A stretch of 64,000 nt of DNA. It comes from Desulfofustis limnaeus. GTDB taxonomy: Bacteria; Desulfobacterota; Desulfobulbia; Desulfobulbales; Desulfocapsaceae. The notes under the pieces were generated by a model that saw only the letters and a program-made list of their open reading frames with translations, did no database searches and was not told the origin of the DNA. Of this stretch, positions 1 through 64,000 are shown in pieces. The position numbers and the translations under genes are program-made. Within the stretch, counting starts at the first letter, position 1, and the number at the start of each line of letters is the position of its first letter. The DNA lies in contig NZ_AP025516.1 of NCBI RefSeq assembly GCF_023169885.1, positions 744,001 to 808,000 of the forward strand, in the 5' to 3' direction.

Positions 1-1
1 G

Positions 2-361
2 GTGGGTAGCAAAATGCTCAAAGCAGAAACACCGATTGCGGCGGCCACGGTGATCATGCTGTCTGCAACCGCCGTATTTGCATCCCTGGCCTTGATGACG
101 AAACCCGCTTTTCCTCAGACCACCACCGGCTGGATTGCGGTTGGCTGCATCGCGCTCATTTCCACGGTCGTCGCCATGATCACCTTTTTCGCAGGACTGA
201 GACTGATGTCACCAGGGGATGCGGCTACGATTTCCACTTTGGAGCCCTTGGTGACTGTCGTGCTTGCTGCGATATATCTGGCAGAACCGCTTACTGTGAC
301 CAAAGTCATAGGAGGTGCCATCATCGTCGGTTCGCTGATCGTGCTGGCAAGATCCAGGTAA
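2..361 (+). CDS. EamA/DMT-family permease, C-terminal part (5' end outside window)
   Basis: About 119 residues are visible, with four hydrophobic segments. The last stretch (SPGDAATISTLEPLVTVVLA followed by AEPLTVTKVIGGAIIVGS) is typical of the second EamA repeat of drug/metabolite exporters. These proteins are normally about 290-300 residues with ten membrane helices, so only the second half lies here and the reading frame continues upstream of the window. The substrate cannot be told. No gene is visible in the 129 bp before the next gene. Confidence 0.85.
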   Translation: MGSKMLKAETPIAAATVIMLSATAVFASLALMTKPAFPQTTTGWIAVGCIALISTVVAMITFFAGLRLMSPGDAATISTLEPLVTVVLAAIYLAEPLTVTKVIGGAIIVGSLIVLARSR

Positions 362-490
362 ACTGCAGCCCTTAGTAAAGAGTGCGGGACGAATAGCTCA
401 TGCGAACCAGCTCTGTGAATGGCTGAATGAGGCTTATGTGCATGACCCACTCGCGGAGTATCCGCAAATTACAGCATAAAGGAGAAAAAT

Positions 491-994
491 ATGGATAAGC
501 GGCCGTATCTCAAAGACGCCGACGAGGTGATGGCGCAGATCACCAAAGGTGCTTTTCTCACCGTCAAGGCCGGTGGTGAGATCAATACCATGACCATCGG
601 TTGGGCCACGATCGGCTATATTTGGAAGCGTGAGGTGTTCATGGTGGCGATCAGGGATTCAAGGTATACCTTCACCTTGATTGAAAAGACAGACAATTTC
701 ACCGTCAGCATTCCCCTAGATGCTTCCTACAAAGATGCCGTATTGTTCTGCGGCACCAAATCAGGCAGGGATTACGACAAGTTCAAGGAGTGCAGCCTGC
801 AGCAACGGGCGGCCCGGCAGGTTGATTCGCCCATTGTCGACATTCCCGGCATACACTACGAGTGTCGCATCGTCTACAAGACCCCGATGAACAACGCCCT
901 GCTTGACCCCACACTGGAGGCGCTGTACCCGCAAAAGGACTATCACACGCTCTATTTTGGCGAGATCCTGGATTGTTATGAGCTGAGAGGGTAG
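491..994 (+). CDS. flavin reductase-like domain protein
   Basis: The 167-residue protein has the layout of FMN-binding flavin-reductase-like proteins: N-terminal LTVKAGGEINTMTIGWA, then YIWKREVFMVAIRDSRYT and a central FTVSIP strand. Such proteins bind FMN and reduce it with NAD(P)H, or act as small flavoprotein partners. AAAGGAGAAA lies 5 to 15 bases before the ATG, a strong ribosome binding site that supports this start. The gene stands alone, between an EamA permease and a tRNA on the opposite strand. Its electron partner is not evident nearby. Confidence 0.85.
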   Translation: MDKRPYLKDADEVMAQITKGAFLTVKAGGEINTMTIGWATIGYIWKREVFMVAIRDSRYTFTLIEKTDNFTVSIPLDASYKDAVLFCGTKSGRDYDKFKECSLQQRAARQVDSPIVDIPGIHYECRIVYKTPMNNALLDPTLEALYPQKDYHTLYFGEILDCYELRG

Positions 995-1055
995 ACCAGC
1001 AAAACGGGTGTGCCGGTTCGACGGTCCGTGGGGCAGGTGGCAAGAGGAACGGCAC

Positions 1056-1132
1056 TGGCGTGCCCGGAGGGATTCGAACCCCCGACTCCCAGGTTCGAAG
1101 CCTGGTGCTCTATCCAGCTGAGCTACGGGCAC
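1056..1132 (-). tRNA. tRNA-Arg (anticodon UCG)
   Basis: Read on the minus strand it folds into a full cloverleaf. The acceptor stem is GTGCCCG/CGGGCAC, the D stem GCTC/GAGC, the anticodon stem CCAGG/CCTGG with loop CTTCGAA (anticodon TCG, reading CGA), and the T arm GGGGG-TTCGAAT-CCCTC. The 3' CCA is encoded (positions 1058-1056). Length is 77 nt. It lies 80 bp beyond the stop codon of the last gene of the efflux run on the same strand, so readthrough from that operon is possible. No duplicated attachment site or integrase is visible next to it. Confidence 0.97.
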
Positions 1133-1212
1133 GTGCGCGGTGTGTCGGCCTCTTTTACCACTCTGCTGTCCCGGTGTCAACCGGAGGCTGATGGCGGTGG
1201 CGTTCCTGTCGT

Positions 1213-2414
<1,202 letters not shown>

Positions 2415-2418
<4 letters not shown>

Positions 2419-3119
2419 GCGCCTCCTTCCTGGTGCCGGTCGCTGTCCACGCGGCCGTCGACGAAACGGATGACCCGTTTGGCGTAGGCGGCAATGTCCG
2501 CCTCGTGGGTCACCATGATCACGGTGATGCCCCGGTCGCGGTTGAAAGAGCTGATCAGTTCCATGATCTCAGCGCTGGTGTGCGTATCCAGGTTGCCGGT
2601 CGGCTCGTCGGCAAGCAGGATGGTGGGATGGGTGACGATGGCCCGGGCGATGGCCACCCGCTGCTGCTGACCGCCGGAGAGTTCGGCAGGCGTGTGGTGT
2701 TCCCAGCCCTGCAGGCCGACCTGCCGGAGTGCCGACCGGGCGGCCTGATGGCGGCTGGCAGCCGGTTCGCGCCGATAGATCAACGGCAATTCGACATTTT
2801 CCAGCGCGGTGGTACGTGCCAGCAGGTTGAAGCCCTGGAAGACGAAACCGAGATAATGGCGGCGCAGCAGCGCCCGTTGGCTGCGGGACAGCCGTTCCAC
2901 CTGGACGCCCTGGAAACGGTAACTGCCGCCGCTGGGAAGGTCGAGACAGCCGAGGATGTTCATGATCGTCGATTTCCCGGAACCGCTCGGCCCCATGATG
3001 GCAATGAATTCACCGCTGGCAATGGTCAGATCGATCCCTTTCAAGGCTGGGAAAGCGGCAGAGCCGTGCCCGTAGGTCTTGCTGACATCGTGCAGTCGGA
3101 TCAAGGCACCGTTGTTCAT
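2415..3119 (-). CDS. MacB/LolD-type ABC transporter ATP-binding protein
   Basis: This is a 234-residue ABC ATPase. Walker A is GPSGSGKST (about 44-52), the signature LSGGQQQRVAIARAI (about 143), Walker B ILLADEPTG with a D-loop NLDTHTS, and the H-loop lies in VTHE. GFVFQGFNLLART is typical of the MacB/LolD subfamily. Its start overlaps the adaptor gene by 4 bp and its stop overlaps the permease start by 4 bp, so the three subunits are translationally coupled. It powers the MacAB-type pump from the cytoplasmic side. Confidence 0.95.
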
Positions 3120-4411
3120 GGGGCTTCCGCCAGTGTCTCGGTGATCACCTGCATGCCCTCCTGCAACGGTCCGTCGAGCACCTCGGTCAGACGGCCGTTG
3201 GTGGCGCCGCTCCGAATCTCAAGGGCGGTCGGTTGGCCATTCTGCACTACCCAGACCTGCGGTTTTGCGCCAACCGGTTTGGCCGGTGTCGGTCTGGTCA
3301 TGGAGCGAGGCGGTCGGGGCAGCAGGGCGCCCATGACACCGGGGCCCGATGCCTTAGGCGACGAGGTAACGGCAGGCGGCATATAGCGCAGGGCGGCGTT
3401 AGGTACCAACAGGGCGTTTTCCCGGGTCAGGGTGGTGATTTCCGCGGTGGCGGTCATGCCGGGGCGCAGGGACAGGTCGCTGTTGTCCACTTCGAGTTCG
3501 GCGGGGTAGGAGATAACGCCGTCCTTTTCCTGGGCGCCATAGCCCACCCGGGTGATAGTCGCGGTGAAACGGCGGCCCGGCCAGGCATCGACGGTGAATA
3601 GGGCGGGCTGGCCTTCCCGGACCCGGCCCACATCGGCCTCGTCCACATCCACCTGCAACTCCATCTTCGCCAGATCTTCGGCCAGGGTGAACAGGACCGG
3701 CGCCTGGAAGGAAGCGGCCACCGTCTGGCCAGGCTCCACCTGGCGAGACAGGACCACCCCGTTGATCGGCGAGCGGATGGTGGCCTTGGCCAGATCGGTT
3801 TCATCCGATTGCAGACTGGCCCGGGCCTGCACGACACCGGCCTGAGCCGCAGCTTCGGCGGCCTCGGCCCGCGCCAGGTCGGCGGTGGCGCTGTCGAGTT
3901 CGTGGTGGGACGGTACCTTACCCGCGGACATCTCGGCAACATGCTGCATTCGGGCCATTGTTGCGCGGGCTTGGCTGAGGGTGGCCCGGGCCTGCAGCAC
4001 CTGCGCCTCGGCGGTGGCCAGGTTGGCCCGTGATCGCGCCACCGCGTCGTCCAGTTTGGCCAGATCGAGCCGGGCCAGCACCTGGCCTTTAACCACCTGA
4101 TCGTTGCTGTCAACCAGAACCTCGCTGATGATCCCGGACAGCTCGCTGCCGACATCCACCTGGTTGGTCGGTTGCAGATTGCCGGTGGCGGAGACGGTGA
4201 CCACCAGGGTGTCGGTGACCACCGGCTCGGTTCGGTAGCGGGTCTGCACCGATTGTTCGCCGTCCCTGAAAAGGACGATGCCGATGGCGGCCAGGGCCAG
4301 GGCAGTGATTGCCAGCCAGAGCCAGCGGCGTCGGGAGTGGCGGGACTGCGACTGGAGAAGCTGTTGCAGGTCGGGGGCTTGGTCGGCATGTGAGGAGTCG
4401 GGGGCGTTCAT
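3116..4411 (-). CDS. macA: MacA-like periplasmic adaptor (membrane fusion protein)
   Basis: The 431-residue protein has one N-terminal membrane anchor (WLWLAITALALAAIGIVLF, about 30-48), then a lipoyl/barrel-sandwich half (VSATGNLQPTNQVDVGSELSG). A long alpha-hairpin rich in Ala/Gln/Arg follows (about 130-215), and then the second lipoyl half and beta-barrel (SPINGVVLSRQVEPGQTV). This is the MacA type, with a membrane anchor and not a lipobox. It would bridge the MacB-like ABC pump and the outer-membrane channel encoded immediately upstream. It overlaps both neighbours by 4 bp. Confidence 0.93.
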   Translation of the reverse strand: MNAPDSSHADQAPDLQQLLQSQSRHSRRRWLWLAITALALAAIGIVLFRDGEQSVQTRYRTEPVVTDTLVVTVSATGNLQPTNQVDVGSELSGIISEVLVDSNDQVVKGQVLARLDLAKLDDAVARSRANLATAEAQVLQARATLSQARATMARMQHVAEMSAGKVPSHHELDSATADLARAEAAEAAAQAGVVQARASLQSDETDLAKATIRSPINGVVLSRQVEPGQTVAASFQAPVLFTLAEDLAKMELQVDVDEADVGRVREGQPALFTVDAWPGRRFTATITRVGYGAQEKDGVISYPAELEVDNSDLSLRPGMTATAEITTLTRENALLVPNAALRYMPPAVTSSPKASGPGVMGALLPRPPRSMTRPTPAKPVGAKPQVWVVQNGQPTALEIRSGATNGRLTEVLDGPLQEGMQVITETLAEAP

Positions 4412-5862
4412 GGGAGTTTCTCGTCGTCGGAAGAGGCTGCCGTCGGCGTTGACCAGCCGCCGCCCAGGGCCTTGTACAGGCCGATCAGCGCCAGCAGCGC
4501 CTCGGCCCGGGAACTGGCGAGGCTGTCCTCGATGGACAACCGGGTGCGTTCGGTGTCGAGTACCGCCTGAAAATCGATCACACCGCCGCGGTAGCGAAGC
4601 TGCGCCAGCCCCGCTGCTTCGGCGGCGGCGGCAGCGGCGTCCGCCAGGGTTGTGCGGCGCTGTTCGGCGCGCACCAGGGCCACCAGGCTGTTCTCCACTT
4701 CCTGCAGGGCGGTCAGGATGGTGTGGCGGTAAGCGATCTCGGCTTGGTGTCGGATTTCGTCCTGAATAAGTGCCTGGTTGCGCAACCTGCCGCCGTCAAA
4801 GAGCGGCGCCGACACACCGGCGATCAGCGAGCCGGCAGCGGCGCCGCTGCTGGTGAGCGCGGCGAATCGGAGGGCCTCGACGCCGATGGAACCGGAGAGG
4901 GCAAAGGACGGGTAGCGGGCCGCCTCGGCCACTCCGAGACGGGCGGTTTCCGCCGCCAGGGTCCGTTCGGCCCTGACGATGTCCGGCCGCTGTCGCAAGG
5001 TATCGGCCGGGATGCCGACGCCGATCCGGGTCGGTAGGGTCGGCAGGTCGGCCACATTGTCGAGGCGTTCGGCCAGGCTCCCCGGCTGGCGGCCGAGGAG
5101 CAGCTCGAGCCGATGCCGCGCCTGAATGATGTCGGTTTCCAGGCGCGGCATCTGGGCCCGGGTCTGCTCCCGATTGGCCAGAGCCTGGACCACTTCCTGG
5201 CGATCGGCCAGCCCGGCCTCGGCACGCCAGGTGACCAACTGCAGGGTCTCCGACTGAGCGGTCAGGTTATTCTGAGTGATGGTGCGCCGCAGCTGAGAGG
5301 TGCGCAGCTCGATGTAGCCGGTTGCCACTTCGGCGATCAGCGATACCTGGACATCGCGCAGCGAGGCCTCGGTCGCTTCCAGGTCAGCCTCGGCGGCCTC
5401 AACGGTGCGACGGGTGCGGCCGAACAGGTCTAGCTCCCAGCTGGCGTCAAAACCGGCGCGGTAGGACTCGCGGCTGCCGCCGCCGGTATCGTCGCTCGTT
5501 TCGCTGAACGCGGCTTGGCCGGAGGCGCCGATCTCCGGTACCTGCCCGGCCGCAGCGACGTTTCTTCGGGCCCGCGCTTCCCGCAAACGGGAGCGGGCCG
5601 CCTGTAGATCCAGGTTGGCCTGTAATGCTTCACTGATCAGTGAGGATAACCGGGGATCGTCAAGCTGTTGCCACCAGCTGCTCAGGTCCTGCACTTGCCA
5701 AGCGCCGGTGGTCTGGGAGAGCTGCGTCCAGGCGGCCGGCATGGCCGTCTCCGGCGACCGGTAGTCCGGCCCGACGGCGATGCAACCGGATAGCAGCCCT
5801 GCGAGCAACACGGCAGAGCACGGTAGAAACGGGCGATTCACTGACATGGTCTTGTGGCTCAT
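4408..5862 (-). CDS. outer-membrane efflux channel lipoprotein, OprM/NodT family (MacAB partner)
   Basis: The 484-residue protein starts with a lipoprotein signal (LLAGLLSGC, Cys about 27) followed by VGPDYRSPE, the usual mature start of OprM/NodT channels. Two OEP repeats follow, with coiled-coil stretches such as LDLQAARSRLREARARRNVAA. It is the first gene after acrR and overlaps macA by 4 bp, so it most likely serves the ABC pump; a second, different channel upstream belongs to the RND pump. A later Met (residue 6) is an alternative start. Confidence 0.92.
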   Translation of the reverse strand: MSHKTMSVNRPFLPCSAVLLAGLLSGCIAVGPDYRSPETAMPAAWTQLSQTTGAWQVQDLSSWWQQLDDPRLSSLISEALQANLDLQAARSRLREARARRNVAAAGQVPEIGASGQAAFSETSDDTGGGSRESYRAGFDASWELDLFGRTRRTVEAAEADLEATEASLRDVQVSLIAEVATGYIELRTSQLRRTITQNNLTAQSETLQLVTWRAEAGLADRQEVVQALANREQTRAQMPRLETDIIQARHRLELLLGRQPGSLAERLDNVADLPTLPTRIGVGIPADTLRQRPDIVRAERTLAAETARLGVAEAARYPSFALSGSIGVEALRFAALTSSGAAAGSLIAGVSAPLFDGGRLRNQALIQDEIRHQAEIAYRHTILTALQEVENSLVALVRAEQRRTTLADAAAAAAEAAGLAQLRYRGGVIDFQAVLDTERTRLSIEDSLASSRAEALLALIGLYKALGGGWSTPTAASSDDEKLP

Positions 5863-5896
5863 GACGCTGACCGAGCAGGTTTGCTGCGCCGGCGGT

Positions 5897-6550
5897 TCAG
5901 AGTTCCTCTGCGGGTATGGGCGGCCGGCCGGAGAAGCCGCGGCGCAGCAGCCCCATCAATTCGTCGATCAGGCGCGGAATCTCCCGGTCGATGCCGATCT
6001 GTGAGGGAAAGATCAACCAGTTGGCCAGCAGGCCGTCAATAAAGGAGATGGTGGCGATGCTGGCCAAACGGATATCGTAATCGGGTGGCAATTGCCCTTT
6101 GGCCGCGGCGTTGGCGAGGACGGTGCCGATCCGTCTCAGGCCGTCGCGGTGGCAGTTGGCGCGGTGCAGGTGTTCGGCGCCGGTATCGGCCACCAGTTCA
6201 CACTTGTCGTGCAAGATGCGGAACAGCTGCAGGCGGACCGGATCGTTGGCCAGGGAGGTGAACAGGGAAAGCAATGCCTCGCGCATCAGGCCGAGCGGGT
6301 CTTCCTCGTCCTTGCTCTCACTGGCCTGGACGATCGGCTCGATGGGTTGGAACAGCTGGTCCCACAGGGCCGCGAGCAGATCGTTCTTGTTGTGGAAATG
6401 CCAATAGATGGCACCCCGCGTCACCCCCGCTTCTCTGGCGATGTCGCCCAGGGTGGTGCGGGAGACGCCACGCACCGAGAAGATCCGGATCGCCGCCTCG
6501 AGGATGTCGGCGCGGGTCTTCAGGGCCTCTTTTTTGGTCTTTCTGGCCAT
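5897..6550 (-). CDS. acrR: AcrR-like TetR-family repressor
   Basis: This 217-residue regulator begins MARKTKKEALKTR and has the HTH segment LGDIAREAGVTRGAIYWHF (about 39-57), very close to E. coli AcrR as I recall it. The C-terminal ligand domain is of TetR_C_2/AcrR type, so drugs or detergents are plausible inducers. It lies inside the efflux run, 3 bp after the RND pump's channel gene and 34 bp before the second channel gene. It therefore should be co-transcribed with both pumps. A palindrome closely resembling the E. coli AcrR operator overlaps the promoter at the head of the run (12382-12403), so negative autoregulation of the whole set is the natural reading. Confidence 0.93.
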   Translation of the reverse strand: MARKTKKEALKTRADILEAAIRIFSVRGVSRTTLGDIAREAGVTRGAIYWHFHNKNDLLAALWDQLFQPIEPIVQASESKDEEDPLGLMREALLSLFTSLANDPVRLQLFRILHDKCELVADTGAEHLHRANCHRDGLRRIGTVLANAAAKGQLPPDYDIRLASIATISFIDGLLANWLIFPSQIGIDREIPRLIDELMGLLRRGFSGRPPIPAEEL

Positions 6551-6553
6551 GAC

Positions 6554-7993
6554 TTACCGCTGCAGATCCTGCCAGCCGCCACCAAGAACCTTGTAGAGCG
6601 TCACCTGGTTGACCAACTGAGCAAGCTTCAGACTCAGGTAGTTCTGTCGTGCCCCGTAGAGCGAACGCTGGGCGTCGAGCAGGGTGAGGAAACTGTCTAG
6701 GCCCTGTTCGTAGCGTTGGCTGGCCATGGCGTGATAATCCTGGTTGGCCTCCAGGTTGGCCCGCTGGGCGATCATCTGGTCGCGGTAGGTGGATACTGCC
6801 ACCAGGGCGTCGGCTGATTCCCGGAAGGCGAGCTGAATAGCCTTCTCGTAGCGGGCCACCGTGATGTCCTTGCGGACGAGCGCCCCATCGAGTTGGGCAT
6901 CCAGGCGTCCGCCGGTGAAGATGGGCAGGCGGATGGCCGGCGAGAAGAGCCACATGCGCGAATCGGAGCTGAACAAGTCGTCGAGTTCGGTACTGATCAG
7001 ACCGGCATTGGCGGTAATGGTGATCGCCGGGAAGAAGGCCGCCCGGGCCGCACCAATATCGGCGTTGGCCGCCTTCAGTTCATGCTCGGCGGCCATGATG
7101 TCGGGTCGCTGCAGCAGCACCCGGGAGGAGAGGTGGGCGGGCAGATCGGCGACCAGCAGACGACCGTCCAGCGACCCCTCGCGCTCCTCACCCGGTGGGA
7201 TGATGGAGCTGACATCGGTACCGGTGAGCAGGCTCAGGTAGTTCAAATCCTGCGCCACCCGGCGCTGGTAGAGGGCCAGGTTGGCTTTGACCGCCTCCAG
7301 GCTGGTGCGGGCTTGGGCCAGGGCCAGCTCGTTGGCGATACCGACGTTGACCCGCTGGGTGATGAGGTCGAACGATTCCTCCTCGATCCGTCGGGTATCC
7401 TTGGTGATCGCCAGCAATTCCCGATCGGCCAACAGGTTAAGATAAGCCCCGGCGACCTCGGCCACCAGGTTGATCAGCGCACTGCGATGGTTCTGCTCCA
7501 TGGCCAGGTAGTGTTCCAGGGCCTTTTCCTCGAGGCTTTGCAAGCGGCCGAAAAAATCAAGCTCGTAGGCGGCCAGGCCGACCTTGACCTGATAGATATC
7601 GCCGGTGGTGTGGCCGGCTCCGGTGAGCGTCCGCTGTCTCGTCGCCGCGCCGTCGCCGTCGACGGTGGGAAACAATGCTGAACGCTGGATTCGGTACTGG
7701 GCCTGATAGGCGGCGATGTTCAAGGCGGAAATGCGGAGATCGCGGTTGGCCGCCAGCGCCGTCTCGATCAGGCGTTGCAGGGTCGGGTCGGAAAAGTAAT
7801 CACGCCAGCCGAGATCGGCGATGGTATCGGTTTGGCCGGGCAGGGGTGTGCCGGTCTCTGCCGCTTGCGGTTGCCCGACCAGACTCTCTGCCACCGGCAG
7901 ATTGGGGCGCTGGTAGGAGGGGATCAGTGAACAACCGTTCAGTAGCAGGCCGACGGCGGCGCAGGCGCAAAAAAGAGGAGTAAAGATCTTCAT
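6554..7993 (-). CDS. outer-membrane efflux channel lipoprotein, OprM/CusC family (RND partner)
   Basis: The 479-residue protein has a lipobox ([10 protein letters not shown], Cys about 21) and mature start [13 protein letters not shown], then two OEP domains. Its C-terminal [10 protein letters not shown] is typical of this family. Its start codon overlaps the RND pump stop by 4 bp, which assigns it to the AcrAB-like pump. It differs clearly in sequence from the second channel of the same run, so the two are not a recent duplication. Confidence 0.93.
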
Positions 7994-10900
7994 GACTCAG
8001 TCACCGGGGTGATTGCTGATCGTTCCGCCTCGGTCTCGGTGCGGGGACGGGTTTTGAAAACGCGAATGACCACGTAGAAGAACAGGGGGATGAAGACGAT
8101 TGCCAGGACCGTGGCCGAAATCATGCCGCCCAGCACGCCGGTGCCGATGGCGTGCCGGCTGTTGGCGCCGGCGCCGGTACTGATGGCCAGCGGCAGCACG
8201 CCGAGCATGAAGGCCATGGAGGTCATCAGGATCGGGCGCAGTCGCAGCTTGCAGGCGGCCAGGGTCGCCTCGAAGAGATCCGTGCCCTTGTCGTAGAGCG
8301 CCTTGGCGAACTCGACGATGAGGATGGCGTTCTTGGCCGACAGCCCGATGGTGGTGAGCAGACCCACCTGAAAATAGACGTCGTTTTCCATGCCGCGCAG
8401 CCAAGCCGCCGTCAAGGCACCCAGGACTCCGAGTGGGACGGCGAGCATGACTGAAAACGGTACCGACCAGCTCTCGTACAGGGCGGCCAGGCAAAGAAAT
8501 ACCACCAGCACGGAGATGGCGTACAACGCCGGGGCCTGGGCGCCTGATTGCACCTCCTGGTACGACGCCCCGGTCCATTCGAAGCCGATGCCGGGCGGTA
8601 ATTGCGAGATCAGGTTGGCGATGGTGGCCATGCCGTCACCGCTCGATTTGCCAGGCGCTGCCTCACCGACGATCTCCACGGCCGGGATGCCGTTGAATCG
8701 CTCCAGGCGGGGCGAACCGAAGCTCCAGTAACCGTCGGCGAAGGTGGAAAAAGGCACCATCTCCCCGACGTTGTTGCGCACATGCCAGATGGCGATATCC
8801 TCCGGCTGCATGCGGTACGGGGCGTCGGCCTGCAGATAGACCTTCTTGATGCGGCCACGGTGGATGAAGTCATTGACGTAGTTGGACCCCCAGGCGGTCG
8901 ACAGGGTGGCATTGAGGTCGGCAACACCGACACCGAGAGCCATGGCCTTTTCAAAATCGATATCCACGTGATACTGCGGCGTGTCCTCCATGCCGTTGGG
9001 CCGCACCCGGGTCAAATCCGGGCTCTGGGCGGCCATGCCGAGCAGCATGTTGCGCGCCTCGATCAGCTTCTCGTGGCCGAGATTGCCCCGGTCCTGCAAA
9101 TAGAGGTCAAACCCGGTGGCCAGGCCGAGGGCCGGGATGGCCGGGATGTTGAAGGCAAAGATCTGGGCTTCCTTGATCTGCATGAACCGGCCCATGGCTC
9201 GACCGATGATGGCGTTGACCGACTGGTCGGGACGTTTACGTTCATCCCAGTGTTTTAACTGGGCAAACGCCATGCCGTTATTCTGACCGCTGCCGGCGAA
9301 ACTGAAGCCGGCTACGGCGAACACCGCATTGACGTTTTCCGCCTCGTTTTTCATATAATGGTCGCGGACCTGATTGATGACCTCCTGAGTCCGCTCCAGC
9401 GTGGCGCCGGCCGGAAGCTGGATCATGGTCAGGAACACGCCCTGATCTTCCTCAGGGATGAACGACGTGGGCAACTTGGAGAAGAGAAACACCATGCCGC
9501 CCACCAGCAGCAGATAGATCAGCCCGAACCGTCCGGTTCGGCGCAGGGCATAGCCGACGGTCTTCTGATAACGGTCGGTGCCGCGGTTGAAGGTGCGGTT
9601 GAACCAGCCGAAGAAACCGCGCTTGCGCGCATGCTTGTGTGGGTCGATCGGTTTCAGCATGGTGGCGCAGAGAGCCGGGGTGAGAATCAGGGCCACCAGA
9701 ACGGAGAGCGCCATGGCCGAGACGATGGTTAGCGAGAACTGGCGATAGATGGCGCCGGTGGAGCCGCCGAAAAAGGCCATCGGCACAAAGACCGCCGAGA
9801 GTACCAGGGCGATGCCGATCAAGGCGCTGGTGATCTGGTCCATGGATTTCCGGGTTGCCTCCACCGGGGAGAGACCCTCCTGGGACATGATCCGCTCCAC
9901 GTTTTCCACGACGACGATGGCGTCGTCCACCAGCAGGCCGATGGCCAGAACCATGCCGAACATGGTCAGAGTGTTGATGGAGAAGCCGAAGGCGGCCATG
10001 ATGCCGAAGGTGCCGAGCAGGACCACGGGCACGGCGATGGAGGGAATCAGGGTCGCCCGGAAGTTTTGAAGGAAGAGGAACATGACGAGAAAGACAAGGA
10101 TGATCGCCTCGATCAAGGTCTGCGCCACTTCCTCGATGGAGATTTTGATGAAGGTCGTGGTGTCGTAAGGATAGACCACGTCGATGCCGGCCGGGAAGAA
10201 CGGTTTCAGTTCCTCCACCTTGGCCCGGACCGCCTCCGAGGTGTCCAGGGCGTTGGCGCCGGTGGCCAGCATGATGGCCATGCCGCCCGACGGCTGACCA
10301 TTGTAAGTGCCGAACGCGGCATAGCTCTCACCGCCGATCTCGACGCGGGCTACGTCGCGCAGCCGGATCTGGGAACCGTCCTTGTTGACGCGCAGCAAGA
10401 TGTTGCCGAATTGCTCGGGCGAACTGAGCTTGGTCTGCGCCATCATGCTGGCGGTGACCTGCTGTCCGGCTATCGAAGGGGCACCGCCCAGATCGCCGAC
10501 AGCCACCTGGTTGTTCTGGGCGCGGATGGCGGCGGCCACGTCGCTCGGTGTCATCTGGTAACTGGTCAGCTTGTGCGGATCGAGCCAGATGCGCATGGCG
10601 TACTGGCTACCGAATACCTGAATGGAGCCAACACCAGGCGTCCGGCTGAGCGGGTCGCGCAGTTCCGAGACCATGAAGTCGGAGAGGTCGCGCTGATCCA
10701 TGTTGCCATCGGTGGAAATGAGGCCGACGATCATCAGGAAGGTCGAGTTCGACTTGTTGACCTGGACGCCCTGCTCCTGGACTTCCTGGGGCAGCAGCCG
10801 CAAGGCCTGCTGCAGTTTGTTCTGTACCTGGACCTGAGCGATATCCGGATCGGTACCGGATTCGAAGGTCAGGGTGATGGAGACCGAGCCGTCGGAGGAA

Positions 10901-11145
10901 CTCTGGGCGTTCATGTAGAGCAGGTTGTCCAGACCGGTCATGTTCTGCTCGATGATCTGGGTGACGCTGTCTTCGACCGTCTGCGCCGAGGCGCCAGGAT
11001 AGCTGGTGGTGACGCGTACCGAGGGCGGCGCGATCTCCGGGTACTGCGAGACGGGCAGGCGAAAGATCGACAGGGCACCGGCCAGCATGATGACGATGGC
11101 GATGACCCAGGCGAAGATCGGGCGATCGATGAAGAATCTGGCCAT
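7990..11145 (-). CDS. acrB: AcrB-like RND multidrug efflux pump (HAE1 family)
   Basis: The 1051 residues match the usual length of AcrB/MexB. It begins [17 protein letters not shown], the diagnostic HAE1 start. The proton-relay residues are visible: the Asp pair in [14 protein letters not shown] (TM4) and the Lys in [16 protein letters not shown] (TM10). Two large periplasmic loops separate TM1/2 and TM7/8, and the second helix bundle repeats the first. It is a trimeric inner-membrane proton antiporter exporting amphipathic compounds through the adaptor and channel encoded on either side. It sits 3 bp after the adaptor gene and overlaps the channel gene by 4 bp. Confidence 0.97.
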
Positions 11146-11148
11146 GGC

Positions 11149-12330
11149 TTACTCCGTTTTGGCAGCGGTGGTGGCCGGTTGGCCGTCGACGACGGGGGCT
11201 TCGGCGACGGTGACCGGCATGCCCGGTTTGACTTTCTGGATACCGGCGACAACGACCCGTTCGCCCGCCGTCAGGCCGCTGGCGATGAGCACCTGCTCGC
11301 CCCGATTTTGCTCGATCTCGATGATCCGGCCGGCCACGGTGTTATCACCGTCCACCACCAGAACGGTGGCCTGGCCGCGACTGTTGCGGATGACGCTGGC
11401 CGCCGGCACGAGAATGCCGTCAGGCCGGGTTCCCTTGGCGATCCGGGCTCGGACGAACATGCCGGGGAGCAGCTCCTGGTCGGGGTTGTCAACGATGGCC
11501 CGCATGGTGACGGTGCCGGTCGACTGGTCGACCGAGACATCCGAGAACTCCAGGTAGCCTTCGTGGCCATAAAGAGAGCCGTCGTCGAGGATGACGGTGA
11601 CCGGCGAACGGAGCTGCTGATCGGCGGTGATCTGTCCCGCTGCCAGCTCTTTTTTCAAACGGAGTAGGTCGGTGCTGGACTGGTTCAAGTCCACGTAGAT
11701 CGGGTCCATTTGCTGGATGATGGCCAGGGCCATGGCCTGCTGGGCGGTGACCAGGGCGCCCTCGGAGATCATGGATTTGCCGATGCGACCGGAAATGGGG
11801 GCGGTGACCCGGGTGTAATCGAGATCGATGCGGGCTTTCTCCAAGGCCGCCTTGGCTGCCGCCACCTCGGCGACGGCCTGTTTCCAGGCCGCTTCCACTT
11901 CGATCTGGTCCTGTTCGCTGACCGCTTTGGTGCGCACCAGGGTCCGGTAACGTTCAGCCTTTTGCCGGGCCGATGCTTCCACTACCTCGGCTTTGGCCAG
12001 TGCCGCCTTGGCGCTGTCGAAGTTGGCCTGATAAAGGGCCGGGTCGATCTGGTACAGCAGTTCCCCAGCCGAGACTTCGCTGCCTTCGGTGAACAACCGT
12101 TTCTGAACGATACCGCTGACCTGGGGGCGAACCTCGGCGATGCGAAATGCTGCAGTCCGTCCCGGCAGTTCCGCGACCAACTTGACCGGCTGGGTGTGCA
12201 GGGTGACAACATTGACTTCCGGGGGAGGCGGTGCCGGCCGGGCCGCCTGTTGTTCATTTTTGCAGCCGCCAATGGCCATCAAGATGGCAGTGGCTGCGAT
12301 GAAGACTGCGCTGCGTATGTGTCTGTTCAT
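11149..12330 (-). CDS. acrA: AcrA-like periplasmic adaptor lipoprotein
   Basis: From this start the protein has 393 residues. A lipoprotein signal ends in ILMAIGGC (Cys about 23), followed by the AcrA/MexA order of beta-barrel, lipoyl and alpha-hairpin domains: VRPQVSGIVQKRLFTEGSEV, then coiled coil, then VTAPISGRIGKSMISEGALV. I chose the ATG at 12330 because AAGGAT stands 8-13 bases ahead of it and the signal peptide begins at once (MNRHIRSAVFIAA). In-frame ATGs at 12339 and 12387 would add a non-signal extension and place the start inside the operator/promoter region. It is the first gene of the eight-gene efflux run. Confidence 0.93.
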   Translation of the reverse strand: MNRHIRSAVFIAATAILMAIGGCKNEQQAARPAPPPPEVNVVTLHTQPVKLVAELPGRTAAFRIAEVRPQVSGIVQKRLFTEGSEVSAGELLYQIDPALYQANFDSAKAALAKAEVVEASARQKAERYRTLVRTKAVSEQDQIEVEAAWKQAVAEVAAAKAALEKARIDLDYTRVTAPISGRIGKSMISEGALVTAQQAMALAIIQQMDPIYVDLNQSSTDLLRLKKELAAGQITADQQLRSPVTVILDDGSLYGHEGYLEFSDVSVDQSTGTVTMRAIVDNPDQELLPGMFVRARIAKGTRPDGILVPAASVIRNSRGQATVLVVDGDNTVAGRIIEIEQNRGEQVLIASGLTAGERVVVAGIQKVKPGMPVTVAEAPVVDGQPATTAAKTE

Positions 12331-12378
12331 AAGGATCATCCTTATTGCGATGATTGATGGGAAGTGATGAGGGTTCGT

Positions 12379-12407
12379 TATATACATACATTCGTGTATG
12401 TATGCAA
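12379..12407 (-). promoter_or_regulatory. promoter of the efflux run
   Basis: On the minus strand TTGCAT (12407-12402) and TATATA (12384-12379) are separated by 17 bp, a sigma70-like spacing with 3/6 and 4/6 matches. It lies about 50 bp before the acrA start codon. The spacer between the two boxes is the AcrR-type palindrome, so repressor and polymerase could not bind together. Confidence 0.6.
12382..12403. promoter_or_regulatory. AcrR-type operator palindrome
   Basis: There are perfect 9-bp arms ATACATACA and TGTATGTAT around TTCG. The E. coli AcrR operator, as I remember it, has the same TACATACA/TGTATGTA arms with a similar centre. The regulator encoded in the downstream run is itself AcrR-like, and the site covers the spacer and -10 of the presumed promoter. 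No second copy is visible in the window. Confidence 0.8.
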
Positions 12408-12522
12408 CAGGAATGTAGAGATAGTCCTTTTTTTCACGGACTACCGGCGGACAACAACCGCAATCGTACCCGGATGGGTGTGCTTCCGCTCCGAGGCGGT
12501 GCCGGCGGCGGCGCGATCAACG

Positions 12523-13401
12523 TCAATGGCGCCGATGGTTATCGGTGGCCACGGTGAGCGAGCCATCCGGGGCGACGGTGAAGGTTATGCTCCCGTCCCG
12601 ATCGGTGCGCAACACCTGCGCCCCGGCCGCCTCCAGTCGCTCGAGGACGGCGGGATGCGGTGCCGCGATGCGATTCTCCGCCGCACAGCCGATCAGGGCG
12701 TAGGCGGGTGAGACCCGTTCGAGCAACGGTGGTGACGTGGCGTCACCGGCCCCGTGATGGGCGACCTTGAGCAGGTCGGCGCGCAGGTCGTCGGGGCGAG
12801 ACAGCAGGGTCCTTTCCCACGGCCCGCCGATATCTCCCAGGTGCAACAGCCGAAAATCGTGGAAGCGGACCAGCAGGGCGAGCGACGAACCGTTGATGTC
12901 GTCCTGCGGGGTCGGGGGCGTCTGCGGATGCAGAACGGAGATCTCCAGATCGCCGCAAAAAAGCCGGTCCCCTCTTTGCAGTGCGGTAATGGGCAGGTTC
13001 CGGCGCAGAGCGAGATAGTCGTCGAAGTACTCGTGAGCGGGGTTGCTGCCGCCGTTGTCGAAGGCACGGGCGATGCCGATTCGGGGAACGATGTCGAACA
13101 GGCCGCCGAAGTGATCGAGGTGGGGATGGCTGACGACCACCAGGTCCAGGTGGTCGACGTCCAGCCCGAGGATGGCCTCGGTTACCCGATGGCCGTGCAG
13201 CAGGCCGCCGGCATCGATCAAGGCGGTACAGCCGCCGGGCTGGTGCAGGAGCAGCGGGTCGCCCTGACCGACATCGAGCATGGTGATGGTCAGTTCCCCC
13301 GGTTGCCTGCTGCAATTCGCCAGGAGCCAGGCGGTTAACACGATAACCAGCAAGCCGCCAACGCGGCTGGCGGCGAGTCGGTGGCGGGCAATCGAGGTCA
13401 T
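12523..13401 (-). CDS. ComEC-type metallo-beta-lactamase domain protein, predicted lipoprotein
   Basis: This is a 292-residue protein with a membrane/lipoprotein signal (VLTAWLLANC, Cys about 30), then a metallo-beta-lactamase fold. TITMLDVGQGD is followed by LIDAGG, the metal motif HPHLDHFGG, DNGG, LLHLGDIGG and KVAHHGAGDATS. These match the stand-alone C-terminal nuclease-like domain of ComEC/Rec2, but the ComEC membrane channel part is absent. The signal suggests it acts outside the cytoplasm. Its start overlaps the dGTPase stop by 4 bp, forming a two-gene unit that might concern nucleotide or DNA turnover (inference). Confidence 0.85.
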   Translation of the reverse strand: MTSIARHRLAASRVGGLLVIVLTAWLLANCSRQPGELTITMLDVGQGDPLLLHQPGGCTALIDAGGLLHGHRVTEAILGLDVDHLDLVVVSHPHLDHFGGLFDIVPRIGIARAFDNGGSNPAHEYFDDYLALRRNLPITALQRGDRLFCGDLEISVLHPQTPPTPQDDINGSSLALLVRFHDFRLLHLGDIGGPWERTLLSRPDDLRADLLKVAHHGAGDATSPPLLERVSPAYALIGCAAENRIAAPHPAVLERLEAAGAQVLRTDRDGSITFTVAPDGSLTVATDNHRRH

Positions 13402-14597
13402 TGTCGTTGCGGTATCGGGCAGCCGATTGACCGGGCCTGGGTGAGAAAATAGTCGTCGGTCATGCCGGCGATAAAGTCACGCACGCGGGCCGCGGCCGGC
13501 TGACGACTGGTGTAGCTCTCCTCCAGGTCGCCCATCAGATCCACGTCCAGTTCGGCGGCCCTGCCGTTCTCCAGGTGTTTCAGATAGAAAGCAAAGAGCG
13601 ACTGGTAACAGCTCTCGATGAGCGGCATGTGTTTCTGGGTCTCCGGGGTGAGGTAGATGCAACGGTAATTGAACCGCTTCAGTTCGTCCAGCGCTTCGGC
13701 GACCGGCTCGCTGAAGCCGATATAGTAAGAGCCGGATGGTCGCTCCGTTCCGGGGGCAGCCACCCGGCTGTGGGTGATCAGGTCGGTGACCAGGTTGTAG
13801 ACGATGGAACCGTTGGTGGCTCCGAGCCGCTCCCGGCACCGGCTGGGGACGTCGTCACGGCGAATCAAGCCAAGAACGATGGCGTCTTCGATATCCCTGC
13901 CGATATAGGCGATGGTGTCGGCCAGTCGGACCACGCAGGCCTCAAGCGTCATCGGCCGCAGTTCGTGTTTCGGATCAGCGGCTTTGGCCCGGATTTTGCG
14001 GTCCAGCTCGGCGAAATCGGTAAGCGGTTCGGGGGAAAGTCGGTAGGTGTGGGTCTCTCCGTCGTGGCAGAGAATGCCGTCCAAGGTCTGCAAGGTCAGA
14101 TTCCAGCCTCGCCCCTTGCGCTCCAGACGATCCAGGGCTCGGACCGATTGGATGTTGTGCTGAAACGGCTGCAGCCCATGGCGTTGGCAGAGTTTGGCGA
14201 GGAAGTGCTCGCCGGCGTGGCCGAACGGCGGATGGCCGATGTCGTGGCCCAGCGAAATGGCCTCGATCAGATCTTCGTTGAGCCTGAGGAAACGGCCGAT
14301 GGTGCGGGCGATGCGTGAAACGAGCTGGACGTGGAGGACCCGATGGGTAATGTGGTCGTTGTCGATCAGGCAGAATACCTGGGTCTTGTCGATATATCTG
14401 GTATAGGCCCGGGAGTGGAGGATGCGGTCGGCATCCAGGGCGAACTGTTGCCGATAGCCGATTCGCTCTTCGACGGCCCGGCGCCGGCCGTCACGGGAGA
14501 AGGCGGCAGCCGGCGAGAGGCGTGCGGTCTCCTCGGCGCCAAGGGTGTCGAGCCGTTCGAATACGCTTTCCTGTGGATCGGTGTCGCTCATGGTCAT
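13398..14597 (-). CDS. dgt: deoxyguanosinetriphosphate triphosphohydrolase-like HD protein
   Basis: The 399-residue protein is a dNTP triphosphohydrolase. It has SRAYTRYIDKTQVF, then the HD metal site with HRVLHVQLVSRIART and AISLGHDIGHPPFGHAGE (H...HD...D), and later CVVRLADTIAYIGRDIEDA. These enzymes convert dNTP to nucleoside plus triphosphate and trim dNTP pools. The length fits the shorter, non-enterobacterial Dgt type (E. coli Dgt is about 505). No clear Shine-Dalgarno precedes this ATG or the in-frame ATG at 14591. It is the first gene of a pair with the MBL protein. Confidence 0.92.
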   Translation of the reverse strand: MTMSDTDPQESVFERLDTLGAEETARLSPAAAFSRDGRRRAVEERIGYRQQFALDADRILHSRAYTRYIDKTQVFCLIDNDHITHRVLHVQLVSRIARTIGRFLRLNEDLIEAISLGHDIGHPPFGHAGEHFLAKLCQRHGLQPFQHNIQSVRALDRLERKGRGWNLTLQTLDGILCHDGETHTYRLSPEPLTDFAELDRKIRAKAADPKHELRPMTLEACVVRLADTIAYIGRDIEDAIVLGLIRRDDVPSRCRERLGATNGSIVYNLVTDLITHSRVAAPGTERPSGSYYIGFSEPVAEALDELKRFNYRCIYLTPETQKHMPLIESCYQSLFAFYLKHLENGRAAELDVDLMGDLEESYTSRQPAAARVRDFIAGMTDDYFLTQARSIGCPIPQRQ

Positions 14598-14717
14598 GGA
14601 GGTGAAATGGTTTTTGCCAACAGGATAATCAGTTCGCCGCCGCCTGTCGATAGCCGCTCAGGGTCAAGTGGGCAGCTGCGCCGACGGATTTGCGGTCGCA
14701 TTTAGCGGCGGACGTCG

Positions 14718-14738
14718 TATAATGGACGGATCGATCCG
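14718..14738 (+). promoter_or_regulatory. candidate promoter -10 and adjacent palindrome before the selenoprotein gene
   Basis: A perfect TATAAT lies at 14718-14723, about 60 bp before the selenoprotein start. I see no convincing -35. Immediately after it is a perfect 12-bp palindrome, CGGATCGATCCG (14727-14738), placed where a repressor would block initiation. Confidence 0.45.
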
Positions 14739-14784
14739 CAAAACCGTGTGGCCTGTTTCAGGGTCTTGAAAAAAGGAAAAATGG

Positions 14785-15000
14785 ATGAAGGTAACCATCG
14801 AATATTGTGCCGTTTGAAGGTATGAACCGCGTGCTTCCGGTCTGGGAGACGAGCTGGAAAAACGGTATGGTGCCGAAGTGGAACTGATTGCTTCTTCTGG
14901 GGGTGTTTTTGAGGTTTCGGTGGATGGCCGATTGCTTTTTTCCAAGAAGAAGCTCGGCCGTTTTCCCGAAATGTTGGAGTTATCCGTGCTGCTCGGTTGA
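14785..15000 (+). CDS. SelW-like Rdx-family selenoprotein (in-frame TGA = Sec at codon 11)
   Basis: Reading through the TGA at 14815-14817 gives a 71-residue protein that begins MKVTIEYCAV-U-RYEPRASG. It continues LEKRYGAEVELI and SSGGVFEVSVDG and ends LLFSKKKLGRFPEMLEL. This is the SelT/SelW/SelH (Rdx) family plan: a beta-alpha-beta thioredoxin-like fold with a CxxU redox motif near the N-terminus and the GGxFEV...GxLxFSKK...GRFPE signature. If TGA were a stop only ten residues would be made, yet the family signature continues without error after it. AAGGA sits 7 bases before the ATG. The true stop is TGA at 14998, 9 bp from the convergent dtxR-like gene. The selA/selB/selC machinery is not in this window. 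The function is probably thiol redox; the substrate is unknown. Confidence 0.88.
14826..14850 (+). promoter_or_regulatory. candidate bacterial SECIS hairpin(s)
   Basis: Two short mutually exclusive hairpins follow the Sec TGA. One is ACCG/CGGT (14826-14841, 8-nt loop). The other is GTCT-GGG-AGAC (14840-14850), whose G-only loop lies 27-29 nt after TGA, within the distance known for bacterial SECIS elements with a G in the apical loop. Stems are only 4 bp, so this is a suggestion from reading and not from folding. Confidence 0.35.
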
Positions 15001-15002
15001 TC

Positions 15003-15017
15003 AGAGCGCTCAGCTCT
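15003..15017 (+). terminator. weak candidate terminator between convergent genes
   Basis: AGAGC-GCTCA-GCTCT forms a 5-bp hairpin followed by TTGTTGT just after the selenoprotein stop. It overlaps the last codons of the convergent dtxR-like gene. It is short and without a solid T run. Confidence 0.25.
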
Positions 15018-15522
15018 TGTTGTCGTCGTCCAGGCAGGAGGAGATACAACTGGCGCAATCCACACGGGTGGCGCCGTGTTTGCAATAATCGGCAAAGCCT
15101 TTGAGCAGATCGTCGCCGCCCCGTGGGCATACCTGCAGGAACTTGATGAAGCTGATCATCTGCGAGATGACCACCGGCGGCGCCGCGTGTTCAATCTTGC
15201 AGGCCGCCTCTTCCGCCAGTTTCGGCTGGATGGCGAGCACTTCGGTGAAGAAGCGCTTCAGGGAATCGTGGCGATAGATGACATCCTCCGCCACCTTGCG
15301 CCCCTGTTCGGTCATCGTGATCGCTTCGTACGGCGAATAGTTGATCAACTCCTTTTTAGCCAGGGCGCGCAACGCCTCGGTAACCGAGGCGCGGCTGACG
15401 TCGAGTCGGGCGGCGATGTCCTTGCTGCGGGCGACCAGTTTTTCGTCGACGATATGATAGATCGCTTCGATGTAATCTTCGAGGCTGGCGCTGAGGTCAA
15501 CGATATCAGTAGATTTTTTCAT
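15010..15522 (-). CDS. DtxR/MntR-family metal-dependent transcriptional regulator with cysteine-rich tail
   Basis: The 170-residue protein has the DtxR N-terminal winged helix (SLEDYIEAIYHIV, then KDIAARLDVSRASVTEALRAL) and the dimerisation/metal domain (RHDSLKRFFTEVLAI, KIEHAAPPVVISQMISF). No SH3/FeoA domain follows. The C-terminus instead ends in a cysteine cluster, C-x9-C-x2-C-x3-C, in which DCASCISSC is visible. Such tails occur in some deltaproteobacterial relatives as I recall, and could bind metal. Iron or manganese is the family's usual ligand. It is divergent from recN and convergent with the selenoprotein gene. Confidence 0.9.
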   Translation of the reverse strand: MKKSTDIVDLSASLEDYIEAIYHIVDEKLVARSKDIAARLDVSRASVTEALRALAKKELINYSPYEAITMTEQGRKVAEDVIYRHDSLKRFFTEVLAIQPKLAEEAACKIEHAAPPVVISQMISFIKFLQVCPRGGDDLLKGFADYCKHGATRVDCASCISSCLDDDNKS

Positions 15523-15598
15523 GATTTCATGGCAGGATGGAGCCGGTCCGGCAGCCGGTTTGCAAAGCGCGGCCGGAGGCAGAATCGAAGCGTTATCG

Positions 15599-15655
15599 CT
15601 ATACGCCTGTCAGGATACTTTCCTTTTCCCGGCGAGTCAAGAACCGAGCGTATAG
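15599..15655. promoter_or_regulatory. inverted GCGTATAG pair in the dtxR-recN divergent region
   Basis: CTATACGC (15599-15606) and GCGTATAG (15648-15655) are perfect 8-bp inverted copies 41 bp apart. Each contains a TATAG that could serve as a -10 in opposite directions (TATAGT toward recN). No good -35 boxes are seen. They could be paired promoters or a looping operator. Confidence 0.3.
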
Positions 15656-15680
15656 TTGCCTGAAGATACGTGGAAAAGGC

Positions 15681-17363
15681 ATGTTGTGTGAACTGAAGGT
15701 AGAAAACCTGGCCTTGATCGAATCGCTGCATCTGAGCCTGGGCGGTTCGGGAGATGGACTGGTCGTACTGACCGGTGAAACCGGGGCCGGCAAGTCGATC
15801 ATGATGCGAGCCATCGCCCTGCTCACCGGCGCGCGAGCTTCCGCCGACTGGATTCGCAGCGGGGCGGAGAGCTGCACGGTGGAGGCGTTGTTCGAGATCA
15901 GCGATCGTCAGCGGGACCTCCTGCAGCTTCTCGAGGAGGGAGGCTTCGCTGCCGACAACGAGATCATTATCCGCCGGGTCATCAGCCAAAACGGCCGCAG
16001 CCGGCTCTTTGTCAACGGAGTCATGGCCCCGGTCAAGACGGTGACCGAGATCTGCCAACACCTGCTCAATATCGCCAGTCAGCATGATCACCAACAACTC
16101 CTGCAGCCGGCCACCCATCTCGATTTCCTCGACACGCTCGGCGATCACTGGCCGGCCCGGTCCGCCTATGGTGCCTGTTACGAGGCCTGGCAGCAGGCCC
16201 GGGATGTTCTCGACGAACTGCGTTCCCGGGAGCGAGAACGGGATCAGCGTCTTGATTTTCTCGCCTTTCAGATCGCCGAGATAAAAGAGGCCGCCCCGCA
16301 GCCGGGTGAGGACGAGCAACTGGCTATCGAACGGCGCCGTCTGAAAGGAGCCGAGTCCCTGATCCGCTTGAGCCGCGAGTGTTACGACCTGATCAATTCC
16401 ACCATTGCCGATCAGCTGGCGGTGGTCCGCCGCACCATGGAACAGCTGGCTGCGCTGGATCCTCAGATCACTACTCTGGCAGAAGAATTAAGCAGTTATT
16501 CGTTTCTCGCCGAGGACTTTGCCGCCCGGGTCCGCGACTACCACGACGGTTTGGAGGACGACCCGCACCGCCTCGAGCTGGTGAGCGGGCGACTTGATCA
16601 GCTCAAGGCCTTGAAAAGGAAATATGGCGAATCCATCGAGGATATCCTGGCACACCTGAGCCGCAGCGAGCGGGAACTGGAGAGCATCGAAAACCTTGAG
16701 CGGCAGATCGCCGAGCAGCAACGGGAAGTGCAGCGTCTGCACCAGCAGACCGTGGCGCTGGCGCAGGAATTGTCGGCGACCAGGCGCCAGACGGCGAGGC
16801 GCATGGAGCAGGCCATGGGAACCGAGTTGGGCACCCTGGCCTTTAGTCAGTCGGGCATCGAGGTCCGTTTCCACGACCGGCAGGAAACGCCGGACCAGCT
16901 GCGCTCCACCGGCCTGGACCGGGTGGAGTTCTTTTTCGCTCCAAACCCGGGCGAGCCGGCACGACCGCTGGCCAAGGTGGCCTCCGGGGGCGAATTGTCC
17001 CGCCTGATGCTCGCCTTGAAATGTTTGCTGGCCAAAAAGGATATGGTGGAGACGGTCATCTTCGACGAGGTGGATGCCGGTATCGGTGGTGAAGCGGCCG
17101 AGGCGGTGGCGCGCAAGATCCGTGAACTGGCCGGGCATCACCAGGTTATCTGCATTACCCACCTGCCGCAGATTGCCGCCCGGGGTACGGAACATTTTCT
17201 GGTGGAAAAATCGGTCTGCAACGGACGCACCCTGTCGTCGGTGACCCGCCTCGAAAAAGAGCAGCGGGTTGACGAACTGGCGCGGATGCTGGCCGGCGCC
17301 TCGGTAACCGAGCAGACGCGGGCCTGGGCCCTGGAACTGCTGGCCAAAGGGGGGCGTGGCTGA
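15681..17363 (+). CDS. recN: DNA repair protein RecN
   Basis: This 560-residue SMC-like ATPase is the usual RecN size. It has an N-terminal Walker A TGETGAGKS (about 31-39), a long central coiled coil (about 150-370), the signature ASGGELSRLMLALK (about 435), and Walker B/D-loop ETVIFDEVDAGIGGEAAE. RecN acts at double-strand breaks in recombinational repair. The ATG at 15681 is chosen because MLCELKVENLALIESL is the conserved start and GGAAAAGGC precedes it; an upstream in-frame ATG (15537) adds 48 residues unlike the family. Its stop TGA overlaps the next ATG by 1 bp. I see no LexA-like box upstream. Confidence 0.97.
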   Translation: MLCELKVENLALIESLHLSLGGSGDGLVVLTGETGAGKSIMMRAIALLTGARASADWIRSGAESCTVEALFEISDRQRDLLQLLEEGGFAADNEIIIRRVISQNGRSRLFVNGVMAPVKTVTEICQHLLNIASQHDHQQLLQPATHLDFLDTLGDHWPARSAYGACYEAWQQARDVLDELRSRERERDQRLDFLAFQIAEIKEAAPQPGEDEQLAIERRRLKGAESLIRLSRECYDLINSTIADQLAVVRRTMEQLAALDPQITTLAEELSSYSFLAEDFAARVRDYHDGLEDDPHRLELVSGRLDQLKALKRKYGESIEDILAHLSRSERELESIENLERQIAEQQREVQRLHQQTVALAQELSATRRQTARRMEQAMGTELGTLAFSQSGIEVRFHDRQETPDQLRSTGLDRVEFFFAPNPGEPARPLAKVASGGELSRLMLALKCLLAKKDMVETVIFDEVDAGIGGEAAEAVARKIRELAGHHQVICITHLPQIAARGTEHFLVEKSVCNGRTLSSVTRLEKEQRVDELARMLAGASVTEQTRAWALELLAKGGRG

Positions 17364-18406
17364 TGGATGCCGTGCGGGCCCTAAGTCTTTTTTCCGGCGG
17401 ACTGGACTCGATTCTCGCCACCCGGGTGGTCATGGCCCAGGGGATCGAGGTGCTGGCCGTACGCTTTATCACGCCGTTCTTCGGCGACGCCTTTCTCCGG
17501 GACCCGGCTGGCTATCGGCGGGAGATGCGGGAAAAATACGGCATCGAGGCGATGGTGGTGGATGTCGGCGAGGACTACCTGCAGATGTTGCGTCGCCCGG
17601 CCCACGGTTTTGGCCGGTATTTCAACCCCTGCATCGATTGCAAGATCTTCATGCTGAAACGGGCTCGGATGATGATGGCCGATTATGGGGCATCGTTTCT
17701 GATCAGTGGTGAGGTCCTCGGGCAACGCCCCATGTCGCAGCGCCGCGATACGCTCAATATCATCGAGCGGGACTCCGGGTGCCGGTCACTGCTGTTGCGC
17801 CCGTTGTCGGCCAAGCTGCTCAAGGAGACCGAGGCGGAACAACAGGGGCTGGTCGATCGTGAGCGCCTTCTGGATTTCAGCGGTCGTGGCCGTTCCCGGC
17901 AGATTGCCCTGGCCAACGAGTTCGAAATCACTGATTTTCCCGCTCCAGCCGGCGGGTGCATTCTAGCCGACCCGATTCTCAGTCGGCGGATCGCCCGGGT
18001 CTATGACGGCGCGTTCGTGGTCAACCAAGAGAACATGAGGATTACCGACATTCGCCTCATGTTGATCGGCCGTCAATTCCTGTTGCCTGAAGGCGGCTGG
18101 CTGATCCTTGGACGCGACGAGAAGGAGGCGCTGCGTCTGGACGAACTGCGCGAAGCGGAGGACATCGCTTTGTTTGTCGAGGAGCGTCCCGGCCCGCTGG
18201 CGGTGTTGCGTCGGGCCCGGACTGCTGCTGGGTCGACCGCTGCCGTCGGCGATCTGGCCGCCGCCGCTGCGTTGGTTGCCCGGTATGCCAAAAAGATTAG
18301 GGGGCGTCCGGCGCCGGCCCGGGTGGTGATCGTCGACGGTTCATCCCGCCGGGAAGCGGTGGCCGAACCCATTGCCGACGAGGCCTTTGCCGATTGGGTC
18401 ATCTGA
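17363..18406 (+). CDS. tRNA thiouridylase-like PP-loop ATPase
   Basis: The 347-residue protein begins with a PP-loop, LSLFSGGLDSILATRV (about 8-23), as in MnmA/ThiI-type sulfur transferases. FNPCIDCKIFM (a CxxC), a central GEVLGQRPMSQRRDTLNII, and APAGGCILADP with a third conserved Cys follow. Relatives are often annotated as tRNA (5-methylaminomethyl-2-thiouridylate)-methyltransferase, but the sequence shows only ATP-dependent thiolation-type chemistry. The C-terminal 100 residues (about 245-347) look like a separate domain. It overlaps recN by one base, so the two are probably co-transcribed. The true substrate is uncertain. Confidence 0.82.
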   Translation: MDAVRALSLFSGGLDSILATRVVMAQGIEVLAVRFITPFFGDAFLRDPAGYRREMREKYGIEAMVVDVGEDYLQMLRRPAHGFGRYFNPCIDCKIFMLKRARMMMADYGASFLISGEVLGQRPMSQRRDTLNIIERDSGCRSLLLRPLSAKLLKETEAEQQGLVDRERLLDFSGRGRSRQIALANEFEITDFPAPAGGCILADPILSRRIARVYDGAFVVNQENMRITDIRLMLIGRQFLLPEGGWLILGRDEKEALRLDELREAEDIALFVEERPGPLAVLRRARTAAGSTAAVGDLAAAAALVARYAKKIRGRPAPARVVIVDGSSRREAVAEPIADEAFADWVI

Positions 18407-18488
18407 TTCGAGCGAGTTGACGTGTGGTCGGCGGTCTGCCCGCCGGTAACCGCGCTTTGCCTCCGCGGCGCCGGCCATCTCTTCGTCG

Positions 18489-18539
18489 CTGATAAATCAT
18501 ATCAGCAGAATTGACAACTGATGGTCCTTCCGGTACGCT
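18489..18539 (+). promoter_or_regulatory. candidate promoter with adjacent inverted repeat
   Basis: TTGACA (18511-18516) and TACGCT (18534-18539) are 17 bp apart, with a perfect -35 and a weak -10. A perfect inverted repeat, CTGATA-AATCA-TATCAG (18489-18505), ends 5 bp before the -35 and could be an operator or activator site. The downstream gene starts at 18598. Confidence 0.45.
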
Positions 18540-18597
18540 GATACAGCTCAGGCAGCAGCAATGCAGGCCTTTTCTCCCCCCCAAGCGAGGCTGACCC

Positions 18598-20289
18598 ATG
18601 ATCATTGGACTGGATGTCGGCGGCACCCACACAGATGCAGTACTTTTCGGATCCCACGGTTTGGCTCGTGATGTCAAAGTTCCCACCGATCCGGACAACC
18701 TCTATGAAACCGTGCTCACGGCGTTGGACCGGCTGCTGGAAAACCAGAAGGCGCGAGATGTCAAGCGGCTGGTGTTGAGCACCACGTTGGCCACCAACAT
18801 GGTGGTGCAGAACACGCTGCCGCCGGTGGCCATGGTCGTTTCCGGCGGACCGGGCATCGACCCGGAACATTTTCGGGTGGGGGAACACTATTACGTGGTT
18901 CCCGGGGCGCTCGACCACAGCGGCCGGGAAATCGAGCCGCTCGATGAAGCGCAGGTCAAGGAGATCGGCGAGAAGATCCGGGCGGCCGGGTTGCCCTACG
19001 TGGGGGTCGTCTCCAAGTTCTCGGTGCGCAATCCGACACACGAGCTGCGTCTGGCCGAGGTGCTGGCGCCGTTCGTGGAGCGGGTATTCATGGGCCATCC
19101 CCTGTCGGGAGTACTCAGTTTCCCCAGGCGGATTGCCACCACCTATCTCAATGCTGCCGTCTTTCCGGTGCATCGGGATTTTTTTTCGGCGGTGCAAGAG
19201 ACCTTGGCGAAAAAGGGGATCGGGGTGCCGATCCGGATCCTCAAGCCCGACGGCGGCAACATGAACATGGCGTCGTCGCTCACCTATCCGGCCCAGACCA
19301 TTCTCAGCGGGCCGTCCGCCAGCGTCATGGGGGCTATCGCCTTTGCCCCGCAGGACCGCTGCTGTCTGGTGCTTGACATCGGTGGGACCACCACCGATAT
19401 GGCGGTAATCCTGGACGGGGCGCCGGTCCTGGCGGCCGGCGGCATCGAGATCGGTCCCTACAAGACGTTGATTCGGGCCTTGCAGACCCGGTCCATCGGG
19501 GTCGGTGGCGACAGTGTCGTGCGGGTTCGCGACGGCCGTATCAGCATCGGCCCGGACCGGCTTGGCCGGGCCTTGGCCTACGGTGGGCCGTTGCCGACTC
19601 CCACCGATGCCTTTTGCGTACTCGGCATGGCTGACGGCGGTGACCGGGAGCGTGCCGAAAAGGGGCTGCTGCCGATCGCCGAAGCCCTGCAGACGTCGGT
19701 GACGGAAGCGGCCGAACGGGTTTTCACCGAGGCCTGCCGGGAGATCCTGGCGGCGGCCCAGCAGATGGTGAACGACATCAACAGCCGACCGCTCTATACC
19801 GTTCATGAAATGCATGAGGGGGTGCGGATTCAGCCCGACCAACTGCTCGTCCTCGGCGGTCCGGCCCGCCAGTTTGCCGATCGTCTGTCCTCGCTGTTTC
19901 CCGGCCAGGTTCGGACGGTACCGCATTGGCACGTGGCCAACGCCATCGGTTGTGCGCTGGCCCGTACCACTTGCGAGGTGACCGTCTATGCCGATACCGC
20001 TCGCCAGGTGGTGACCGCCCAAGGGGAAGGCTACCACGAGAAGATACCTTCCGGATTCGAGTTGAAAAATATCCGTGAAGTGGCCCTCGATCTGGTGCGC
20101 AAAAAGGCGTTGGCTCGGGGCGCCAATCCGGAATTCGTGCAGACCGAGGTGATCGAGGAAGCGCAGTTCAACATGGTGCGCGGTTTTTACACGGTCGGCA
20201 AGAACATCCGGGTACGGGCCCAGGTGAAGCCGGGTTTGATCCACGGTTATGACCCGGTGAGCGAAACACTCAATCGCAGTGATCTTTAG
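18598..20289 (+). CDS. hydantoinase/oxoprolinase-family (HyuA-like) protein
   Basis: This is a 563-residue ASKHA-fold protein. The N-terminal IIGLDVGGTHTDAVLF is the HyuA phosphate-1 loop. VLSTTLATNMVVQN, TILSGPSASVMGAIAFA and LVLDIGGTTTDMAVI (phosphate-2) follow. It corresponds to the HyuA/OplA-N half of ATP-dependent hydantoinases and oxoprolinases, but no HyuB partner lies nearby, so the substrate is open. Free-standing HyuA relatives are common in anaerobes. It has its own upstream promoter-like sequence and is followed 245 bp later by the HDAC-fold gene. Confidence 0.87.
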   Translation: MIIGLDVGGTHTDAVLFGSHGLARDVKVPTDPDNLYETVLTALDRLLENQKARDVKRLVLSTTLATNMVVQNTLPPVAMVVSGGPGIDPEHFRVGEHYYVVPGALDHSGREIEPLDEAQVKEIGEKIRAAGLPYVGVVSKFSVRNPTHELRLAEVLAPFVERVFMGHPLSGVLSFPRRIATTYLNAAVFPVHRDFFSAVQETLAKKGIGVPIRILKPDGGNMNMASSLTYPAQTILSGPSASVMGAIAFAPQDRCCLVLDIGGTTTDMAVILDGAPVLAAGGIEIGPYKTLIRALQTRSIGVGGDSVVRVRDGRISIGPDRLGRALAYGGPLPTPTDAFCVLGMADGGDRERAEKGLLPIAEALQTSVTEAAERVFTEACREILAAAQQMVNDINSRPLYTVHEMHEGVRIQPDQLLVLGGPARQFADRLSSLFPGQVRTVPHWHVANAIGCALARTTCEVTVYADTARQVVTAQGEGYHEKIPSGFELKNIREVALDLVRKKALARGANPEFVQTEVIEEAQFNMVRGFYTVGKNIRVRAQVKPGLIHGYDPVSETLNRSDL

Positions 20290-20534
20290 CCCAGAAGAAG
20301 CCGACAATAGAATTGTGGGAACCTTGAAAAATTGCCATTTCGCCCATTCTCATCGTCGCGCAATCACATTTTATCCTCGGGAATATCATATATATGCCTG
20401 CGGTAAAATGGTCGTGCGCGCCTCGATCTTGAACGAAATTTCGAATTTTTCAAAGCTCCCCTCGTGAGTAGCGGCCGATGCCTCCCGCCGAGACAGCGCC
20501 GCAGTTCATCAAACCTCCAGTTGGATCATCTTGT

Positions 20535-21851
20535 ATGCTTCGAGCCACGCACAAAACCGGACTGGTCTTTTTCCCGGCCTTCGACTGGGCCATCGATCCC
20601 ACCCACCCGGAACGGGAGGAGCGCCTCTTGTACACCCAGGACCAGGTGTTCGAGGAGGGGCTGCTCGATATTGACGGCATCGTCGAGCTGAAATCCGATC
20701 TGGTCACCATCAAGGACATCCAGCGGGTCCATTTCTGCGTTCCCGATCCCTGGGCGGTCATTACCGAGTCGCACCTGATCAGCGCCGGCGGCGCCAAGAC
20801 TATCGGCATGGCGGTGCTGGACGGCACCATCGAGCGCGGCTTTGCGCTGGTGCGGCCGCCGGGCCATCATGCCAACCGGGTAGTGCATGGGGCGCGGGGG
20901 TTCTGCAACATCAATATCGAGGCGATCATGATCGAGTACCTGCGCCGGGCCTACGGTATCGATCGGGTGGCCATCGTCGATACCGACTGCCATCACGGTG
21001 ACGGCACCCAGGATATCTACTGGCATGACCCCGATACCCTGTTCATCTCCATCCACCAGGACGGCCGCACTCTCTACCCCGGCTCCGGGTTTCTCAACGA
21101 ATTCGGTGGGCCCAATGCCTGCGGCACCACCATCAATCTGCCGCTGCCGCCGGAGACCTGCGACGAGGGATTTCTCTATGCCATCGAGAAGGTGGTGCTG
21201 CCCATTCTCGACGAATTCAAGCCACAGTTGATCATCAATTCGGCAGGTCAGGATAACCACTATTCGGACCCGATCACCAATATGAGCTTTTCCGCCCGCG
21301 GCTATGCCCAGCTCACCTCGCTGCTCAAGGCGGACATCGCCGTCCTGGAGGGAGGCTACGCCATCGAGGGGGCGCTCCCCTACGTCAATGCCGGCATCAT
21401 CATGGCCATGGCGGGCCTCGATTACAGTCATCTGCGCGAGCCGGATTACAACCCGGATCGGCTCCGCCAGGACGCTGACGTGACCAGGACCATCGAGAAG
21501 ACCTGCAATTACGCCCTGGAGATCTGGCGTAAACGTTCGTCCATCATCCACACCGTTCGGCAGAAATCAGGATGTGCCGAGCGGCAGCGACAGATCTTCT
21601 ACGATACCGATAACATCCTTGAGACCCAGCAGGAACAGATACGGATCTGTGACGATTGTGCCGGGGCGCTGCGCATCGACAGCGTCTCCGACCGCGGGGT
21701 TCGCATCCTTGGCGTGCAGGTTCCGCGCAAGGCCTGTCAGGCCTGCATCGATCAGGCCCGGCACTGGTATGAAGATGCCGATCGCAACGTTTACCGGCAC
21801 ATCTTCCTGCAGGACCGGGTCAAGGATCAGTACTTGGAGCGTAAGATCTGA
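20535..21851 (+). CDS. histone deacetylase-fold (arginase/HDAC superfamily) enzyme with C-terminal zinc ribbon
   Basis: The first 340 or so residues hold an intact class II-type deacetylase site: RPPGHHANRVVHGARGFCN (His pair), DTDCHHGDGTQD (zinc Asp and His), NSAGQDNHYSDP (third zinc Asp) and LEGGYA. Bacterial members deacetylate acetylpolyamines, acetyl-lysine or similar amides. An unusual C-terminal extension (about 350-438) contains CDDC and CQAC, about 37 residues apart, likely a zinc ribbon. I use the ATG at 20535 because conserved sequence starts right after it (RATHKTGLVFFPAFDW); an in-frame ATG at 20478 would give 457 residues. The 245 bp upstream is AT-richer and contains no gene. 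Confidence 0.88.
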   Translation: MLRATHKTGLVFFPAFDWAIDPTHPEREERLLYTQDQVFEEGLLDIDGIVELKSDLVTIKDIQRVHFCVPDPWAVITESHLISAGGAKTIGMAVLDGTIERGFALVRPPGHHANRVVHGARGFCNINIEAIMIEYLRRAYGIDRVAIVDTDCHHGDGTQDIYWHDPDTLFISIHQDGRTLYPGSGFLNEFGGPNACGTTINLPLPPETCDEGFLYAIEKVVLPILDEFKPQLIINSAGQDNHYSDPITNMSFSARGYAQLTSLLKADIAVLEGGYAIEGALPYVNAGIIMAMAGLDYSHLREPDYNPDRLRQDADVTRTIEKTCNYALEIWRKRSSIIHTVRQKSGCAERQRQIFYDTDNILETQQEQIRICDDCAGALRIDSVSDRGVRILGVQVPRKACQACIDQARHWYEDADRNVYRHIFLQDRVKDQYLERKI

Positions 21852-21874
21852 GTCGGGGCGTCAGGCCCACCATT

Positions 21875-22717
21875 TCAGAACATCTTGATGGCCATCGCCC
21901 CCACGGTGACCGCGCCGATCGAGACCAGTCGCAACGGGGTCAACCGTTCTTTCAGGAAAAATGTGCCAATCAGCGCGGCAATCGCCACCGACGACTCGCG
22001 CAGGGCGGCGACCAGGGCGATCGGCGCCCTGGTCATGGCCCACAGCACCAGACCGTAGGCGGCCAGGCTGCAGCCACCGCCGATGAGAGCGCGGACCCAG
22101 CGGGCCCGGCTCTGCCGCCAGTCCGACCAACGACCGAGCAGGGTCGACCCGACCAGCAACGCTGCGGCGGTGAGGACGAACAGCCAGCCGGTATAGGCCA
22201 GCGGTTGCCCGGACAGGCGGACGCCGTAACCGTCCACCAGGGTGTAGCAGGCAATTACCAGCCCATTGGCCAGGGCCACCTTGGCGGCAGTCGCGGTGGT
22301 CGATCCTGCGTATCGTGATTCGGTCGCCAGCGGCACTATGCCGCCGCAGATGACGGCGATGCCGAACCAATTTCCGGCGGAAGGGACCTCGGCAAACAAC
22401 AGGGCGGCCAGCAATGCGGTAAGCAGGGGCGCGGAGCCACGCATCAGCGGGTAGCAGAGGCTCAACTGACCGAAACGGTAGCCGAGTCCGACCAAGGTGA
22501 AATAGATGATGTGCAGCGCCGTCGAAAGAGCGAGAAACGGCCAGCTTGCCTGCGCCGGCAGGGGCAGCAGAGGCAGAAACAGCAGAGACCAGACGGCCGC
22601 ACCGACGACCAGCAGGCCGGCGTCCTGGAGGCTGTGAGAGGAGGCACGGATCAGCGCATTCCAGCCGGCATGCAGCGCAGCTGCCAGGAGAACGACGAGC
22701 AGGACGGTGAAGGGCAT
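21875..22717 (-). CDS. EamA/DMT-family permease
   Basis: The 280-residue protein has about ten hydrophobic segments in two EamA halves. The first half contains YPLMRGSAPLLTALLAALLFAE and the second RESSVAIAALIGTFFLKERL, the paired motif of DMT exporters. It is convergent with the HDAC-fold gene (23 bp apart). It lies about 110 bp downstream of the Dus gene on the same strand, so it may be read from the Dus promoter or its own. The substrate is unknown. Confidence 0.88.
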   Translation of the reverse strand: MPFTVLLVVLLAAALHAGWNALIRASSHSLQDAGLLVVGAAVWSLLFLPLLPLPAQASWPFLALSTALHIIYFTLVGLGYRFGQLSLCYPLMRGSAPLLTALLAALLFAEVPSAGNWFGIAVICGGIVPLATESRYAGSTTATAAKVALANGLVIACYTLVDGYGVRLSGQPLAYTGWLFVLTAAALLVGSTLLGRWSDWRQSRARWVRALIGGGCSLAAYGLVLWAMTRAPIALVAALRESSVAIAALIGTFFLKERLTPLRLVSIGAVTVGAMAIKMF

Positions 22718-22824
22718 AACGGTTTTCTCGCATAGAGCAAGCTGGTTGTCCGGATTGGTCGGCTCTTCCTCCGACCTAACCGCTGGGGTTTGTGTGAAGC
22801 AGGCGAGCGGCAGTCGGCGTCAGG

Positions 22825-23772
22825 TCAGCAGCCTGCTTCGATGATGGCCCGTGCTGCCTGTTGGTAGCTGCCGATGCTGCTGGCCCTGATCAGTTTCTTG
22901 AACGGCTTCTCCGTGCCGGGAAAGGCATGGATCAGGTAGATCCACACCTGCTTCATCCGGCCGAGTAGGTGGCCGGGGCCACTGAGGCGTTCCGCCAGGG
23001 CCGCGAACAGAGCGTCGTGAAAAGAGGCCAGGGCGGTGCGGCGTTGCTCCTCCGTGCCGATGATTCCTTTGATCTCGCCCGGCAAAAAGGGATTGGCCAG
23101 CAGTCCGCGGCCGATCATCCAGCGATTCACCTCACCAAACCGGGCAGCCAGAAAGCGATAGCCTTCCAGGCTGGTCATGTCGCCGTTGTAGGCGAGCCGG
23201 TGCCGGGTCAGGCCGAGGCAGCGGGCAAATTCATCCGGGGCGGCGGAGCCGCGATAGAGCTGTGCGCCCAGACGGGCGTGAATGATAATCTCGGTCAGCG
23301 GAAAGTTGTCGAGGCGCGGCAGCAGAAGGTGCGCTTCCCGGGGATCGTGATAACCGAGACGCATTTTGATGGAGAGGCGCGGACGCAGCTGCGGCATGAC
23401 CTGTTCCAGCAGGTCGATGATCTGGTCCGGGTAAGGAAGCAGGCCGGAACCACGCCTTTTCCTGGCCACCATCGGTGCCGGACAACCCAGATTCCAGTTG
23501 ACCTCGGCATAGCCGAGTTCGTGCAGGCGGTTGGCCAGGGCCAGGAACCCGGGCGGATCGGTGGTGAGCAACTGTGGCACCACTGGTAGGGAACACGACC
23601 GCTCCGGCAGGAGATCGCGCAGCAGCTTATCGGAGACGAGTTCACCGCGATGCGGGTTGATAAAGGGAGCAACGGCGCCGTCCAATTCGGGAAAATGGTC
23701 GTTGAAGACCCGGCGGAACAGGGAGTCGGTAATGCCCTGGAGGGGCGCCATGAAAATCAGCGGCTTGTTCAA
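22825..23772 (-). CDS. tRNA-dihydrouridine synthase (Dus family)
   Basis: This FMN enzyme has 315 residues. LIFMAPLQGITDSLFRRV leads into the FMN barrel, the catalytic Cys is in NWNLGCPAPMVARKRRGSGLL, then SIKMRLGY, EIIIHARLG and YNGDM follow. It reduces specific uridines of tRNA to dihydrouridine. I choose the TTG at 23772: it overlaps the stop of the MscS gene (TTGA) and an AGGAGG lies about 13 bases ahead. The alternative is ATG at 23751, which would cut into conserved sequence. Coupling to a channel gene is probably only positional. Confidence 0.9.
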   Translation of the reverse strand: MNKPLIFMAPLQGITDSLFRRVFNDHFPELDGAVAPFINPHRGELVSDKLLRDLLPERSCSLPVVPQLLTTDPPGFLALANRLHELGYAEVNWNLGCPAPMVARKRRGSGLLPYPDQIIDLLEQVMPQLRPRLSIKMRLGYHDPREAHLLLPRLDNFPLTEIIIHARLGAQLYRGSAAPDEFARCLGLTRHRLAYNGDMTSLEGYRFLAARFGEVNRWMIGRGLLANPFLPGEIKGIIGTEEQRRTALASFHDALFAALAERLSGPGHLLGRMKQVWIYLIHAFPGTEKPFKKLIRASSIGSYQQAARAIIEAGC

Positions 23773-25055
23773 TGGGGTGCTTGCCCCTCCTGAGCCCCGT
23801 TCCTCTGTCCCAGCCAGCGCAGATCGTGGCCGCTCGGATACTGGAAGAAACGCAGCTCGAAATGGGGCAGGGCGGCCAGCAGATGGTCGAATATATCGGC
23901 CTGGATGGCCTCGTAAACGGCCCACCGCTTGTCTTTGCTGAAGACGTAGATCTCCAGTGGCAGGCCGTGCTCGGTGGGTTGCAGCTGCCGCACCAGAAAG
24001 GTCATGTCCTGGTTGATGTTGGGGTTTTCTTTCAGGTAGGCGATCACATAGGCCCGAAAGACACCGATGTTGGTCTGGTGTCGGCCATTGATCGGAAGGG
24101 AGCAATCGGCCTCGCCAAGGAGGAGGCGGTTGTGCTCCCGGATTTCTTGTTCCCTGGTGGCCAGGTAATCACGAATCAGCCTAATGTCGTGCAACCGTTT
24201 CAGCAGCTCCGGGTCGCAGAAGCGGATCGAATCAATGTCGATCATCAGCGAGCGTTTGATTCGTCGCCCCCCGGATTCCGTCATGCCCCGCCAATTCTTG
24301 AAGGAGTTTGACACCAAGGCGTAGGTGGGGATGGTGGTGATGGTCTTGTCCCAGTTTTGTACGCGAATGGTGTGGATAGAGATGGAAATGACGTCGCCGT
24401 CGGCCCCGTAGGATGGCATTTCCACCCAATCGCCGAGACGCACCATGTCGGTGGCGGTCAGCTGCACCGAGGCCACGAAACCGGTGATGGTATCCTTGAA
24501 GACCAGCATGGTTACAGCCGTCATGCCGCCGAGTACGGAGATGATACCCCACGGCGACATGCCGGAGAGGATCGAGACGACGAAGATGATGCCGAGCAGG
24601 TAGCTGACGATCTTGGCAGCGTCGATGAAGCCGTTGAGGACGTCGGCCCGCTTCATCTTCAGTAGCCGGAACAAGTCGCCGGCGGCGGAGAGGGCAGCGT
24701 TGACGCTGAGTACGCCGATCAGTACGAAACAGACCTGGGCGGTGCGTTTCAGGATCAGGTAGATGGAGCTGTCGACCGGCAGCAGGGCGTCGATGGAGAG
24801 GTTCATCAGCAGGATCGGCACGAACCAGCTGACGGTGTCCACCACCTGGTGATCGAGGAGGATATCGTCCCAGCGATAGCGGTTTTTGGTGAGCCACCGG
24901 TAACAGATGGTCCGCAGCAGCCGGCGCAGGATCACTGTGGCCAGGATAATGATGGCCAGGATGGCAGCGATGCTGGCCAGCAACGCCAGGGGTTCGGCCA
25001 CTTCGCCGGCGATGCCATGTTCGAGGAGTTGTCGATAAAACCAGTTGTCGGACAT
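23769..25055 (-). CDS. MscS-family mechanosensitive channel (YbdG-like)
   Basis: The 428-residue inner-membrane protein has about five hydrophobic segments in residues 15-190. The MscS pore/beta domain follows: VLGGMTAVTMLVFKDTITGF, then RLGDWVEMPSYGADGDVISIS and TIPTYALVSNSFKNWRGM. A soluble C-terminal domain follows. The length and the pore segment resemble E. coli YbdG (415 residues) more than MscS (286). It would open on membrane tension during osmotic downshock. It is divergent from the nucleotidyltransferase gene with a 124-bp shared upstream region. Confidence 0.92.
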   Translation of the reverse strand: MSDNWFYRQLLEHGIAGEVAEPLALLASIAAILAIIILATVILRRLLRTICYRWLTKNRYRWDDILLDHQVVDTVSWFVPILLMNLSIDALLPVDSSIYLILKRTAQVCFVLIGVLSVNAALSAAGDLFRLLKMKRADVLNGFIDAAKIVSYLLGIIFVVSILSGMSPWGIISVLGGMTAVTMLVFKDTITGFVASVQLTATDMVRLGDWVEMPSYGADGDVISISIHTIRVQNWDKTITTIPTYALVSNSFKNWRGMTESGGRRIKRSLMIDIDSIRFCDPELLKRLHDIRLIRDYLATREQEIREHNRLLLGEADCSLPINGRHQTNIGVFRAYVIAYLKENPNINQDMTFLVRQLQPTEHGLPLEIYVFSKDKRWAVYEAIQADIFDHLLAALPHFELRFFQYPSGHDLRWLGQRNGAQEGQAPH

Positions 25056-25179
25056 GTTGGTCTCCGTTAATGCAGCCGAGAAACGGTGTGTGCGGGAGGC
25101 GGATGTGGTAAGCTGCTTCACCGGCTGCGGCGGTACGATGCCGATGCCACTATAGACAATCTTCCGGAGAAAGAAAAGA

Positions 25180-26715
25180 GTGCCCGCACAACCTGAACAG
25201 CGATTAACGTTTGCGACGGTGATCTCCTGGTGCGGAGCCGATGTGGCGGAACACCTGCTGGCGGTGGCCGGCGCCTGTCGGCAGGATATGTTCCTGGTTG
25301 GCGGGGCGGTGCGCGACTGGCTGCGGGAAGGCCACGGCCGGCCGCACGACCTGGATTTTGTCATCTCCGGCGGCGCTGCCGAATTCGTTCGCCGTTTGGC
25401 GCGGGGATTGGGGCGCGGCACCGTGGTCGATCTCGGTGACCTCGAAGACGACACCTGCCGGCTGGTTCTGCCCGGGCTGGTGATCGATGTCGCCGGTTTT
25501 CGTGACGGGGCGCGCTCCATCGAGGCGGACCTGGTACGGCGGGACTTTACCATCAACGCCCTGGCTGTCGATTTGTTTTTGGCCCGGCGTGACGGGGCCG
25601 CCCCGGTTGTCGATCCGCTGGGCGGTCGGAAGGACCTGATCCGGAAGGTGATCCGCGCCTGCCCCGGGGCCTTCCGCGCCGATCCCTTGCGTCTGCTCCG
25701 CGGTATCCGGTTTGCCGCCCAATTCGACTTTTCCCTGGCCGCCGACACTGTCGTCCGGATTCGTGGAGCGGCCCCGCGGATTGGCGAGGTCGCTGTCGAA
25801 CGGATCGCCGTCGAGTGTGATCAGATCATGGCCTCGACCCGGGCCGCCCGAGCCTTTGCCGACCTGGCAGCCTACGGCCTGCTGCATCATCTTATGCCGG
25901 ACCTGGCGCATGGCGAAGGGGTCCGGCAGCCGGCCTGTCATCATCTCGACGTCCTGCAGCACAACCTGGAGACGCTTGCCTGTCTGGAGCAGGTGCTGCG
26001 CTGTCCGCAGGCTCATTTCCTCCAGTCCTGGCAGTCCCTTGCCGCGGCGGCTGCTGAGCAGGGCGACCGGGTGGCGCTGAAGTGGGCCGCCTTGTTCCAC
26101 GACGTCGGTAAACCGGCGACCCGGGCCGGAGGTGACGGGGAAACGGGACGAATCACCTTTCATCGGCATGATGAACGGGGAGCGGATCTGTTCCGGGACT
26201 TTGCCCACCACTTCTGCTGGAGCCGAAAACGGACCGAACGGGTGGCTAGGCTGATCGGTATGCATATGCACCCCTTTCATCTCTGCAATATCATCCGGCG
26301 CGATGGCGAGATCAGCCGCCGGGCCCTGTTGAAGCTTTGTCGTCGCGCCGGTGATGATCTGCCGGCGCTGTTCCTGCTGGCCATGGCCGATACATTGGCA
26401 GGCCGGGGGGTAGAGCGGCCGGTCACCGTTGAGACGGAACTGGCAACCCTGTATGACCAGGTCGCCGAGACGTATCAAACGGTTATTCGGCCGGTGCTGA
26501 CCGGGCCGAAATTATTGACCGGCACCGATCTGATTGCTACAGTGGGGCTGGAACCAGGCCCACTCTTTCGGGAGTTGCTGGAAGGAGTTGAAGCAGCGGT
26601 GGTGGAGGGAACGGTGCAGAACCGAGAGGAGGCGCTGGCTTGGGTACGGGACCGTTTGCAAGGTGAAGCCGGGGCGATGCAAAATGATATTGAGCCAACC
26701 GCAGGCGGCGTATGA
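25180..26715 (+). CDS. CCA-adding/poly(A) polymerase-family nucleotidyltransferase with HD domain
   Basis: The 511-residue protein starts at a GTG with GGAGA about 9 bases upstream. The class II nucleotidyltransferase head is clear: MFLVGGAVRDWLREG, then PHDLDFVISG (catalytic Asp pair), VRRDFTINALAVD, RADPLRLLRGIRFAAQF and ERIAVECDQIM. An HD domain follows (LKWAALFHDVGKPATR, about 305-320), with further His/Asp in TFHRHDERGADLF. HD-bearing members include CCA-adding enzymes with phosphatase/phosphodiesterase activity. Whether it adds CCA or only A/CC cannot be told from sequence by eye. The one tRNA seen here encodes its CCA, so repair is a plausible main role. Confidence 0.9.
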   Translation: MPAQPEQRLTFATVISWCGADVAEHLLAVAGACRQDMFLVGGAVRDWLREGHGRPHDLDFVISGGAAEFVRRLARGLGRGTVVDLGDLEDDTCRLVLPGLVIDVAGFRDGARSIEADLVRRDFTINALAVDLFLARRDGAAPVVDPLGGRKDLIRKVIRACPGAFRADPLRLLRGIRFAAQFDFSLAADTVVRIRGAAPRIGEVAVERIAVECDQIMASTRAARAFADLAAYGLLHHLMPDLAHGEGVRQPACHHLDVLQHNLETLACLEQVLRCPQAHFLQSWQSLAAAAAEQGDRVALKWAALFHDVGKPATRAGGDGETGRITFHRHDERGADLFRDFAHHFCWSRKRTERVARLIGMHMHPFHLCNIIRRDGEISRRALLKLCRRAGDDLPALFLLAMADTLAGRGVERPVTVETELATLYDQVAETYQTVIRPVLTGPKLLTGTDLIATVGLEPGPLFRELLEGVEAAVVEGTVQNREEALAWVRDRLQGEAGAMQNDIEPTAGGV

Positions 26716-26750
26716 ATGGTCTTGCGTGGGGCCGTTAAATGGAATAAAGA

Positions 26751-27350
26751 GTGCGTAAAGTCAAGGATTATTACTTTCAAAAGGCCAAGAAAGAGAACTA
26801 TCCGGCCCGCTCCATCTATAAACTTGAAGAGGTGCAGCAGAAATACCGGTTGCTCCGTCCCGGCGACAGTGTCCTTGACTTGGGCTGCCATCCCGGCAGC
26901 TGGGCATTGTTCGCCTCGGAAGTGGTTGGGCCGAAAGGGGTCGTGGTGGGTGTCGACCTGCAGGAGACGATACAGCCGCCTCGCCCCGGAGGGGCCGAGA
27001 TTCACTGGCTCTGCGGCGATATCAATGATCCCGGACTGGTGCTGCAGATTCGCCGGATCCGTCCGGCCTTCAAGGTGATTATCTCCGACATTGCGCCGAG
27101 AACAACCGGAAACCGCTGGGCCGACCATCAGCAATCGATGCGCCTAGTGGAACAGACCTACGCGCTGGCGGAGCAGTTGTTGCATGAGAAAGGCCACTAT
27201 CTGTGCAAGGTCTTTCAAGGTGAGGACAGCACCCCGTTTGTCGCGCGCCTGCGAAAGTCCTTCGCCATGGTCAAGGTGATCAAGCCTGAAAGTTCGCGTA
27301 AAGAAAGCCGGGAGATGTTCGTGCTCGGCATGGAATATCGAAAAACATGA
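26751..27350 (+). CDS. rlmE: 23S rRNA (uridine-2'-O)-methyltransferase RlmE/FtsJ
   Basis: The 199-residue protein starts at a GTG (MRKVKDYYFQKAKKENYPARSIYKL, the usual RlmE beginning). The SAM-binding motif is VLDLGCHPGSWA, and IISDIAPRTTGNRWADHQQS and CKVFQGED contain the K-D-K-E catalytic residues. It methylates the ribose of U2552 (E. coli numbering) on the large subunit. It is 35 bp after the nucleotidyltransferase and 76 bp before yebC, probably one transcription unit. The RBS is weak (GGAATAAAGA). Confidence 0.93.
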   Translation: MRKVKDYYFQKAKKENYPARSIYKLEEVQQKYRLLRPGDSVLDLGCHPGSWALFASEVVGPKGVVVGVDLQETIQPPRPGGAEIHWLCGDINDPGLVLQIRRIRPAFKVIISDIAPRTTGNRWADHQQSMRLVEQTYALAEQLLHEKGHYLCKVFQGEDSTPFVARLRKSFAMVKVIKPESSRKESREMFVLGMEYRKT

Positions 27351-27426
27351 GGTCGGCATCGTTGCGATGCCACGGCGACCTGGTTTCGGTCCGCCGCAGA
27401 AAACAACTTTAGTGACAGGATAGTGT

Positions 27427-28173
27427 ATGTCAGGACATTCCAAATGGTCGACCATCAAGCGCAAAAAAGGTGCCATTGATGCCAAGCGGGGCAAAATTTT
27501 TTCAAAACTGATCAAAGAGATTACCGTCGCCGCCCGACAGGGAGCCGACCCGACCGGCAATCCGCGACTGCGTTCGGCGATTGCCGCCGCCAAGCAGGAG
27601 AATATGCCGAAAGACAACATCGCCCGGGCCATTGCCAAAGGTTCGGGAGGGGGTGATGGGGTCATCTATGAAGAGATCCTCTACGAGGGTTACGGGCCGG
27701 GCGGTGTGGCGGTGCTGGTGGAGTGTATGACCGACAACCGCAACCGGACGGTGGCGGACGTGCGCCATTATTTTGCCAAGTCCAACGGCAACCTCGGGGA
27801 AAACGGTTGTGTGGCCTGGATGTTCGATAAAAAAGGCCAGATCCTGGTGGATAAGGCGACGATCTCCGAAGAGGAGTTGATGGACAAGGCGCTGGAGGCG
27901 GGCGCCGAGGACGTGGTGGAGGACGAGAATACCTTTCAGGTGTTGACCGAAGTGGAGTCGTTCAACGATGTCTGCGAGGCCCTCGAAGAGCAGGGCATCG
28001 CCTTTCTCGAGGTTGCCCTGACGATGATTCCGAAAAATACCGTGGAGGTGACTGCCGAGAACGTCGCCGTCTCCCTGTTGAAGCTCCTGGAAAACCTCGA
28101 AGATCACGACGACGTGCAGAAGGTGCATGCCAATTTCGATATCGATGCGGACCTGATGGAAAAACTGTCCTAA
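27427..28173 (+). CDS. yebC: YebC/PmpR-family regulator / translation factor
   Basis: The 248-residue protein is full length for the family and begins [20 protein letters not shown]. It continues [35 protein letters not shown] and [24 protein letters not shown]. Members are described as DNA-binding regulators and, more recently, as factors that relieve ribosome stalling. Placement directly before ruvCAB is the classic order. Its TAA shares one base with an in-frame ATG of ruvC. Confidence 0.97.
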
Positions 28174-28205
28174 TGCGTGGTCTCCGGCCACCGGCCGACA
28201 GGGGG

Positions 28206-28679
28206 ATGGAACGGATTCTCGGGATCGATCCCGGGTCGCGCATCACCGGGTATGGGGTTATCGTCTCCGATCGGGGCCGGATCGGCTTTGTCGCCTGCGG
28301 GACCATCAAGCCGTTGCCCGGCTTGCCTTTTGCCCACCGGTTGAATCAGATCTTCGATGGGATCAACGAGGTGATCCAGCTGCAAGGGGTTACCGTGGCC
28401 GCCATCGAAGATGTGTTTCTTGCCAGCAATCCACGCTCGGCCCTGAAACTCGGGCAAGCCCGGGGTGCAGCAGTGGTGGCGGCGATGCAGAACGGTCTGG
28501 CGGTCTACGATTACAGCCCGAAGGCAATCAAACAGGGGGTTGCGGGGTACGGCCAGGCAGGCAAGGCTCAGGTGCAGCATATGGTGCGGGTGCTGCTCGG
28601 GCTGCCCGCCGCGCCGAGTACCGACGCCGCTGATGCGTTGGCGGTGGCCATCTGCCATGCCAATCAATTGCACCTGTGA
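28206..28679 (+). CDS. ruvC: Holliday junction endodeoxyribonuclease RuvC
   Basis: The 157-residue resolvase has the four acidic residues visible in ILGIDPGSRITGYGV, AAIEDVFLASNPRSA and STDAADALAVAICHA. It cuts Holliday junctions held by RuvAB. The start is ambiguous: ATG 28206 gives the family-like MERILGIDPGS, while ATG 28173 overlaps the yebC stop and adds 11 residues; neither has a good Shine-Dalgarno at ideal spacing. The gene ends 13 bp before ruvA. Confidence 0.96.
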   Translation: MERILGIDPGSRITGYGVIVSDRGRIGFVACGTIKPLPGLPFAHRLNQIFDGINEVIQLQGVTVAAIEDVFLASNPRSALKLGQARGAAVVAAMQNGLAVYDYSPKAIKQGVAGYGQAGKAQVQHMVRVLLGLPAAPSTDAADALAVAICHANQLHL

Positions 28680-28692
28680 AGGATGACCAACG

Positions 28693-29319
28693 ATGATCGC
28701 CTCTCTCGCCGGTAAAGTGCTGCTGAAAAAACGTGACCGTACGGTGGTCGATGTGTCCGGTGTCGGCTACGAGGTCTATCTGACCGTCGATGGGTTGTCA
28801 CGGCTGCCGGACAACGGTGAGGAGGTCTTTCTCCATATCCATACCCAGGTACGGGACGATGCCATCGTACTGTTCGGCTTTCTTCATGAGGAAGAAAAGG
28901 AGCTGTTTCTCAGTCTCGTTTCCGTCTCCGGGGTGGGCCCCAAGTTGGGGTTGGCTGTTCTGGGCGGCATGCCGATTGGCGATCTGTGCCGGAGCATCGC
29001 CATCGGAGACGTGAAGCGACTGACGGCAATAGCGGGGGTGGGGAAGAAAACGGCCGAACGGATCTGCATGGAGCTCAAGGAAAGAGTCGGCCACCTGGCC
29101 GCCGGCAACCACGGGGAGGTCGTATCCGGTGCCATCGGCGACGTGCCGGGAACCTCTTCGGTGGTGCTGGATGTCTTGTCGGCTCTGTCCAATCTCGGCT
29201 ATAGTGATCCGGTGTGCCGGCAGGCACTGACCACGGTCAAACAGCGGATCGGCAGTGAGGCGTTCTTCGCTCTGTCGGTGGAGCAGATGCTCCGTGAATG
29301 CCTGAGGAGCCTGGCATGA
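28693..29319 (+). CDS. ruvA: Holliday junction branch migration protein RuvA
   Basis: The 208-residue protein begins [28 protein letters not shown] (OB fold). Two helix-hairpin-helix motifs follow ([17 protein letters not shown] and [20 protein letters not shown]), then a flexible linker and the C-terminal domain III that contacts RuvB ([16 protein letters not shown]). It forms the tetramer that binds the four-way junction. Its stop overlaps the ruvB start (ATGA). Confidence 0.97.
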
Positions 29320-30371
29320 ATTTTGAGGAAGAGTTGTTTGGCGACGATCGCCTGGTCGATCCCGCGCCGATCGGAAGAGATCACACCAACGACAACGACC
29401 TGCGCCCCAAGCGGCTGACCGACTACATCGGCCAGGAGCAGGTGCGGATCTCGCTCGAGGTGTTCATCAAGGCAGCCCTGATGCGCGGTGAGCCCCTTGA
29501 TCACGTGCTGTTTCACGGTTTTCCCGGTCTCGGCAAAACGACCCTGTCATACATCATCGCCAACGAGATGGGTTCCGGCATCAAGGTGACGTCCGGCCCG
29601 GTCATCGAGCGGCAGGGCGATCTGGCCGCCATTCTGACCAGCCTGCAGGAAGGAGATGTACTGTTCATCGATGAGATCCATCGGCTCAATCACGTGGTCG
29701 AGGAGATTCTCTACCCGGCCATGGAGGACTTTCAGCTGGACCTGATTATCGGTCAGGGCCCCGGGGCGCGGTCGATCAAGATGGACCTGCCCCGCTTCAC
29801 GCTGGTCGGAGCCACCACCAGGACCGGATTGTTGACGCCGCCCCTGCGCGATCGCTTCGGGGTCATGCTGCGGCTCGAGTTCTACAGCCCGGAGGAGTTG
29901 GTGGTCATTGTCAAACGTTCGGCCGCCATTCTCGGAGTGCGCCTCGATGACGAAGGTGCGTTGGAACTGGGGCGCCGCTCCCGGGGGACCCCGCGTATCG
30001 CCAATCGTCTGCTGCGGCGGGTACGGGACTTTGCCGAGGTTGGCAAACACCGGGTGATCGATCGGCAGGTGGCGGACGCGGCCCTGAACATGCTCAACGT
30101 CGATCGTTTCGGCCTGGACGACATGGACCGCCGTATCATGCTGACCATCATCGACAAGTTCCAGGGCGGCCCGATCGGTCTGGAGACGTTGGCGACCGTC
30201 GTCTGCGAAGAGAAGACGACGCTGGAAGACGTGTACGAGCCGTTTCTCATCCAGTCTGGTTTTCTGGCGCGAACGCCTCGCGGACGTATTGCCACCGTGG
30301 CCGCGTACGAGCATTTCGGGCGGAAATTGCGCCGTGGGCAGCAGCGATCGCTGTTTGAAGAAAACGATTAG
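29316..30371 (+). CDS. ruvB: Holliday junction branch migration ATPase RuvB
   Basis: The 351-residue AAA+ motor has [19 protein letters not shown], Walker [16 protein letters not shown], Walker [12 protein letters not shown], sensor [21 protein letters not shown] and the C-terminal winged helix ([19 protein letters not shown]-like). The ATG at 29316 overlaps the ruvA stop, with GAGGAG upstream; an in-frame start at 29298 is less likely. It is the last gene of the yebC-ruvCAB group. Confidence 0.97.
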
Positions 30372-30792
30372 ATAGGGCTGCCCCGCCCGCTGGTGTCACC
30401 GACAAGAGGAAGAGTGCATCTCCATCTTCTGGCGCGATCTACCTGCCGGGCATCGGCGATAGTTCCGACCCTGCCTGACACAAAAAGAGTTCTGCTTGCG
30501 TCCGGGTCGAATTCTTTGCTTGCCGTTCTGAGGGTGCGTGCTTCCCCGTCATCCACTTTCCATCCACCCTTCATTTTTCCCTTCTTTTTCCGGATTACCA
30601 GAGTTTCCGTAAAAGGCCATTGTTCCTGAGTAGTTGTCCGCAGTAAATACTTTTTTATGTCAGGGCATGTGTCATCAATTTTTCCACCTTTGTACATCAT
30701 GTGGTGGCTTTGTTGAGACACAATACCACATGAGGTATCCGGGAGAGTTTTTCAGCTTTTGTCTAGTTGCCTGAAGTTACACGTATTTTTCC
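30372..30792. other. gene-poor, AT-richer intergenic stretch between ruvB and the dcw promoter
   Basis: No coding region with family resemblance or a good start is visible on either strand, and base composition drops below that of the flanking genes. The one structure I see is an 8-bp perfect inverted repeat, CATGTGGT (30698-30705) and ACCACATG (30725-30732), with a 19-nt loop that could itself pair TTGT/ACAA. There is no clear Rho-independent terminator after ruvB. Confidence 0.6.
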
Positions 30793-30821
30793 TTGACTTA
30801 AGAGGAGTTGATGGATTAAAT
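30793..30821 (+). promoter_or_regulatory. promoter of the dcw cluster
   Basis: TTGACT (30793-30798) and TTAAAT (30816-30821) are separated by 17 bp, matching sigma70 boxes at 5/6 and 4/6. It lies directly ahead of the MraZ-type repeats and about 60 bp before mraZ, where the main mra promoter sits in other bacteria. Confidence 0.65.
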
Positions 30822-30829
30822 GAGATGAA

Positions 30830-30888
30830 GTGGTGGTAAAGTGGCTATAAAGCGGTTGTCAGTGGTTTTCGGTGGTCGGTTCCGTGGA
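30830..30888 (+). promoter_or_regulatory. MraZ-box-like direct repeats
   Basis: GTGG (once GCGG) recurs at 30830, 30833, 30841, 30852, 30862, 30872 and 30884, the central copies exactly 10 bp apart (GCGGTTGTCA, GTGGTTTTCG, GTGGTCGGTT). MraZ binds GTGG-type direct repeats with 5-bp spacers (10-bp period) just upstream of its own gene in E. coli and other bacteria. The array overlaps both possible GTG start codons of mraZ, so MraZ bound here would block transcription or early elongation. Confidence 0.65.
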
Positions 30889-31354
30889 AAGAGAAGGGAT
30901 AATCAAAAGCAGGTTCCGCAGCAGATCGGAACACTCCCTCGACCCGAAGGGGCGGCTCAATGTGCCGACCCGCTTCCGGGAGGTGTTGCATCAGTACGGA
31001 TCCGCCGATTTGATGATAACCTCCTGGGGGTCGCATCTGCGCGCCTATCCCGCCTCCGAGTGGCAGATCATCGAAGACAAGCTGCTGTCCAAGGGCCGCG
31101 AAGAGGCCAATCTGGCAGGCTTCATCAGGCATGTGGTGTCAGGCATCAGCGAGTGCTCGCTGGACAAGCAAGGACGGCTGCTGATCCCGGCTCCCTTACG
31201 GGCCGAAGTCGGCATCAGCAAAGATGTGGTGCTTAACGGCATGCTCGAGTTTGTGGAAATCTGGGACAAGGACGCATGGCTTGCCGAGTTCAACCGGACC
31301 CGCGAACAGTTCGATCAGTACAGCACCAGTCTGGCTAAGCTCGGCATCATCTGA
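30884..31354 (+). CDS. mraZ: transcriptional regulator MraZ
   Basis: The 156-residue protein has the two SpoVT/AbrB-like halves of MraZ: FRSRSEHSLDPKGRLNVPTRFREVL and GISECSLDKQGRLLIPAPLRAEV. It binds the repeats ahead of its own gene and represses the dcw cluster. Conserved sequence begins about eight residues after this GTG. A GTG at 30872 is the other option, and no ATG or clear Shine-Dalgarno is present. Its stop TGA shares one base with the rsmH start. Confidence 0.93.
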   Translation: MEREGIIKSRFRSRSEHSLDPKGRLNVPTRFREVLHQYGSADLMITSWGSHLRAYPASEWQIIEDKLLSKGREEANLAGFIRHVVSGISECSLDKQGRLLIPAPLRAEVGISKDVVLNGMLEFVEIWDKDAWLAEFNRTREQFDQYSTSLAKLGII

Positions 31355-32253
31355 TGGCTGGCGAAGATCTTGCGGAGATCCATCGTCCCGTTCTCCTGAA
31401 GGAGGTTGTGGCATGGCTGGCGATTGTTTCCGGCGGCGTCTATGTGGACGGAACCCTGGGGTTGGGTGGGCACAGCCGGGAGATCCTCAATCACAGCGGG
31501 CCCGATGGACGGGTGATCGCTTTCGAATGGGACGCGGCGGCACTGTCGAGGGCGCGCCAGCGGTTGGCCCCCTTTGGCGATCGGTTGCAGGTGGTGCATC
31601 GCAATTTCCTGGAACTGGAGAACGGTCTGGCGGAAGTCGGCGTGACGGAGGTCAACGGCATGCTCATTGATATTGGCCTTTCGTCGCTGCAACTCGACAC
31701 GGGCGGCCGAGGCTTCAGCTTCCGCCAGGACGAACCGCTCGACATGCGCATGGATCAGCGCCGACCGTTGACGGCAGCCGCCATCATCGCCTCTTCGACG
31801 GAGCGGGAACTGGCCGATATTTTTTACTATTACGGAGAAGAGAAACAGGCTCGGCGGATGGCTGCGGCGGTGGTTACGGAGCGGCAGAAGCGGGTTATCG
31901 CCACCTCTGGGGATCTGGCCGAGGTGATTGCCGGCGCGGTACCGAAAAAATACCACCCCGCCAGGATCCACGTGGCAACCAAGGTTTTTCAGGCATTGCG
32001 CATAGCGGTCAACGACGAGTTGGCCAATCTCCGGGGATTTCTGGACAAAGCGGTCAACCATCTGGTCGTGGGCGGCCGGCTGTGTGTGATCTCGTTTCAT
32101 TCGCTGGAGGATCGAATAGTCAAACGTTGTTTTGCCGAAAACGAATTGTTGGAAGTCTTAACCCGGCGGCCGATAACCCCGGGAGCAGAGGAGCTGGAAG
32201 CTAATCCGCGGTCACGTAGCGCACGTTTGCGGGTGGCCGAACGGTTGGCATAG
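31354..32253 (+). CDS. rsmH: 16S rRNA (cytosine1402-N4)-methyltransferase RsmH
   Basis: The 299-residue protein has HRPVLLKEVVAWL, the SAM loop VYVDGTLGLGGHS, VNGMLIDIGLSSLQLD, GRGFSFRQDEPLDMRMD and VISFHSLEDRIVKRCF, all standard for RsmH (MraW). It methylates C1402 in the ribosomal decoding centre. It is the second gene of the dcw cluster, overlapping mraZ by one base. Confidence 0.97.
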   Translation: MAGEDLAEIHRPVLLKEVVAWLAIVSGGVYVDGTLGLGGHSREILNHSGPDGRVIAFEWDAAALSRARQRLAPFGDRLQVVHRNFLELENGLAEVGVTEVNGMLIDIGLSSLQLDTGGRGFSFRQDEPLDMRMDQRRPLTAAAIIASSTERELADIFYYYGEEKQARRMAAAVVTERQKRVIATSGDLAEVIAGAVPKKYHPARIHVATKVFQALRIAVNDELANLRGFLDKAVNHLVVGGRLCVISFHSLEDRIVKRCFAENELLEVLTRRPITPGAEELEANPRSRSARLRVAERLA

Positions 32254-32271
32254 CACGAGAGGGGGATGGCA

Positions 32272-32637
32272 ATGCAGTATCATAATTCTTTTCAGGTATC
32301 ACGGCCGGTGTTTCACCCCGGTGCCGTGAGGCGTTTGACCGCAAGACGGGAGAGGGAATTGCCCGGTGGCGGTCTCCTGTGGATGGCATCGGCCAAAGCG
32401 GCGGTACTGGTGGCGGGAGTCGCCCTGCTCGTGAGTCTGTTGATCGGTTTCGGCGTGTCGAGGGTGCACGATGACATGCGAGCCATCAACGAACGCCAGC
32501 ATGAGCTTAAAGATGAACAGATCGCCTTGTTGGCCGAGCGTGCGAGTCTGATGTCCAAACAGCAGATTTCCCGAAGGGTGGCCACCCAGTTGGCTCTCTA
32601 CGAAGCAGAGCAGGACCAGGTATTCAAAGTGCGCTAG
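32272..32637 (+). CDS. ftsL: FtsL-like cell-division protein
   Basis: This 121-residue bitopic protein has a basic cytoplasmic N-terminus and one membrane helix (AAVLVAGVALLVSLLIGFGV, about 43-62). A periplasmic coiled coil follows (RVHDDMRAINERQHELKDEQIALLAER). Sequence similarity within the FtsL family is always low, so the call rests on topology and position between rsmH and ftsI. ATG 32272 is preferred because GAGAGGGGG lies at good distance; an ATG two codons earlier (32266) is too close. It is expected to form a trimer with FtsQ and FtsB and to activate FtsWI. Confidence 0.85.
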   Translation: MQYHNSFQVSRPVFHPGAVRRLTARRERELPGGGLLWMASAKAAVLVAGVALLVSLLIGFGVSRVHDDMRAINERQHELKDEQIALLAERASLMSKQQISRRVATQLALYEAEQDQVFKVR

Positions 32638-32646
32638 CCGATCATC

Positions 32647-34521
32647 ATGGCGAAACGGTCCCGTCTACGCACACAGGGCGCTGGGAGACGGCGACTGGCA
32701 GTCATGGGGGTGCTGCTGGTGCTCCTGCTTGGAGGTGGGGCCTGGTATCTGCGGAGCTGGCAACCTGATCTTTGGGGACGGTTGTGGCCTGGTGCGGCCC
32801 GAATGGAAGGGGGCGGCGCCACCCAGCGGGAAGGTGTCCGCGGTACCATTTACGATCGGAATTACCGGGAGTTGGCCGTTTCCTACGAGCGTGTTTCGGT
32901 GTATGCGAATACTCGTGAAATCAGTAATTTGGTTGAGGTGATCGAGCCCCTTGCGAATGTCCTGCAGGAATCGTTTGGCGATCTCTCCGCCCACTTCAGC
33001 TCCGGTAACCCCCGTATCTGGCTGGCCCGCGACATCAGCCAGGAACAGGAACAGGCGATAGACGACCTGGCCCTCCCCGGGATCTATCTCCATCGGGAAT
33101 ATGTCCGGTATTACCCGGAGAAAGAGTCCACTGCCCACCTGGTCGGGTTTGTTGAACGGGACACCGGTCTGGCCGGTATCGAACGGTTTTTCAATTCCCT
33201 GGAGACCAAATACCGATTGGGCGGACCCCAGACGGAAGATCTACAGCTCCTGGCCGATGGACAGCCGGGCGCCGACGGCCGACACCTGATTTTGACGGTC
33301 GATCTCAAGATTCAAGCCCTGCTCAACGACTATCTTGCCGCCTTTTCCGAACTGGACCCAGGCTGCAAACGTGGCGCCCTGGTGATGGAGGCCGACACCG
33401 GCGCCATTATCGGTTATGCGCAGAAACCATCGTTTGATTCCAATCGGTTTCACACCTATTCCGAGGAGGTCTTCAGCGATGTTTTCAACGAGATGATGGC
33501 CGCTCCGGAACCGTTCAAGCGGTATCTGCGCGAGACTTCCCTACTGGTCAGCCAGTCAGAGGAAAGCCAGGCGTTGCTGCCGTGGAGCATTGCCGTCGAA
33601 AAACGCAAGCTGGGAGTTCAACTGCAGCTTTGGGAAAAACTGGGGGCAGCCGGCCGTGGGACCTCCGATTTCCAGGGATCCGTTGACGACATCAGTGAAC
33701 GGGTGCCCTTTACGTCGCCATTTTCACCGGCTGCGGACTATGAAACGGTGCCGGTGATGCAGACGCCGTTGCAAATACTCACGTCGATCACGCGTACGGT
33801 AAACGGTGGCAAAAAGATCACCCCCCACACAGCCGACCGGCTGATTTTGAGGCACAACCAGAGTGAATATCTGCTGGAGACCTTCCTGCAGATCCCTGCC
33901 AAGCCTCTTTTGCCTGCCGAGGTGTCGGATGAGGCACGACGGATCTTCCAGGCCATGGGCCGGTCCGGATCATTGAACGCTTCAATCTTGTCCGGGGTCA
34001 GCACTTCCTATAAGATGAACGGCGGAATGAACTCTCTGCGCCGCCATTATCTGGTGGTCGCCCTGGTTCCGGTAGAGCAGCCGGAGCTTGTCCTGCTGAT
34101 AGCCGGGTCCGATCCGGGGTATCTGACCGAGTCTGATCAGAGCGTTGATCCTCTGGCCGGAGTGGACCCGCTCATCGCTCCGGTCGTGGCTTTACAGCGC
34201 GTCATGAAAAACCTGGCAGACATGATGCGCCCCAGGGACCAAGCGGGGATCAATTATCGCGCTCTGGCCGGAGAGAACGACACGCCGCCCAGCGAGGAAC
34301 CGAGATCCCCGGTCGCCGCTGAAACACCGGCAATGACCATGCCGGATCTGAGCGGCATGAGTCTGCGCAAGAGCATCAGGATCCTGCAAGGCGCCGGTGT
34401 TTCCATTACCGTTGGCGGGAGCGGCCGGGTCGTATCCCAGGAGCCGGCCGTCGGAACACCGTTGTTACCGGATATGACGGTCCGGCTGACGCTCAAACAA
34501 GATGACGTCGATACGCCGTGA
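32647..34521 (+). CDS. ftsI: FtsI-like class B penicillin-binding protein with PASTA domain, transpeptidase motifs missing
   Basis: The 624-residue protein has a basic N-terminus and one membrane helix (about 17-34). The class B pedestal follows (VRGTIYDRNYRELAVSYE at 64-81, then LPGIYLHREYVRYYPE and LVGFVERDTGLAGIERFF). The start of the transpeptidase fold is clear (GALVMEADTGAIIGYAQKP, 243-261) and a C-terminal PASTA domain lies at 565-617. The catalytic motifs are gone. Where EPGSTFK should stand there is APEPFKRY (286-293, no Ser). The SxN region reads LPWSIAVEKRKLG (311-323), and KTGT is replaced by SGVSTSYK (449-456). There is no frameshift or stop, spacing to ftsL is 9 bp, and the protein is full length, so it looks like a maintained pseudoenzyme and not a decaying gene. 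It probably serves as a divisome scaffold. Confidence 0.88.
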   Translation: MAKRSRLRTQGAGRRRLAVMGVLLVLLLGGGAWYLRSWQPDLWGRLWPGAARMEGGGATQREGVRGTIYDRNYRELAVSYERVSVYANTREISNLVEVIEPLANVLQESFGDLSAHFSSGNPRIWLARDISQEQEQAIDDLALPGIYLHREYVRYYPEKESTAHLVGFVERDTGLAGIERFFNSLETKYRLGGPQTEDLQLLADGQPGADGRHLILTVDLKIQALLNDYLAAFSELDPGCKRGALVMEADTGAIIGYAQKPSFDSNRFHTYSEEVFSDVFNEMMAAPEPFKRYLRETSLLVSQSEESQALLPWSIAVEKRKLGVQLQLWEKLGAAGRGTSDFQGSVDDISERVPFTSPFSPAADYETVPVMQTPLQILTSITRTVNGGKKITPHTADRLILRHNQSEYLLETFLQIPAKPLLPAEVSDEARRIFQAMGRSGSLNASILSGVSTSYKMNGGMNSLRRHYLVVALVPVEQPELVLLIAGSDPGYLTESDQSVDPLAGVDPLIAPVVALQRVMKNLADMMRPRDQAGINYRALAGENDTPPSEEPRSPVAAETPAMTMPDLSGMSLRKSIRILQGAGVSITVGGSGRVVSQEPAVGTPLLPDMTVRLTLKQDDVDTP

Positions 34522-34559
34522 TCGTGAGCCGACGATCGGGAACGTAAGGAAAGGTGAAT

Positions 34560-37500
34560 ATGCTTCTTTCTGATCTGCTTGGAGGACTGGCCCACCGATG
34601 TTGTTCGCAGAAGACACCGGAGCAGGTCCTGGTCGAAGGGATCTCCGCCGACTCTCGGACAGTGGTTGAGCACGGCCTATTCGTGGCGCTGAGTGGCGGG
34701 ACCACCGACGGTCACCACTATCTCGCCGCTGCGGTCCAGGCCGGCGCGGCAGCAGTGATGGTGGACTGTCCGCAGAAGCTCCCGGCGGATATTGCTCATT
34801 CTGGTGTCTGCGTTGTGGTGGTTGATCGGTGTCGGAGCGTTCTCGGGGAGCTGGCTGCGCGTTTTTACGGCCGGCCAGCGGCTGCCTTGACGCTGCTCGG
34901 AGTCACCGGGACCAACGGTAAGACCACCGTTTCCTATCTGCTGGAACACGGACTCCGCCGGATCGGGCGACAGGTCGGGGTCATCGGTACCGTGGAATAC
35001 CGCTATCCGACCACGGACGGACGGACGATCCACCGACCGGCCCCGTTCACTACCCCCGACCCTCTTCGCCTGCACAGCCTGTTTCGGGAAATGGCGGACA
35101 ACAGGGTGACCCATGTGGTCATGGAGGTATCCTCCCATGCGTTGCGCCAGGAACGGCTTGGCCCCGTGCGTTTCGCCCTGGGACTCTTCACCAACCTGAG
35201 CCAGGATCATCTCGATTATCATGCCAGCATGACCGATTATTGGGAGGCCAAGTGGCAGCTGTTCGAACGGTACTTGGCTGCCGATGGCACGGCTCTCATC
35301 GTGCTGCCGGAAAACAACGGCAGTGAGACGTCCGGCTGGGCGGAAAAGATGGCGGCCGGCTGTCGAGAGCTGCCGGTACGAACAGTGACCTGCGGCCGGT
35401 CGCGTCAGGCCGATTACCATCTGCTCCAATCGACTTCGACGCTGGCCGGGTCGACCCTGGACTTTCAGGATAATCAAGGGGCTATCCATCGGCTGCATTC
35501 GCCTCTGGTCGGTGATTACAATATGGATAACCTGCTGGCGGCGCTGACTGCCCTGACGGTCCTCGGGGTCGCGGTCGATGAGGCTGGCCGGGTCCTGGCC
35601 GATGCGACGGGGGCGCCGGGCCGGTTGCAGCGGGTCGAACTGGCCGAGCGTGGCGACGGGCAGCCGACGGTGCTGGTCGATTATGCCCACACCCCCGATG
35701 CCCTAGCCAACGTGTTGAAGACGCTGGCGGCGATCCCTCACGGGCGTCTTTTCTGCCTGGTGGGCTGCGGCGGTGATCGCGATCGGGGAAAGCGCCCGTT
35801 GATGGGTGGTATTGCCGCTCAATACAGTGACGTGGTGGTGGTTACCGATGACAATCCGCGCAGCGAGGAACCGGCCGTCATCCGATCCCAGGTCCTGGAG
35901 GGGGTACGCCACCAGGGGATGGTTGTTCACTCGGTCGAGTGGCTGGCTACCTGGGGGAAATCGGAGAAGGGTGCGGTCGAGGTGGCCGGCCGGGAAGCGG
36001 CCATCAAAGCGGTGGTAACGACGGCCCGACCGGGCGATATCGTATTGCTTGCCGGCAAGGGCCATGAGCAATACCAGATCATCGGTGGTGGTCGCCGGTT
36101 TTTCGATGACGTTCTGGCGGCCCAGCAGAGCAGCCTTTCGTGGGATACCGATACGCTGGTCGAGGCCACCGGCGGGCGGCTGCTCGCCCCCGCCGAGCGG
36201 ACCGGGCAACGCTTTGGCACGGTGTCCACCGACAGCCGCTCCTGCCAACCGGGTGACATCTTCGTCGCCCTGGTCGGTGAGCACCATGATGGCCATGAGT
36301 TTCTGGAAAAAGCGCTGCAGGCGGGGGCCGGCTGCCTGGTGGTCTCCGATGCCGGGCGGGTCACCGGATCAGGAGTGGCCTGTGTGGTCGTTCCCGACAC
36401 CCTGGCCGCCCTGGGTGACATGGCCCACTTTCGCCGCCAGGCGGTTCGTCGCCTGCGACAACCGGTGGTGGTCGGTCTGACCGGCAGCTGCGGCAAGACC
36501 ACGGTCAAGGAGATGGTTGCCGCCATTTTCACCGCTCGCTGGCCGGACCGCGCCGATCGACCGGCCGGCCGAGTTCTGAAGACGCTCGGCAATTTCAACA
36601 ACCTGGTCGGTCTGCCTTTGTCGCTCCTGCCGATCGATGCCCACCATCGCGGGGCGATCCTGGAAATGGGGATGAACCAGCCGGGTGAGATTGCCCGGCT
36701 AGCCTCTATCGCCGACCCGGATATCTGCTGTATTACCAATATTCACGGGGCACATCTGGAAGGGCTGGGGACCATTGAAGGAGTGGCCGCCGCCAAAGGG
36801 GAATTGTTTGCCCTGGCCGATGAGCGAGCGGTGCTGGCCGTCAATCTCGACGATGCACGGGTGGTGCGGCAGGCCCAACTCCATCCCCACCGCACCCTCG
36901 GTTTTTCCGCCGATCCCGCCGGTCGCCCGGAGGCTGCAGAGGTCTGGGTGGAGACTGCCGGTGTCGACGGTGAGGGGGCCTTGTCCCTGGTGTTGCACGT
37001 GGGCGACCAGCGGCGGTCCGTGGTAATCCATGCCGCAGGTCTGCACAACGGCGGCAACGCCGCTGCGGCAGCAGCGATCGCGCGGGCCGCCGGGATCGAG
37101 GTGGATTGCATTGTTGCCGGGCTGGAGCGGTTCCGGGCGGCTGACAAACGGATGCAGAAGTTGAAGAGTGGGACCGGCGTGAATATCCTCAACGACACCT
37201 ATAACGCCAACCCGGCCTCCATGGCGGCGGCATTGGCGACGCTGGCCCGGTTACCGGCGCGCCATCGCGTCGCCCTGCTGGGTGATATGCTCGAGCTGGG
37301 AGCTGCCGCTCCCCAGCTCCATGAGGAGATCGGGCGCACGGCTGCAACCGTGGGAATCGACTATCTCGGCGTGGTCGGATCGTTTCGTGAGGACATCGGG
37401 CGGGGGGCCCGAGCCGGCGGCATGAAGGAGGAACAGATCATCATGCTGCCAGAAAAAGAAAGAGCTGTTGACTGGTTGACAGAGCTGGTGCATAGTGGGC

Positions 37501-37604
37501 GTTTACATTCCGGCGACTGGCTCCTGGTCAAGGCGTCCCGGGGTATCGCCCTGGACACCGTGGTCAGCGCCTTTGTCGAGTCATCTGCCACCACTAAATC
37601 GTAA
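34560..37604 (+). CDS. murE-murF: MurE-MurF fusion: UDP-MurNAc-tripeptide synthetase / MurNAc-pentapeptide synthetase
   Basis: This 1014-residue polypeptide joins two Mur ligases. Residues 1 to about 510 are Mur[13 protein letters not shown] loop [10 protein letters not shown] (114-123), [13 protein letters not shown], and DNPR at 431-434, the motif that selects meso-diaminopimelate. From about 525 on it is Mur[18 protein letters not shown] loop [10 protein letters not shown] (639-648), [24 protein letters not shown] and LGDMLELG. It adds meso-DAP and then D-Ala-D-Ala to the peptidoglycan precursor in the cytoplasm. ATG 34560 is chosen since AAGGAAAGG precedes it; a GTG two codons upstream is possible. 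No stop or restart lies between the halves, so this is a true fusion. Confidence 0.95.
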
Positions 37605-37618
37605 CCATCCCGCAACTC

Positions 37619-38697
<1,079 letters not shown>

Positions 38698-38698
<1 letters not shown>

Positions 38699-40068
38699 TG
38701 AACGGCGAGTCTTTGATAAAACCGGGGATGTCGGCGGCGGTGGTGGGCTGTGGTCGGGCCGGTCTGGCCATGGTCGAGTTCCTGGCGCACAGCGGTGCCC
38801 ACGTACTCGCCTCGGACACCCGGTTGCTTGCCGACTTCGCCGGAAACGAGCAGGATCTGCTCAAACGCTGCACGGTCGGCTTCGAGGGCGGCGGGCATAG
38901 CGTCGAATTTCTCAGCCAGGCCGAGTTGATCGTGGTCAGCCCCGGCATCGACCTGCGCCATCCGGCCCTGACTCGGCTGCGCCACGGCGGAGCCGCCCTG
39001 GTCGGCGAACTGGCGGTGGCAGCCCCGCTGCTGCGCGCTCCGGTCATCGCCATTACCGGGACCAACGGCAAGACGACGGTGACCGAGGTGGTCGGGGCGC
39101 TGCTCCAGGAGGGTGGCCGCCGGGTGTTCGTCGGCGGCAATATCGGCACGCCGGTGGGAACCTGCCTGCTGGAGGCGGCCGATGTCGAGGTGATCGTCCT
39201 CGAGGTCTCCAGTTTCCAATTGGAGCTGAGTGGCGGATTCATCCCCCGGGTCGGTGTGCTGCTCAACATCACCCCCGACCACCTGGATCGGCACGGTTCA
39301 CTGGACCACTATGCGGCGGCCAAGATGCGGATCTTTCAGGGAGGGCCGGAACAAACCGACATCGTCATCAACGGCGATGACCCGCTGACCGCAACCTATG
39401 TGCCGGCAACGGTCGCCGCCGCCGCTCGGCGTTTTGGTTGCCGACAGGGAGCAGCGGCCATGGTCGACGGGGAAGGCGTGGTACTGGCCGCCGATGGCGG
39501 CCGGCAGGTTTTTCCGCTGGGCGGCTCCAGTCTCAACACCGCTTCCGGCCGCATGAACAGCGCCGCGGCGCTGCTTGCCGTCCAGCGTTTTGGTCTTGAT
39601 CCGGCGGCGATCCGGCGAACGCTGGCCACCTTTCAGGTGGGACCGCACCGGATGCAGGTGGTGGCCGAGATCGGCGGCGTCCGGTTCATCAACGATTCGA
39701 AAGGGACCAATACCGGAGCGGTGATCAGTGGCCTGCGGCAGGTCGGCAGCCGGGTGATTCTCATTGCCGGCGGCAAGGACAAGGGTGAAGATTATCGGTT
39801 GCTGCGAGACGCCGTCAAACAAACGGTGAAGCACCTGATTCTGATCGGCGAGGCGGCGCCGAGCCTGGCCGAGGCTCTCGGCGACCTGGTACCCTGGACG
39901 CCTGCCGGGAGCATGGAGGATGCGGTACGGCAAAGCGCGGCCCTGGCGATCTTCGGCGACACCGTGTTGCTGTCGCCGGCCTGTGCCAGCTTCGATATGT
40001 TTGCCAATTACAAGCAACGGGGCGATCGGTTTGCCGCCGCGGTCGAGAGGCTGGCGGAGGAACCATGA
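38698..40068 (+). CDS. murD: UDP-N-acetylmuramoylalanine-D-glutamate ligase MurD
   Basis: This 456-residue Mur ligase has a Rossmann-like head (AAVVGCGRAGLAMVEFLA), the ATP loop [14 protein letters not shown] (about 117-130), VLEVSSFQLEL, NITPDHLDRHGS, HRMQVVAEIGGVRFINDSKGTN and LSPACASFDMF. It adds D-glutamate to UDP-MurNAc-L-Ala. Its stop overlaps murG by 4 bp, leaving no room for ftsW, which usually lies here. Confidence 0.97.
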
Positions 40069-41177
40069 AGGGCCTGGAGACGGCACAAAAACCGCCCTTG
40101 CGCCTGCTGCTGACCGGCGGCGGGACCGGAGGGCACCTGTTTCCCGCCGTGGCCACGGCCGAATCGCTGATCGCTGGTGAGCCGGAAGCCGCCATCCTTT
40201 TTATCGGTACGCGTCGACGCCTGGATCGGGAGCATCTTGAGAGAACCGGTTTTGCGGTGCAAACCATTGCCAGCTACGGCCTGAAAGGAAAAAGACTACC
40301 GGAATTGGTCAAGGCCCTGGCGGTCCTGCCGCTCTCCCTATTCCAGGCCGGTTGGCGAATTGTCCGGTTTCGTCCGGATGTGGTCTGCGGGGTTGGCGGC
40401 TATGTGACCGGACCGGTACTTGCCGCCGCCTGGCTGTTGCGCCGGCCGCTCCTGATCCACGAACAGAACTCGGTACCCGGACTGGCGAATCGTCTGCTCG
40501 GCCGGGTGGTGGATCGAATCTGCCTGTCGCTGCCGGAGAGCGAGACCTATTTCCCGGCCGGAAAAACCGTGCTGACCGGAAACCCGGTCCGCCGGTCGAT
40601 CCTCGAGGCGGCGCGGCGAGCGCGGCCGAGGGGTGGACCCCGAACACTGCTGATCCTTGGCGGCAGCCAGGGGGCCCGGCCGGTGAACAAATTGGTAACC
40701 GAAGCGCTGACCAGAAATCCCGAGGATTTTTCCGGGGTGCATATCATTCATCAAACCGGTACGGCCGACGAGCACTGGGTGGCGGAGTGTTACCGGACCG
40801 CCGGAATATCCTCAACCGTGGCGCCGTTCTTCACTCACATGGCGGACACCTATTCCCAGGCCGACCTGGTGATTTCCCGATCCGGGGCGACAACCCTGGC
40901 CGAGTTGTCGGTGCTCGGATTGCCGGCATTGTTGATACCGTATCCCCATGCGGCGGATGATCATCAGTTCCGCAACGCCCGATGGTATGGTGACAATGGC
41001 GGGGCCCTGGTCTTTCGGCAGGAGGAGTTGCCGGCCGCGGAACTGGCCCGGCAGGTGTTGCGCCTGCTGGCCGACGAACCGCGCCTGCGGCAGATGTCGG
41101 AGGCCATGCGGCGTCTCGGAATCGCCGATGCCGCCGAACGAATCGTTGCCATCTGCCACGAAGTGGCGAAGCGATAG
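40065..41177 (+). CDS. murG: UDP-GlcNAc:lipid I N-acetylglucosaminyltransferase MurG
   Basis: This 370-residue GT-B enzyme has the G loop LTGGGTGGHLFPAVA near the N-terminus, VCGVGGYVTGPVLAAAW, HEQNSVPGLANRLLG, a second loop LILGGSQGARPVNK and the donor site SRSGATTLAELSVLGLPALLIPYP. It makes lipid II at the inner face of the membrane. It overlaps murD by 4 bp and is followed 6 bp later by murC. Confidence 0.97.
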   Translation: MKGLETAQKPPLRLLLTGGGTGGHLFPAVATAESLIAGEPEAAILFIGTRRRLDREHLERTGFAVQTIASYGLKGKRLPELVKALAVLPLSLFQAGWRIVRFRPDVVCGVGGYVTGPVLAAAWLLRRPLLIHEQNSVPGLANRLLGRVVDRICLSLPESETYFPAGKTVLTGNPVRRSILEAARRARPRGGPRTLLILGGSQGARPVNKLVTEALTRNPEDFSGVHIIHQTGTADEHWVAECYRTAGISSTVAPFFTHMADTYSQADLVISRSGATTLAELSVLGLPALLIPYPHAADDHQFRNARWYGDNGGALVFRQEELPAAELARQVLRLLADEPRLRQMSEAMRRLGIADAAERIVAICHEVAKR

Positions 41178-41183
41178 GACACT

Positions 41184-42572
41184 ATGTATCATAAAACCAA
41201 ACGGATTCATTTTGTCGGCATCGGCGGTATCGGCATGAGCGGGATCGCCGAACTGCTGGCCAATCTTGGTTACCGGGTGTCCGGTTCCGATCTGTCCCGC
41301 TCCCGGATTACCGATCGGCTTGCCGAGTTGGGCTGCACCATTCGCATCGGGCATAACCGCGAGTGGTCGGCCGGTGCCGACGTGGTCGTCACCTCCTCGG
41401 CGATCGGTGCCACCAACCCCGAGGTGGAGGCGGCTCGAGAGGCAGGAATCCCGGTGATCATGCGGGCCGAGATGCTGGCCGAACTGATGCGCCTGCAGAA
41501 GTATGGCATCGCGGTGGCCGGCAGTCACGGCAAGACCTCGACCACCTCCATGGTCAGCTGGATCCTCGCCAATGCCGGCCTCGACCCGACCATCGTCGTC
41601 GGCGGCAAGGTCGATTGTCTCGGCGGCAATGCCAAGCTGGGCAAGGGTGATTTCCTGGTGGCTGAGGCCGACGAGAGTGACGGCTCGTTTCTGAAACTTT
41701 CGCCGGTCCTGGAGGTCATCACCACCATCGATTTCGAGCATCCCGACTACTATCGTGACCTTGACCATGTGAAGGCCTCCTTTCTGCAGTTCATCGACAA
41801 GGTTCCGTTCTACGGAGCCGCCATCGTCTGTCTCGATGACCCGAACATTGCCGACATCCTGCCGGACATCGGTAAACGGACGATCACCTACGGCCTGACC
41901 AGGCAGTCGGATCTTTATGCCGAGGACATCCTCTTCGCCGATGGTCGTGTCCATTTCACCGTCAAGCGCGGTTCCGATGACGTGGGCCGCATGGACGTGG
42001 CACCGCCGGGCCGACACAACGTCTATAACGCCCTGGCGGCCCTCTGTGTCGGCTTTGAACTGGGTATCCCTTTCGCCACCATGGCCGAGGCTTTGCATCG
42101 TTTTGCCGGGGTGCAACGACGCATGCAACGCAAGGGCGAGGCGGCCGGGATCGTCGTGGTCGATGATTACGGTCATCATCCCACCGAGATTCGCGCTACC
42201 CTGGCTGCCATCAAGGAGGCCTGGCCGGAGAAGCGTCTCGTCGTGCTCTTTCAACCCCATCGCTACAGTCGGACGCACGGCCTGTTCAAGGAGTTCCTTA
42301 CCTGTTTTCACCTGGCCGACGAACTGGTCATGACCGACATCTATGCGGCCAGTGAGGCGCCCATCGAAGGCGTTACCGGGGAAGGTTTGCTGGAAGAGAT
42401 TCGCCGTCACGGCCAGCGACATACCCGCTATATCGCCGATGTCAACGATGTCGCCGGCGCGATCCGCAACGATCTGCGCCCGGGATATCTGGTCTTGACC
42501 CTGGGGGCCGGGAACATCGTCAAGGCCGGTGAGGATTTGTTGGCCCTGCTGGAGGGTCCGGAGGGGTCGTGA
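41184..42572 (+). CDS. murC: UDP-N-acetylmuramate-L-alanine ligase MurC
   Basis: The 462-residue protein starts [17 protein letters not shown]. It contains the ATP loop [16 protein letters not shown] (about 111-126), [47 protein letters not shown] and FQPHRYSRT. It adds the first L-alanine to UDP-MurNAc. Its stop overlaps murB by 4 bp. Confidence 0.97.
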
Positions 42573-43519
42573 AGGGTTTGAGTTCCTCCCAGAAGGCAGC
42601 GTTGACCGGGGTCGTCGGCAGTGGTTCGATCCGTTGGAACGAACCGCTGTCATCCTGGACCACCTATCGTGTCGGTGGGCCGGCCGATGCCCTGGTCACG
42701 CTGCTTGCTGTTCAGGAACTGCCGAGATTGTTGACTGTCTGTTGCCAGCAGGGAATCCGCTGGCGAGCCCTGGGAAGAGGGTCAAATATTCTTGCCGCCG
42801 ATGACGGTTTTCGCGGGGTCATTATTGTGCTCGACGGCGAGTTCAAGTACATTGTCAGGCAACGGCAGGAAGGGAGCCGGGTGCTGGTCAAGACCGGTGC
42901 CGCCGTCAGTCTGCCGCACCTGTCCGGCTGGTGTGGTGATGAAGGGTACGGCGGGCTGGAATTCGCCGTCGGTATCCCCGGCAGCGTGGCCGGAGCGGTG
43001 ATGATGAATGCCGGGGCGTGGGGCGGGGAGATATCGCAGGTGGTTGTCGCCGTTGAACTGGTTGGCCCGGATGGGGTGCATCTGGAACAGGCCGGCGACT
43101 TGCGGTTTGGTTATCGCTGCTGCCATGCTCTGCGGGGGCAGAGACAGCAACGGGTGATCAGTGCCGTGCAGTTCCTGCTCAACGATGCGGAGCCGGAAAT
43201 AGTCAAGAAGAAGATGCGGGATTTTCGTGAGCGGAGAAACAGCAGCCAGCCGGTTGGTCAGGCGAGCGGCGGTTGTGTATTCAAAAATCCGCCCGGCCTG
43301 AGTGCCGGGCGCCTCATTGACGAGGCCGGTTTAAAGGGGCTGCGGATCGGCGACGCCATGGTGTCGGACGTTCACGCCAATTTCCTGGTCAATTGCGGGC
43401 GAGCCCGCGCGCTCGAGATAGCGCAGCTGATTGAGGTGGTCCGTGCGCGGGTAATGGCTGCCACTGGCGTCCTGCTGGAGACTGAGTTGGAACTGTTGGC
43501 GGCGGAGGGCGGCCCATGA
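42569..43519 (+). CDS. murB: UDP-N-acetylenolpyruvoylglucosamine reductase MurB
   Basis: This 316-residue FAD enzyme has [59 protein letters not shown] and the type I C-terminal catalytic region ([31 protein letters not shown]). It reduces the enolpyruvyl group to make UDP-MurNAc. It overlaps murC and ftsQ by 4 bp each. No ddl is present between murB and ftsQ, unlike many other dcw clusters. Confidence 0.96.
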
Positions 43520-44514
43520 GACAATCGCTTTTCCGTCGAAGCGCCGCGTGGTTCAGGCGTCAGCTGCGTCGAAACCGATCGCGCATCTCGGTTGATTCTG
43601 GGAGGAGCGCGTATGTCCGGTTGCCGGTTCATGAGCAGCGCTTGCAAAAGAGCCTGTTAAAAAAAATAAACGCCTACTGGACGCAGAAAAGGCTCGCCCG
43701 TCGTCCGGCCGCCCTTGCGGAGCAGAGCGGTCGCGGCCTGTGGCGCGGCGCGTTGCTGGTTATCTGCCTGGTGGCTGCGTCGATTCTCTTGGTTACCGGC
43801 AAAGGTCCGGGAGGACTGGCCAGTCTGCTGGCGTCCCTCGACTATTTCCGGCTGACCGGTATCGAAGTTCGTGGCTGCCGCCATTCCTCCGTCCAGGAGG
43901 TAAAAACGGCCAGCGGCGTGACCATCAGCACCAGCCTGTTCGCCGTCGATGCCGAAGCGGTCGGTGCTGCGGTCCAATCCGCCGACGACTGGGTAAAATC
44001 AGTGCGGGTGGTCAGGCGCTGGCCCGATGAACTGCTGATCGAGGTGGATGAATACGAGCCGTATGCCTTGATCACGCGTACCGACAACCACCAGACCGGG
44101 CTCTATTATCTGGACCGGGACGGGGTCCCTTTCCTCAAGACCAAGGCCGGTATGGATCTTGATTATCCGGTCATCACCGGTTTGGAAGGGATCGCGGTGG
44201 CGCAGGAGCACGAAGGTCTGGCGCAGGCCCTGGCGTTTCTGCGTCTGGTCGCTGCCAACAATCCGAACCTGCCGGCGCAATCGGTTTCCGAGGTGCATGT
44301 CGATGGTACGGGGGAATTGATCGTGTACCTGGTTGAGCATCCCTTTCCGATCATGTTCGGCGGGGGAGAGATTAGACAGAAATATCTTCGTCTGCGTAAG
44401 GTCTTGGAAGTTCTTTATAAACCAAGAAAAGAAGGGATGGATATTGCCCGGGTAGCCTATATTCGCATGAATTACCTGAAAGACAGGGTCATTGTCGGTT
44501 ATCGAGAGTCTTAA
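43516..44514 (+). CDS. ftsQ: cell-division protein FtsQ/DivIB
   Basis: The 332-residue bitopic protein has a long basic cytoplasmic tail (about 75 residues), one membrane helix (GALLVICLVAASILLVTG, about 78-95) and a POTRA domain (YFRLTGIEVRGCRHSSVQEV). The FtsQ beta domain follows (WVKSVRVVRRWPDELLIEVDEYEPYALI). It links FtsL/FtsB to the divisome. The 75-residue N-terminal tail is longer than in E. coli. It shares one base with ftsA. Confidence 0.93.
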   Translation: MRQSLFRRSAAWFRRQLRRNRSRISVDSGRSAYVRLPVHEQRLQKSLLKKINAYWTQKRLARRPAALAEQSGRGLWRGALLVICLVAASILLVTGKGPGGLASLLASLDYFRLTGIEVRGCRHSSVQEVKTASGVTISTSLFAVDAEAVGAAVQSADDWVKSVRVVRRWPDELLIEVDEYEPYALITRTDNHQTGLYYLDRDGVPFLKTKAGMDLDYPVITGLEGIAVAQEHEGLAQALAFLRLVAANNPNLPAQSVSEVHVDGTGELIVYLVEHPFPIMFGGGEIRQKYLRLRKVLEVLYKPRKEGMDIARVAYIRMNYLKDRVIVGYRES

Positions 44515-45794
44515 TGGAAATGAGCACCGAAGAAAACATGGAAGAACAGCCGACCGCCGTTGAGGAAACACCGGCCGGCAGAAAGAGAGAGGAGCGCGGC
44601 GATCTGGTGGTCGGCCTCGATATCGGTACCACCAAGATCTGCTGCGTGGTCGGTGAGGTATTCGAGGACGGTATCGATATTATCGGCGTCGGTACCGCGC
44701 CGTCTCTGGGTATGCGTAAGGGCGTGGTGGTCAATATCGAGAGTACCGTGGCCTCGATCCGCAAGGCGGTCAAAATGGCAGAGGACACCGCCGGCTGTGA
44801 CCTGGAGTCGGTCTATGTGGGTATTGCCGGCAACCATATCAAGGGGTTCAACAGCCCCGGAATCCTCGCCATCAACGGTCGGGAAATAAAGCAAAGCGAC
44901 ATCCAGGAAGTGATCAATGCGGCGCGGACCGTGAAGATCTCCGAGAACCAGCAGGTCATTCACGTCCTGCCGCAGGAATACATGGTGGATGATCACACCG
45001 GCATCCAGAACCCGCTCGGCATGACCGGAGTCAGGCTGGTGACCAACGTCCATATCGTCACCGCTGACATCGGCGCTGTCCACAATATGGTGACCTGTTG
45101 CAACAAGGCAGGGCTGCAGGTGGCCGATCTGGTGCTGGAGTCGATCGCCTCGGCCAAATCGGTACTGACCCCGGACGAAACCGAGCTGGGCGTGGCGCTG
45201 GTGGATATCGGCGGCGGCACCACTGATATCGCCGTCTTCTACGAGGGCACCATTCGCCATACCTGTGAGCTGGGATTGGGTGGGCACAACCTGACCAATG
45301 ACCTCTCGGTGGGGCTGCGCACTCCGTTGGCTGAAGCGGAACGGTTGAAAGAGGATTACGGCAGCGCCCTGTCTTCGATTATCAAACCGAACCATGTGGT
45401 CGACGTGCCTTCGGTCGGTGATCGCGAACCGCGTCGGGTAACCCAGAAGGTGCTGGTGGACATCATCGAGGCCCGGATGGTGGAGATCCTCGAGATGGTG
45501 GACCGTGAGTTGGCCTTCTCCGGCCAGAAGAACCGGATCAATGCCGGTGTCGTTCTGACCGGCGGCACCGCCTTGTTGGCCAACCTGGTCGACCTGGCCG
45601 AGCAAATCTTCGATCTGCCGGTGCGTATCGGTTATCCGGGAGGGGTCGGCGGCAGGGTTGAGGATATTTACACGCCGCGTTGCACGACCGGGGTAGGGCT
45701 GGTCATCTATGGCCGGGAGCACCAACTGTCGGGCCTGCACCGGGAGGCCGGAGTGGTGGATAAGATGAAAGGGTGGTTCAGGAAAATCATGTGA
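44514..45794 (+). CDS. ftsA: cell-division protein FtsA
   Basis: The 426-residue actin-like ATPase has LVVGLDIGTTKICCVVGEV (phosphate 1), VALVDIGGGTTDIAVF (phosphate 2), VVLTGGTALL (adenosine motif) and a C-terminal amphipathic membrane anchor (VVDKMKGWFRKIM). About 28 acidic, polar residues precede the fold. It tethers FtsZ to the membrane. A 121-bp gap separates it from ftsZ, the largest in the cluster. Confidence 0.97.
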   Translation: MEMSTEENMEEQPTAVEETPAGRKREERGDLVVGLDIGTTKICCVVGEVFEDGIDIIGVGTAPSLGMRKGVVVNIESTVASIRKAVKMAEDTAGCDLESVYVGIAGNHIKGFNSPGILAINGREIKQSDIQEVINAARTVKISENQQVIHVLPQEYMVDDHTGIQNPLGMTGVRLVTNVHIVTADIGAVHNMVTCCNKAGLQVADLVLESIASAKSVLTPDETELGVALVDIGGGTTDIAVFYEGTIRHTCELGLGGHNLTNDLSVGLRTPLAEAERLKEDYGSALSSIIKPNHVVDVPSVGDREPRRVTQKVLVDIIEARMVEILEMVDRELAFSGQKNRINAGVVLTGGTALLANLVDLAEQIFDLPVRIGYPGGVGGRVEDIYTPRCTTGVGLVIYGREHQLSGLHREAGVVDKMKGWFRKIM

Positions 45795-45915
45795 GCCGGT
45801 GATTTTTGTTTATGCCCGCCGGTTCTGGTGATAGAGTTTGTAATTACATGCAGTTGTTCGTTTTCGTCAGGTGCGTTAACTGCAGAGAATCAGATGATAT
45901 TGAAGGGAGATCGAT

Positions 45916-47136
45916 ATGCCGTTCAGAATGGCTGAGACCGAAAGTGTCGCGTTGGTGAGGGTGATTGGCGTCGGCGGCGGTGGCGGAAATGCCATCAATA
46001 CCATGGTGGCCAATCGCTTGCAGGGGGTGCAGTTTATCGCCGCCAATACGGACAAGCAGGCACTCGACCAATCGAAAGCGGATATCTGCCTGCAACTGGG
46101 ACCGAGCATCACCAAGGGTCTCGGGGCCGGGGCCGATCCCGAGACCGGTTCGCAGGCGGCCCTGGAGTCCATTGAAGAGATCAAACAGGCGTTACGGGGC
46201 AGCGATATGGTCTTTGTTACCGCTGGCCTCGGCGGTGGCACCGGGACCGGAGCCGCCCCGATCGTGGCCAAGGTGAGCAGGGAACTCGGCGCCCTGACCG
46301 TGGCCGTGGTCACCAAACCCTTCAGCTTCGAGGGAAAACACCGTCGGCGCAACGCCGAAGAGGGCTGGAACGAGTTGCACAAGTACGCCGACACGATCAT
46401 CACCGTGCCCAACGACCGGTTGCTCAGCCTCATGCAGAAGACCTCCAAGCTCGCCGACATGTTGACCTTAGCCGACACGGTATTGTTACAGGCGGTCAAG
46501 GGTATCACCGATCTGATCAATGTTCCGGGATTGATCAATGCCGACTTTGCCGATCTGCGTACCGTCATGAAGGAGGTTGGGCCGGCGATCATGGGATCGG
46601 CATCGGCAATTGGCGAGAACCGAGCCTCGGAGGCGGCTAAACGAGCCATCGACAACCAGCTGCTGGAAAATGTCGGCATTGACGGTGCCAGAGGTTTGCT
46701 GATCAACATCTCCGCCTCCGAAGACAGTTTCACCATGGCCGAGTTCATGGAGGCTTCCGCCCTCATTCAGGAGAAGGTGGATGAGGACGCCAAGGTGGTG
46801 ATCGGCGCCCTTTACGATAATTCCCTGGGAGACGAGCTGCACGTCACCGTCATCGCCACCGGGGTCGGCGATATCAGCAGGAAGCAGGATACCATTGCCC
46901 AGGTCGGCGACCTGCCGCGCAAACAACAGCGACCGGAGCCCGAACAACAGGTGTACAAACCGGCGCCGGCCAACCGAAAACAGCGGATAACCATGCTACC
47001 CGGTTCCAACTTCGACGCCTTTGACAACCTGGGACCGGTGCGTGGCGCTGAACAACGGGAGGAACGGCCGCGTACCGACGGCTGGCGGGAGGATTATCTG
47101 GAAACTCCCACGTACCTGAGGAAGAAGGCCAATTGA
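45916..47136 (+). CDS. ftsZ: cell-division GTPase FtsZ
   Basis: This 406-residue tubulin homologue has RVIGVGGGGGNAINTM, the tubulin signature VTAGLGGGTGTGAAPIVA (about 102-119), the T7 loop region around NADFADLRTVM, a Gln/Arg-rich linker (about 330-385) and the C-terminal peptide DYLETPTYLRKKAN for FtsA/partner binding. All GTPase residues appear intact. AAGGGAGATCGAT precedes the ATG. It ends the dcw cluster proper; the radical SAM gene follows after 19 bp. Confidence 0.98.
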   Translation: MPFRMAETESVALVRVIGVGGGGGNAINTMVANRLQGVQFIAANTDKQALDQSKADICLQLGPSITKGLGAGADPETGSQAALESIEEIKQALRGSDMVFVTAGLGGGTGTGAAPIVAKVSRELGALTVAVVTKPFSFEGKHRRRNAEEGWNELHKYADTIITVPNDRLLSLMQKTSKLADMLTLADTVLLQAVKGITDLINVPGLINADFADLRTVMKEVGPAIMGSASAIGENRASEAAKRAIDNQLLENVGIDGARGLLINISASEDSFTMAEFMEASALIQEKVDEDAKVVIGALYDNSLGDELHVTVIATGVGDISRKQDTIAQVGDLPRKQQRPEPEQQVYKPAPANRKQRITMLPGSNFDAFDNLGPVRGAEQREERPRTDGWREDYLETPTYLRKKAN

Positions 47137-47155
47137 GGTCGGTGTCCGGCGGGAG

Positions 47156-48955
47156 GTGAGTCGAAGCAGGCACAGGGAGCAGCTGTACCGGAAAGACAGC
47201 CGCAGGGAACACGACGGTGATCGTTTCGACGAACGGGAGCGTGGCGCTTTTCTGAAAAAATGGACCGGACGGTTGCCGGTGGCGCTGCTCTATCCCAATA
47301 CCTATCGGGTCGGGATGTCCAGTCTCGGCCTGCAGCTGGTCTATCGCCTGCTCAACGATGACGATCGCATCGTCTGCGAACGGTTTTTTCTTCCGGAGGC
47401 TAGCCACCCGCTGGTCTCGGTGGAATCGGGACGGCCGCTGGACAACTTTCCGTTGGTGTTCTTTTCCGTCAGTTTCGAACACGACTATGTCAATCTGCCC
47501 GGCATGCTGATCGCTGCCGGCATCGAACCGCTGGCCCAGAAGCGGGGCGAACGGGTCAGCGCCGGCGCGCCGCTGCTGGTCTGTGGCGGGGTGGCGACCT
47601 TCATGAACCCCGAGCCGCTGGCCCCTTTTATCGATCTCTTTGCCATCGGCGAGGCCGAAGCACTGCTGCCGCACTTGCTTGCCGTTCTCACCCGGACCGA
47701 TTCCGGTCGCCATGAACTGTGCCAGGAGCTGAACACCAGATACCCGGGGTTCTATGCTCCGCGTCTGTACCAGCCGCAGTTCGACGAAGATCGGCACCAA
47801 AGCGGTCTGATCCCGGACCCCGGCCTGCCGCAACGGGTGCGCCGGGCCTATCTGGAAACCACGAGCCAGGCCGGTCATTCGGAGCTGCTGACCAGCCAGA
47901 CCGAGTTTGCCGAGCTCTTTCTGACGGAATTGGGACGGGGTTGTTCGCGGGGCTGCCGGTTCTGCACCGCCGGCTTCATCTACCGGCCGCCACGGCTGTG
48001 GGAAAGCGGTGCGGTGCTGGCCAGCCTGCGGCAGCGCCCCGAGGGGGTTTCGCGGATCGGGTTGGTGGGTATGGAGATGACCGACGCCGAGACACTTGAT
48101 GCGGTGGCCGCCTGCGTCAGCGAATTGGGGTGTTCACTGTCGTTCTCGTCGCTCCGCGCCGACCGGATCAGCGATCGGCTGGTGGAGCTGCTCGGCGCCA
48201 GCAACCTCAAAAGCGTGGCCATCGCCCCGGACGGTGGATCCCAGCGGCTGCGGTCGGTGATCAACAAGGGCCTGGACGATGCTCATCTGATCGGTGCGGC
48301 CGAACGACTGGCGGCCGCCGGTCTGACCCGCCTGAAGCTCTATGTGATGATCGGCCTGCCCAGTGAGACTGAAGACGATCTGCAGGAATTTGTCGGGCTG
48401 CTGGACCGCATCCGCGCCGCCATCGAGCCGATCGGCCGCCGTCGCAAACGTCTCTGCGAGTTGACGGTGTCGGTCAATTGTTTCGTCCCTAAGCCGTGGA
48501 CGCCGTTTCAATACCACCCGTTCGGCAGCAGTGAGCAGTTGGCCGCGGAGCAGACCATAGCCGGTCGGCAGGCGGTCACCCTGCTGCGCGGGCGCATGAT
48601 GTTGCTCAAGCGTGCGGTTGCCGAGCGGCCCAATATACGGATCACCTTCGATACGCCCGAGCAGGCCCTGGGCCAGGCGGTGCTGGCCCGGGGCGATCGG
48701 CGCCTGGCCCAGGTCTTGCTCTCCATGGCCACTTCAGGTATATCCATGAAACAGGCCATGAAAGAGCAGTCGCTGGACGAGCGGCTTTTCGCCACCCGGC
48801 AGTATGGTCCCGATTCGTTTCTGCCGTGGCAGTGCCTCGATCACGGTATCGCTGACTCGTATCTGTGGCGGGAGTATCAACGCGCCTTTCTGGCCAGGCC
48901 GACCGCTCCCTGCGAGCCAACCCGGTGCCGGCGCTGCGGAGTATGCCATGACTGA
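47156..48955 (+). CDS. B12-binding-like radical SAM protein
   Basis: The 599-residue protein has an N-terminal Rossmann-like region (VALLYPNTYRVGMSSLGLQLVYRLL, then FFSVSFEHDYVNLPGML and APLLVCGGVATFMNPEPLAPF). The radical SAM core follows with the 4Fe-4S motif in GRGCSRGCRFCTAGFIYRP (CxxxCxxC, about 263-270). The C-terminus ends in a Cys-rich RCRRCGVCHD. Such proteins resemble the TIGR03960-type and MiaB/RimO-neighbour families, with unknown substrate. The GTG start lies just after GGGAGG, closer than ideal, so the true start may differ by a few codons. It overlaps the kinase gene by 8 bp. Confidence 0.87.
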   Translation: MSRSRHREQLYRKDSRREHDGDRFDERERGAFLKKWTGRLPVALLYPNTYRVGMSSLGLQLVYRLLNDDDRIVCERFFLPEASHPLVSVESGRPLDNFPLVFFSVSFEHDYVNLPGMLIAAGIEPLAQKRGERVSAGAPLLVCGGVATFMNPEPLAPFIDLFAIGEAEALLPHLLAVLTRTDSGRHELCQELNTRYPGFYAPRLYQPQFDEDRHQSGLIPDPGLPQRVRRAYLETTSQAGHSELLTSQTEFAELFLTELGRGCSRGCRFCTAGFIYRPPRLWESGAVLASLRQRPEGVSRIGLVGMEMTDAETLDAVAACVSELGCSLSFSSLRADRISDRLVELLGASNLKSVAIAPDGGSQRLRSVINKGLDDAHLIGAAERLAAAGLTRLKLYVMIGLPSETEDDLQEFVGLLDRIRAAIEPIGRRRKRLCELTVSVNCFVPKPWTPFQYHPFGSSEQLAAEQTIAGRQAVTLLRGRMMLLKRAVAERPNIRITFDTPEQALGQAVLARGDRRLAQVLLSMATSGISMKQAMKEQSLDERLFATRQYGPDSFLPWQCLDHGIADSYLWREYQRAFLARPTAPCEPTRCRRCGVCHD

Positions 48956-50402
48956 ATCCACAGAAAAAGGAAAAAGCGAGAGAGGGCGCACCGGGAGTGT
49001 CGACACCGGCCTACAACCGTTTATTCTGGTCAAGTATTTTTCCTTTTCCGCTCTCGGGGTGTTTTTGATCTTTACCCTGGTGCTCTCCTGGATCATCTCC
49101 AACCATGCCCGCAACGTCATGCTCAAGCAGAGCGAGGATTACTCGCTGCTGCTGGCCGGTAATCTCAACCAGCAGGTGTTTCGTCGTTTCGTGCTGCCGG
49201 CGGTGGTGCGTTATGGTCAGATTGCCCTGCGCAATCCGGAACAATTCGACTATCTGGACCGCATCGTGCGCGGGGTCATCCAGGGCCTGGCTATTGATTC
49301 GGTGACCATCTACGACTCCAGCGAGAATATCATCTCCTATTCGACGGTGGACGAACTGGTCGGCTTGCGTGATCGGGGCGGCATAGAGTACGAAAAGGCG
49401 TTGCAGGGGAGCGCCAACTCGCGCTTTATCTACAGCGGTTCGATCTGGAGCCTGCTCGCCAGAGAACCCAACGTCAGTTGCCAGCTCAAGACCTTCATCC
49501 CGTTTCGCCAAGTAAAAGAGAGCGGCGAGGAAGGCGAGTCGATCATGGGAGTGATCGAGATCGTCAAGGACCTGTCGCGCGACTACACGGCGATCCTGAA
49601 GTTGCAGAGTCGAATCATTCTCGTTTCCAGCGTGGTCATGACCGTGCTCTTTCTGGTACTGCGGACCATCGTCTGGCGAGCCGGCAAGATTATCGAAAGA
49701 AAGACGGTGGAACGACTGAAGCTGGAAGAGCAGCTCAACCGCACCGAACGGTTGGCCCAGCTGGGCACCATGGTGGCTACCGTATCGCACGAGATCAAGA
49801 GCCCGCTCGGGATCGTCCGCAGTACCGCCGACATCCTGAAAAAACGGATTGCCAAGGTCGCTCCGGGCAATGAAAACCTGGCCCAAATCATCATCGACGA
49901 GACCACCCGGCTCAACACCATCGTCACCGAATTTCTCGATTTCGCCCGTCCGCAGGAACCGAAGCTGCAGCGCCACGATGTGCATCAGGTGCTGACCCGG
50001 GCGGTTGGGTTTATCCGGCCGATGGCCGAAGAAAAAAAGATTGCCATCGACGTGGAGATGTTGCCAGAGGCGATGGAAAAAGATCTGGATGAGGACATGA
50101 TCTACCGGGTCTTCCTCAATGTCCTGATCAACGGCCTGCAGGCGACTGAGTCGGGAGGCAGGATCAGAATCGAGACCCGGCGAGGGCCGGCGGGGGAGGC
50201 GGTGGTCCGCGTGTCCGACACCGGTATCGGCATGTCACCGGAGCTGTTGGAACAGGTGTTTCAGCCGTTTTTCACCGACAAGCGCAAAGGCACCGGGTTG
50301 GGCCTGGCGATTGCCTTGAACAGTGTTGAGCGCCATCATGGGACTATTTCAGTGGAAAGCCGTGAAGGAGCCGGATCGACCTTTACCATCGTCCTGCCCT
50401 GA
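48948..50402 (+). CDS. membrane sensor histidine kinase
   Basis: From this ATG (overlapping the radical SAM stop by 8 bp) the protein has 484 residues. A first membrane helix (FSALGVFLIFTLVLSWIIS, about 32-50) is followed by a periplasmic sensor region (about 55-215) and a second helix (IILVSSVVMTVLFLVL, about 222-237). HisKA has the phospho-acceptor in ATVSHEIKSPLGIVRS, and HATPase has NVLINGLQATESGG, VSDTGIGMSPELLEQVFQPFFTDKRKGTGLGLAI (in pieces). No response regulator lies next to it, so its partner is elsewhere. The resemblance to NtrB/AtoS-type kinases is general. Confidence 0.92.
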   Translation: MTESTEKGKSERGRTGSVDTGLQPFILVKYFSFSALGVFLIFTLVLSWIISNHARNVMLKQSEDYSLLLAGNLNQQVFRRFVLPAVVRYGQIALRNPEQFDYLDRIVRGVIQGLAIDSVTIYDSSENIISYSTVDELVGLRDRGGIEYEKALQGSANSRFIYSGSIWSLLAREPNVSCQLKTFIPFRQVKESGEEGESIMGVIEIVKDLSRDYTAILKLQSRIILVSSVVMTVLFLVLRTIVWRAGKIIERKTVERLKLEEQLNRTERLAQLGTMVATVSHEIKSPLGIVRSTADILKKRIAKVAPGNENLAQIIIDETTRLNTIVTEFLDFARPQEPKLQRHDVHQVLTRAVGFIRPMAEEKKIAIDVEMLPEAMEKDLDEDMIYRVFLNVLINGLQATESGGRIRIETRRGPAGEAVVRVSDTGIGMSPELLEQVFQPFFTDKRKGTGLGLAIALNSVERHHGTISVESREGAGSTFTIVLP

Positions 50403-51045
50403 TCATCTGCGCGGTCTGACGGTGAGAGATCTCCGCTATGGAGACAACGGTCCTTACCGATTCTTTGTGCGGGGCGGGGAATGCGTCAGCATCAGCGGTC
50501 CTTCCGGGGTGGGCAAGTCCTTGCTGCTGCGAGCGATCGTCGATCTCGACGAACACCGGGGGGAGATCCTGCTCAACGGCCGCACTTCTCTCTCTTATCC
50601 TGCCCCGGTTTGGCGCCGGCTGGTATCGCTGGTGCCGGCGGAGCCGCGCTGGTGGTATCCTCGGGTCGGCCAGCATCTCCCTGCCGGTTGGAACGAGGAG
50701 CAGGTCAGGCCGCTGCTCGAGGCGTGCGGTTTTTCCACCGAAGTTCTGCAATGGCAGGTCAGCCGGCTCTCCACCGGCGAAAAGCAACGGCTGGCGGTGG
50801 TCCGTTCACTGGCTCGGGAACCCGCGGCATTGCTGCTCGACGAGACCGGATCGGCGCTTGATCAACAAAATCTGTTGCTTCTCGAGGCCCTTCTCGCATC
50901 CTATCGGCAAACAAGAGAGGTCCCGGTTCTCTGGGTCAGCCATGATCAGGATCAACTGAAACGGGTTGCGACCCGGCGCCTCTATCTTTCTCGCGACCAT
51001 CTGCACGACGCAGCTGCTTCTGATTCGTCCGGGGGGGCTCCATGA
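50338..51045 (+). CDS. fetA: FetA/YbbL-like ABC transporter ATPase
   Basis: The 235-residue protein has Walker A ISGPSGVGKSLLLRAI, signature SRLSTGEKQRLAVVRSLA, Walker B ALLLDETGSALD and H-loop WVSHD. The permease partner follows with 4 bp overlap, as in fetAB. The start is uncertain: ATG 50338 overlaps the kinase gene by 65 bp; GTG 50323 and GTG 50421 are alternatives, and the conserved part begins near 50421. FetAB relatives are linked to iron export and oxidative stress resistance in E. coli. Confidence 0.87.
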   Translation: MGLFQWKAVKEPDRPLPSSCPDHLRGLTVRDLRYGDNGPYRFFVRGGECVSISGPSGVGKSLLLRAIVDLDEHRGEILLNGRTSLSYPAPVWRRLVSLVPAEPRWWYPRVGQHLPAGWNEEQVRPLLEACGFSTEVLQWQVSRLSTGEKQRLAVVRSLAREPAALLLDETGSALDQQNLLLLEALLASYRQTREVPVLWVSHDQDQLKRVATRRLYLSRDHLHDAAASDSSGGAP

Positions 51046-51842
51046 ACGTCACACCGCTCAGTGTCCTCGACCTGGCGATCGCCACCGCCCTGGTGCTGGT
51101 GCTCGCAGTTCTTTCCCTTCATTTACGGCTGGGTATCGGGGGGCGCCTGCTCATTTCCACCGGGCGGATGATCGTCCAATTGCTGCTTATCGGTATGGTG
51201 CTGCAGACCCTGTTCACCAGTAAGGTATGGTGGTTCATGGTCCTGATCTCGGCGGTGATGCTCACCGCCGCCGGATATGAGGTTCGCAGCCGGCTCAAAT
51301 ACCGGGTACGCGGTTTTTACGGGTTCGGGGTCGGGCTCGGATCCATGTTCATTTCTTCGTTCTCGGTAACGCTTCTGACCCTGATGGTGATCCTGCAGCA
51401 GGAGCCGTGGTGGGAGCCTCGTTATGCCATCCCGATTCTCGGTATGCTGCTCGGTAACACCATGAACGGGGTCGCTTTGGCCGCCGATCGTTTGACCAGT
51501 ATGTTCATCGAGCAAAAAGAAATGATCGAACAGCGCCTGATGCTTGGGGAAACCTGGCCTCAGGCGATCGGTGAGCTGCGCCGGGATTGCATGCGCACCG
51601 GCATGATCCCGATCATCAATTCCATGGCGGCTGCCGGATTGGTCAGTTTGCCGGGGATGATGACCGGCCAGATACTCGGTGGCAGCCCGCCGGTGGAAGC
51701 GGTTAAGTATCAGATTCTCATCATGTTGCTGATCGCCGCCGGGGCCGGCTTCGGTGTGGTCGGTGCGATCGTCATGATTGAACGGCGCCTGTTCGACCGA
51801 CGTCATCGCTTGCGTCTGCAAGAGCTTATCTCCCCTCACTGA
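51042..51842 (+). CDS. fetB: FetB/YbbM-like ABC transporter permease (UPF0014)
   Basis: The 266-residue membrane protein has about seven hydrophobic segments and the family signatures STGRMIVQLLLIGMVLQTLF, PILGMLLGNTMNGVALAADR and PGMMTGQILGGSPPVEAVKYQ (the last two typical of UPF0014). With the upstream ATPase it forms an exporter related to FetAB. It is the last gene of the unit that starts at the radical SAM gene. Confidence 0.92.
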   Translation: MNVTPLSVLDLAIATALVLVLAVLSLHLRLGIGGRLLISTGRMIVQLLLIGMVLQTLFTSKVWWFMVLISAVMLTAAGYEVRSRLKYRVRGFYGFGVGLGSMFISSFSVTLLTLMVILQQEPWWEPRYAIPILGMLLGNTMNGVALAADRLTSMFIEQKEMIEQRLMLGETWPQAIGELRRDCMRTGMIPIINSMAAAGLVSLPGMMTGQILGGSPPVEAVKYQILIMLLIAAGAGFGVVGAIVMIERRLFDRRHRLRLQELISPH

Positions 51843-52362
51843 TGCGGGCCGCCGCGAACCGTATTCCAGTAAAACTCGTCGCCCCCTCCCCACAGTCGCA
51901 GATCAGTGCGTTTGAGTTTGATGGACCAGTGAAAAACAGCCTTGTGAAACACAACAATAACACGAAGCAAAAAAATGGTGGTTCATCCGACTCAAGCGTA
52001 TTTTTTTTGAGTTACCGGCAAAGAACCCGGCAAAGGGCATCGCTTCCAAACGCTGCTCTTCGGCCCCATCGCCGTCACGCCACGGCTGACAGACAGGCCA
52101 TCCATGGCCTGCTGTGGCGCGCCGACGGGCCTCCGCGAGGCGTTTTCCATCGATACCCTTCGCCTCCCCGGTTGCAGAGACGAGCACTTGGGTCGGACGA
52201 ACCACAATCGTATGATAACCATTGACGGCCGGTCGAGAGTCGGGTATAGAAAATCATGGCCGGTATGAAGAAAATATATTAAGTGTTACCACCGATCCTC
52301 CCTGCCAGCGAGTCCTGTTCAACGGATATGGTTCGGTTATGCCGGTCTTCCGCCCCTCTTGA

Positions 52363-52415
52363 CCCGACAAAGCTGCGGCACCTCCACGCCATCTGCCTCC
52401 CGCAGCTTTGTCGGG
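52363..52415. repeat. perfect 16-bp inverted repeat with 21-nt loop
   Basis: CCCGACAAAGCTGCGG (52363-52378) and its exact complement CCGCAGCTTTGTCGGG (52400-52415) flank 21 nt. Stem strength is high but no T run follows on either strand, so it is not a standard terminator. It could be an ncRNA hairpin, a REP-like element or a protein-binding site. No other copy is evident in this window. Confidence 0.8.
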
Positions 52416-52480
52416 CATGAGTCCTGACAGTCGTCCGTTTCTTCGGCTGGTACCGTGCCCCCTGCAAGCGTTCGTTGTTC

Positions 52481-52504
52481 AATCTCGCGCTCATTGGCGA
52501 GATT
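52481..52504. repeat. 8-bp inverted repeat
   Basis: AATCTCGC and GCGAGATT are exact inverted copies around the 8-nt loop GCTCATTG. They lie about 175 bp upstream of the flavoprotein gene and 65 bp after the 16-bp repeat. Confidence 0.6.
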
Positions 52505-52677
52505 TCCGCCCGGCGCGATGGAGGCGCCCATGAGTTCTGGTGTCGGCTCGATAGTTGCATGGGCAGTCGTGCTAGAACGATATCGGTCGTTTCCAAGCTT
52601 GCAAAAAGCGTGTCCTGGTGTTCATATACCACAAAAAAAGAGACGGTTGTGCCGTACAACACATAAAGGAGAACGAA

Positions 52678-54402
52678 ATGGGACAGAAAGTAGTGGTGAT
52701 AGGGGCGGTGGCTGCCGGTCCGAAGGCGGCGGTGCGGGTCAAACGACTTCAGGCAGATGCCGATGTTTTGTTAATAGATCAAGATAATTACATATCATAC
52801 GGTGGGTGCGGTATTCCCTATTACGTATCGGGGGACGTCTCTGATGAGAAAGAGCTGCGATCCACCAGCTTCCATATGGTCCGGGATGAGCGGTATTTTG
52901 AGAAGGCCAAGGGGGTTCGGACCATGACCATGACCAGGGCTCTGGCCATCGATCGGAAAGCAAGAGCGGTGCTGGTCGAGAATCTGGTGACCGGTCGGCA
53001 ACAATCGATTGAGTATGACAAGCTGTTGCTGGCAACCGGCAGCGATCCGGTGATCCTTCCCATTCCGGGGACTGATCTGCAGGGCGTCTTCACCGTCAAC
53101 GACCTGCACAAGGCCATCGCCATCAAGGATTTGATCGCCAAAGGCAAGGTTGGCAAAGTGGCCGTCATCGGCGGCGGCGCCATCGGTATCGAGATGGCTG
53201 AGGCCTGCAAAGACCTCTGGGGACTGGAGGTGTCGCTGGTAGAATTCAAGTCCCATCTTCTGCCTAATCTGGTCGATTGGGAGATGGCCGATATGCTGGC
53301 CAAGCATCTGCGGGACAACGGTGTTGCCGTCCATCTGGAGGAGGGGGCGACCGAGATCCTCGGCAACGATGACGGTTGGGTGACCGGGTTACGGACCAAC
53401 AAGCGGACCATCGAGGCGGATATGGTCTTGATGGCCGCCGGCGTCAGACCGCGCTCGCAACTGGCCCGTGAGGCGGGGCTCAACGTCTCGCAAGGCGGGG
53501 CAATCGTGGTCAATGAACACATGCAGACCTCCGATCCGAGTATCTATGCTGCCGGTGATTGCGTCGAAATTACCAACCTTGTTTCCGGTCTCAAGCTGTT
53601 TGCCCCACTCGGCTCCCTGGCCAACAAACAGGGGCGGGTGGCCGGCGACAATATCGCCGGTATTCCTTCGGTCTTCAAGGGCGGTGTTGGCAGCTTCATC
53701 ATGAAGGCCTTCGAGACCAGCATCGGCTCCGCCGGATTGACCCTGGCGGCGGCCCGAGCCGCCGGCTATGATGCAGCGGTATCGCTGACCTCACCGAGCG
53801 ATCGTGCCCATTTTTTTCCAACCCAGTCGGTTGTCTGCTATCTCCTGGTCTTTGACCGCCGGACCCGTAAGGTTCTCGGTCTCCAGGGATTCGGACCGAT
53901 GGGGGACGGCATCCTGGCCCGGATCAACAGTGCCGCGCCGCTGCTTTGCTCCGGGGCGACCATCGAGGATTTCAACACTATCGAGATGGCCTACTCGCCG
54001 CCCTTTTCATCGGCCATCGATGTTCTCAACGCCGCTGCCTACGTGGCGGAAAACATCTGCGACGGGCGGATGCGCGCCATCGACATCAGGGAGTATCTGG
54101 GCTATATGCATGACCCCGACAGCCGGCCCGACTGGCGGTTGCTTGATGTGCGCAGTGTTCGGGAGGCTGAGCCGTTCATTAACGCCTTTGGTACCGGCCG
54201 GTGGCTTTCCCTGCCCTACGATGAAGTGAGGGAGCGCTATCAGGAACTACCCCGGGACAAAACCCTGGTGATCGTCTGCAACGCAGGTTCCCGTTCCTAT
54301 GAGATTCAGCGCTTTCTCGATCAAGTCGATTACCCGAACACCTTGGTGTTGCCCGGAGGCATGAACGTGATTCGCCGTCTCAACGTCGACTGGCTGCCGT
54401 AA
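52678..54402 (+). CDS. CoA-disulfide-reductase-like FAD/NAD oxidoreductase with C-terminal rhodanese domain
   Basis: The 574-residue protein has an FAD Rossmann start (KVVVIGAVAAGPKAAVRVKR), the single redox Cys in YISYGGCGIPYYVSG (about 44), and the NAD loop KVAVIGGGAIGIEMAEA. SIYAAGDCVEI, the dimerisation domain (about 330-455) and a rhodanese domain (about 465-574) with active site VCNAGSRSYE follow. This layout matches CoA-disulfide reductase/NADH oxidase-polysulfide reductase fusions, which reduce CoA-S-S or polysulfide with NAD(P)H. That fits a sulfur-metabolising host, but the substrate is inferred. AAAGGAGAACGAA precedes the ATG. The third residue of the usual GGxAAG loop is changed (GAVAAG), as is common in this family. 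Confidence 0.92.
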   Translation: MGQKVVVIGAVAAGPKAAVRVKRLQADADVLLIDQDNYISYGGCGIPYYVSGDVSDEKELRSTSFHMVRDERYFEKAKGVRTMTMTRALAIDRKARAVLVENLVTGRQQSIEYDKLLLATGSDPVILPIPGTDLQGVFTVNDLHKAIAIKDLIAKGKVGKVAVIGGGAIGIEMAEACKDLWGLEVSLVEFKSHLLPNLVDWEMADMLAKHLRDNGVAVHLEEGATEILGNDDGWVTGLRTNKRTIEADMVLMAAGVRPRSQLAREAGLNVSQGGAIVVNEHMQTSDPSIYAAGDCVEITNLVSGLKLFAPLGSLANKQGRVAGDNIAGIPSVFKGGVGSFIMKAFETSIGSAGLTLAAARAAGYDAAVSLTSPSDRAHFFPTQSVVCYLLVFDRRTRKVLGLQGFGPMGDGILARINSAAPLLCSGATIEDFNTIEMAYSPPFSSAIDVLNAAAYVAENICDGRMRAIDIREYLGYMHDPDSRPDWRLLDVRSVREAEPFINAFGTGRWLSLPYDEVRERYQELPRDKTLVIVCNAGSRSYEIQRFLDQVDYPNTLVLPGGMNVIRRLNVDWLP

Positions 54403-54492
54403 CTCGTGATCCCCCCTTTTGCTTTCTGAGAATCCGTGCTATTTTGATCCGGGAGAGATACAATCCGACGGGTTACGGGAGGCGGAGGGGGG

Positions 54493-56112
54493 ATGGGAAC
54501 ACTCAATGTCGAGCACATGATCGAAGAGATCAGAGCCAACGTCCTCAGCGGCGACAGGCTCAAGGCTCGTTTGGTTCTCGATCACCTCGATCAGGTAGAC
54601 GAACGCGGCCGTAATCGTCTGGTCTATGAGATCTCCCGTGCCGAGCCATCGTTTGCAGTGCCGCTCTGCTGCCATCTGTTGCATGAACATCCTCGGGTTG
54701 CCGAATCGATGCCGTCGATTCGAGAGCTGCTGGTCGCCAAACTTCTGGCCTATCCGGAACTCCTCCCCGTGTTTCTGGCTTCACCGGAAATCAAGGATAA
54801 AAGGATCATCATCGAACTGGTCGGTGAGATGAAATACGAGCCGGCGACGCCGGCTCTGCTGCACTTGATTGCCGTGGCCCGAGACGAGGCCCAGATCCTG
54901 CAGATTATCGATACCTTGGGTGAAATCGGCGATCCCGAGGCGATCAATACGTTGACCGATCACCTCTACGCCGCCAACCGCGACCTGATTCTGGCTGCGG
55001 TTCGGGCACTCGGTCAGGTGGCAACACCAACGGCCATGCAGCGATTGGCCGAACGGATGGGTACCGACACCGAGATCGATTTGCTGATCCTCTCCATCTT
55101 CGCCCGGGTTCAGGACTTGGTGTCGCTCGAGCGTTTGAACGAAGCACTGCGGTCTCATTACGCCCAGATGCGCACCTTTGCCAAGCAGGAATTGGTCCGC
55201 ATCGGCCCGAAAGCCGTGCCGCTGCTGATTAAGAACCTGACCGGTGATGATTCCGACTTCCTGATTCACACGCTCAACGTGTTGGGGGACATCGGTGATG
55301 AATCGGCGATCCTGCCCATCAGAAAATTGTTGGAGGGAGCACCGGCCAACGCCAACGTTCGATTTGCTGCGTATGAAGCGCTGGCTCAGTTACCGCTGCG
55401 CAAAGGCGCCTATACCCTGACCGCCGGTTTGACCGACCCGGAAGAGCATGTCTGCATTGCCGCCGCCCGGGCGATCGATCGCAATCTGTCACCGTTGCTG
55501 GTGACCGGTTTGAAAAATCTCCTGCGCAGCCGGAACGACGAAGCGTTCCACATGACCCGAATCCTCATCAAAGCCCAGGTGGATCGGCTCTTTCTCAGCC
55601 TGGTCGCTGAACCCTTCTTTGTGGAGATGGCGAGGACCTATCTGCCGCAGATTCATCGCGACCTGCGGCTGCACTATGCAGCACTGCTCAAGGGTGCCGG
55701 CTATGGCGAGTTGGCAGCGGTGATCAGCGATGCGGAAGAGTGCGGTGGTCGCCTGAAGGTCGTGGCGGTTGATGATTCACGTATGATTCTCAATATCTAT
55801 AAGGTAACGCTGCACGAACTCGGTTATGAACCGGTCCTCTTTGAGTTCCCCGAATCGGCGCTGCACTGGCTGCAAACGGAAAAGCCCCTGCTGGTCTTGA
55901 CCGATCTCAACATGCCGATGCTCACCGGCACGCAGTTGACTGAAAAGATACGAGGCATCTATCCGGCTGAACAATTACCGATCATCATGGTCACCACCCA
56001 GAACGAGGCAATGGACCATGAAGCGGCCAGGCAGGCGGGTGTCACCGATATCATCAGCAAACCGTTCAACGCCGCTTCCCTGAAAACGGCTATGGAGCGG
56101 GTGCTGCGCTGA
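54493..56112 (+). CDS. HEAT-repeat protein with C-terminal response-regulator receiver domain
   Basis: The 539-residue protein has two parts. Residues about 80-400 form HEAT-like helical repeats (ALLHLIAVARDEAQILQIIDTLGEIGDPEAINTL and similar). A receiver domain (about 415-539) has VVAVDDSRMILNIYK, phospho-acceptor Asp in VLTDLNMPMLTG and the Lys in ISKPFN. No DNA-binding or enzymatic output domain is present, so signalling must work through protein contacts of the HEAT array. The CheY-like part is at the C-terminus, opposite to most output fusions. GGAGGGGGG stands next to the ATG. The last 23 bp overlap the convergent PHP gene. Confidence 0.88.
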   Translation: MGTLNVEHMIEEIRANVLSGDRLKARLVLDHLDQVDERGRNRLVYEISRAEPSFAVPLCCHLLHEHPRVAESMPSIRELLVAKLLAYPELLPVFLASPEIKDKRIIIELVGEMKYEPATPALLHLIAVARDEAQILQIIDTLGEIGDPEAINTLTDHLYAANRDLILAAVRALGQVATPTAMQRLAERMGTDTEIDLLILSIFARVQDLVSLERLNEALRSHYAQMRTFAKQELVRIGPKAVPLLIKNLTGDDSDFLIHTLNVLGDIGDESAILPIRKLLEGAPANANVRFAAYEALAQLPLRKGAYTLTAGLTDPEEHVCIAAARAIDRNLSPLLVTGLKNLLRSRNDEAFHMTRILIKAQVDRLFLSLVAEPFFVEMARTYLPQIHRDLRLHYAALLKGAGYGELAAVISDAEECGGRLKVVAVDDSRMILNIYKVTLHELGYEPVLFEFPESALHWLQTEKPLLVLTDLNMPMLTGTQLTEKIRGIYPAEQLPIIMVTTQNEAMDHEAARQAGVTDIISKPFNAASLKTAMERVLR

Positions 56113-56878
56113 ATACATCACCGAGACGGTCGAAAAATCGTCCCACATCGGCTGGCCGATGGGCGTCGGAGCCGGGTAACACCGGGATGCCGAGCTGTCG
56201 GGCCCGGGCAATAATCTCTGCCGGTGGAAAAGGCTGGCCGGTGATCTCATAGCCGGAGGTGTTGATTTCCAGTGCCATGGAGTGGCGTTTGACTGCCTGC
56301 AGGAGGCGTTCGATCTGTTCCCGGTGTGCTGCGGTGAAGCGGCGGCCGGGCAGGTGCCGGAGACCGGCGTCGAGATGGCAGAGCACGTGGGCCGGAATTC
56401 GCTCCACCGCATCGAGGAGTGCGTCAAAATAGTGACCGAGCAGCAGGTCGCTGCCCTGGTGTTCCATGATCTCCAGGTTCTTCTTCTTGTTGCTGAGCAG
56501 GTTCAGGTGGTACGGCGCTCCCGGTAAACGGTGGAAATGGTAGGACAGGCCGATCCGGTCCCAACGGAAGCGGGACAGGCGTTGCAGGATCACCTCCACC
56601 TGCTCCGGGTTGTAACCGACTTCGACGCCGAGCCCGATGTGCAGGCGCTCGCCGTAGACCGAGCGAAGCCGCTCGCCTTCAGCAAAGTAAAAGGTGAAAT
56701 CCTGGTCGGTCAGCCAAGTCTTCGGCGCGTACTCGATGCCGGCTTCCAGATGCTCGAGAAAGGTTATCCGACGTAATCCCCTGTCGATGGCGGCTCGGAC
56801 GTAATCCTCCATGGCGCCGGTGGCATGACCGCAGAGGTAGGTGTGGACATGCCCATCTGCCGACAGGTCAGGAATCAT
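56090..56878 (-). CDS. PHP-domain phosphatase, histidinol-phosphatase-like
   Basis: The 262-residue protein has the PHP metal motifs DGHVHTYLCGHATG (N-terminus), ITFLEHLEAG, GVEVGYNPEQVEV, HVLCHLDAGLRHLP, LEINTSGYE and LPGSDAHRPADVG. These bind a trinuclear metal centre. The layout resembles HisK-type histidinol phosphatases, but no his genes are near, and other PHP phosphoesterase roles remain possible. Its 3' end overlaps the convergent HEAT/receiver gene by 23 bp. Confidence 0.88.
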   Translation of the reverse strand: MIPDLSADGHVHTYLCGHATGAMEDYVRAAIDRGLRRITFLEHLEAGIEYAPKTWLTDQDFTFYFAEGERLRSVYGERLHIGLGVEVGYNPEQVEVILQRLSRFRWDRIGLSYHFHRLPGAPYHLNLLSNKKKNLEIMEHQGSDLLLGHYFDALLDAVERIPAHVLCHLDAGLRHLPGRRFTAAHREQIERLLQAVKRHSMALEINTSGYEITGQPFPPAEIIARARQLGIPVLPGSDAHRPADVGRFFDRLGDVFSAAPAP

Positions 56879-56953
56879 GGCAGCAACTCAGGGTGCAGCG
56901 AAGCGGGACAGGCGAGCACGACAAGGGGAGCGGCGGAGCGGCGTACCGATGGC

Positions 56954-57148
56954 TCAAGCGTTGCCGCGTGGGAAGAAATGCAAGATTCCGTCGATGGCGG
57001 AGGTGTCACAATAATGACCTTCTTCGAACTCCAGATCGATATACTCTTCGATACCGTCGATATTAAGCGAGAGCGACGGCCCGTCGGGAAGATGGTAGAT
57101 GATGGTGTTGACCTTGGTCAGGTCAACCGGGCGAACAAACAATTTCAT
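56954..57148 (-). CDS. small protein of unknown function (64 residues)
   Basis: The protein starts MKLFVRPVDLTKVNTII and is rich in acidic residues (GIEEYIDLEFEEGHYCD), with one Cys. I do not recognise the family. Support comes from a Shine-Dalgarno (CAGGAT about 9-14 bases upstream), a promoter-like pair at 57254-57226 on the same strand and a codon pattern like its neighbours. It lies upstream of the PHP gene on the same strand, 75 bp apart, and may be co-transcribed. Confidence 0.65.
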   Translation of the reverse strand: MKLFVRPVDLTKVNTIIYHLPDGPSLSLNIDGIEEYIDLEFEEGHYCDTSAIDGILHFFPRGNA

Positions 57149-57176
57149 AATAATATCCTGCACCTCATAGTCAAAT

Positions 57177-57194
57177 GAACCGCTTGGGCGGTTC
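57177..57194 (-). promoter_or_regulatory. leader hairpin upstream of the small gene
   Basis: GAACCGC-TTGG-GCGGTTC is a perfect 7-bp stem with a 4-nt loop inside the presumed leader of the 64-residue gene, about 30 bp before its start codon. It lacks a T run, so a structured leader or binding site is more likely than a terminator. Confidence 0.45.
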
Positions 57195-57225
57195 CGGCGG
57201 CCACTACGGCAACCGTGGACTGAAA

Positions 57226-57254
57226 CATATAAGATTATTTCCATGAAACTGCAA
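57226..57254 (-). promoter_or_regulatory. candidate promoter for the small gene
   Basis: On the minus strand TTGCAG (57254-57249) and TATATG (57231-57226) are 17 bp apart (3/6 and 4/6 matches). Transcription would start about 70 bp ahead of the start codon at 57148. Confidence 0.4.
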
Positions 57255-57344
57255 TCAAATACGATCCGCCGTGGCTAAATCCCGTTCAGACTCGGCTTGC
57301 CGACGAGATCATCCCCGGGAACCGGCTCCAATGCCAATTGCTGT

Positions 57345-57373
57345 TTGACAGGCATTGGGCGACAGTTTAATAT
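57345..57373 (+). promoter_or_regulatory. sigma70-like promoter of the cysteine-cluster gene
   Basis: A perfect TTGACA (57345-57350) and TAATAT (57368-57373, 4/6) are separated by exactly 17 bp, about 70 bp before the gene at 57442. This is among the clearest promoters in the window. Confidence 0.7.
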
Positions 57374-57441
57374 CCGTGATTCAGAGCAGCACAACCATCG
57401 CCACTCAGTGGTACCAAGCCGTACGACAAACAGGTTTTCCA

Positions 57442-58389
57442 ATGAAAGACAACGTATTAAACGAAAAAGAAAAAACACTATTCGGTAAAGAGCTCAACCC
57501 GTCTCACATAGAGCCGGTGAAACTGACCATGGACAGCCGGATCAAGTTCCGCTGTCATCCGGGGGTCCGATGTTTCACCGCTTGTTGCGGCAATATCAAA
57601 ATTATTCTTACCCCTTATGATATTCTCATGCTGACCAGGCGGCTGCAGGTCCCGGCCCATGAGTTTCTTCAGGCTTATACCGAGCCGACCTACCTGGAAA
57701 AGACCGATATGCCCGGTGTCATGCTGAAGATGCGGGCGGAAGACAACAAGTGTCCCTTCGTGACGCCGGAGGGATGCACCGTGTACAGCGATCGTCCCAC
57801 CGCCTGTCGGTACTATCCGGTGGGGATGGCCGATTTTCGCGAAGGCGGCAGCAAGGATGCGGATGGCAATGAGCTTACCGCCGATGAGGAGAAGTTTTTC
57901 TTCCTGGTTAAGGAAGAGCATTGCAAGGGCCACGAGGAAGAGAAGGTCTGGACGGTCCGCGAGTGGCGTGAAGACCAGGGAGTCGACGTCCGGGACGAGA
58001 TGAACAAGAAATGGCTGCGTCTGGTCATGCGCCGTAAATCGTTCGGTCACCAGGCCCATCTCTCCGAACAGGCGAAACGCATGTTTTTCATGGCGAGCAC
58101 CGATCTCGGGTATTTTCGTCGCTTCGTCTTTGAGAGTTCCTTTCTGAAGACCTACGAGATCGATGCCGAACTGGTGGAGAAGATCAAGACCGATGATATC
58201 GCCCTGATGTTTTTCTCTTTCGATTATCTGGCCAACACCCTGTTCGGTGCCCAGACGGAGATCATGAAGATCCGGGAGGACAAAATCCGTGAGAAGATCG
58301 AGGAGATCAAGGCCCGCCAGGACGAGGCGGTCATTTCCGCACTCAAGGAATACGAAGAGTTGAAAAATGATCGGGGCAACGGAGGTTGA
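57442..58389 (+). CDS. YkgJ-family cysteine-cluster protein (putative Zn/Fe-binding)
   Basis: The 315-residue protein has the YkgJ/CxxCxxCC-type cluster: FRCHPGVRCFTACCGN, then KCPFVTPEGCTVYSDRPTACRYYP. These Cys residues are thought to chelate zinc or iron. A conserved ILTPYDILMLTRRL follows the first cluster. The last 50 residues are a charged helix (KIREDKIREKIEEIKARQDE). The ATG at 57442 has AGG 7 bases upstream; an in-frame ATG at 57355 would fall inside the promoter. The gene is monocistronic between its own promoter and a strong terminator. The molecular function of the family is unknown. Confidence 0.88.
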   Translation: MKDNVLNEKEKTLFGKELNPSHIEPVKLTMDSRIKFRCHPGVRCFTACCGNIKIILTPYDILMLTRRLQVPAHEFLQAYTEPTYLEKTDMPGVMLKMRAEDNKCPFVTPEGCTVYSDRPTACRYYPVGMADFREGGSKDADGNELTADEEKFFFLVKEEHCKGHEEEKVWTVREWREDQGVDVRDEMNKKWLRLVMRRKSFGHQAHLSEQAKRMFFMASTDLGYFRRFVFESSFLKTYEIDAELVEKIKTDDIALMFFSFDYLANTLFGAQTEIMKIREDKIREKIEEIKARQDEAVISALKEYEELKNDRGNGG

Positions 58390-58416
58390 TCGCGCTGTCG
58401 GCTGACGGGATGGTGC

Positions 58417-58462
58417 AGAAGGGTCGCAGAGTCTCATCTCTGTCGACCCTTCTGTTGTTTTC
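58417..58462 (+). terminator. Rho-independent terminator
   Basis: The outer stem AGAAGGGTCG/CGACCCTTCT (58417-58426 and 58444-58453) stacks on CAGAG/CTCTG with a TCTCAT loop and one bulged T, followed by GTTGTTTTC. It is placed 27 bp after the YkgJ-type gene. It is the clearest terminator in the window. Confidence 0.85.
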
Positions 58463-58524
58463 GGGGACATCGGTGTTAGTCAGGCACCTGTCGCCAAGAC
58501 GCAAACCTATGGCGGGTGGATGAC

Positions 58525-60435
58525 ATGATCGGCAGGCCGCTTTCCGATGAGCGCATCAGCGCTCTTCTTGACCACTATGCCGAAGACCAGCACTTCCTGC
58601 TGCTCGACACGGCGAAACCGGATGCGGACAACTATCAATCGTTGTTGTTTATCAATCCGGTCGACCGCCTGGTCTGTCGTTCGCCAGCTGATCGCCCCGC
58701 GTTTTTAAAGCGGATGCAGTCCCGGCTCGATCGGGGAGAGTTCCTGGCCGGGTGGTTTGCCTATGAGTTTTTCGGCGAAGGCCCCCACCTCAGGTCGCGT
58801 CCCGAGCCGGCGATATATGCCGAATTCGGCGTATATCCGCCGCCGCTGGTGCACGATCACCGGCATGAAGGCGAGTCGTTTCCCGGGGCGGATTCCTTCC
58901 CGACTGCGGCGACCTACCAGCTCAGCGATCTGGCGCCGAATCTGACCGGTGAAGAGTATTGTCGGGCGATTCGCCGGATTTTGGACTATATCGCCGCCGG
59001 TGACACCTATCAGGTGAATTACACCTGCAAGATGCATTTTCGTCTACACGGCTCCATCACCCGCTTCTACCGCGATCTGCGACGCAGCCAGCCGGTGCCG
59101 TATGGTTGTTTCCAGAAAAGCGGCGACCGGTATATCCTGTCCTTTTCTCCGGAGCTGTTTTTCCGTGCCGGAGCAGGCCGCATCATTGCCCGGCCGATGA
59201 AAGGGACCGCCAAACGGGGACGTTCCCTGGATGAGGATCAGCGACTGGCCGAGCTACTCCGTACCGACATCAAGAACCGCAGCGAGAACGTGATGATCGT
59301 CGACCTGCTGCGCAACGACCTGTCCCGGTTGCTCGAAGGGATGGGAGGAGGACGGGTCGCGGTGCCGTCCCTGTTCGATGTGGAGCGGTATCAGACGGTC
59401 CTGCAGATGACCTCGACCGTTACCGCCGGTTATGCGAGGACGGCGGGACCGACGCCCGACGAGCTCATTCGGGCGCTTTTCCCCTGCGGTTCGGTAACCG
59501 GTGCGCCGAAGATCAGAACCATGGAGATCATCCGGGAATTGGAGCACGAACCGCGCGGCGTATACACCGGGGCCATCGGCTATTTTTCCCCGGACGGGGG
59601 GGCGGTCTTCAATGTCCCGATCAGGACGGTGGCAATCGACGGAGAACGGGGTGAGATGGGCATTGGCTCGGGAATCGTCGCCGATTCCGATCCCGAGGAC
59701 GAATGGCGGGAGTGTCTTCTCAAGGCCCGCTTTCTGACCAATCCCCTGCCGGACTTCGAGTTGGTGGAGACGATGCTCTATCAGCCTGTCGGGGGGTATC
59801 TGTTTTTCGACGATCATCTGCAGCGCTTGTCGCGTTCCGCCGAGTACTACGGCTTCACCTATGACGCCGGGGAGGCGTCGGTAGCCTTGGCCGCCCATGG
59901 CCCAACGGTAGAGCGTGCTTCCTGGCACCGGGTCAGGCTGACCCTGGCCCGGCACGGTGCGATCACCATCACTTCCCGGCCGTGTGCCCAGCCGGCAGCG
60001 CTGGCGCTGCCCGATCCGGCAACGGCGGCCGGCGCACCGATCGTCACCGTCGGCCTGGCCGGCGAGCCGGTCGATTCAGCCAATCCCTGGCTTTTTCACA
60101 AGACAACCCACCGGCCGCAGTATGAGCGGGCCCTGAAGTCGGCCCAGGCCGACAATCTGTTCGATCTGGTGTTCTGTAACGAGCGTGACGAACTCACGGA
60201 AGGGTGCATCAGTAACATCTTTGTGCTGATCGATGGGTGTTACCTGACGCCGCCCGAGTCTTCCGGGCTGCTGGCCGGCGTGATGCGCAATCGATTGTTG
60301 ACTGCCCCGGGTCCGGTGCCGGTTCGGGAGCAGGTGCTCACGCGTGCCGATCTGCTGCGTGCTCGGCGGATCGTTGTCTGCAATTCGGTCCGCGGTGTGC
60401 AGACCGCTCGCCTACAGCTGCCTGAGCCGATATAA
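58525..60435 (+). CDS. pabB: aminodeoxychorismate synthase component I fused to aminodeoxychorismate lyase (PabB-PabC)
   Basis: The 636-residue bifunctional protein starts with a chorismate-binding domain (about 1-425): YIAAGDTYQVNYTC, GTAKRGRSLDEDQ, SENVMIVDLLRNDLSRL, PCGSVTGAPKIRTMEII and GSGIVADSDPEDEW. A class IV aminotransferase-like lyase domain follows (about 440-636), with TTHRPQYERAL (the Lys-bearing segment is not certain by eye) and NERDELTEGCISNIFV. Together they turn chorismate and an amino group into p-aminobenzoate for folate. The glutamine amidotransferase PabA is not adjacent. ATG 58525 is chosen (GGTGG upstream); a GTG at 58516 adds three residues. Confidence 0.92.
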   Translation: MIGRPLSDERISALLDHYAEDQHFLLLDTAKPDADNYQSLLFINPVDRLVCRSPADRPAFLKRMQSRLDRGEFLAGWFAYEFFGEGPHLRSRPEPAIYAEFGVYPPPLVHDHRHEGESFPGADSFPTAATYQLSDLAPNLTGEEYCRAIRRILDYIAAGDTYQVNYTCKMHFRLHGSITRFYRDLRRSQPVPYGCFQKSGDRYILSFSPELFFRAGAGRIIARPMKGTAKRGRSLDEDQRLAELLRTDIKNRSENVMIVDLLRNDLSRLLEGMGGGRVAVPSLFDVERYQTVLQMTSTVTAGYARTAGPTPDELIRALFPCGSVTGAPKIRTMEIIRELEHEPRGVYTGAIGYFSPDGGAVFNVPIRTVAIDGERGEMGIGSGIVADSDPEDEWRECLLKARFLTNPLPDFELVETMLYQPVGGYLFFDDHLQRLSRSAEYYGFTYDAGEASVALAAHGPTVERASWHRVRLTLARHGAITITSRPCAQPAALALPDPATAAGAPIVTVGLAGEPVDSANPWLFHKTTHRPQYERALKSAQADNLFDLVFCNERDELTEGCISNIFVLIDGCYLTPPESSGLLAGVMRNRLLTAPGPVPVREQVLTRADLLRARRIVVCNSVRGVQTARLQLPEPI

Positions 60436-60462
60436 GCTGAACGTGATTCTTCGGTTGGGCCG

Positions 60463-60972
60463 TCAATGCACCGGCTCGCCGTCCTCCGGGAGGTGCGGTG
60501 CGGGCGGTACGATGAGCTGATAGCGCGCCCCCAGTTCCCTGACCAGAGTCATGAAGACGGAGGGCAGCGGGGTGTCGCGATCGCTCAGCAGAATCCCCAG
60601 TTTGTCGGCGGTGAGCAGGGTGTCGTCGGAGGTCTGCCCTTCCTGATGGTCACAGAGCGTCTGCAGGCGCAGGGCGTCGGTCAGGAAGGGGAGCAGGTGT
60701 GGCAGGTTGTCGGCCAGGCCGAGCAACTCCTGTTCGATGAGCGCCTGGTGCTCCCGGCGGAAGGCGATGAACACGGGATCGGGATTGATGGTGCCGAACA
60801 GCTCGTTGGTAATGGCCCCGGCGATTTTACCCCGAGCCTGCGGCGCCAGATCCGGTCGGGACTCATCGATCCGAGCCTTCATTTCCTTGAAAAAGACCAT
60901 CTGCACCAGGGCGATCCCTTCGCGCAGGACAGCAATGAGGCGGGATTGTTTCTCCCGGGACGCGTCGTTCAT
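60463..60972 (-). CDS. conserved hypothetical protein
   Basis: This 169-residue soluble, mostly helical protein (RLIAVLREGIALVQMVFFKEMKARID and QALIEQELLGLADNLPHLLPFLTDALRLQ) has no motif I recognise. It has no signal or membrane segment. Its ATG follows directly on the stop codon of the DUF493 gene (no gap), so the two are very probably translated together. It is convergent with pabB (27 bp). Confidence 0.75.
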   Translation of the reverse strand: MNDASREKQSRLIAVLREGIALVQMVFFKEMKARIDESRPDLAPQARGKIAGAITNELFGTINPDPVFIAFRREHQALIEQELLGLADNLPHLLPFLTDALRLQTLCDHQEGQTSDDTLLTADKLGILLSDRDTPLPSVFMTLVRELGARYQLIVPPAPHLPEDGEPVH

Positions 60973-61257
60973 TCAGATAACCATTTTGACGTCCGGATGC
61001 TCGCTGATCCGGGTGAAGATTTCCAGGCGCATCTGCTCGCTGTCGACCTCGAGAACCGCCTTGAGACTGCAGTATCGGCCGCCGGAGCTGCTCTTTGATC
61101 TGCCGATGATCGGAGCCATGGGCGCGCAGGCGGTAACAATGATCTCGGTCAAGCGTTGCTCATCAGTGCCGATGACCAGGTATTCCCACTGACACGGGTA
61201 GGAGATATCCGGTTTGGCGGTTTGTATGAACGGTGTCGGCTGGGTTGGCTTCCGCAT
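60973..61257 (-). CDS. DUF493 (YbeD-like) protein
   Basis: The 94-residue protein has YPCQWEYLVIGTDEQRLTEII followed by SSSGGRYCSLKAVLEVDSEQMRLEIFTRISEHPDVKMVI, the ACT-like ferredoxin fold and ending typical of DUF493. In E. coli YbeD lies next to lipB but its role is unclear. The ATG at 61257 is chosen because upstream sequence in the same frame is unlike the family. It has a divergent neighbour, the hybrid kinase, 291 bp away. Confidence 0.85.
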   Translation of the reverse strand: MRKPTQPTPFIQTAKPDISYPCQWEYLVIGTDEQRLTEIIVTACAPMAPIIGRSKSSSGGRYCSLKAVLEVDSEQMRLEIFTRISEHPDVKMVI

Positions 61258-61418
61258 TGCTTCTTGATGACTATGGTATGATGGAGGCGGTCGCGAGACC
61301 AATGAAAAAAGGTGTTTTGTTCTCGCTCCCGGTTCGCGTGCCGAAATAGAAAACGGCAGCAGGCAAAAGTCAAGGAAAAGACAGGCCGTGGGGGTGCGTG
61401 GGGGCTTGTGGAGACGAT

Positions 61419-61448
61419 TTGGAAAAAGATTGTCAATGGTGCTATAAT
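61419..61448 (+). promoter_or_regulatory. promoter of the hybrid kinase gene
   Basis: TTGGAA (61419-61424, 4/6) and a perfect TATAAT (61443-61448) are 18 bp apart. TGC directly before the -10 makes it an extended -10. It lies about 100 bp ahead of the ATG at 61549. The rest of the 61258-61418 interval shows no gene. Confidence 0.7.
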
Positions 61449-61548
61449 GCCTTCTCGTTGATGGATGCCGCAGGTCCATCCGATTCATTGGAGTTTGACG
61501 TTGAGTTCATCGACACGTTGATCGCGTACCATGGAGGTAGGTTGTTTC

Positions 61549-63426
61549 ATGGCTGAATCTTTGAGCTTTCCCCAAGAACTGGTTGATGCCATCCCGATCC
61601 CTTTGTTCTTTCTCGACATGAACGGGGGCTTTCTTGGCTCCAACCAGGCGTTCAGGCGGTTCGTCGGCAAGTCGGACGACGAGGTCCGCCGGGAGGGCGT
61701 GTATCGGTTGCTGGCCGGGGACCAGGCCGAGCGCTTCGAGCAGCTGGATCGGGTGCTGGTGGCCAATGGCGTTATTCAACCCTTTGAAAACCACGCCTTT
61801 GGGGCCGGCGGGCGGCGCTTCCATGTGATCTTCCGCAAGACGTTGGTGCACGACAGCGGTGGCGAGGCGTCCGGCATCGTCACCACCATGGTCGATCTAA
61901 CCGATCTCAAGGCCGTCGAGGAGGCGCTGATCGCCAGTGAATCGCAGAAAAAGGCGATCCTGGATGGTTTTCCGGGGATGATCGCCCTCTTTGACCGGAA
62001 CCTCGCGGCAATCTGGGTCAACGATACGGTACGGCGTTCGGTGGGCATGCCGATCGGCCGGCTCTGTCATGAGATCATTTGCAAAAACGATACACAATGC
62101 AATGATTGCGCCGTGCCCAAGAGCATCCGGACCGGTGAGGTGAAGATCGGTATTCAGCGGATTGAGCAGTCCGATTCGATAACTCCGCTTTTTTTCGAGA
62201 TCATCGGTACTCCTGTCAAAAATGGGGCCGGAGTGGTCGAGAGTGTTATAGTCATCGCCCGGGACGTGACCGAACGGTTCAAACTGGAAAAACAATTGCG
62301 CCATGCCCAGAAGATGGAAGCCATCGGCACGCTGGCGGGGGGGATTGCGCATGATTTCAACAACGTGTTGACCCCGATCATGGGCTATGCGGAGATCCTC
62401 AAGCTGAAAATGCAACAGAAGGGTCTCGCCGATGAGGCGATGAATGAATATCTCGGGGAAATCCTTCGGGCCGGCCGGCGGGCCAAGGGTTTAGTGGAAC
62501 AGATCCTGGCCTTTTCCCGCAACACCGAGCAGAAGGAGAGTCCGCAGCTGCTCCATCCGATCGTCAAAGAAGTGGTCAAGCTGCTGCGCTCAACCCTGCC
62601 GGCGACCATCCAGATCAAACAGGACATCGATGAGAAGTGCGGGCCGGTGCGGGTCGATCCGGTGCAGATTCACCAGGTGCTGATCAATCTCTGCACCAAC
62701 AGCGCCGATGCCATCGGTGAGAACCACGGGGTACTGACCGTGGTCTTGAGAAGGGCCCGGGGGCAGGGCAGTGAGGATGAGTGGGTCGAACTCAGTATCG
62801 GCGACACCGGTTGCGGCATGAAGCGTGAGCTGCGCGACCGGATCTTCGAACCGTATTTCACCACTAAGGAGAAGGGACGCGGTACCGGCATGGGGTTGGC
62901 CTTGGTACACAGCATCATCAGCCGGCACGACGGCCGCATCGAGGTGGAAAGCGAGGAGGGGAACGGAACGCTTTTTCGTATCCTGCTCCCGGTTGCAGCC
63001 CAGCAGAAGAGCACCCTTGACAAGATCGTCAAGCCGGAACAGTTGGCCGGTGGTGATGGCCGAATCATGCTGGTCGATGATGAGCAACAGGTGGCCCAGG
63101 TGACCGCCGAACTCCTGCGCAGCCTCGGCTACCAGGTCAGCGGCTGGACGTCATCGGTCGAGGCGCTGAAGCACTTTCAGGAAAACCCGGAAGGATACGA
63201 CCTGGTCCTGACCGACCTGACCATGCCGCAGATGACCGGCACCGAGATGAGCGCCCAGATCAAGAAGATCCGGCCGGAGATGCCGATTATACTGTTTACC
63301 GGATACTCTGAAAGGTTGAGCCGGGAGGCGGCGGTGGATGCCGGTATCGACGAATATTGCATGAAACCGGTGGCCCTTCGCGAACTGGCCCATACCGTCT
63401 CCCGCCTTCTTGCACACCGGTCCTGA
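61549..63426 (+). CDS. hybrid PAS sensor histidine kinase with C-terminal receiver
   Basis: The 625-residue cytoplasmic protein has a PAS domain (about 8-125; IPIPLFFLDMNGGFLGSNQAFRRF) and a second PAS domain (about 140-255) with a Cys-rich loop CHEIICKNDTQCNDCAV. HisKA has the phospho-His in GGIAHDFNNVLTPIMGYAEIL, and HATPase has LINLCTNSADAI, GDTGCGMKRELRD and GRGTGMGLALVHS. A receiver follows (about 510-625) with IMLVDDEQQ and the acceptor Asp in VLTDLTMPQMTG. There is no membrane segment. The four Cys/His of the second PAS domain may bind metal, heme or an Fe-S centre (inference), common in anaerobes. AGGTAGG lies 8 bases before the ATG. Confidence 0.93.
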   Translation: MAESLSFPQELVDAIPIPLFFLDMNGGFLGSNQAFRRFVGKSDDEVRREGVYRLLAGDQAERFEQLDRVLVANGVIQPFENHAFGAGGRRFHVIFRKTLVHDSGGEASGIVTTMVDLTDLKAVEEALIASESQKKAILDGFPGMIALFDRNLAAIWVNDTVRRSVGMPIGRLCHEIICKNDTQCNDCAVPKSIRTGEVKIGIQRIEQSDSITPLFFEIIGTPVKNGAGVVESVIVIARDVTERFKLEKQLRHAQKMEAIGTLAGGIAHDFNNVLTPIMGYAEILKLKMQQKGLADEAMNEYLGEILRAGRRAKGLVEQILAFSRNTEQKESPQLLHPIVKEVVKLLRSTLPATIQIKQDIDEKCGPVRVDPVQIHQVLINLCTNSADAIGENHGVLTVVLRRARGQGSEDEWVELSIGDTGCGMKRELRDRIFEPYFTTKEKGRGTGMGLALVHSIISRHDGRIEVESEEGNGTLFRILLPVAAQQKSTLDKIVKPEQLAGGDGRIMLVDDEQQVAQVTAELLRSLGYQVSGWTSSVEALKHFQENPEGYDLVLTDLTMPQMTGTEMSAQIKKIRPEMPIILFTGYSERLSREAAVDAGIDEYCMKPVALRELAHTVSRLLAHRS

Positions 63427-63440
63427 CCCGTTTCTTCCGT

Positions 63441-63863
63441 TCAACCGGTTTCGCCGGCCCGTTTCCGGTCGGCGTGGTTGATCTGACTGATCTGCGAGTT
63501 CAGCGTCCAGAAGTCGTAGATGATTCCCACGCCGAACAGGCCGAGGGTGCAGAGGTAGAGCAGCCCGGTCAGCCACTTGCCGCAGTACATCCGGTGAGCT
63601 CCGAAGACCCCGAGGAAGGTAAGCAGCAGCCAGGCGATGTTGTAGTTAACCGGTCCGTCTACAAAGCGGTAATCGGCGTCTCGGTTCATCGAAGGAATGA
63701 GAAAGAGATCGATTATCCAGCCGACGAAGAGCAGGCCCAGGGTGAAAAAGTAGATAGTGCCGGAAATCTGACGGCCGTAATAGAAACGGTGGGCGCCGAG
63801 AAATCCAAAGATCCAGAGGAAATAGCCGATCAGTACGTCATGAGTGGTGGGTTTCGTTTGCAT
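63441..63863 (-). CDS. TM2-domain membrane protein (two copies)
   Basis: The 140-residue protein contains two TM2 units in tandem: IGYFLWIFGFLGAHRFYYGRQISG...LGLLFVGWIIDLFLIP and WLLLTFLGVFGAHRMYCGKWLTG...LGLFGVGIIYDFWTLN. Each is a pair of helices around a GAHRxYxG turn. The function is unknown. It overlaps the preceding gene on the same strand by about 26 bp and is convergent with the hybrid kinase (14 bp). Confidence 0.9.
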   Translation of the reverse strand: MQTKPTTHDVLIGYFLWIFGFLGAHRFYYGRQISGTIYFFTLGLLFVGWIIDLFLIPSMNRDADYRFVDGPVNYNIAWLLLTFLGVFGAHRMYCGKWLTGLLYLCTLGLFGVGIIYDFWTLNSQISQINHADRKRAGETG

Positions 63864-64000
63864 TGATACGTTGTCTCTTCTTGAGGTTCTGGACGCGCCG
63901 ATAGGCGCAAGCGATCTGGTCGGTGGTCAGTGCGCCACGCTCGATACCGCTGCGCACGGCAGCGATGCAATGGGGCAACAGATCTGGATAATACATCAGA
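63838..64000 (-). CDS. C-terminal end of a protein, possibly family 3 glycoside hydrolase (5' end outside window)
   Basis: On the minus strand a frame enters from beyond position 64000 and ends at the TGA at 63840-63838. The visible 53 residues include YPDLLPHCIAAVRSGIERG then LTTDQIACAYRRVQNLKKR. A segment of the type AVxxGxxxxxxIxxxxxRVxxLK is typical of the ends of NagZ-like beta-N-acetylhexosaminidases, but the piece is too short to be sure. Its overlap with the TM2 gene start suggests an operon. Confidence 0.5.
   Translation of the reverse strand, partial: LMYYPDLLPHCIAAVRSGIERGALTTDQIACAYRRVQNLKKRQRINANETHHS

Follow-up and report, generated by a model that had tools for sequence, protein, structure and literature searches.

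A degenerate FtsI and the apparent absence of FtsW in the dcw cluster of Desulfofustis limnaeus and other Desulfobulbia

How is the septal wall built when the FtsI of the dcw cluster has lost its transpeptidase motifs? This question is raised by a stretch of 64,000 nucleotides of the Desulfofustis limnaeus genome (the whole of which is called "the window" below), in which a first-pass annotation had noted that all three motifs were missing from FtsI. In the accessible text of one study, FtsW–FtsI is presented as a universal requirement of walled bacteria for building the septal wall (PMC12539705). We analyzed the window protein, its relatives, and the other wall synthases of the genomes that encode it.

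The dcw cluster of the window and its FtsI

The dcw genes of the window are arranged in the order mraZ, mraW, an ftsL-like gene, ftsI, murE–murF, mraY, murD, murG, murC, murB, ftsQ, ftsA, and ftsZ. The names of mraZ, mraW, mraY, murD, murG, murC, and murB were given by recognition and are presumably correct; the order is shared with relatives. All features located below in the window are on the plus strand. As had been reported, the operon is tightly spaced around ftsI: the ftsL-like gene occupies positions 32266–32637, ftsI 32647–34521, and the murE–murF fusion 34554–37604. The FtsL-like protein (123 aa) was identified from its position, its size, and one hydrophobic stretch; it had no Pfam match, and weak relatives occur at the equivalent position in L225, L226, and L235 (here and below, L and G numbers are our working labels). 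The MurE–MurF fusion protein (1016 aa) contains two Mur ligase units; the fusion is also found in G109, G063, and G237, and the genes are separate in G155. It is followed by MraY (37619–38698) and MurD (38698–40068), both recognized frames with relatives in the same order, and by MurG (40065–41177). FtsQ (43516–44514; POTRA_1 and FtsQ_DivIB_C), FtsA (44514–45794; FtsA and SHS2_FTSA), and FtsZ (45916–47136; Tubulin/FtsZ and FtsZ_C) are, judged by these domain matches, still in the cluster alongside the dead FtsI. The usual position of ftsW in other dcw clusters is between murD and murG. The dcw cluster of the window contains no ftsW, and murG (start, 40065) comes right after murD (end, 40068), with a 4-base overlap.

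The ftsI frame is open and full length and encodes 624 aa, and both the pedestal and the PASTA domain that had been recognized in it were confirmed by translation and a Pfam search. The pedestal (PBP_dimer, PF03717; residues 63–172, positions 32833–33162) scored 46.8 bits against a cut-off of 24.4, and the PASTA domain (PF03793; residues 564–616, positions 34336–34494) scored 40.5 bits. The Pfam Transpeptidase profile scored 20.1 bits, below its cut-off of 22.1, with the best stretch at residues 244–278. From the sequence and the alignments, the lost SxxK site corresponds to APEPFKRY (residues 286–293, positions 33502–33525), the lost SxN site to LPWSIAVEKRKLG (residues 311–323, positions 33577–33615), and the lost KTG site to SGVSTSYK (residues 449–456, positions 33991–34014), i.e., the stretches that the first-pass annotation had named.

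When 17 family members were aligned, profile to profile, with 21 intact FtsI sequences (E = 3.9e-73), residues 45–619 were covered. The catalytic Ser column corresponded to a gap beside P289 and the Lys column of SxxK to K291, whereas SSN was aligned to S314-I315-A316 and KTG to V451-S452-gap. In this alignment of 17 with 21 sequences, the window family had no nucleophile Ser, no SxN Asn, and no KTG Lys or Gly. The sites were placed slightly differently in a joint MAFFT alignment (P289/R292; G..Q; V-S-gap), and SxxK, SxN, and KTG were absent from the window FtsI under both placements. The nearly full-length profile match would be compatible with a retained FtsI fold; the AlphaFold2 model, which had only the window protein and its D. 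glycolicus orthologue as input, reached a pLDDT of 38, too low for use. Of the features that characterize FtsI/PBP3, the protein has the dcw position between ftsL and murE and the pedestal, and lacks a motif-bearing transpeptidase domain, and no FtsW partner was found in the genome.

Extent of the motif loss and conservation of the protein

The class was taken to be Desulfobulbia, judged from Desulfofustis glycolicus DSM 9705, a member of the window's genus that NCBI places in Desulfobulbia, Desulfobulbales, Desulfocapsaceae. The window protein had a match in 59 of the 60 family genomes searched, the exception being G008. The class set of 92 sequences consisted of the window protein, 57 sequences from family genomes, 29 from 30 genomes of nine other families of the order, and five from added genomes, which bring in a tenth family beyond that of the window. 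L065/G015 (split frame), L096/G085 (C-terminal part), L006 (the same as L008), and L007 (the row of the window itself) were left out, and the frames of L075, L091, L094, and L095 among the 92 are incomplete. The 60 outgroup sequences, from other classes of the phylum, comprised 53 intact FtsI, four dead FtsI, and three whose best match was PBP2 (L133, L137, and L153); the count of 53 intact sequences was made after these three had been taken out.

In the joint MAFFT alignment, SxxK was found in 0 of the 92 class sequences, whereas SxxK and SxN were present in all 53 intact outgroup sequences, with KTG in 52 and KTA in one. Because S..K occurs in 0/92 sequences of the class and in 53/53 of the outgroup, the motif loss is neither chance nor sequencing error. 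Isolated residues were seen in the class: two of the 92 sequences have Ser at the Ser column without the Lys, in 28 of 92 the Lys column is occupied by K or R, L080 has S.N, and L077 has K/R..G. At least 91 of the 92 sequences retain each of the control columns R65, D70, P157, and Q223, and the pedestal control residues were conserved in the class and outgroup sets alike. Three further class genomes (G063, G109, and G129) were concordant, so that the loss first reported for a single protein was recovered in 92/92 class sequences and in these three genomes. A sequencing artefact or frameshift was rejected as its cause, since the identical loss occurs in 94 further class genomes. In the sequences compared, motif loss is thus a trait of the whole class and not of the D. 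limnaeus genome alone. The outgroup sequence in which KTA replaces KTG, L123 (G186), is otherwise an intact FtsI, and its genome has two SEDS genes.

The first-pass annotation had also proposed that the protein is selected in a non-catalytic form, and the substitution rates support this. For the closest 24 of 54 pairs, which share members, dN/dS was 0.09–0.26 for the whole protein and 0.09–0.44 for the former catalytic core; in the 23 computable pairs, it was 0.05–0.22 for the pedestal (residues 61–185) and 0.05–0.19 for PASTA. In most pairs, the rate of evolution is higher in the former core than in the pedestal. These ratios indicate that the dead FtsI is under purifying selection with its active site released, and the combination of lost catalytic residues and purifying selection is that of a pseudoenzyme. 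The remodelled region might instead be a transpeptidase domain with a new active site made of other residues, perhaps with another substrate, as P287 (in a Pro-containing helix) and W313 are invariant across the 17 aligned family members. We consider this most improbable, because neither residue is common to the other families of the class and the core is the faster-evolving part.

Decay of the transpeptidase domain is graded. The Transpeptidase score was 260 bits in L100 (intact), 102 in G155, 39 in G237, 25–38 in four class members, and 20 in the window. In G130, the FtsI frame (L094) has 487 residues, with the catalytic core trimmed and the pedestal and PASTA kept. In G167 and G203, FtsI is absent, PBP2 being the only PBP_dimer protein, and the FtsI scaffold is therefore dispensable there. 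The graded scores, the trimming in G130, and the absence from G167 and G203 could together mean that the dead FtsI is a functionless remnant, heading for loss as in these sister lineages. Against such a remnant, which we regard as very unlikely, stand the low dN/dS, the invariant pedestal residues, and the second PBP_dimer protein: two PBP_dimer matches were obtained in 111 of the 115 class genomes, and of the four with a single match, three have an FtsI-type protein, and in one (G085) a contig ends in an FtsI-like fragment.

SEDS genes, class B PBPs, and the outgroup genomes

An SEDS profile search of the 115 class genomes gave one match in 111 genomes and none in three (G063, G109, and G129); in G060, the single SEDS gene is in two abutting pieces. 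No genome thus had more than one SEDS gene, and FtsW was not found by this search in any of the 115. In the window genome (one contig), the sole SEDS gene found is rodA, immediately behind the gene for PBP2, which is the one intact class B PBP (near C1:479–482 kb). The search of this genome thus yielded PBP2 and no second intact FtsI. A second intact FtsI was likewise not found in the class, with two or fewer PBP_dimer matches in each of the 115 genomes, and the idea of an intact FtsI elsewhere in the genome was rejected on this ground. The first-pass annotation had reasoned that the cell needs another transpeptidase to divide, and PBP2 and three class A PBPs are available in the window genome. 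It had also allowed that the protein serves as a scaffold or activator of such an enzyme. One form of this, FtsI retained as the activator of FtsW, was rejected, because no FtsW was found and only one SEDS gene is present, too, in the four outgroup genomes whose FtsI is dead; a scaffold or activator of another synthase stands as a proposal.

A strongly diverged FtsW, or L,D-transpeptidases, could have been overlooked and be doing the missing work, given that an extremely diverged protein can escape a profile search whose first step is loose and that the searches were for SEDS, PBP_dimer, transpeptidase-domain, and GT51 proteins. We think that this has little chance of being correct, because the SEDS profile finds the class RodA at E values of about 1e-90 to 1e-108 in most genomes and, among the 53 outgroup genomes with an intact FtsI, recovers at least two SEDS genes in 43. 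To our knowledge, L,D-transpeptidases do not polymerise glycan strands. Among the other intact-FtsI genomes, eight had one SEDS gene and two had none; of these ten, seven are draft genomes whose completeness does not exceed 93%. In three genomes (G240, G156, and G180), the one SEDS gene is about 6–7 kb from ftsI on the same contig and is taken to be ftsW from this position; in G234, an SEDS gene lies 7 kb downstream of ftsI. G156 (L128; 100% complete) is a mirror case, in which FtsI is intact, FtsW is assigned by position, and PBP2 was not found.

The four dead FtsI among the 60 outgroup sequences belong to G155, G192, and G227, which are of one family, and to G237, and each of these genomes has one SEDS gene. 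Additionally, a PBP_dimer search of 24 selected outgroup genomes showed that PBP2 is the only PBP_dimer protein in eight single-SEDS genomes: G162, G199, G166, G202, G236, G167, G203, and G233. A ninth genome, G224 (89% complete), also has PBP2 alone and one SEDS gene, and its family relatives have two SEDS genes; G181 had neither a PBP_dimer nor an SEDS match. The patterns of G224 and G181 are possibly draft gaps. G161 and G144, which were not among the 24, have two SEDS genes and no match to the window protein, and they are possible counter-examples to a strict rule that FtsW and FtsI are lost together.

A tree of PBP2 and RodA from 37 genomes (quick search, linked genes, midpoint root, SH-aLRT only, several long branches) placed the 18 class members in one group (support 100) and united the class with G155 and G237, which have a dead FtsI, and with G167 and G203, which have none (support 98). 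G199 with G233, and G166, fell outside the group containing Desulfobulbia. The simplest reading is that FtsW was lost once before this clade and that FtsI then decayed, the decayed protein persisting in Desulfobulbia but disappearing from some sister lineages, with at least one separate loss elsewhere. G166, G202, G236, G162, G199, and G233 are complete or nearly complete genomes. In these six, of which G166, G199, and G233 were placed in the tree, the loss of FtsW and FtsI was probably separate from that in the Desulfobulbia clade.

Candidate synthases of the septal wall

Since FtsI is dead and no FtsW was found, the septal wall must be built by other enzymes. We consider it probable that, in Desulfobulbia, the septal FtsW–FtsI SEDS–bPBP synthase has been dismantled and FtsI has been kept as a non-catalytic subunit of the divisome. 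On this account, ftsW would have been lost from the murD–murG junction and the transpeptidase site of FtsI would have decayed, leaving a membrane anchor, the pedestal, a remodelled transpeptidase-like domain, and PASTA. The retained protein may dock via its pedestal on the FtsL–FtsQ side of the divisome and may position or stimulate another wall synthase at the septum. In models of the E. coli complex, as given in the accessible text, the FtsI anchor domain touches FtsL, FtsB, and FtsW (PMC10390529). The septal wall is most likely made by a class A PBP and/or RodA–PBP2, the successor enzyme being the part that we infer.

The three class A PBPs of the window genome have 810 aa (with UB2H), 619 aa, and 1117 aa, and GT51 proteins were found in 28 of 29 class genomes. 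G155, G192, G237, G167, and G203 each have a single GT51 protein of 664–721 aa, which in G155, G237, G167, and G203 is closest to the 619-aa type of the window genome. In G107, the class A PBP is only of a divergent short type, and universality is therefore not demonstrated for any class A protein. With this reservation for G107, the synthases common to the FtsW-less clade would be RodA–PBP2 and a short class A PBP. We put the chance that a class A PBP is the main septal synthase at somewhat better than even, by analogy with C. difficile. The short PBP1A-like protein is the favoured first candidate, because the related FtsW-less genomes that were tested contain no other class A PBP.

According to the accessible text of the study of C. 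difficile division, class A PBP1 divides the cell, and class B PBP3 promotes septation without catalysis, in a complex with PBP1; to the authors' knowledge, this was the first example of class A PBP-driven division without FtsW–FtsI (PMC12539705). The inventory of Desulfobulbia is similar: neither FtsW nor a catalytic FtsI for division was found in the class, and RodA–PBP2 and class A PBPs remain, as in the window genome. The dead FtsI also resembles PBP3, a class B PBP that promotes septation and whose catalysis is dispensable. By the same analogy, the dead FtsI on FtsL/FtsQ might recruit or stimulate a class A PBP. There are also differences. The dcw genes of C. difficile encode active sporulation enzymes, SpoVE–SpoVD, whereas in Desulfobulbia ftsW is gone and the dcw FtsI is dead; and PBP3 is an enzyme that plays a non-catalytic part, whereas the FtsI of Desulfobulbia is dead and belongs to a Gram-negative division apparatus with FtsA and FtsZ in place. 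Similarly, the transpeptidase activity of B. subtilis FtsI/PBP2B and S. aureus PBP1 is described as dispensable in the text available (PMC12539705), i.e., the structural role of FtsI is separable from catalysis there as well. However, in those species FtsW is present and activated by FtsI, and the wild type is catalytic, whereas the wild-type FtsI of Desulfobulbia is dead and the searches recovered no FtsW.

The chief rival to septation by a class A PBP is that RodA–PBP2 performs septal synthesis besides elongation, with the dead FtsI bringing the pair to the septum. RodA–PBP2 is the only SEDS–bPBP pair left (one SEDS gene in 111 of 115 class genomes, with two or fewer PBP_dimer proteins) and is also kept by genomes without any FtsI. 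In C. difficile, with the same inventory, RodA–PBP2 elongates while the class A PBP divides, as stated in the accessible text (PMC10693644), and we rate the rival as possible but rather unlikely. G063, G109, and G129, in which the SEDS and PBP_dimer profile searches found neither RodA nor PBP2, would also speak against it, although an assembly gap is possible in each. The hemH gene, which adjoins rodA in G061 and G062 and lies 3 kb away in G022, is also missing from these three genomes, which are therefore explained by a gap in the assembly or by the loss of the entire block. Their use as proof of septation by a class A PBP was dropped for this reason. In G109 (90% complete, 2.0 Mb), no transpeptidase-domain protein, GT51, SEDS, or PBP2 was found, so that either the assembly has gaps or the cell lacks wall synthases; its dcw cluster, on L225, contains the mur genes and the dead FtsI.

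Returning to the class A PBP as septal synthase, we tentatively suggest, at a little under even chances, a broader picture: a whole Gram-negative class, probably including the cable bacteria, would lack a dedicated septal SEDS–bPBP synthase, and a class A PBP, dependent for its recruitment or activity on FtsI as an allosteric pseudoenzyme, would build the septum. This arrangement would go back to an ancestor that Desulfobulbia share with related lineages and would be independent of the clostridia. The absence of FtsW is already known for part of the class: in the accessible text of Geerlings et al. (2021), ftsW, ftsN, and zipA are reported to be missing in four genomes of Desulfobulbaceae, two of them from cable bacteria, and FtsI is treated as present and recruited to the divisome (PMC7873302). 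Our results agree on the absence of FtsW and add the loss of the FtsI motifs and the class-wide extent, neither of which is mentioned in that text (PMC7873302). Among the matches listed in the open literature, which covers few subscription papers, there was no description of a dead FtsI in Desulfobulbia. What is new here, for a divisome that probably works without FtsW–FtsI, is the preservation of FtsI as a pseudoenzyme.

These genomes amount to a natural experiment, in which the structural role of FtsI is separated from its chemistry and relatives provide a graded series of decay. We predict that PBP3-directed beta-lactams should not block division in these bacteria, and that moenomycin or PBP2 inhibitors should reveal which synthase took over. 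The findings also bear on the cable bacteria, for which the absence of FtsW has been published and FtsI is assumed to be active in the text available (PMC7873302).

The longest class A PBP of the window genome (1117 aa; L066:1453–4806, corresponding to C1:2327452–2330805 on the minus strand) has about 400 residues between SxN (548) and KTG (951), i.e., an insertion in the transpeptidase domain. A GT51 frame of 1100–1176 aa occurs in 25 of 29 class genomes and in 1 of 14 others, and orthology was checked in G107, G074, and G089.
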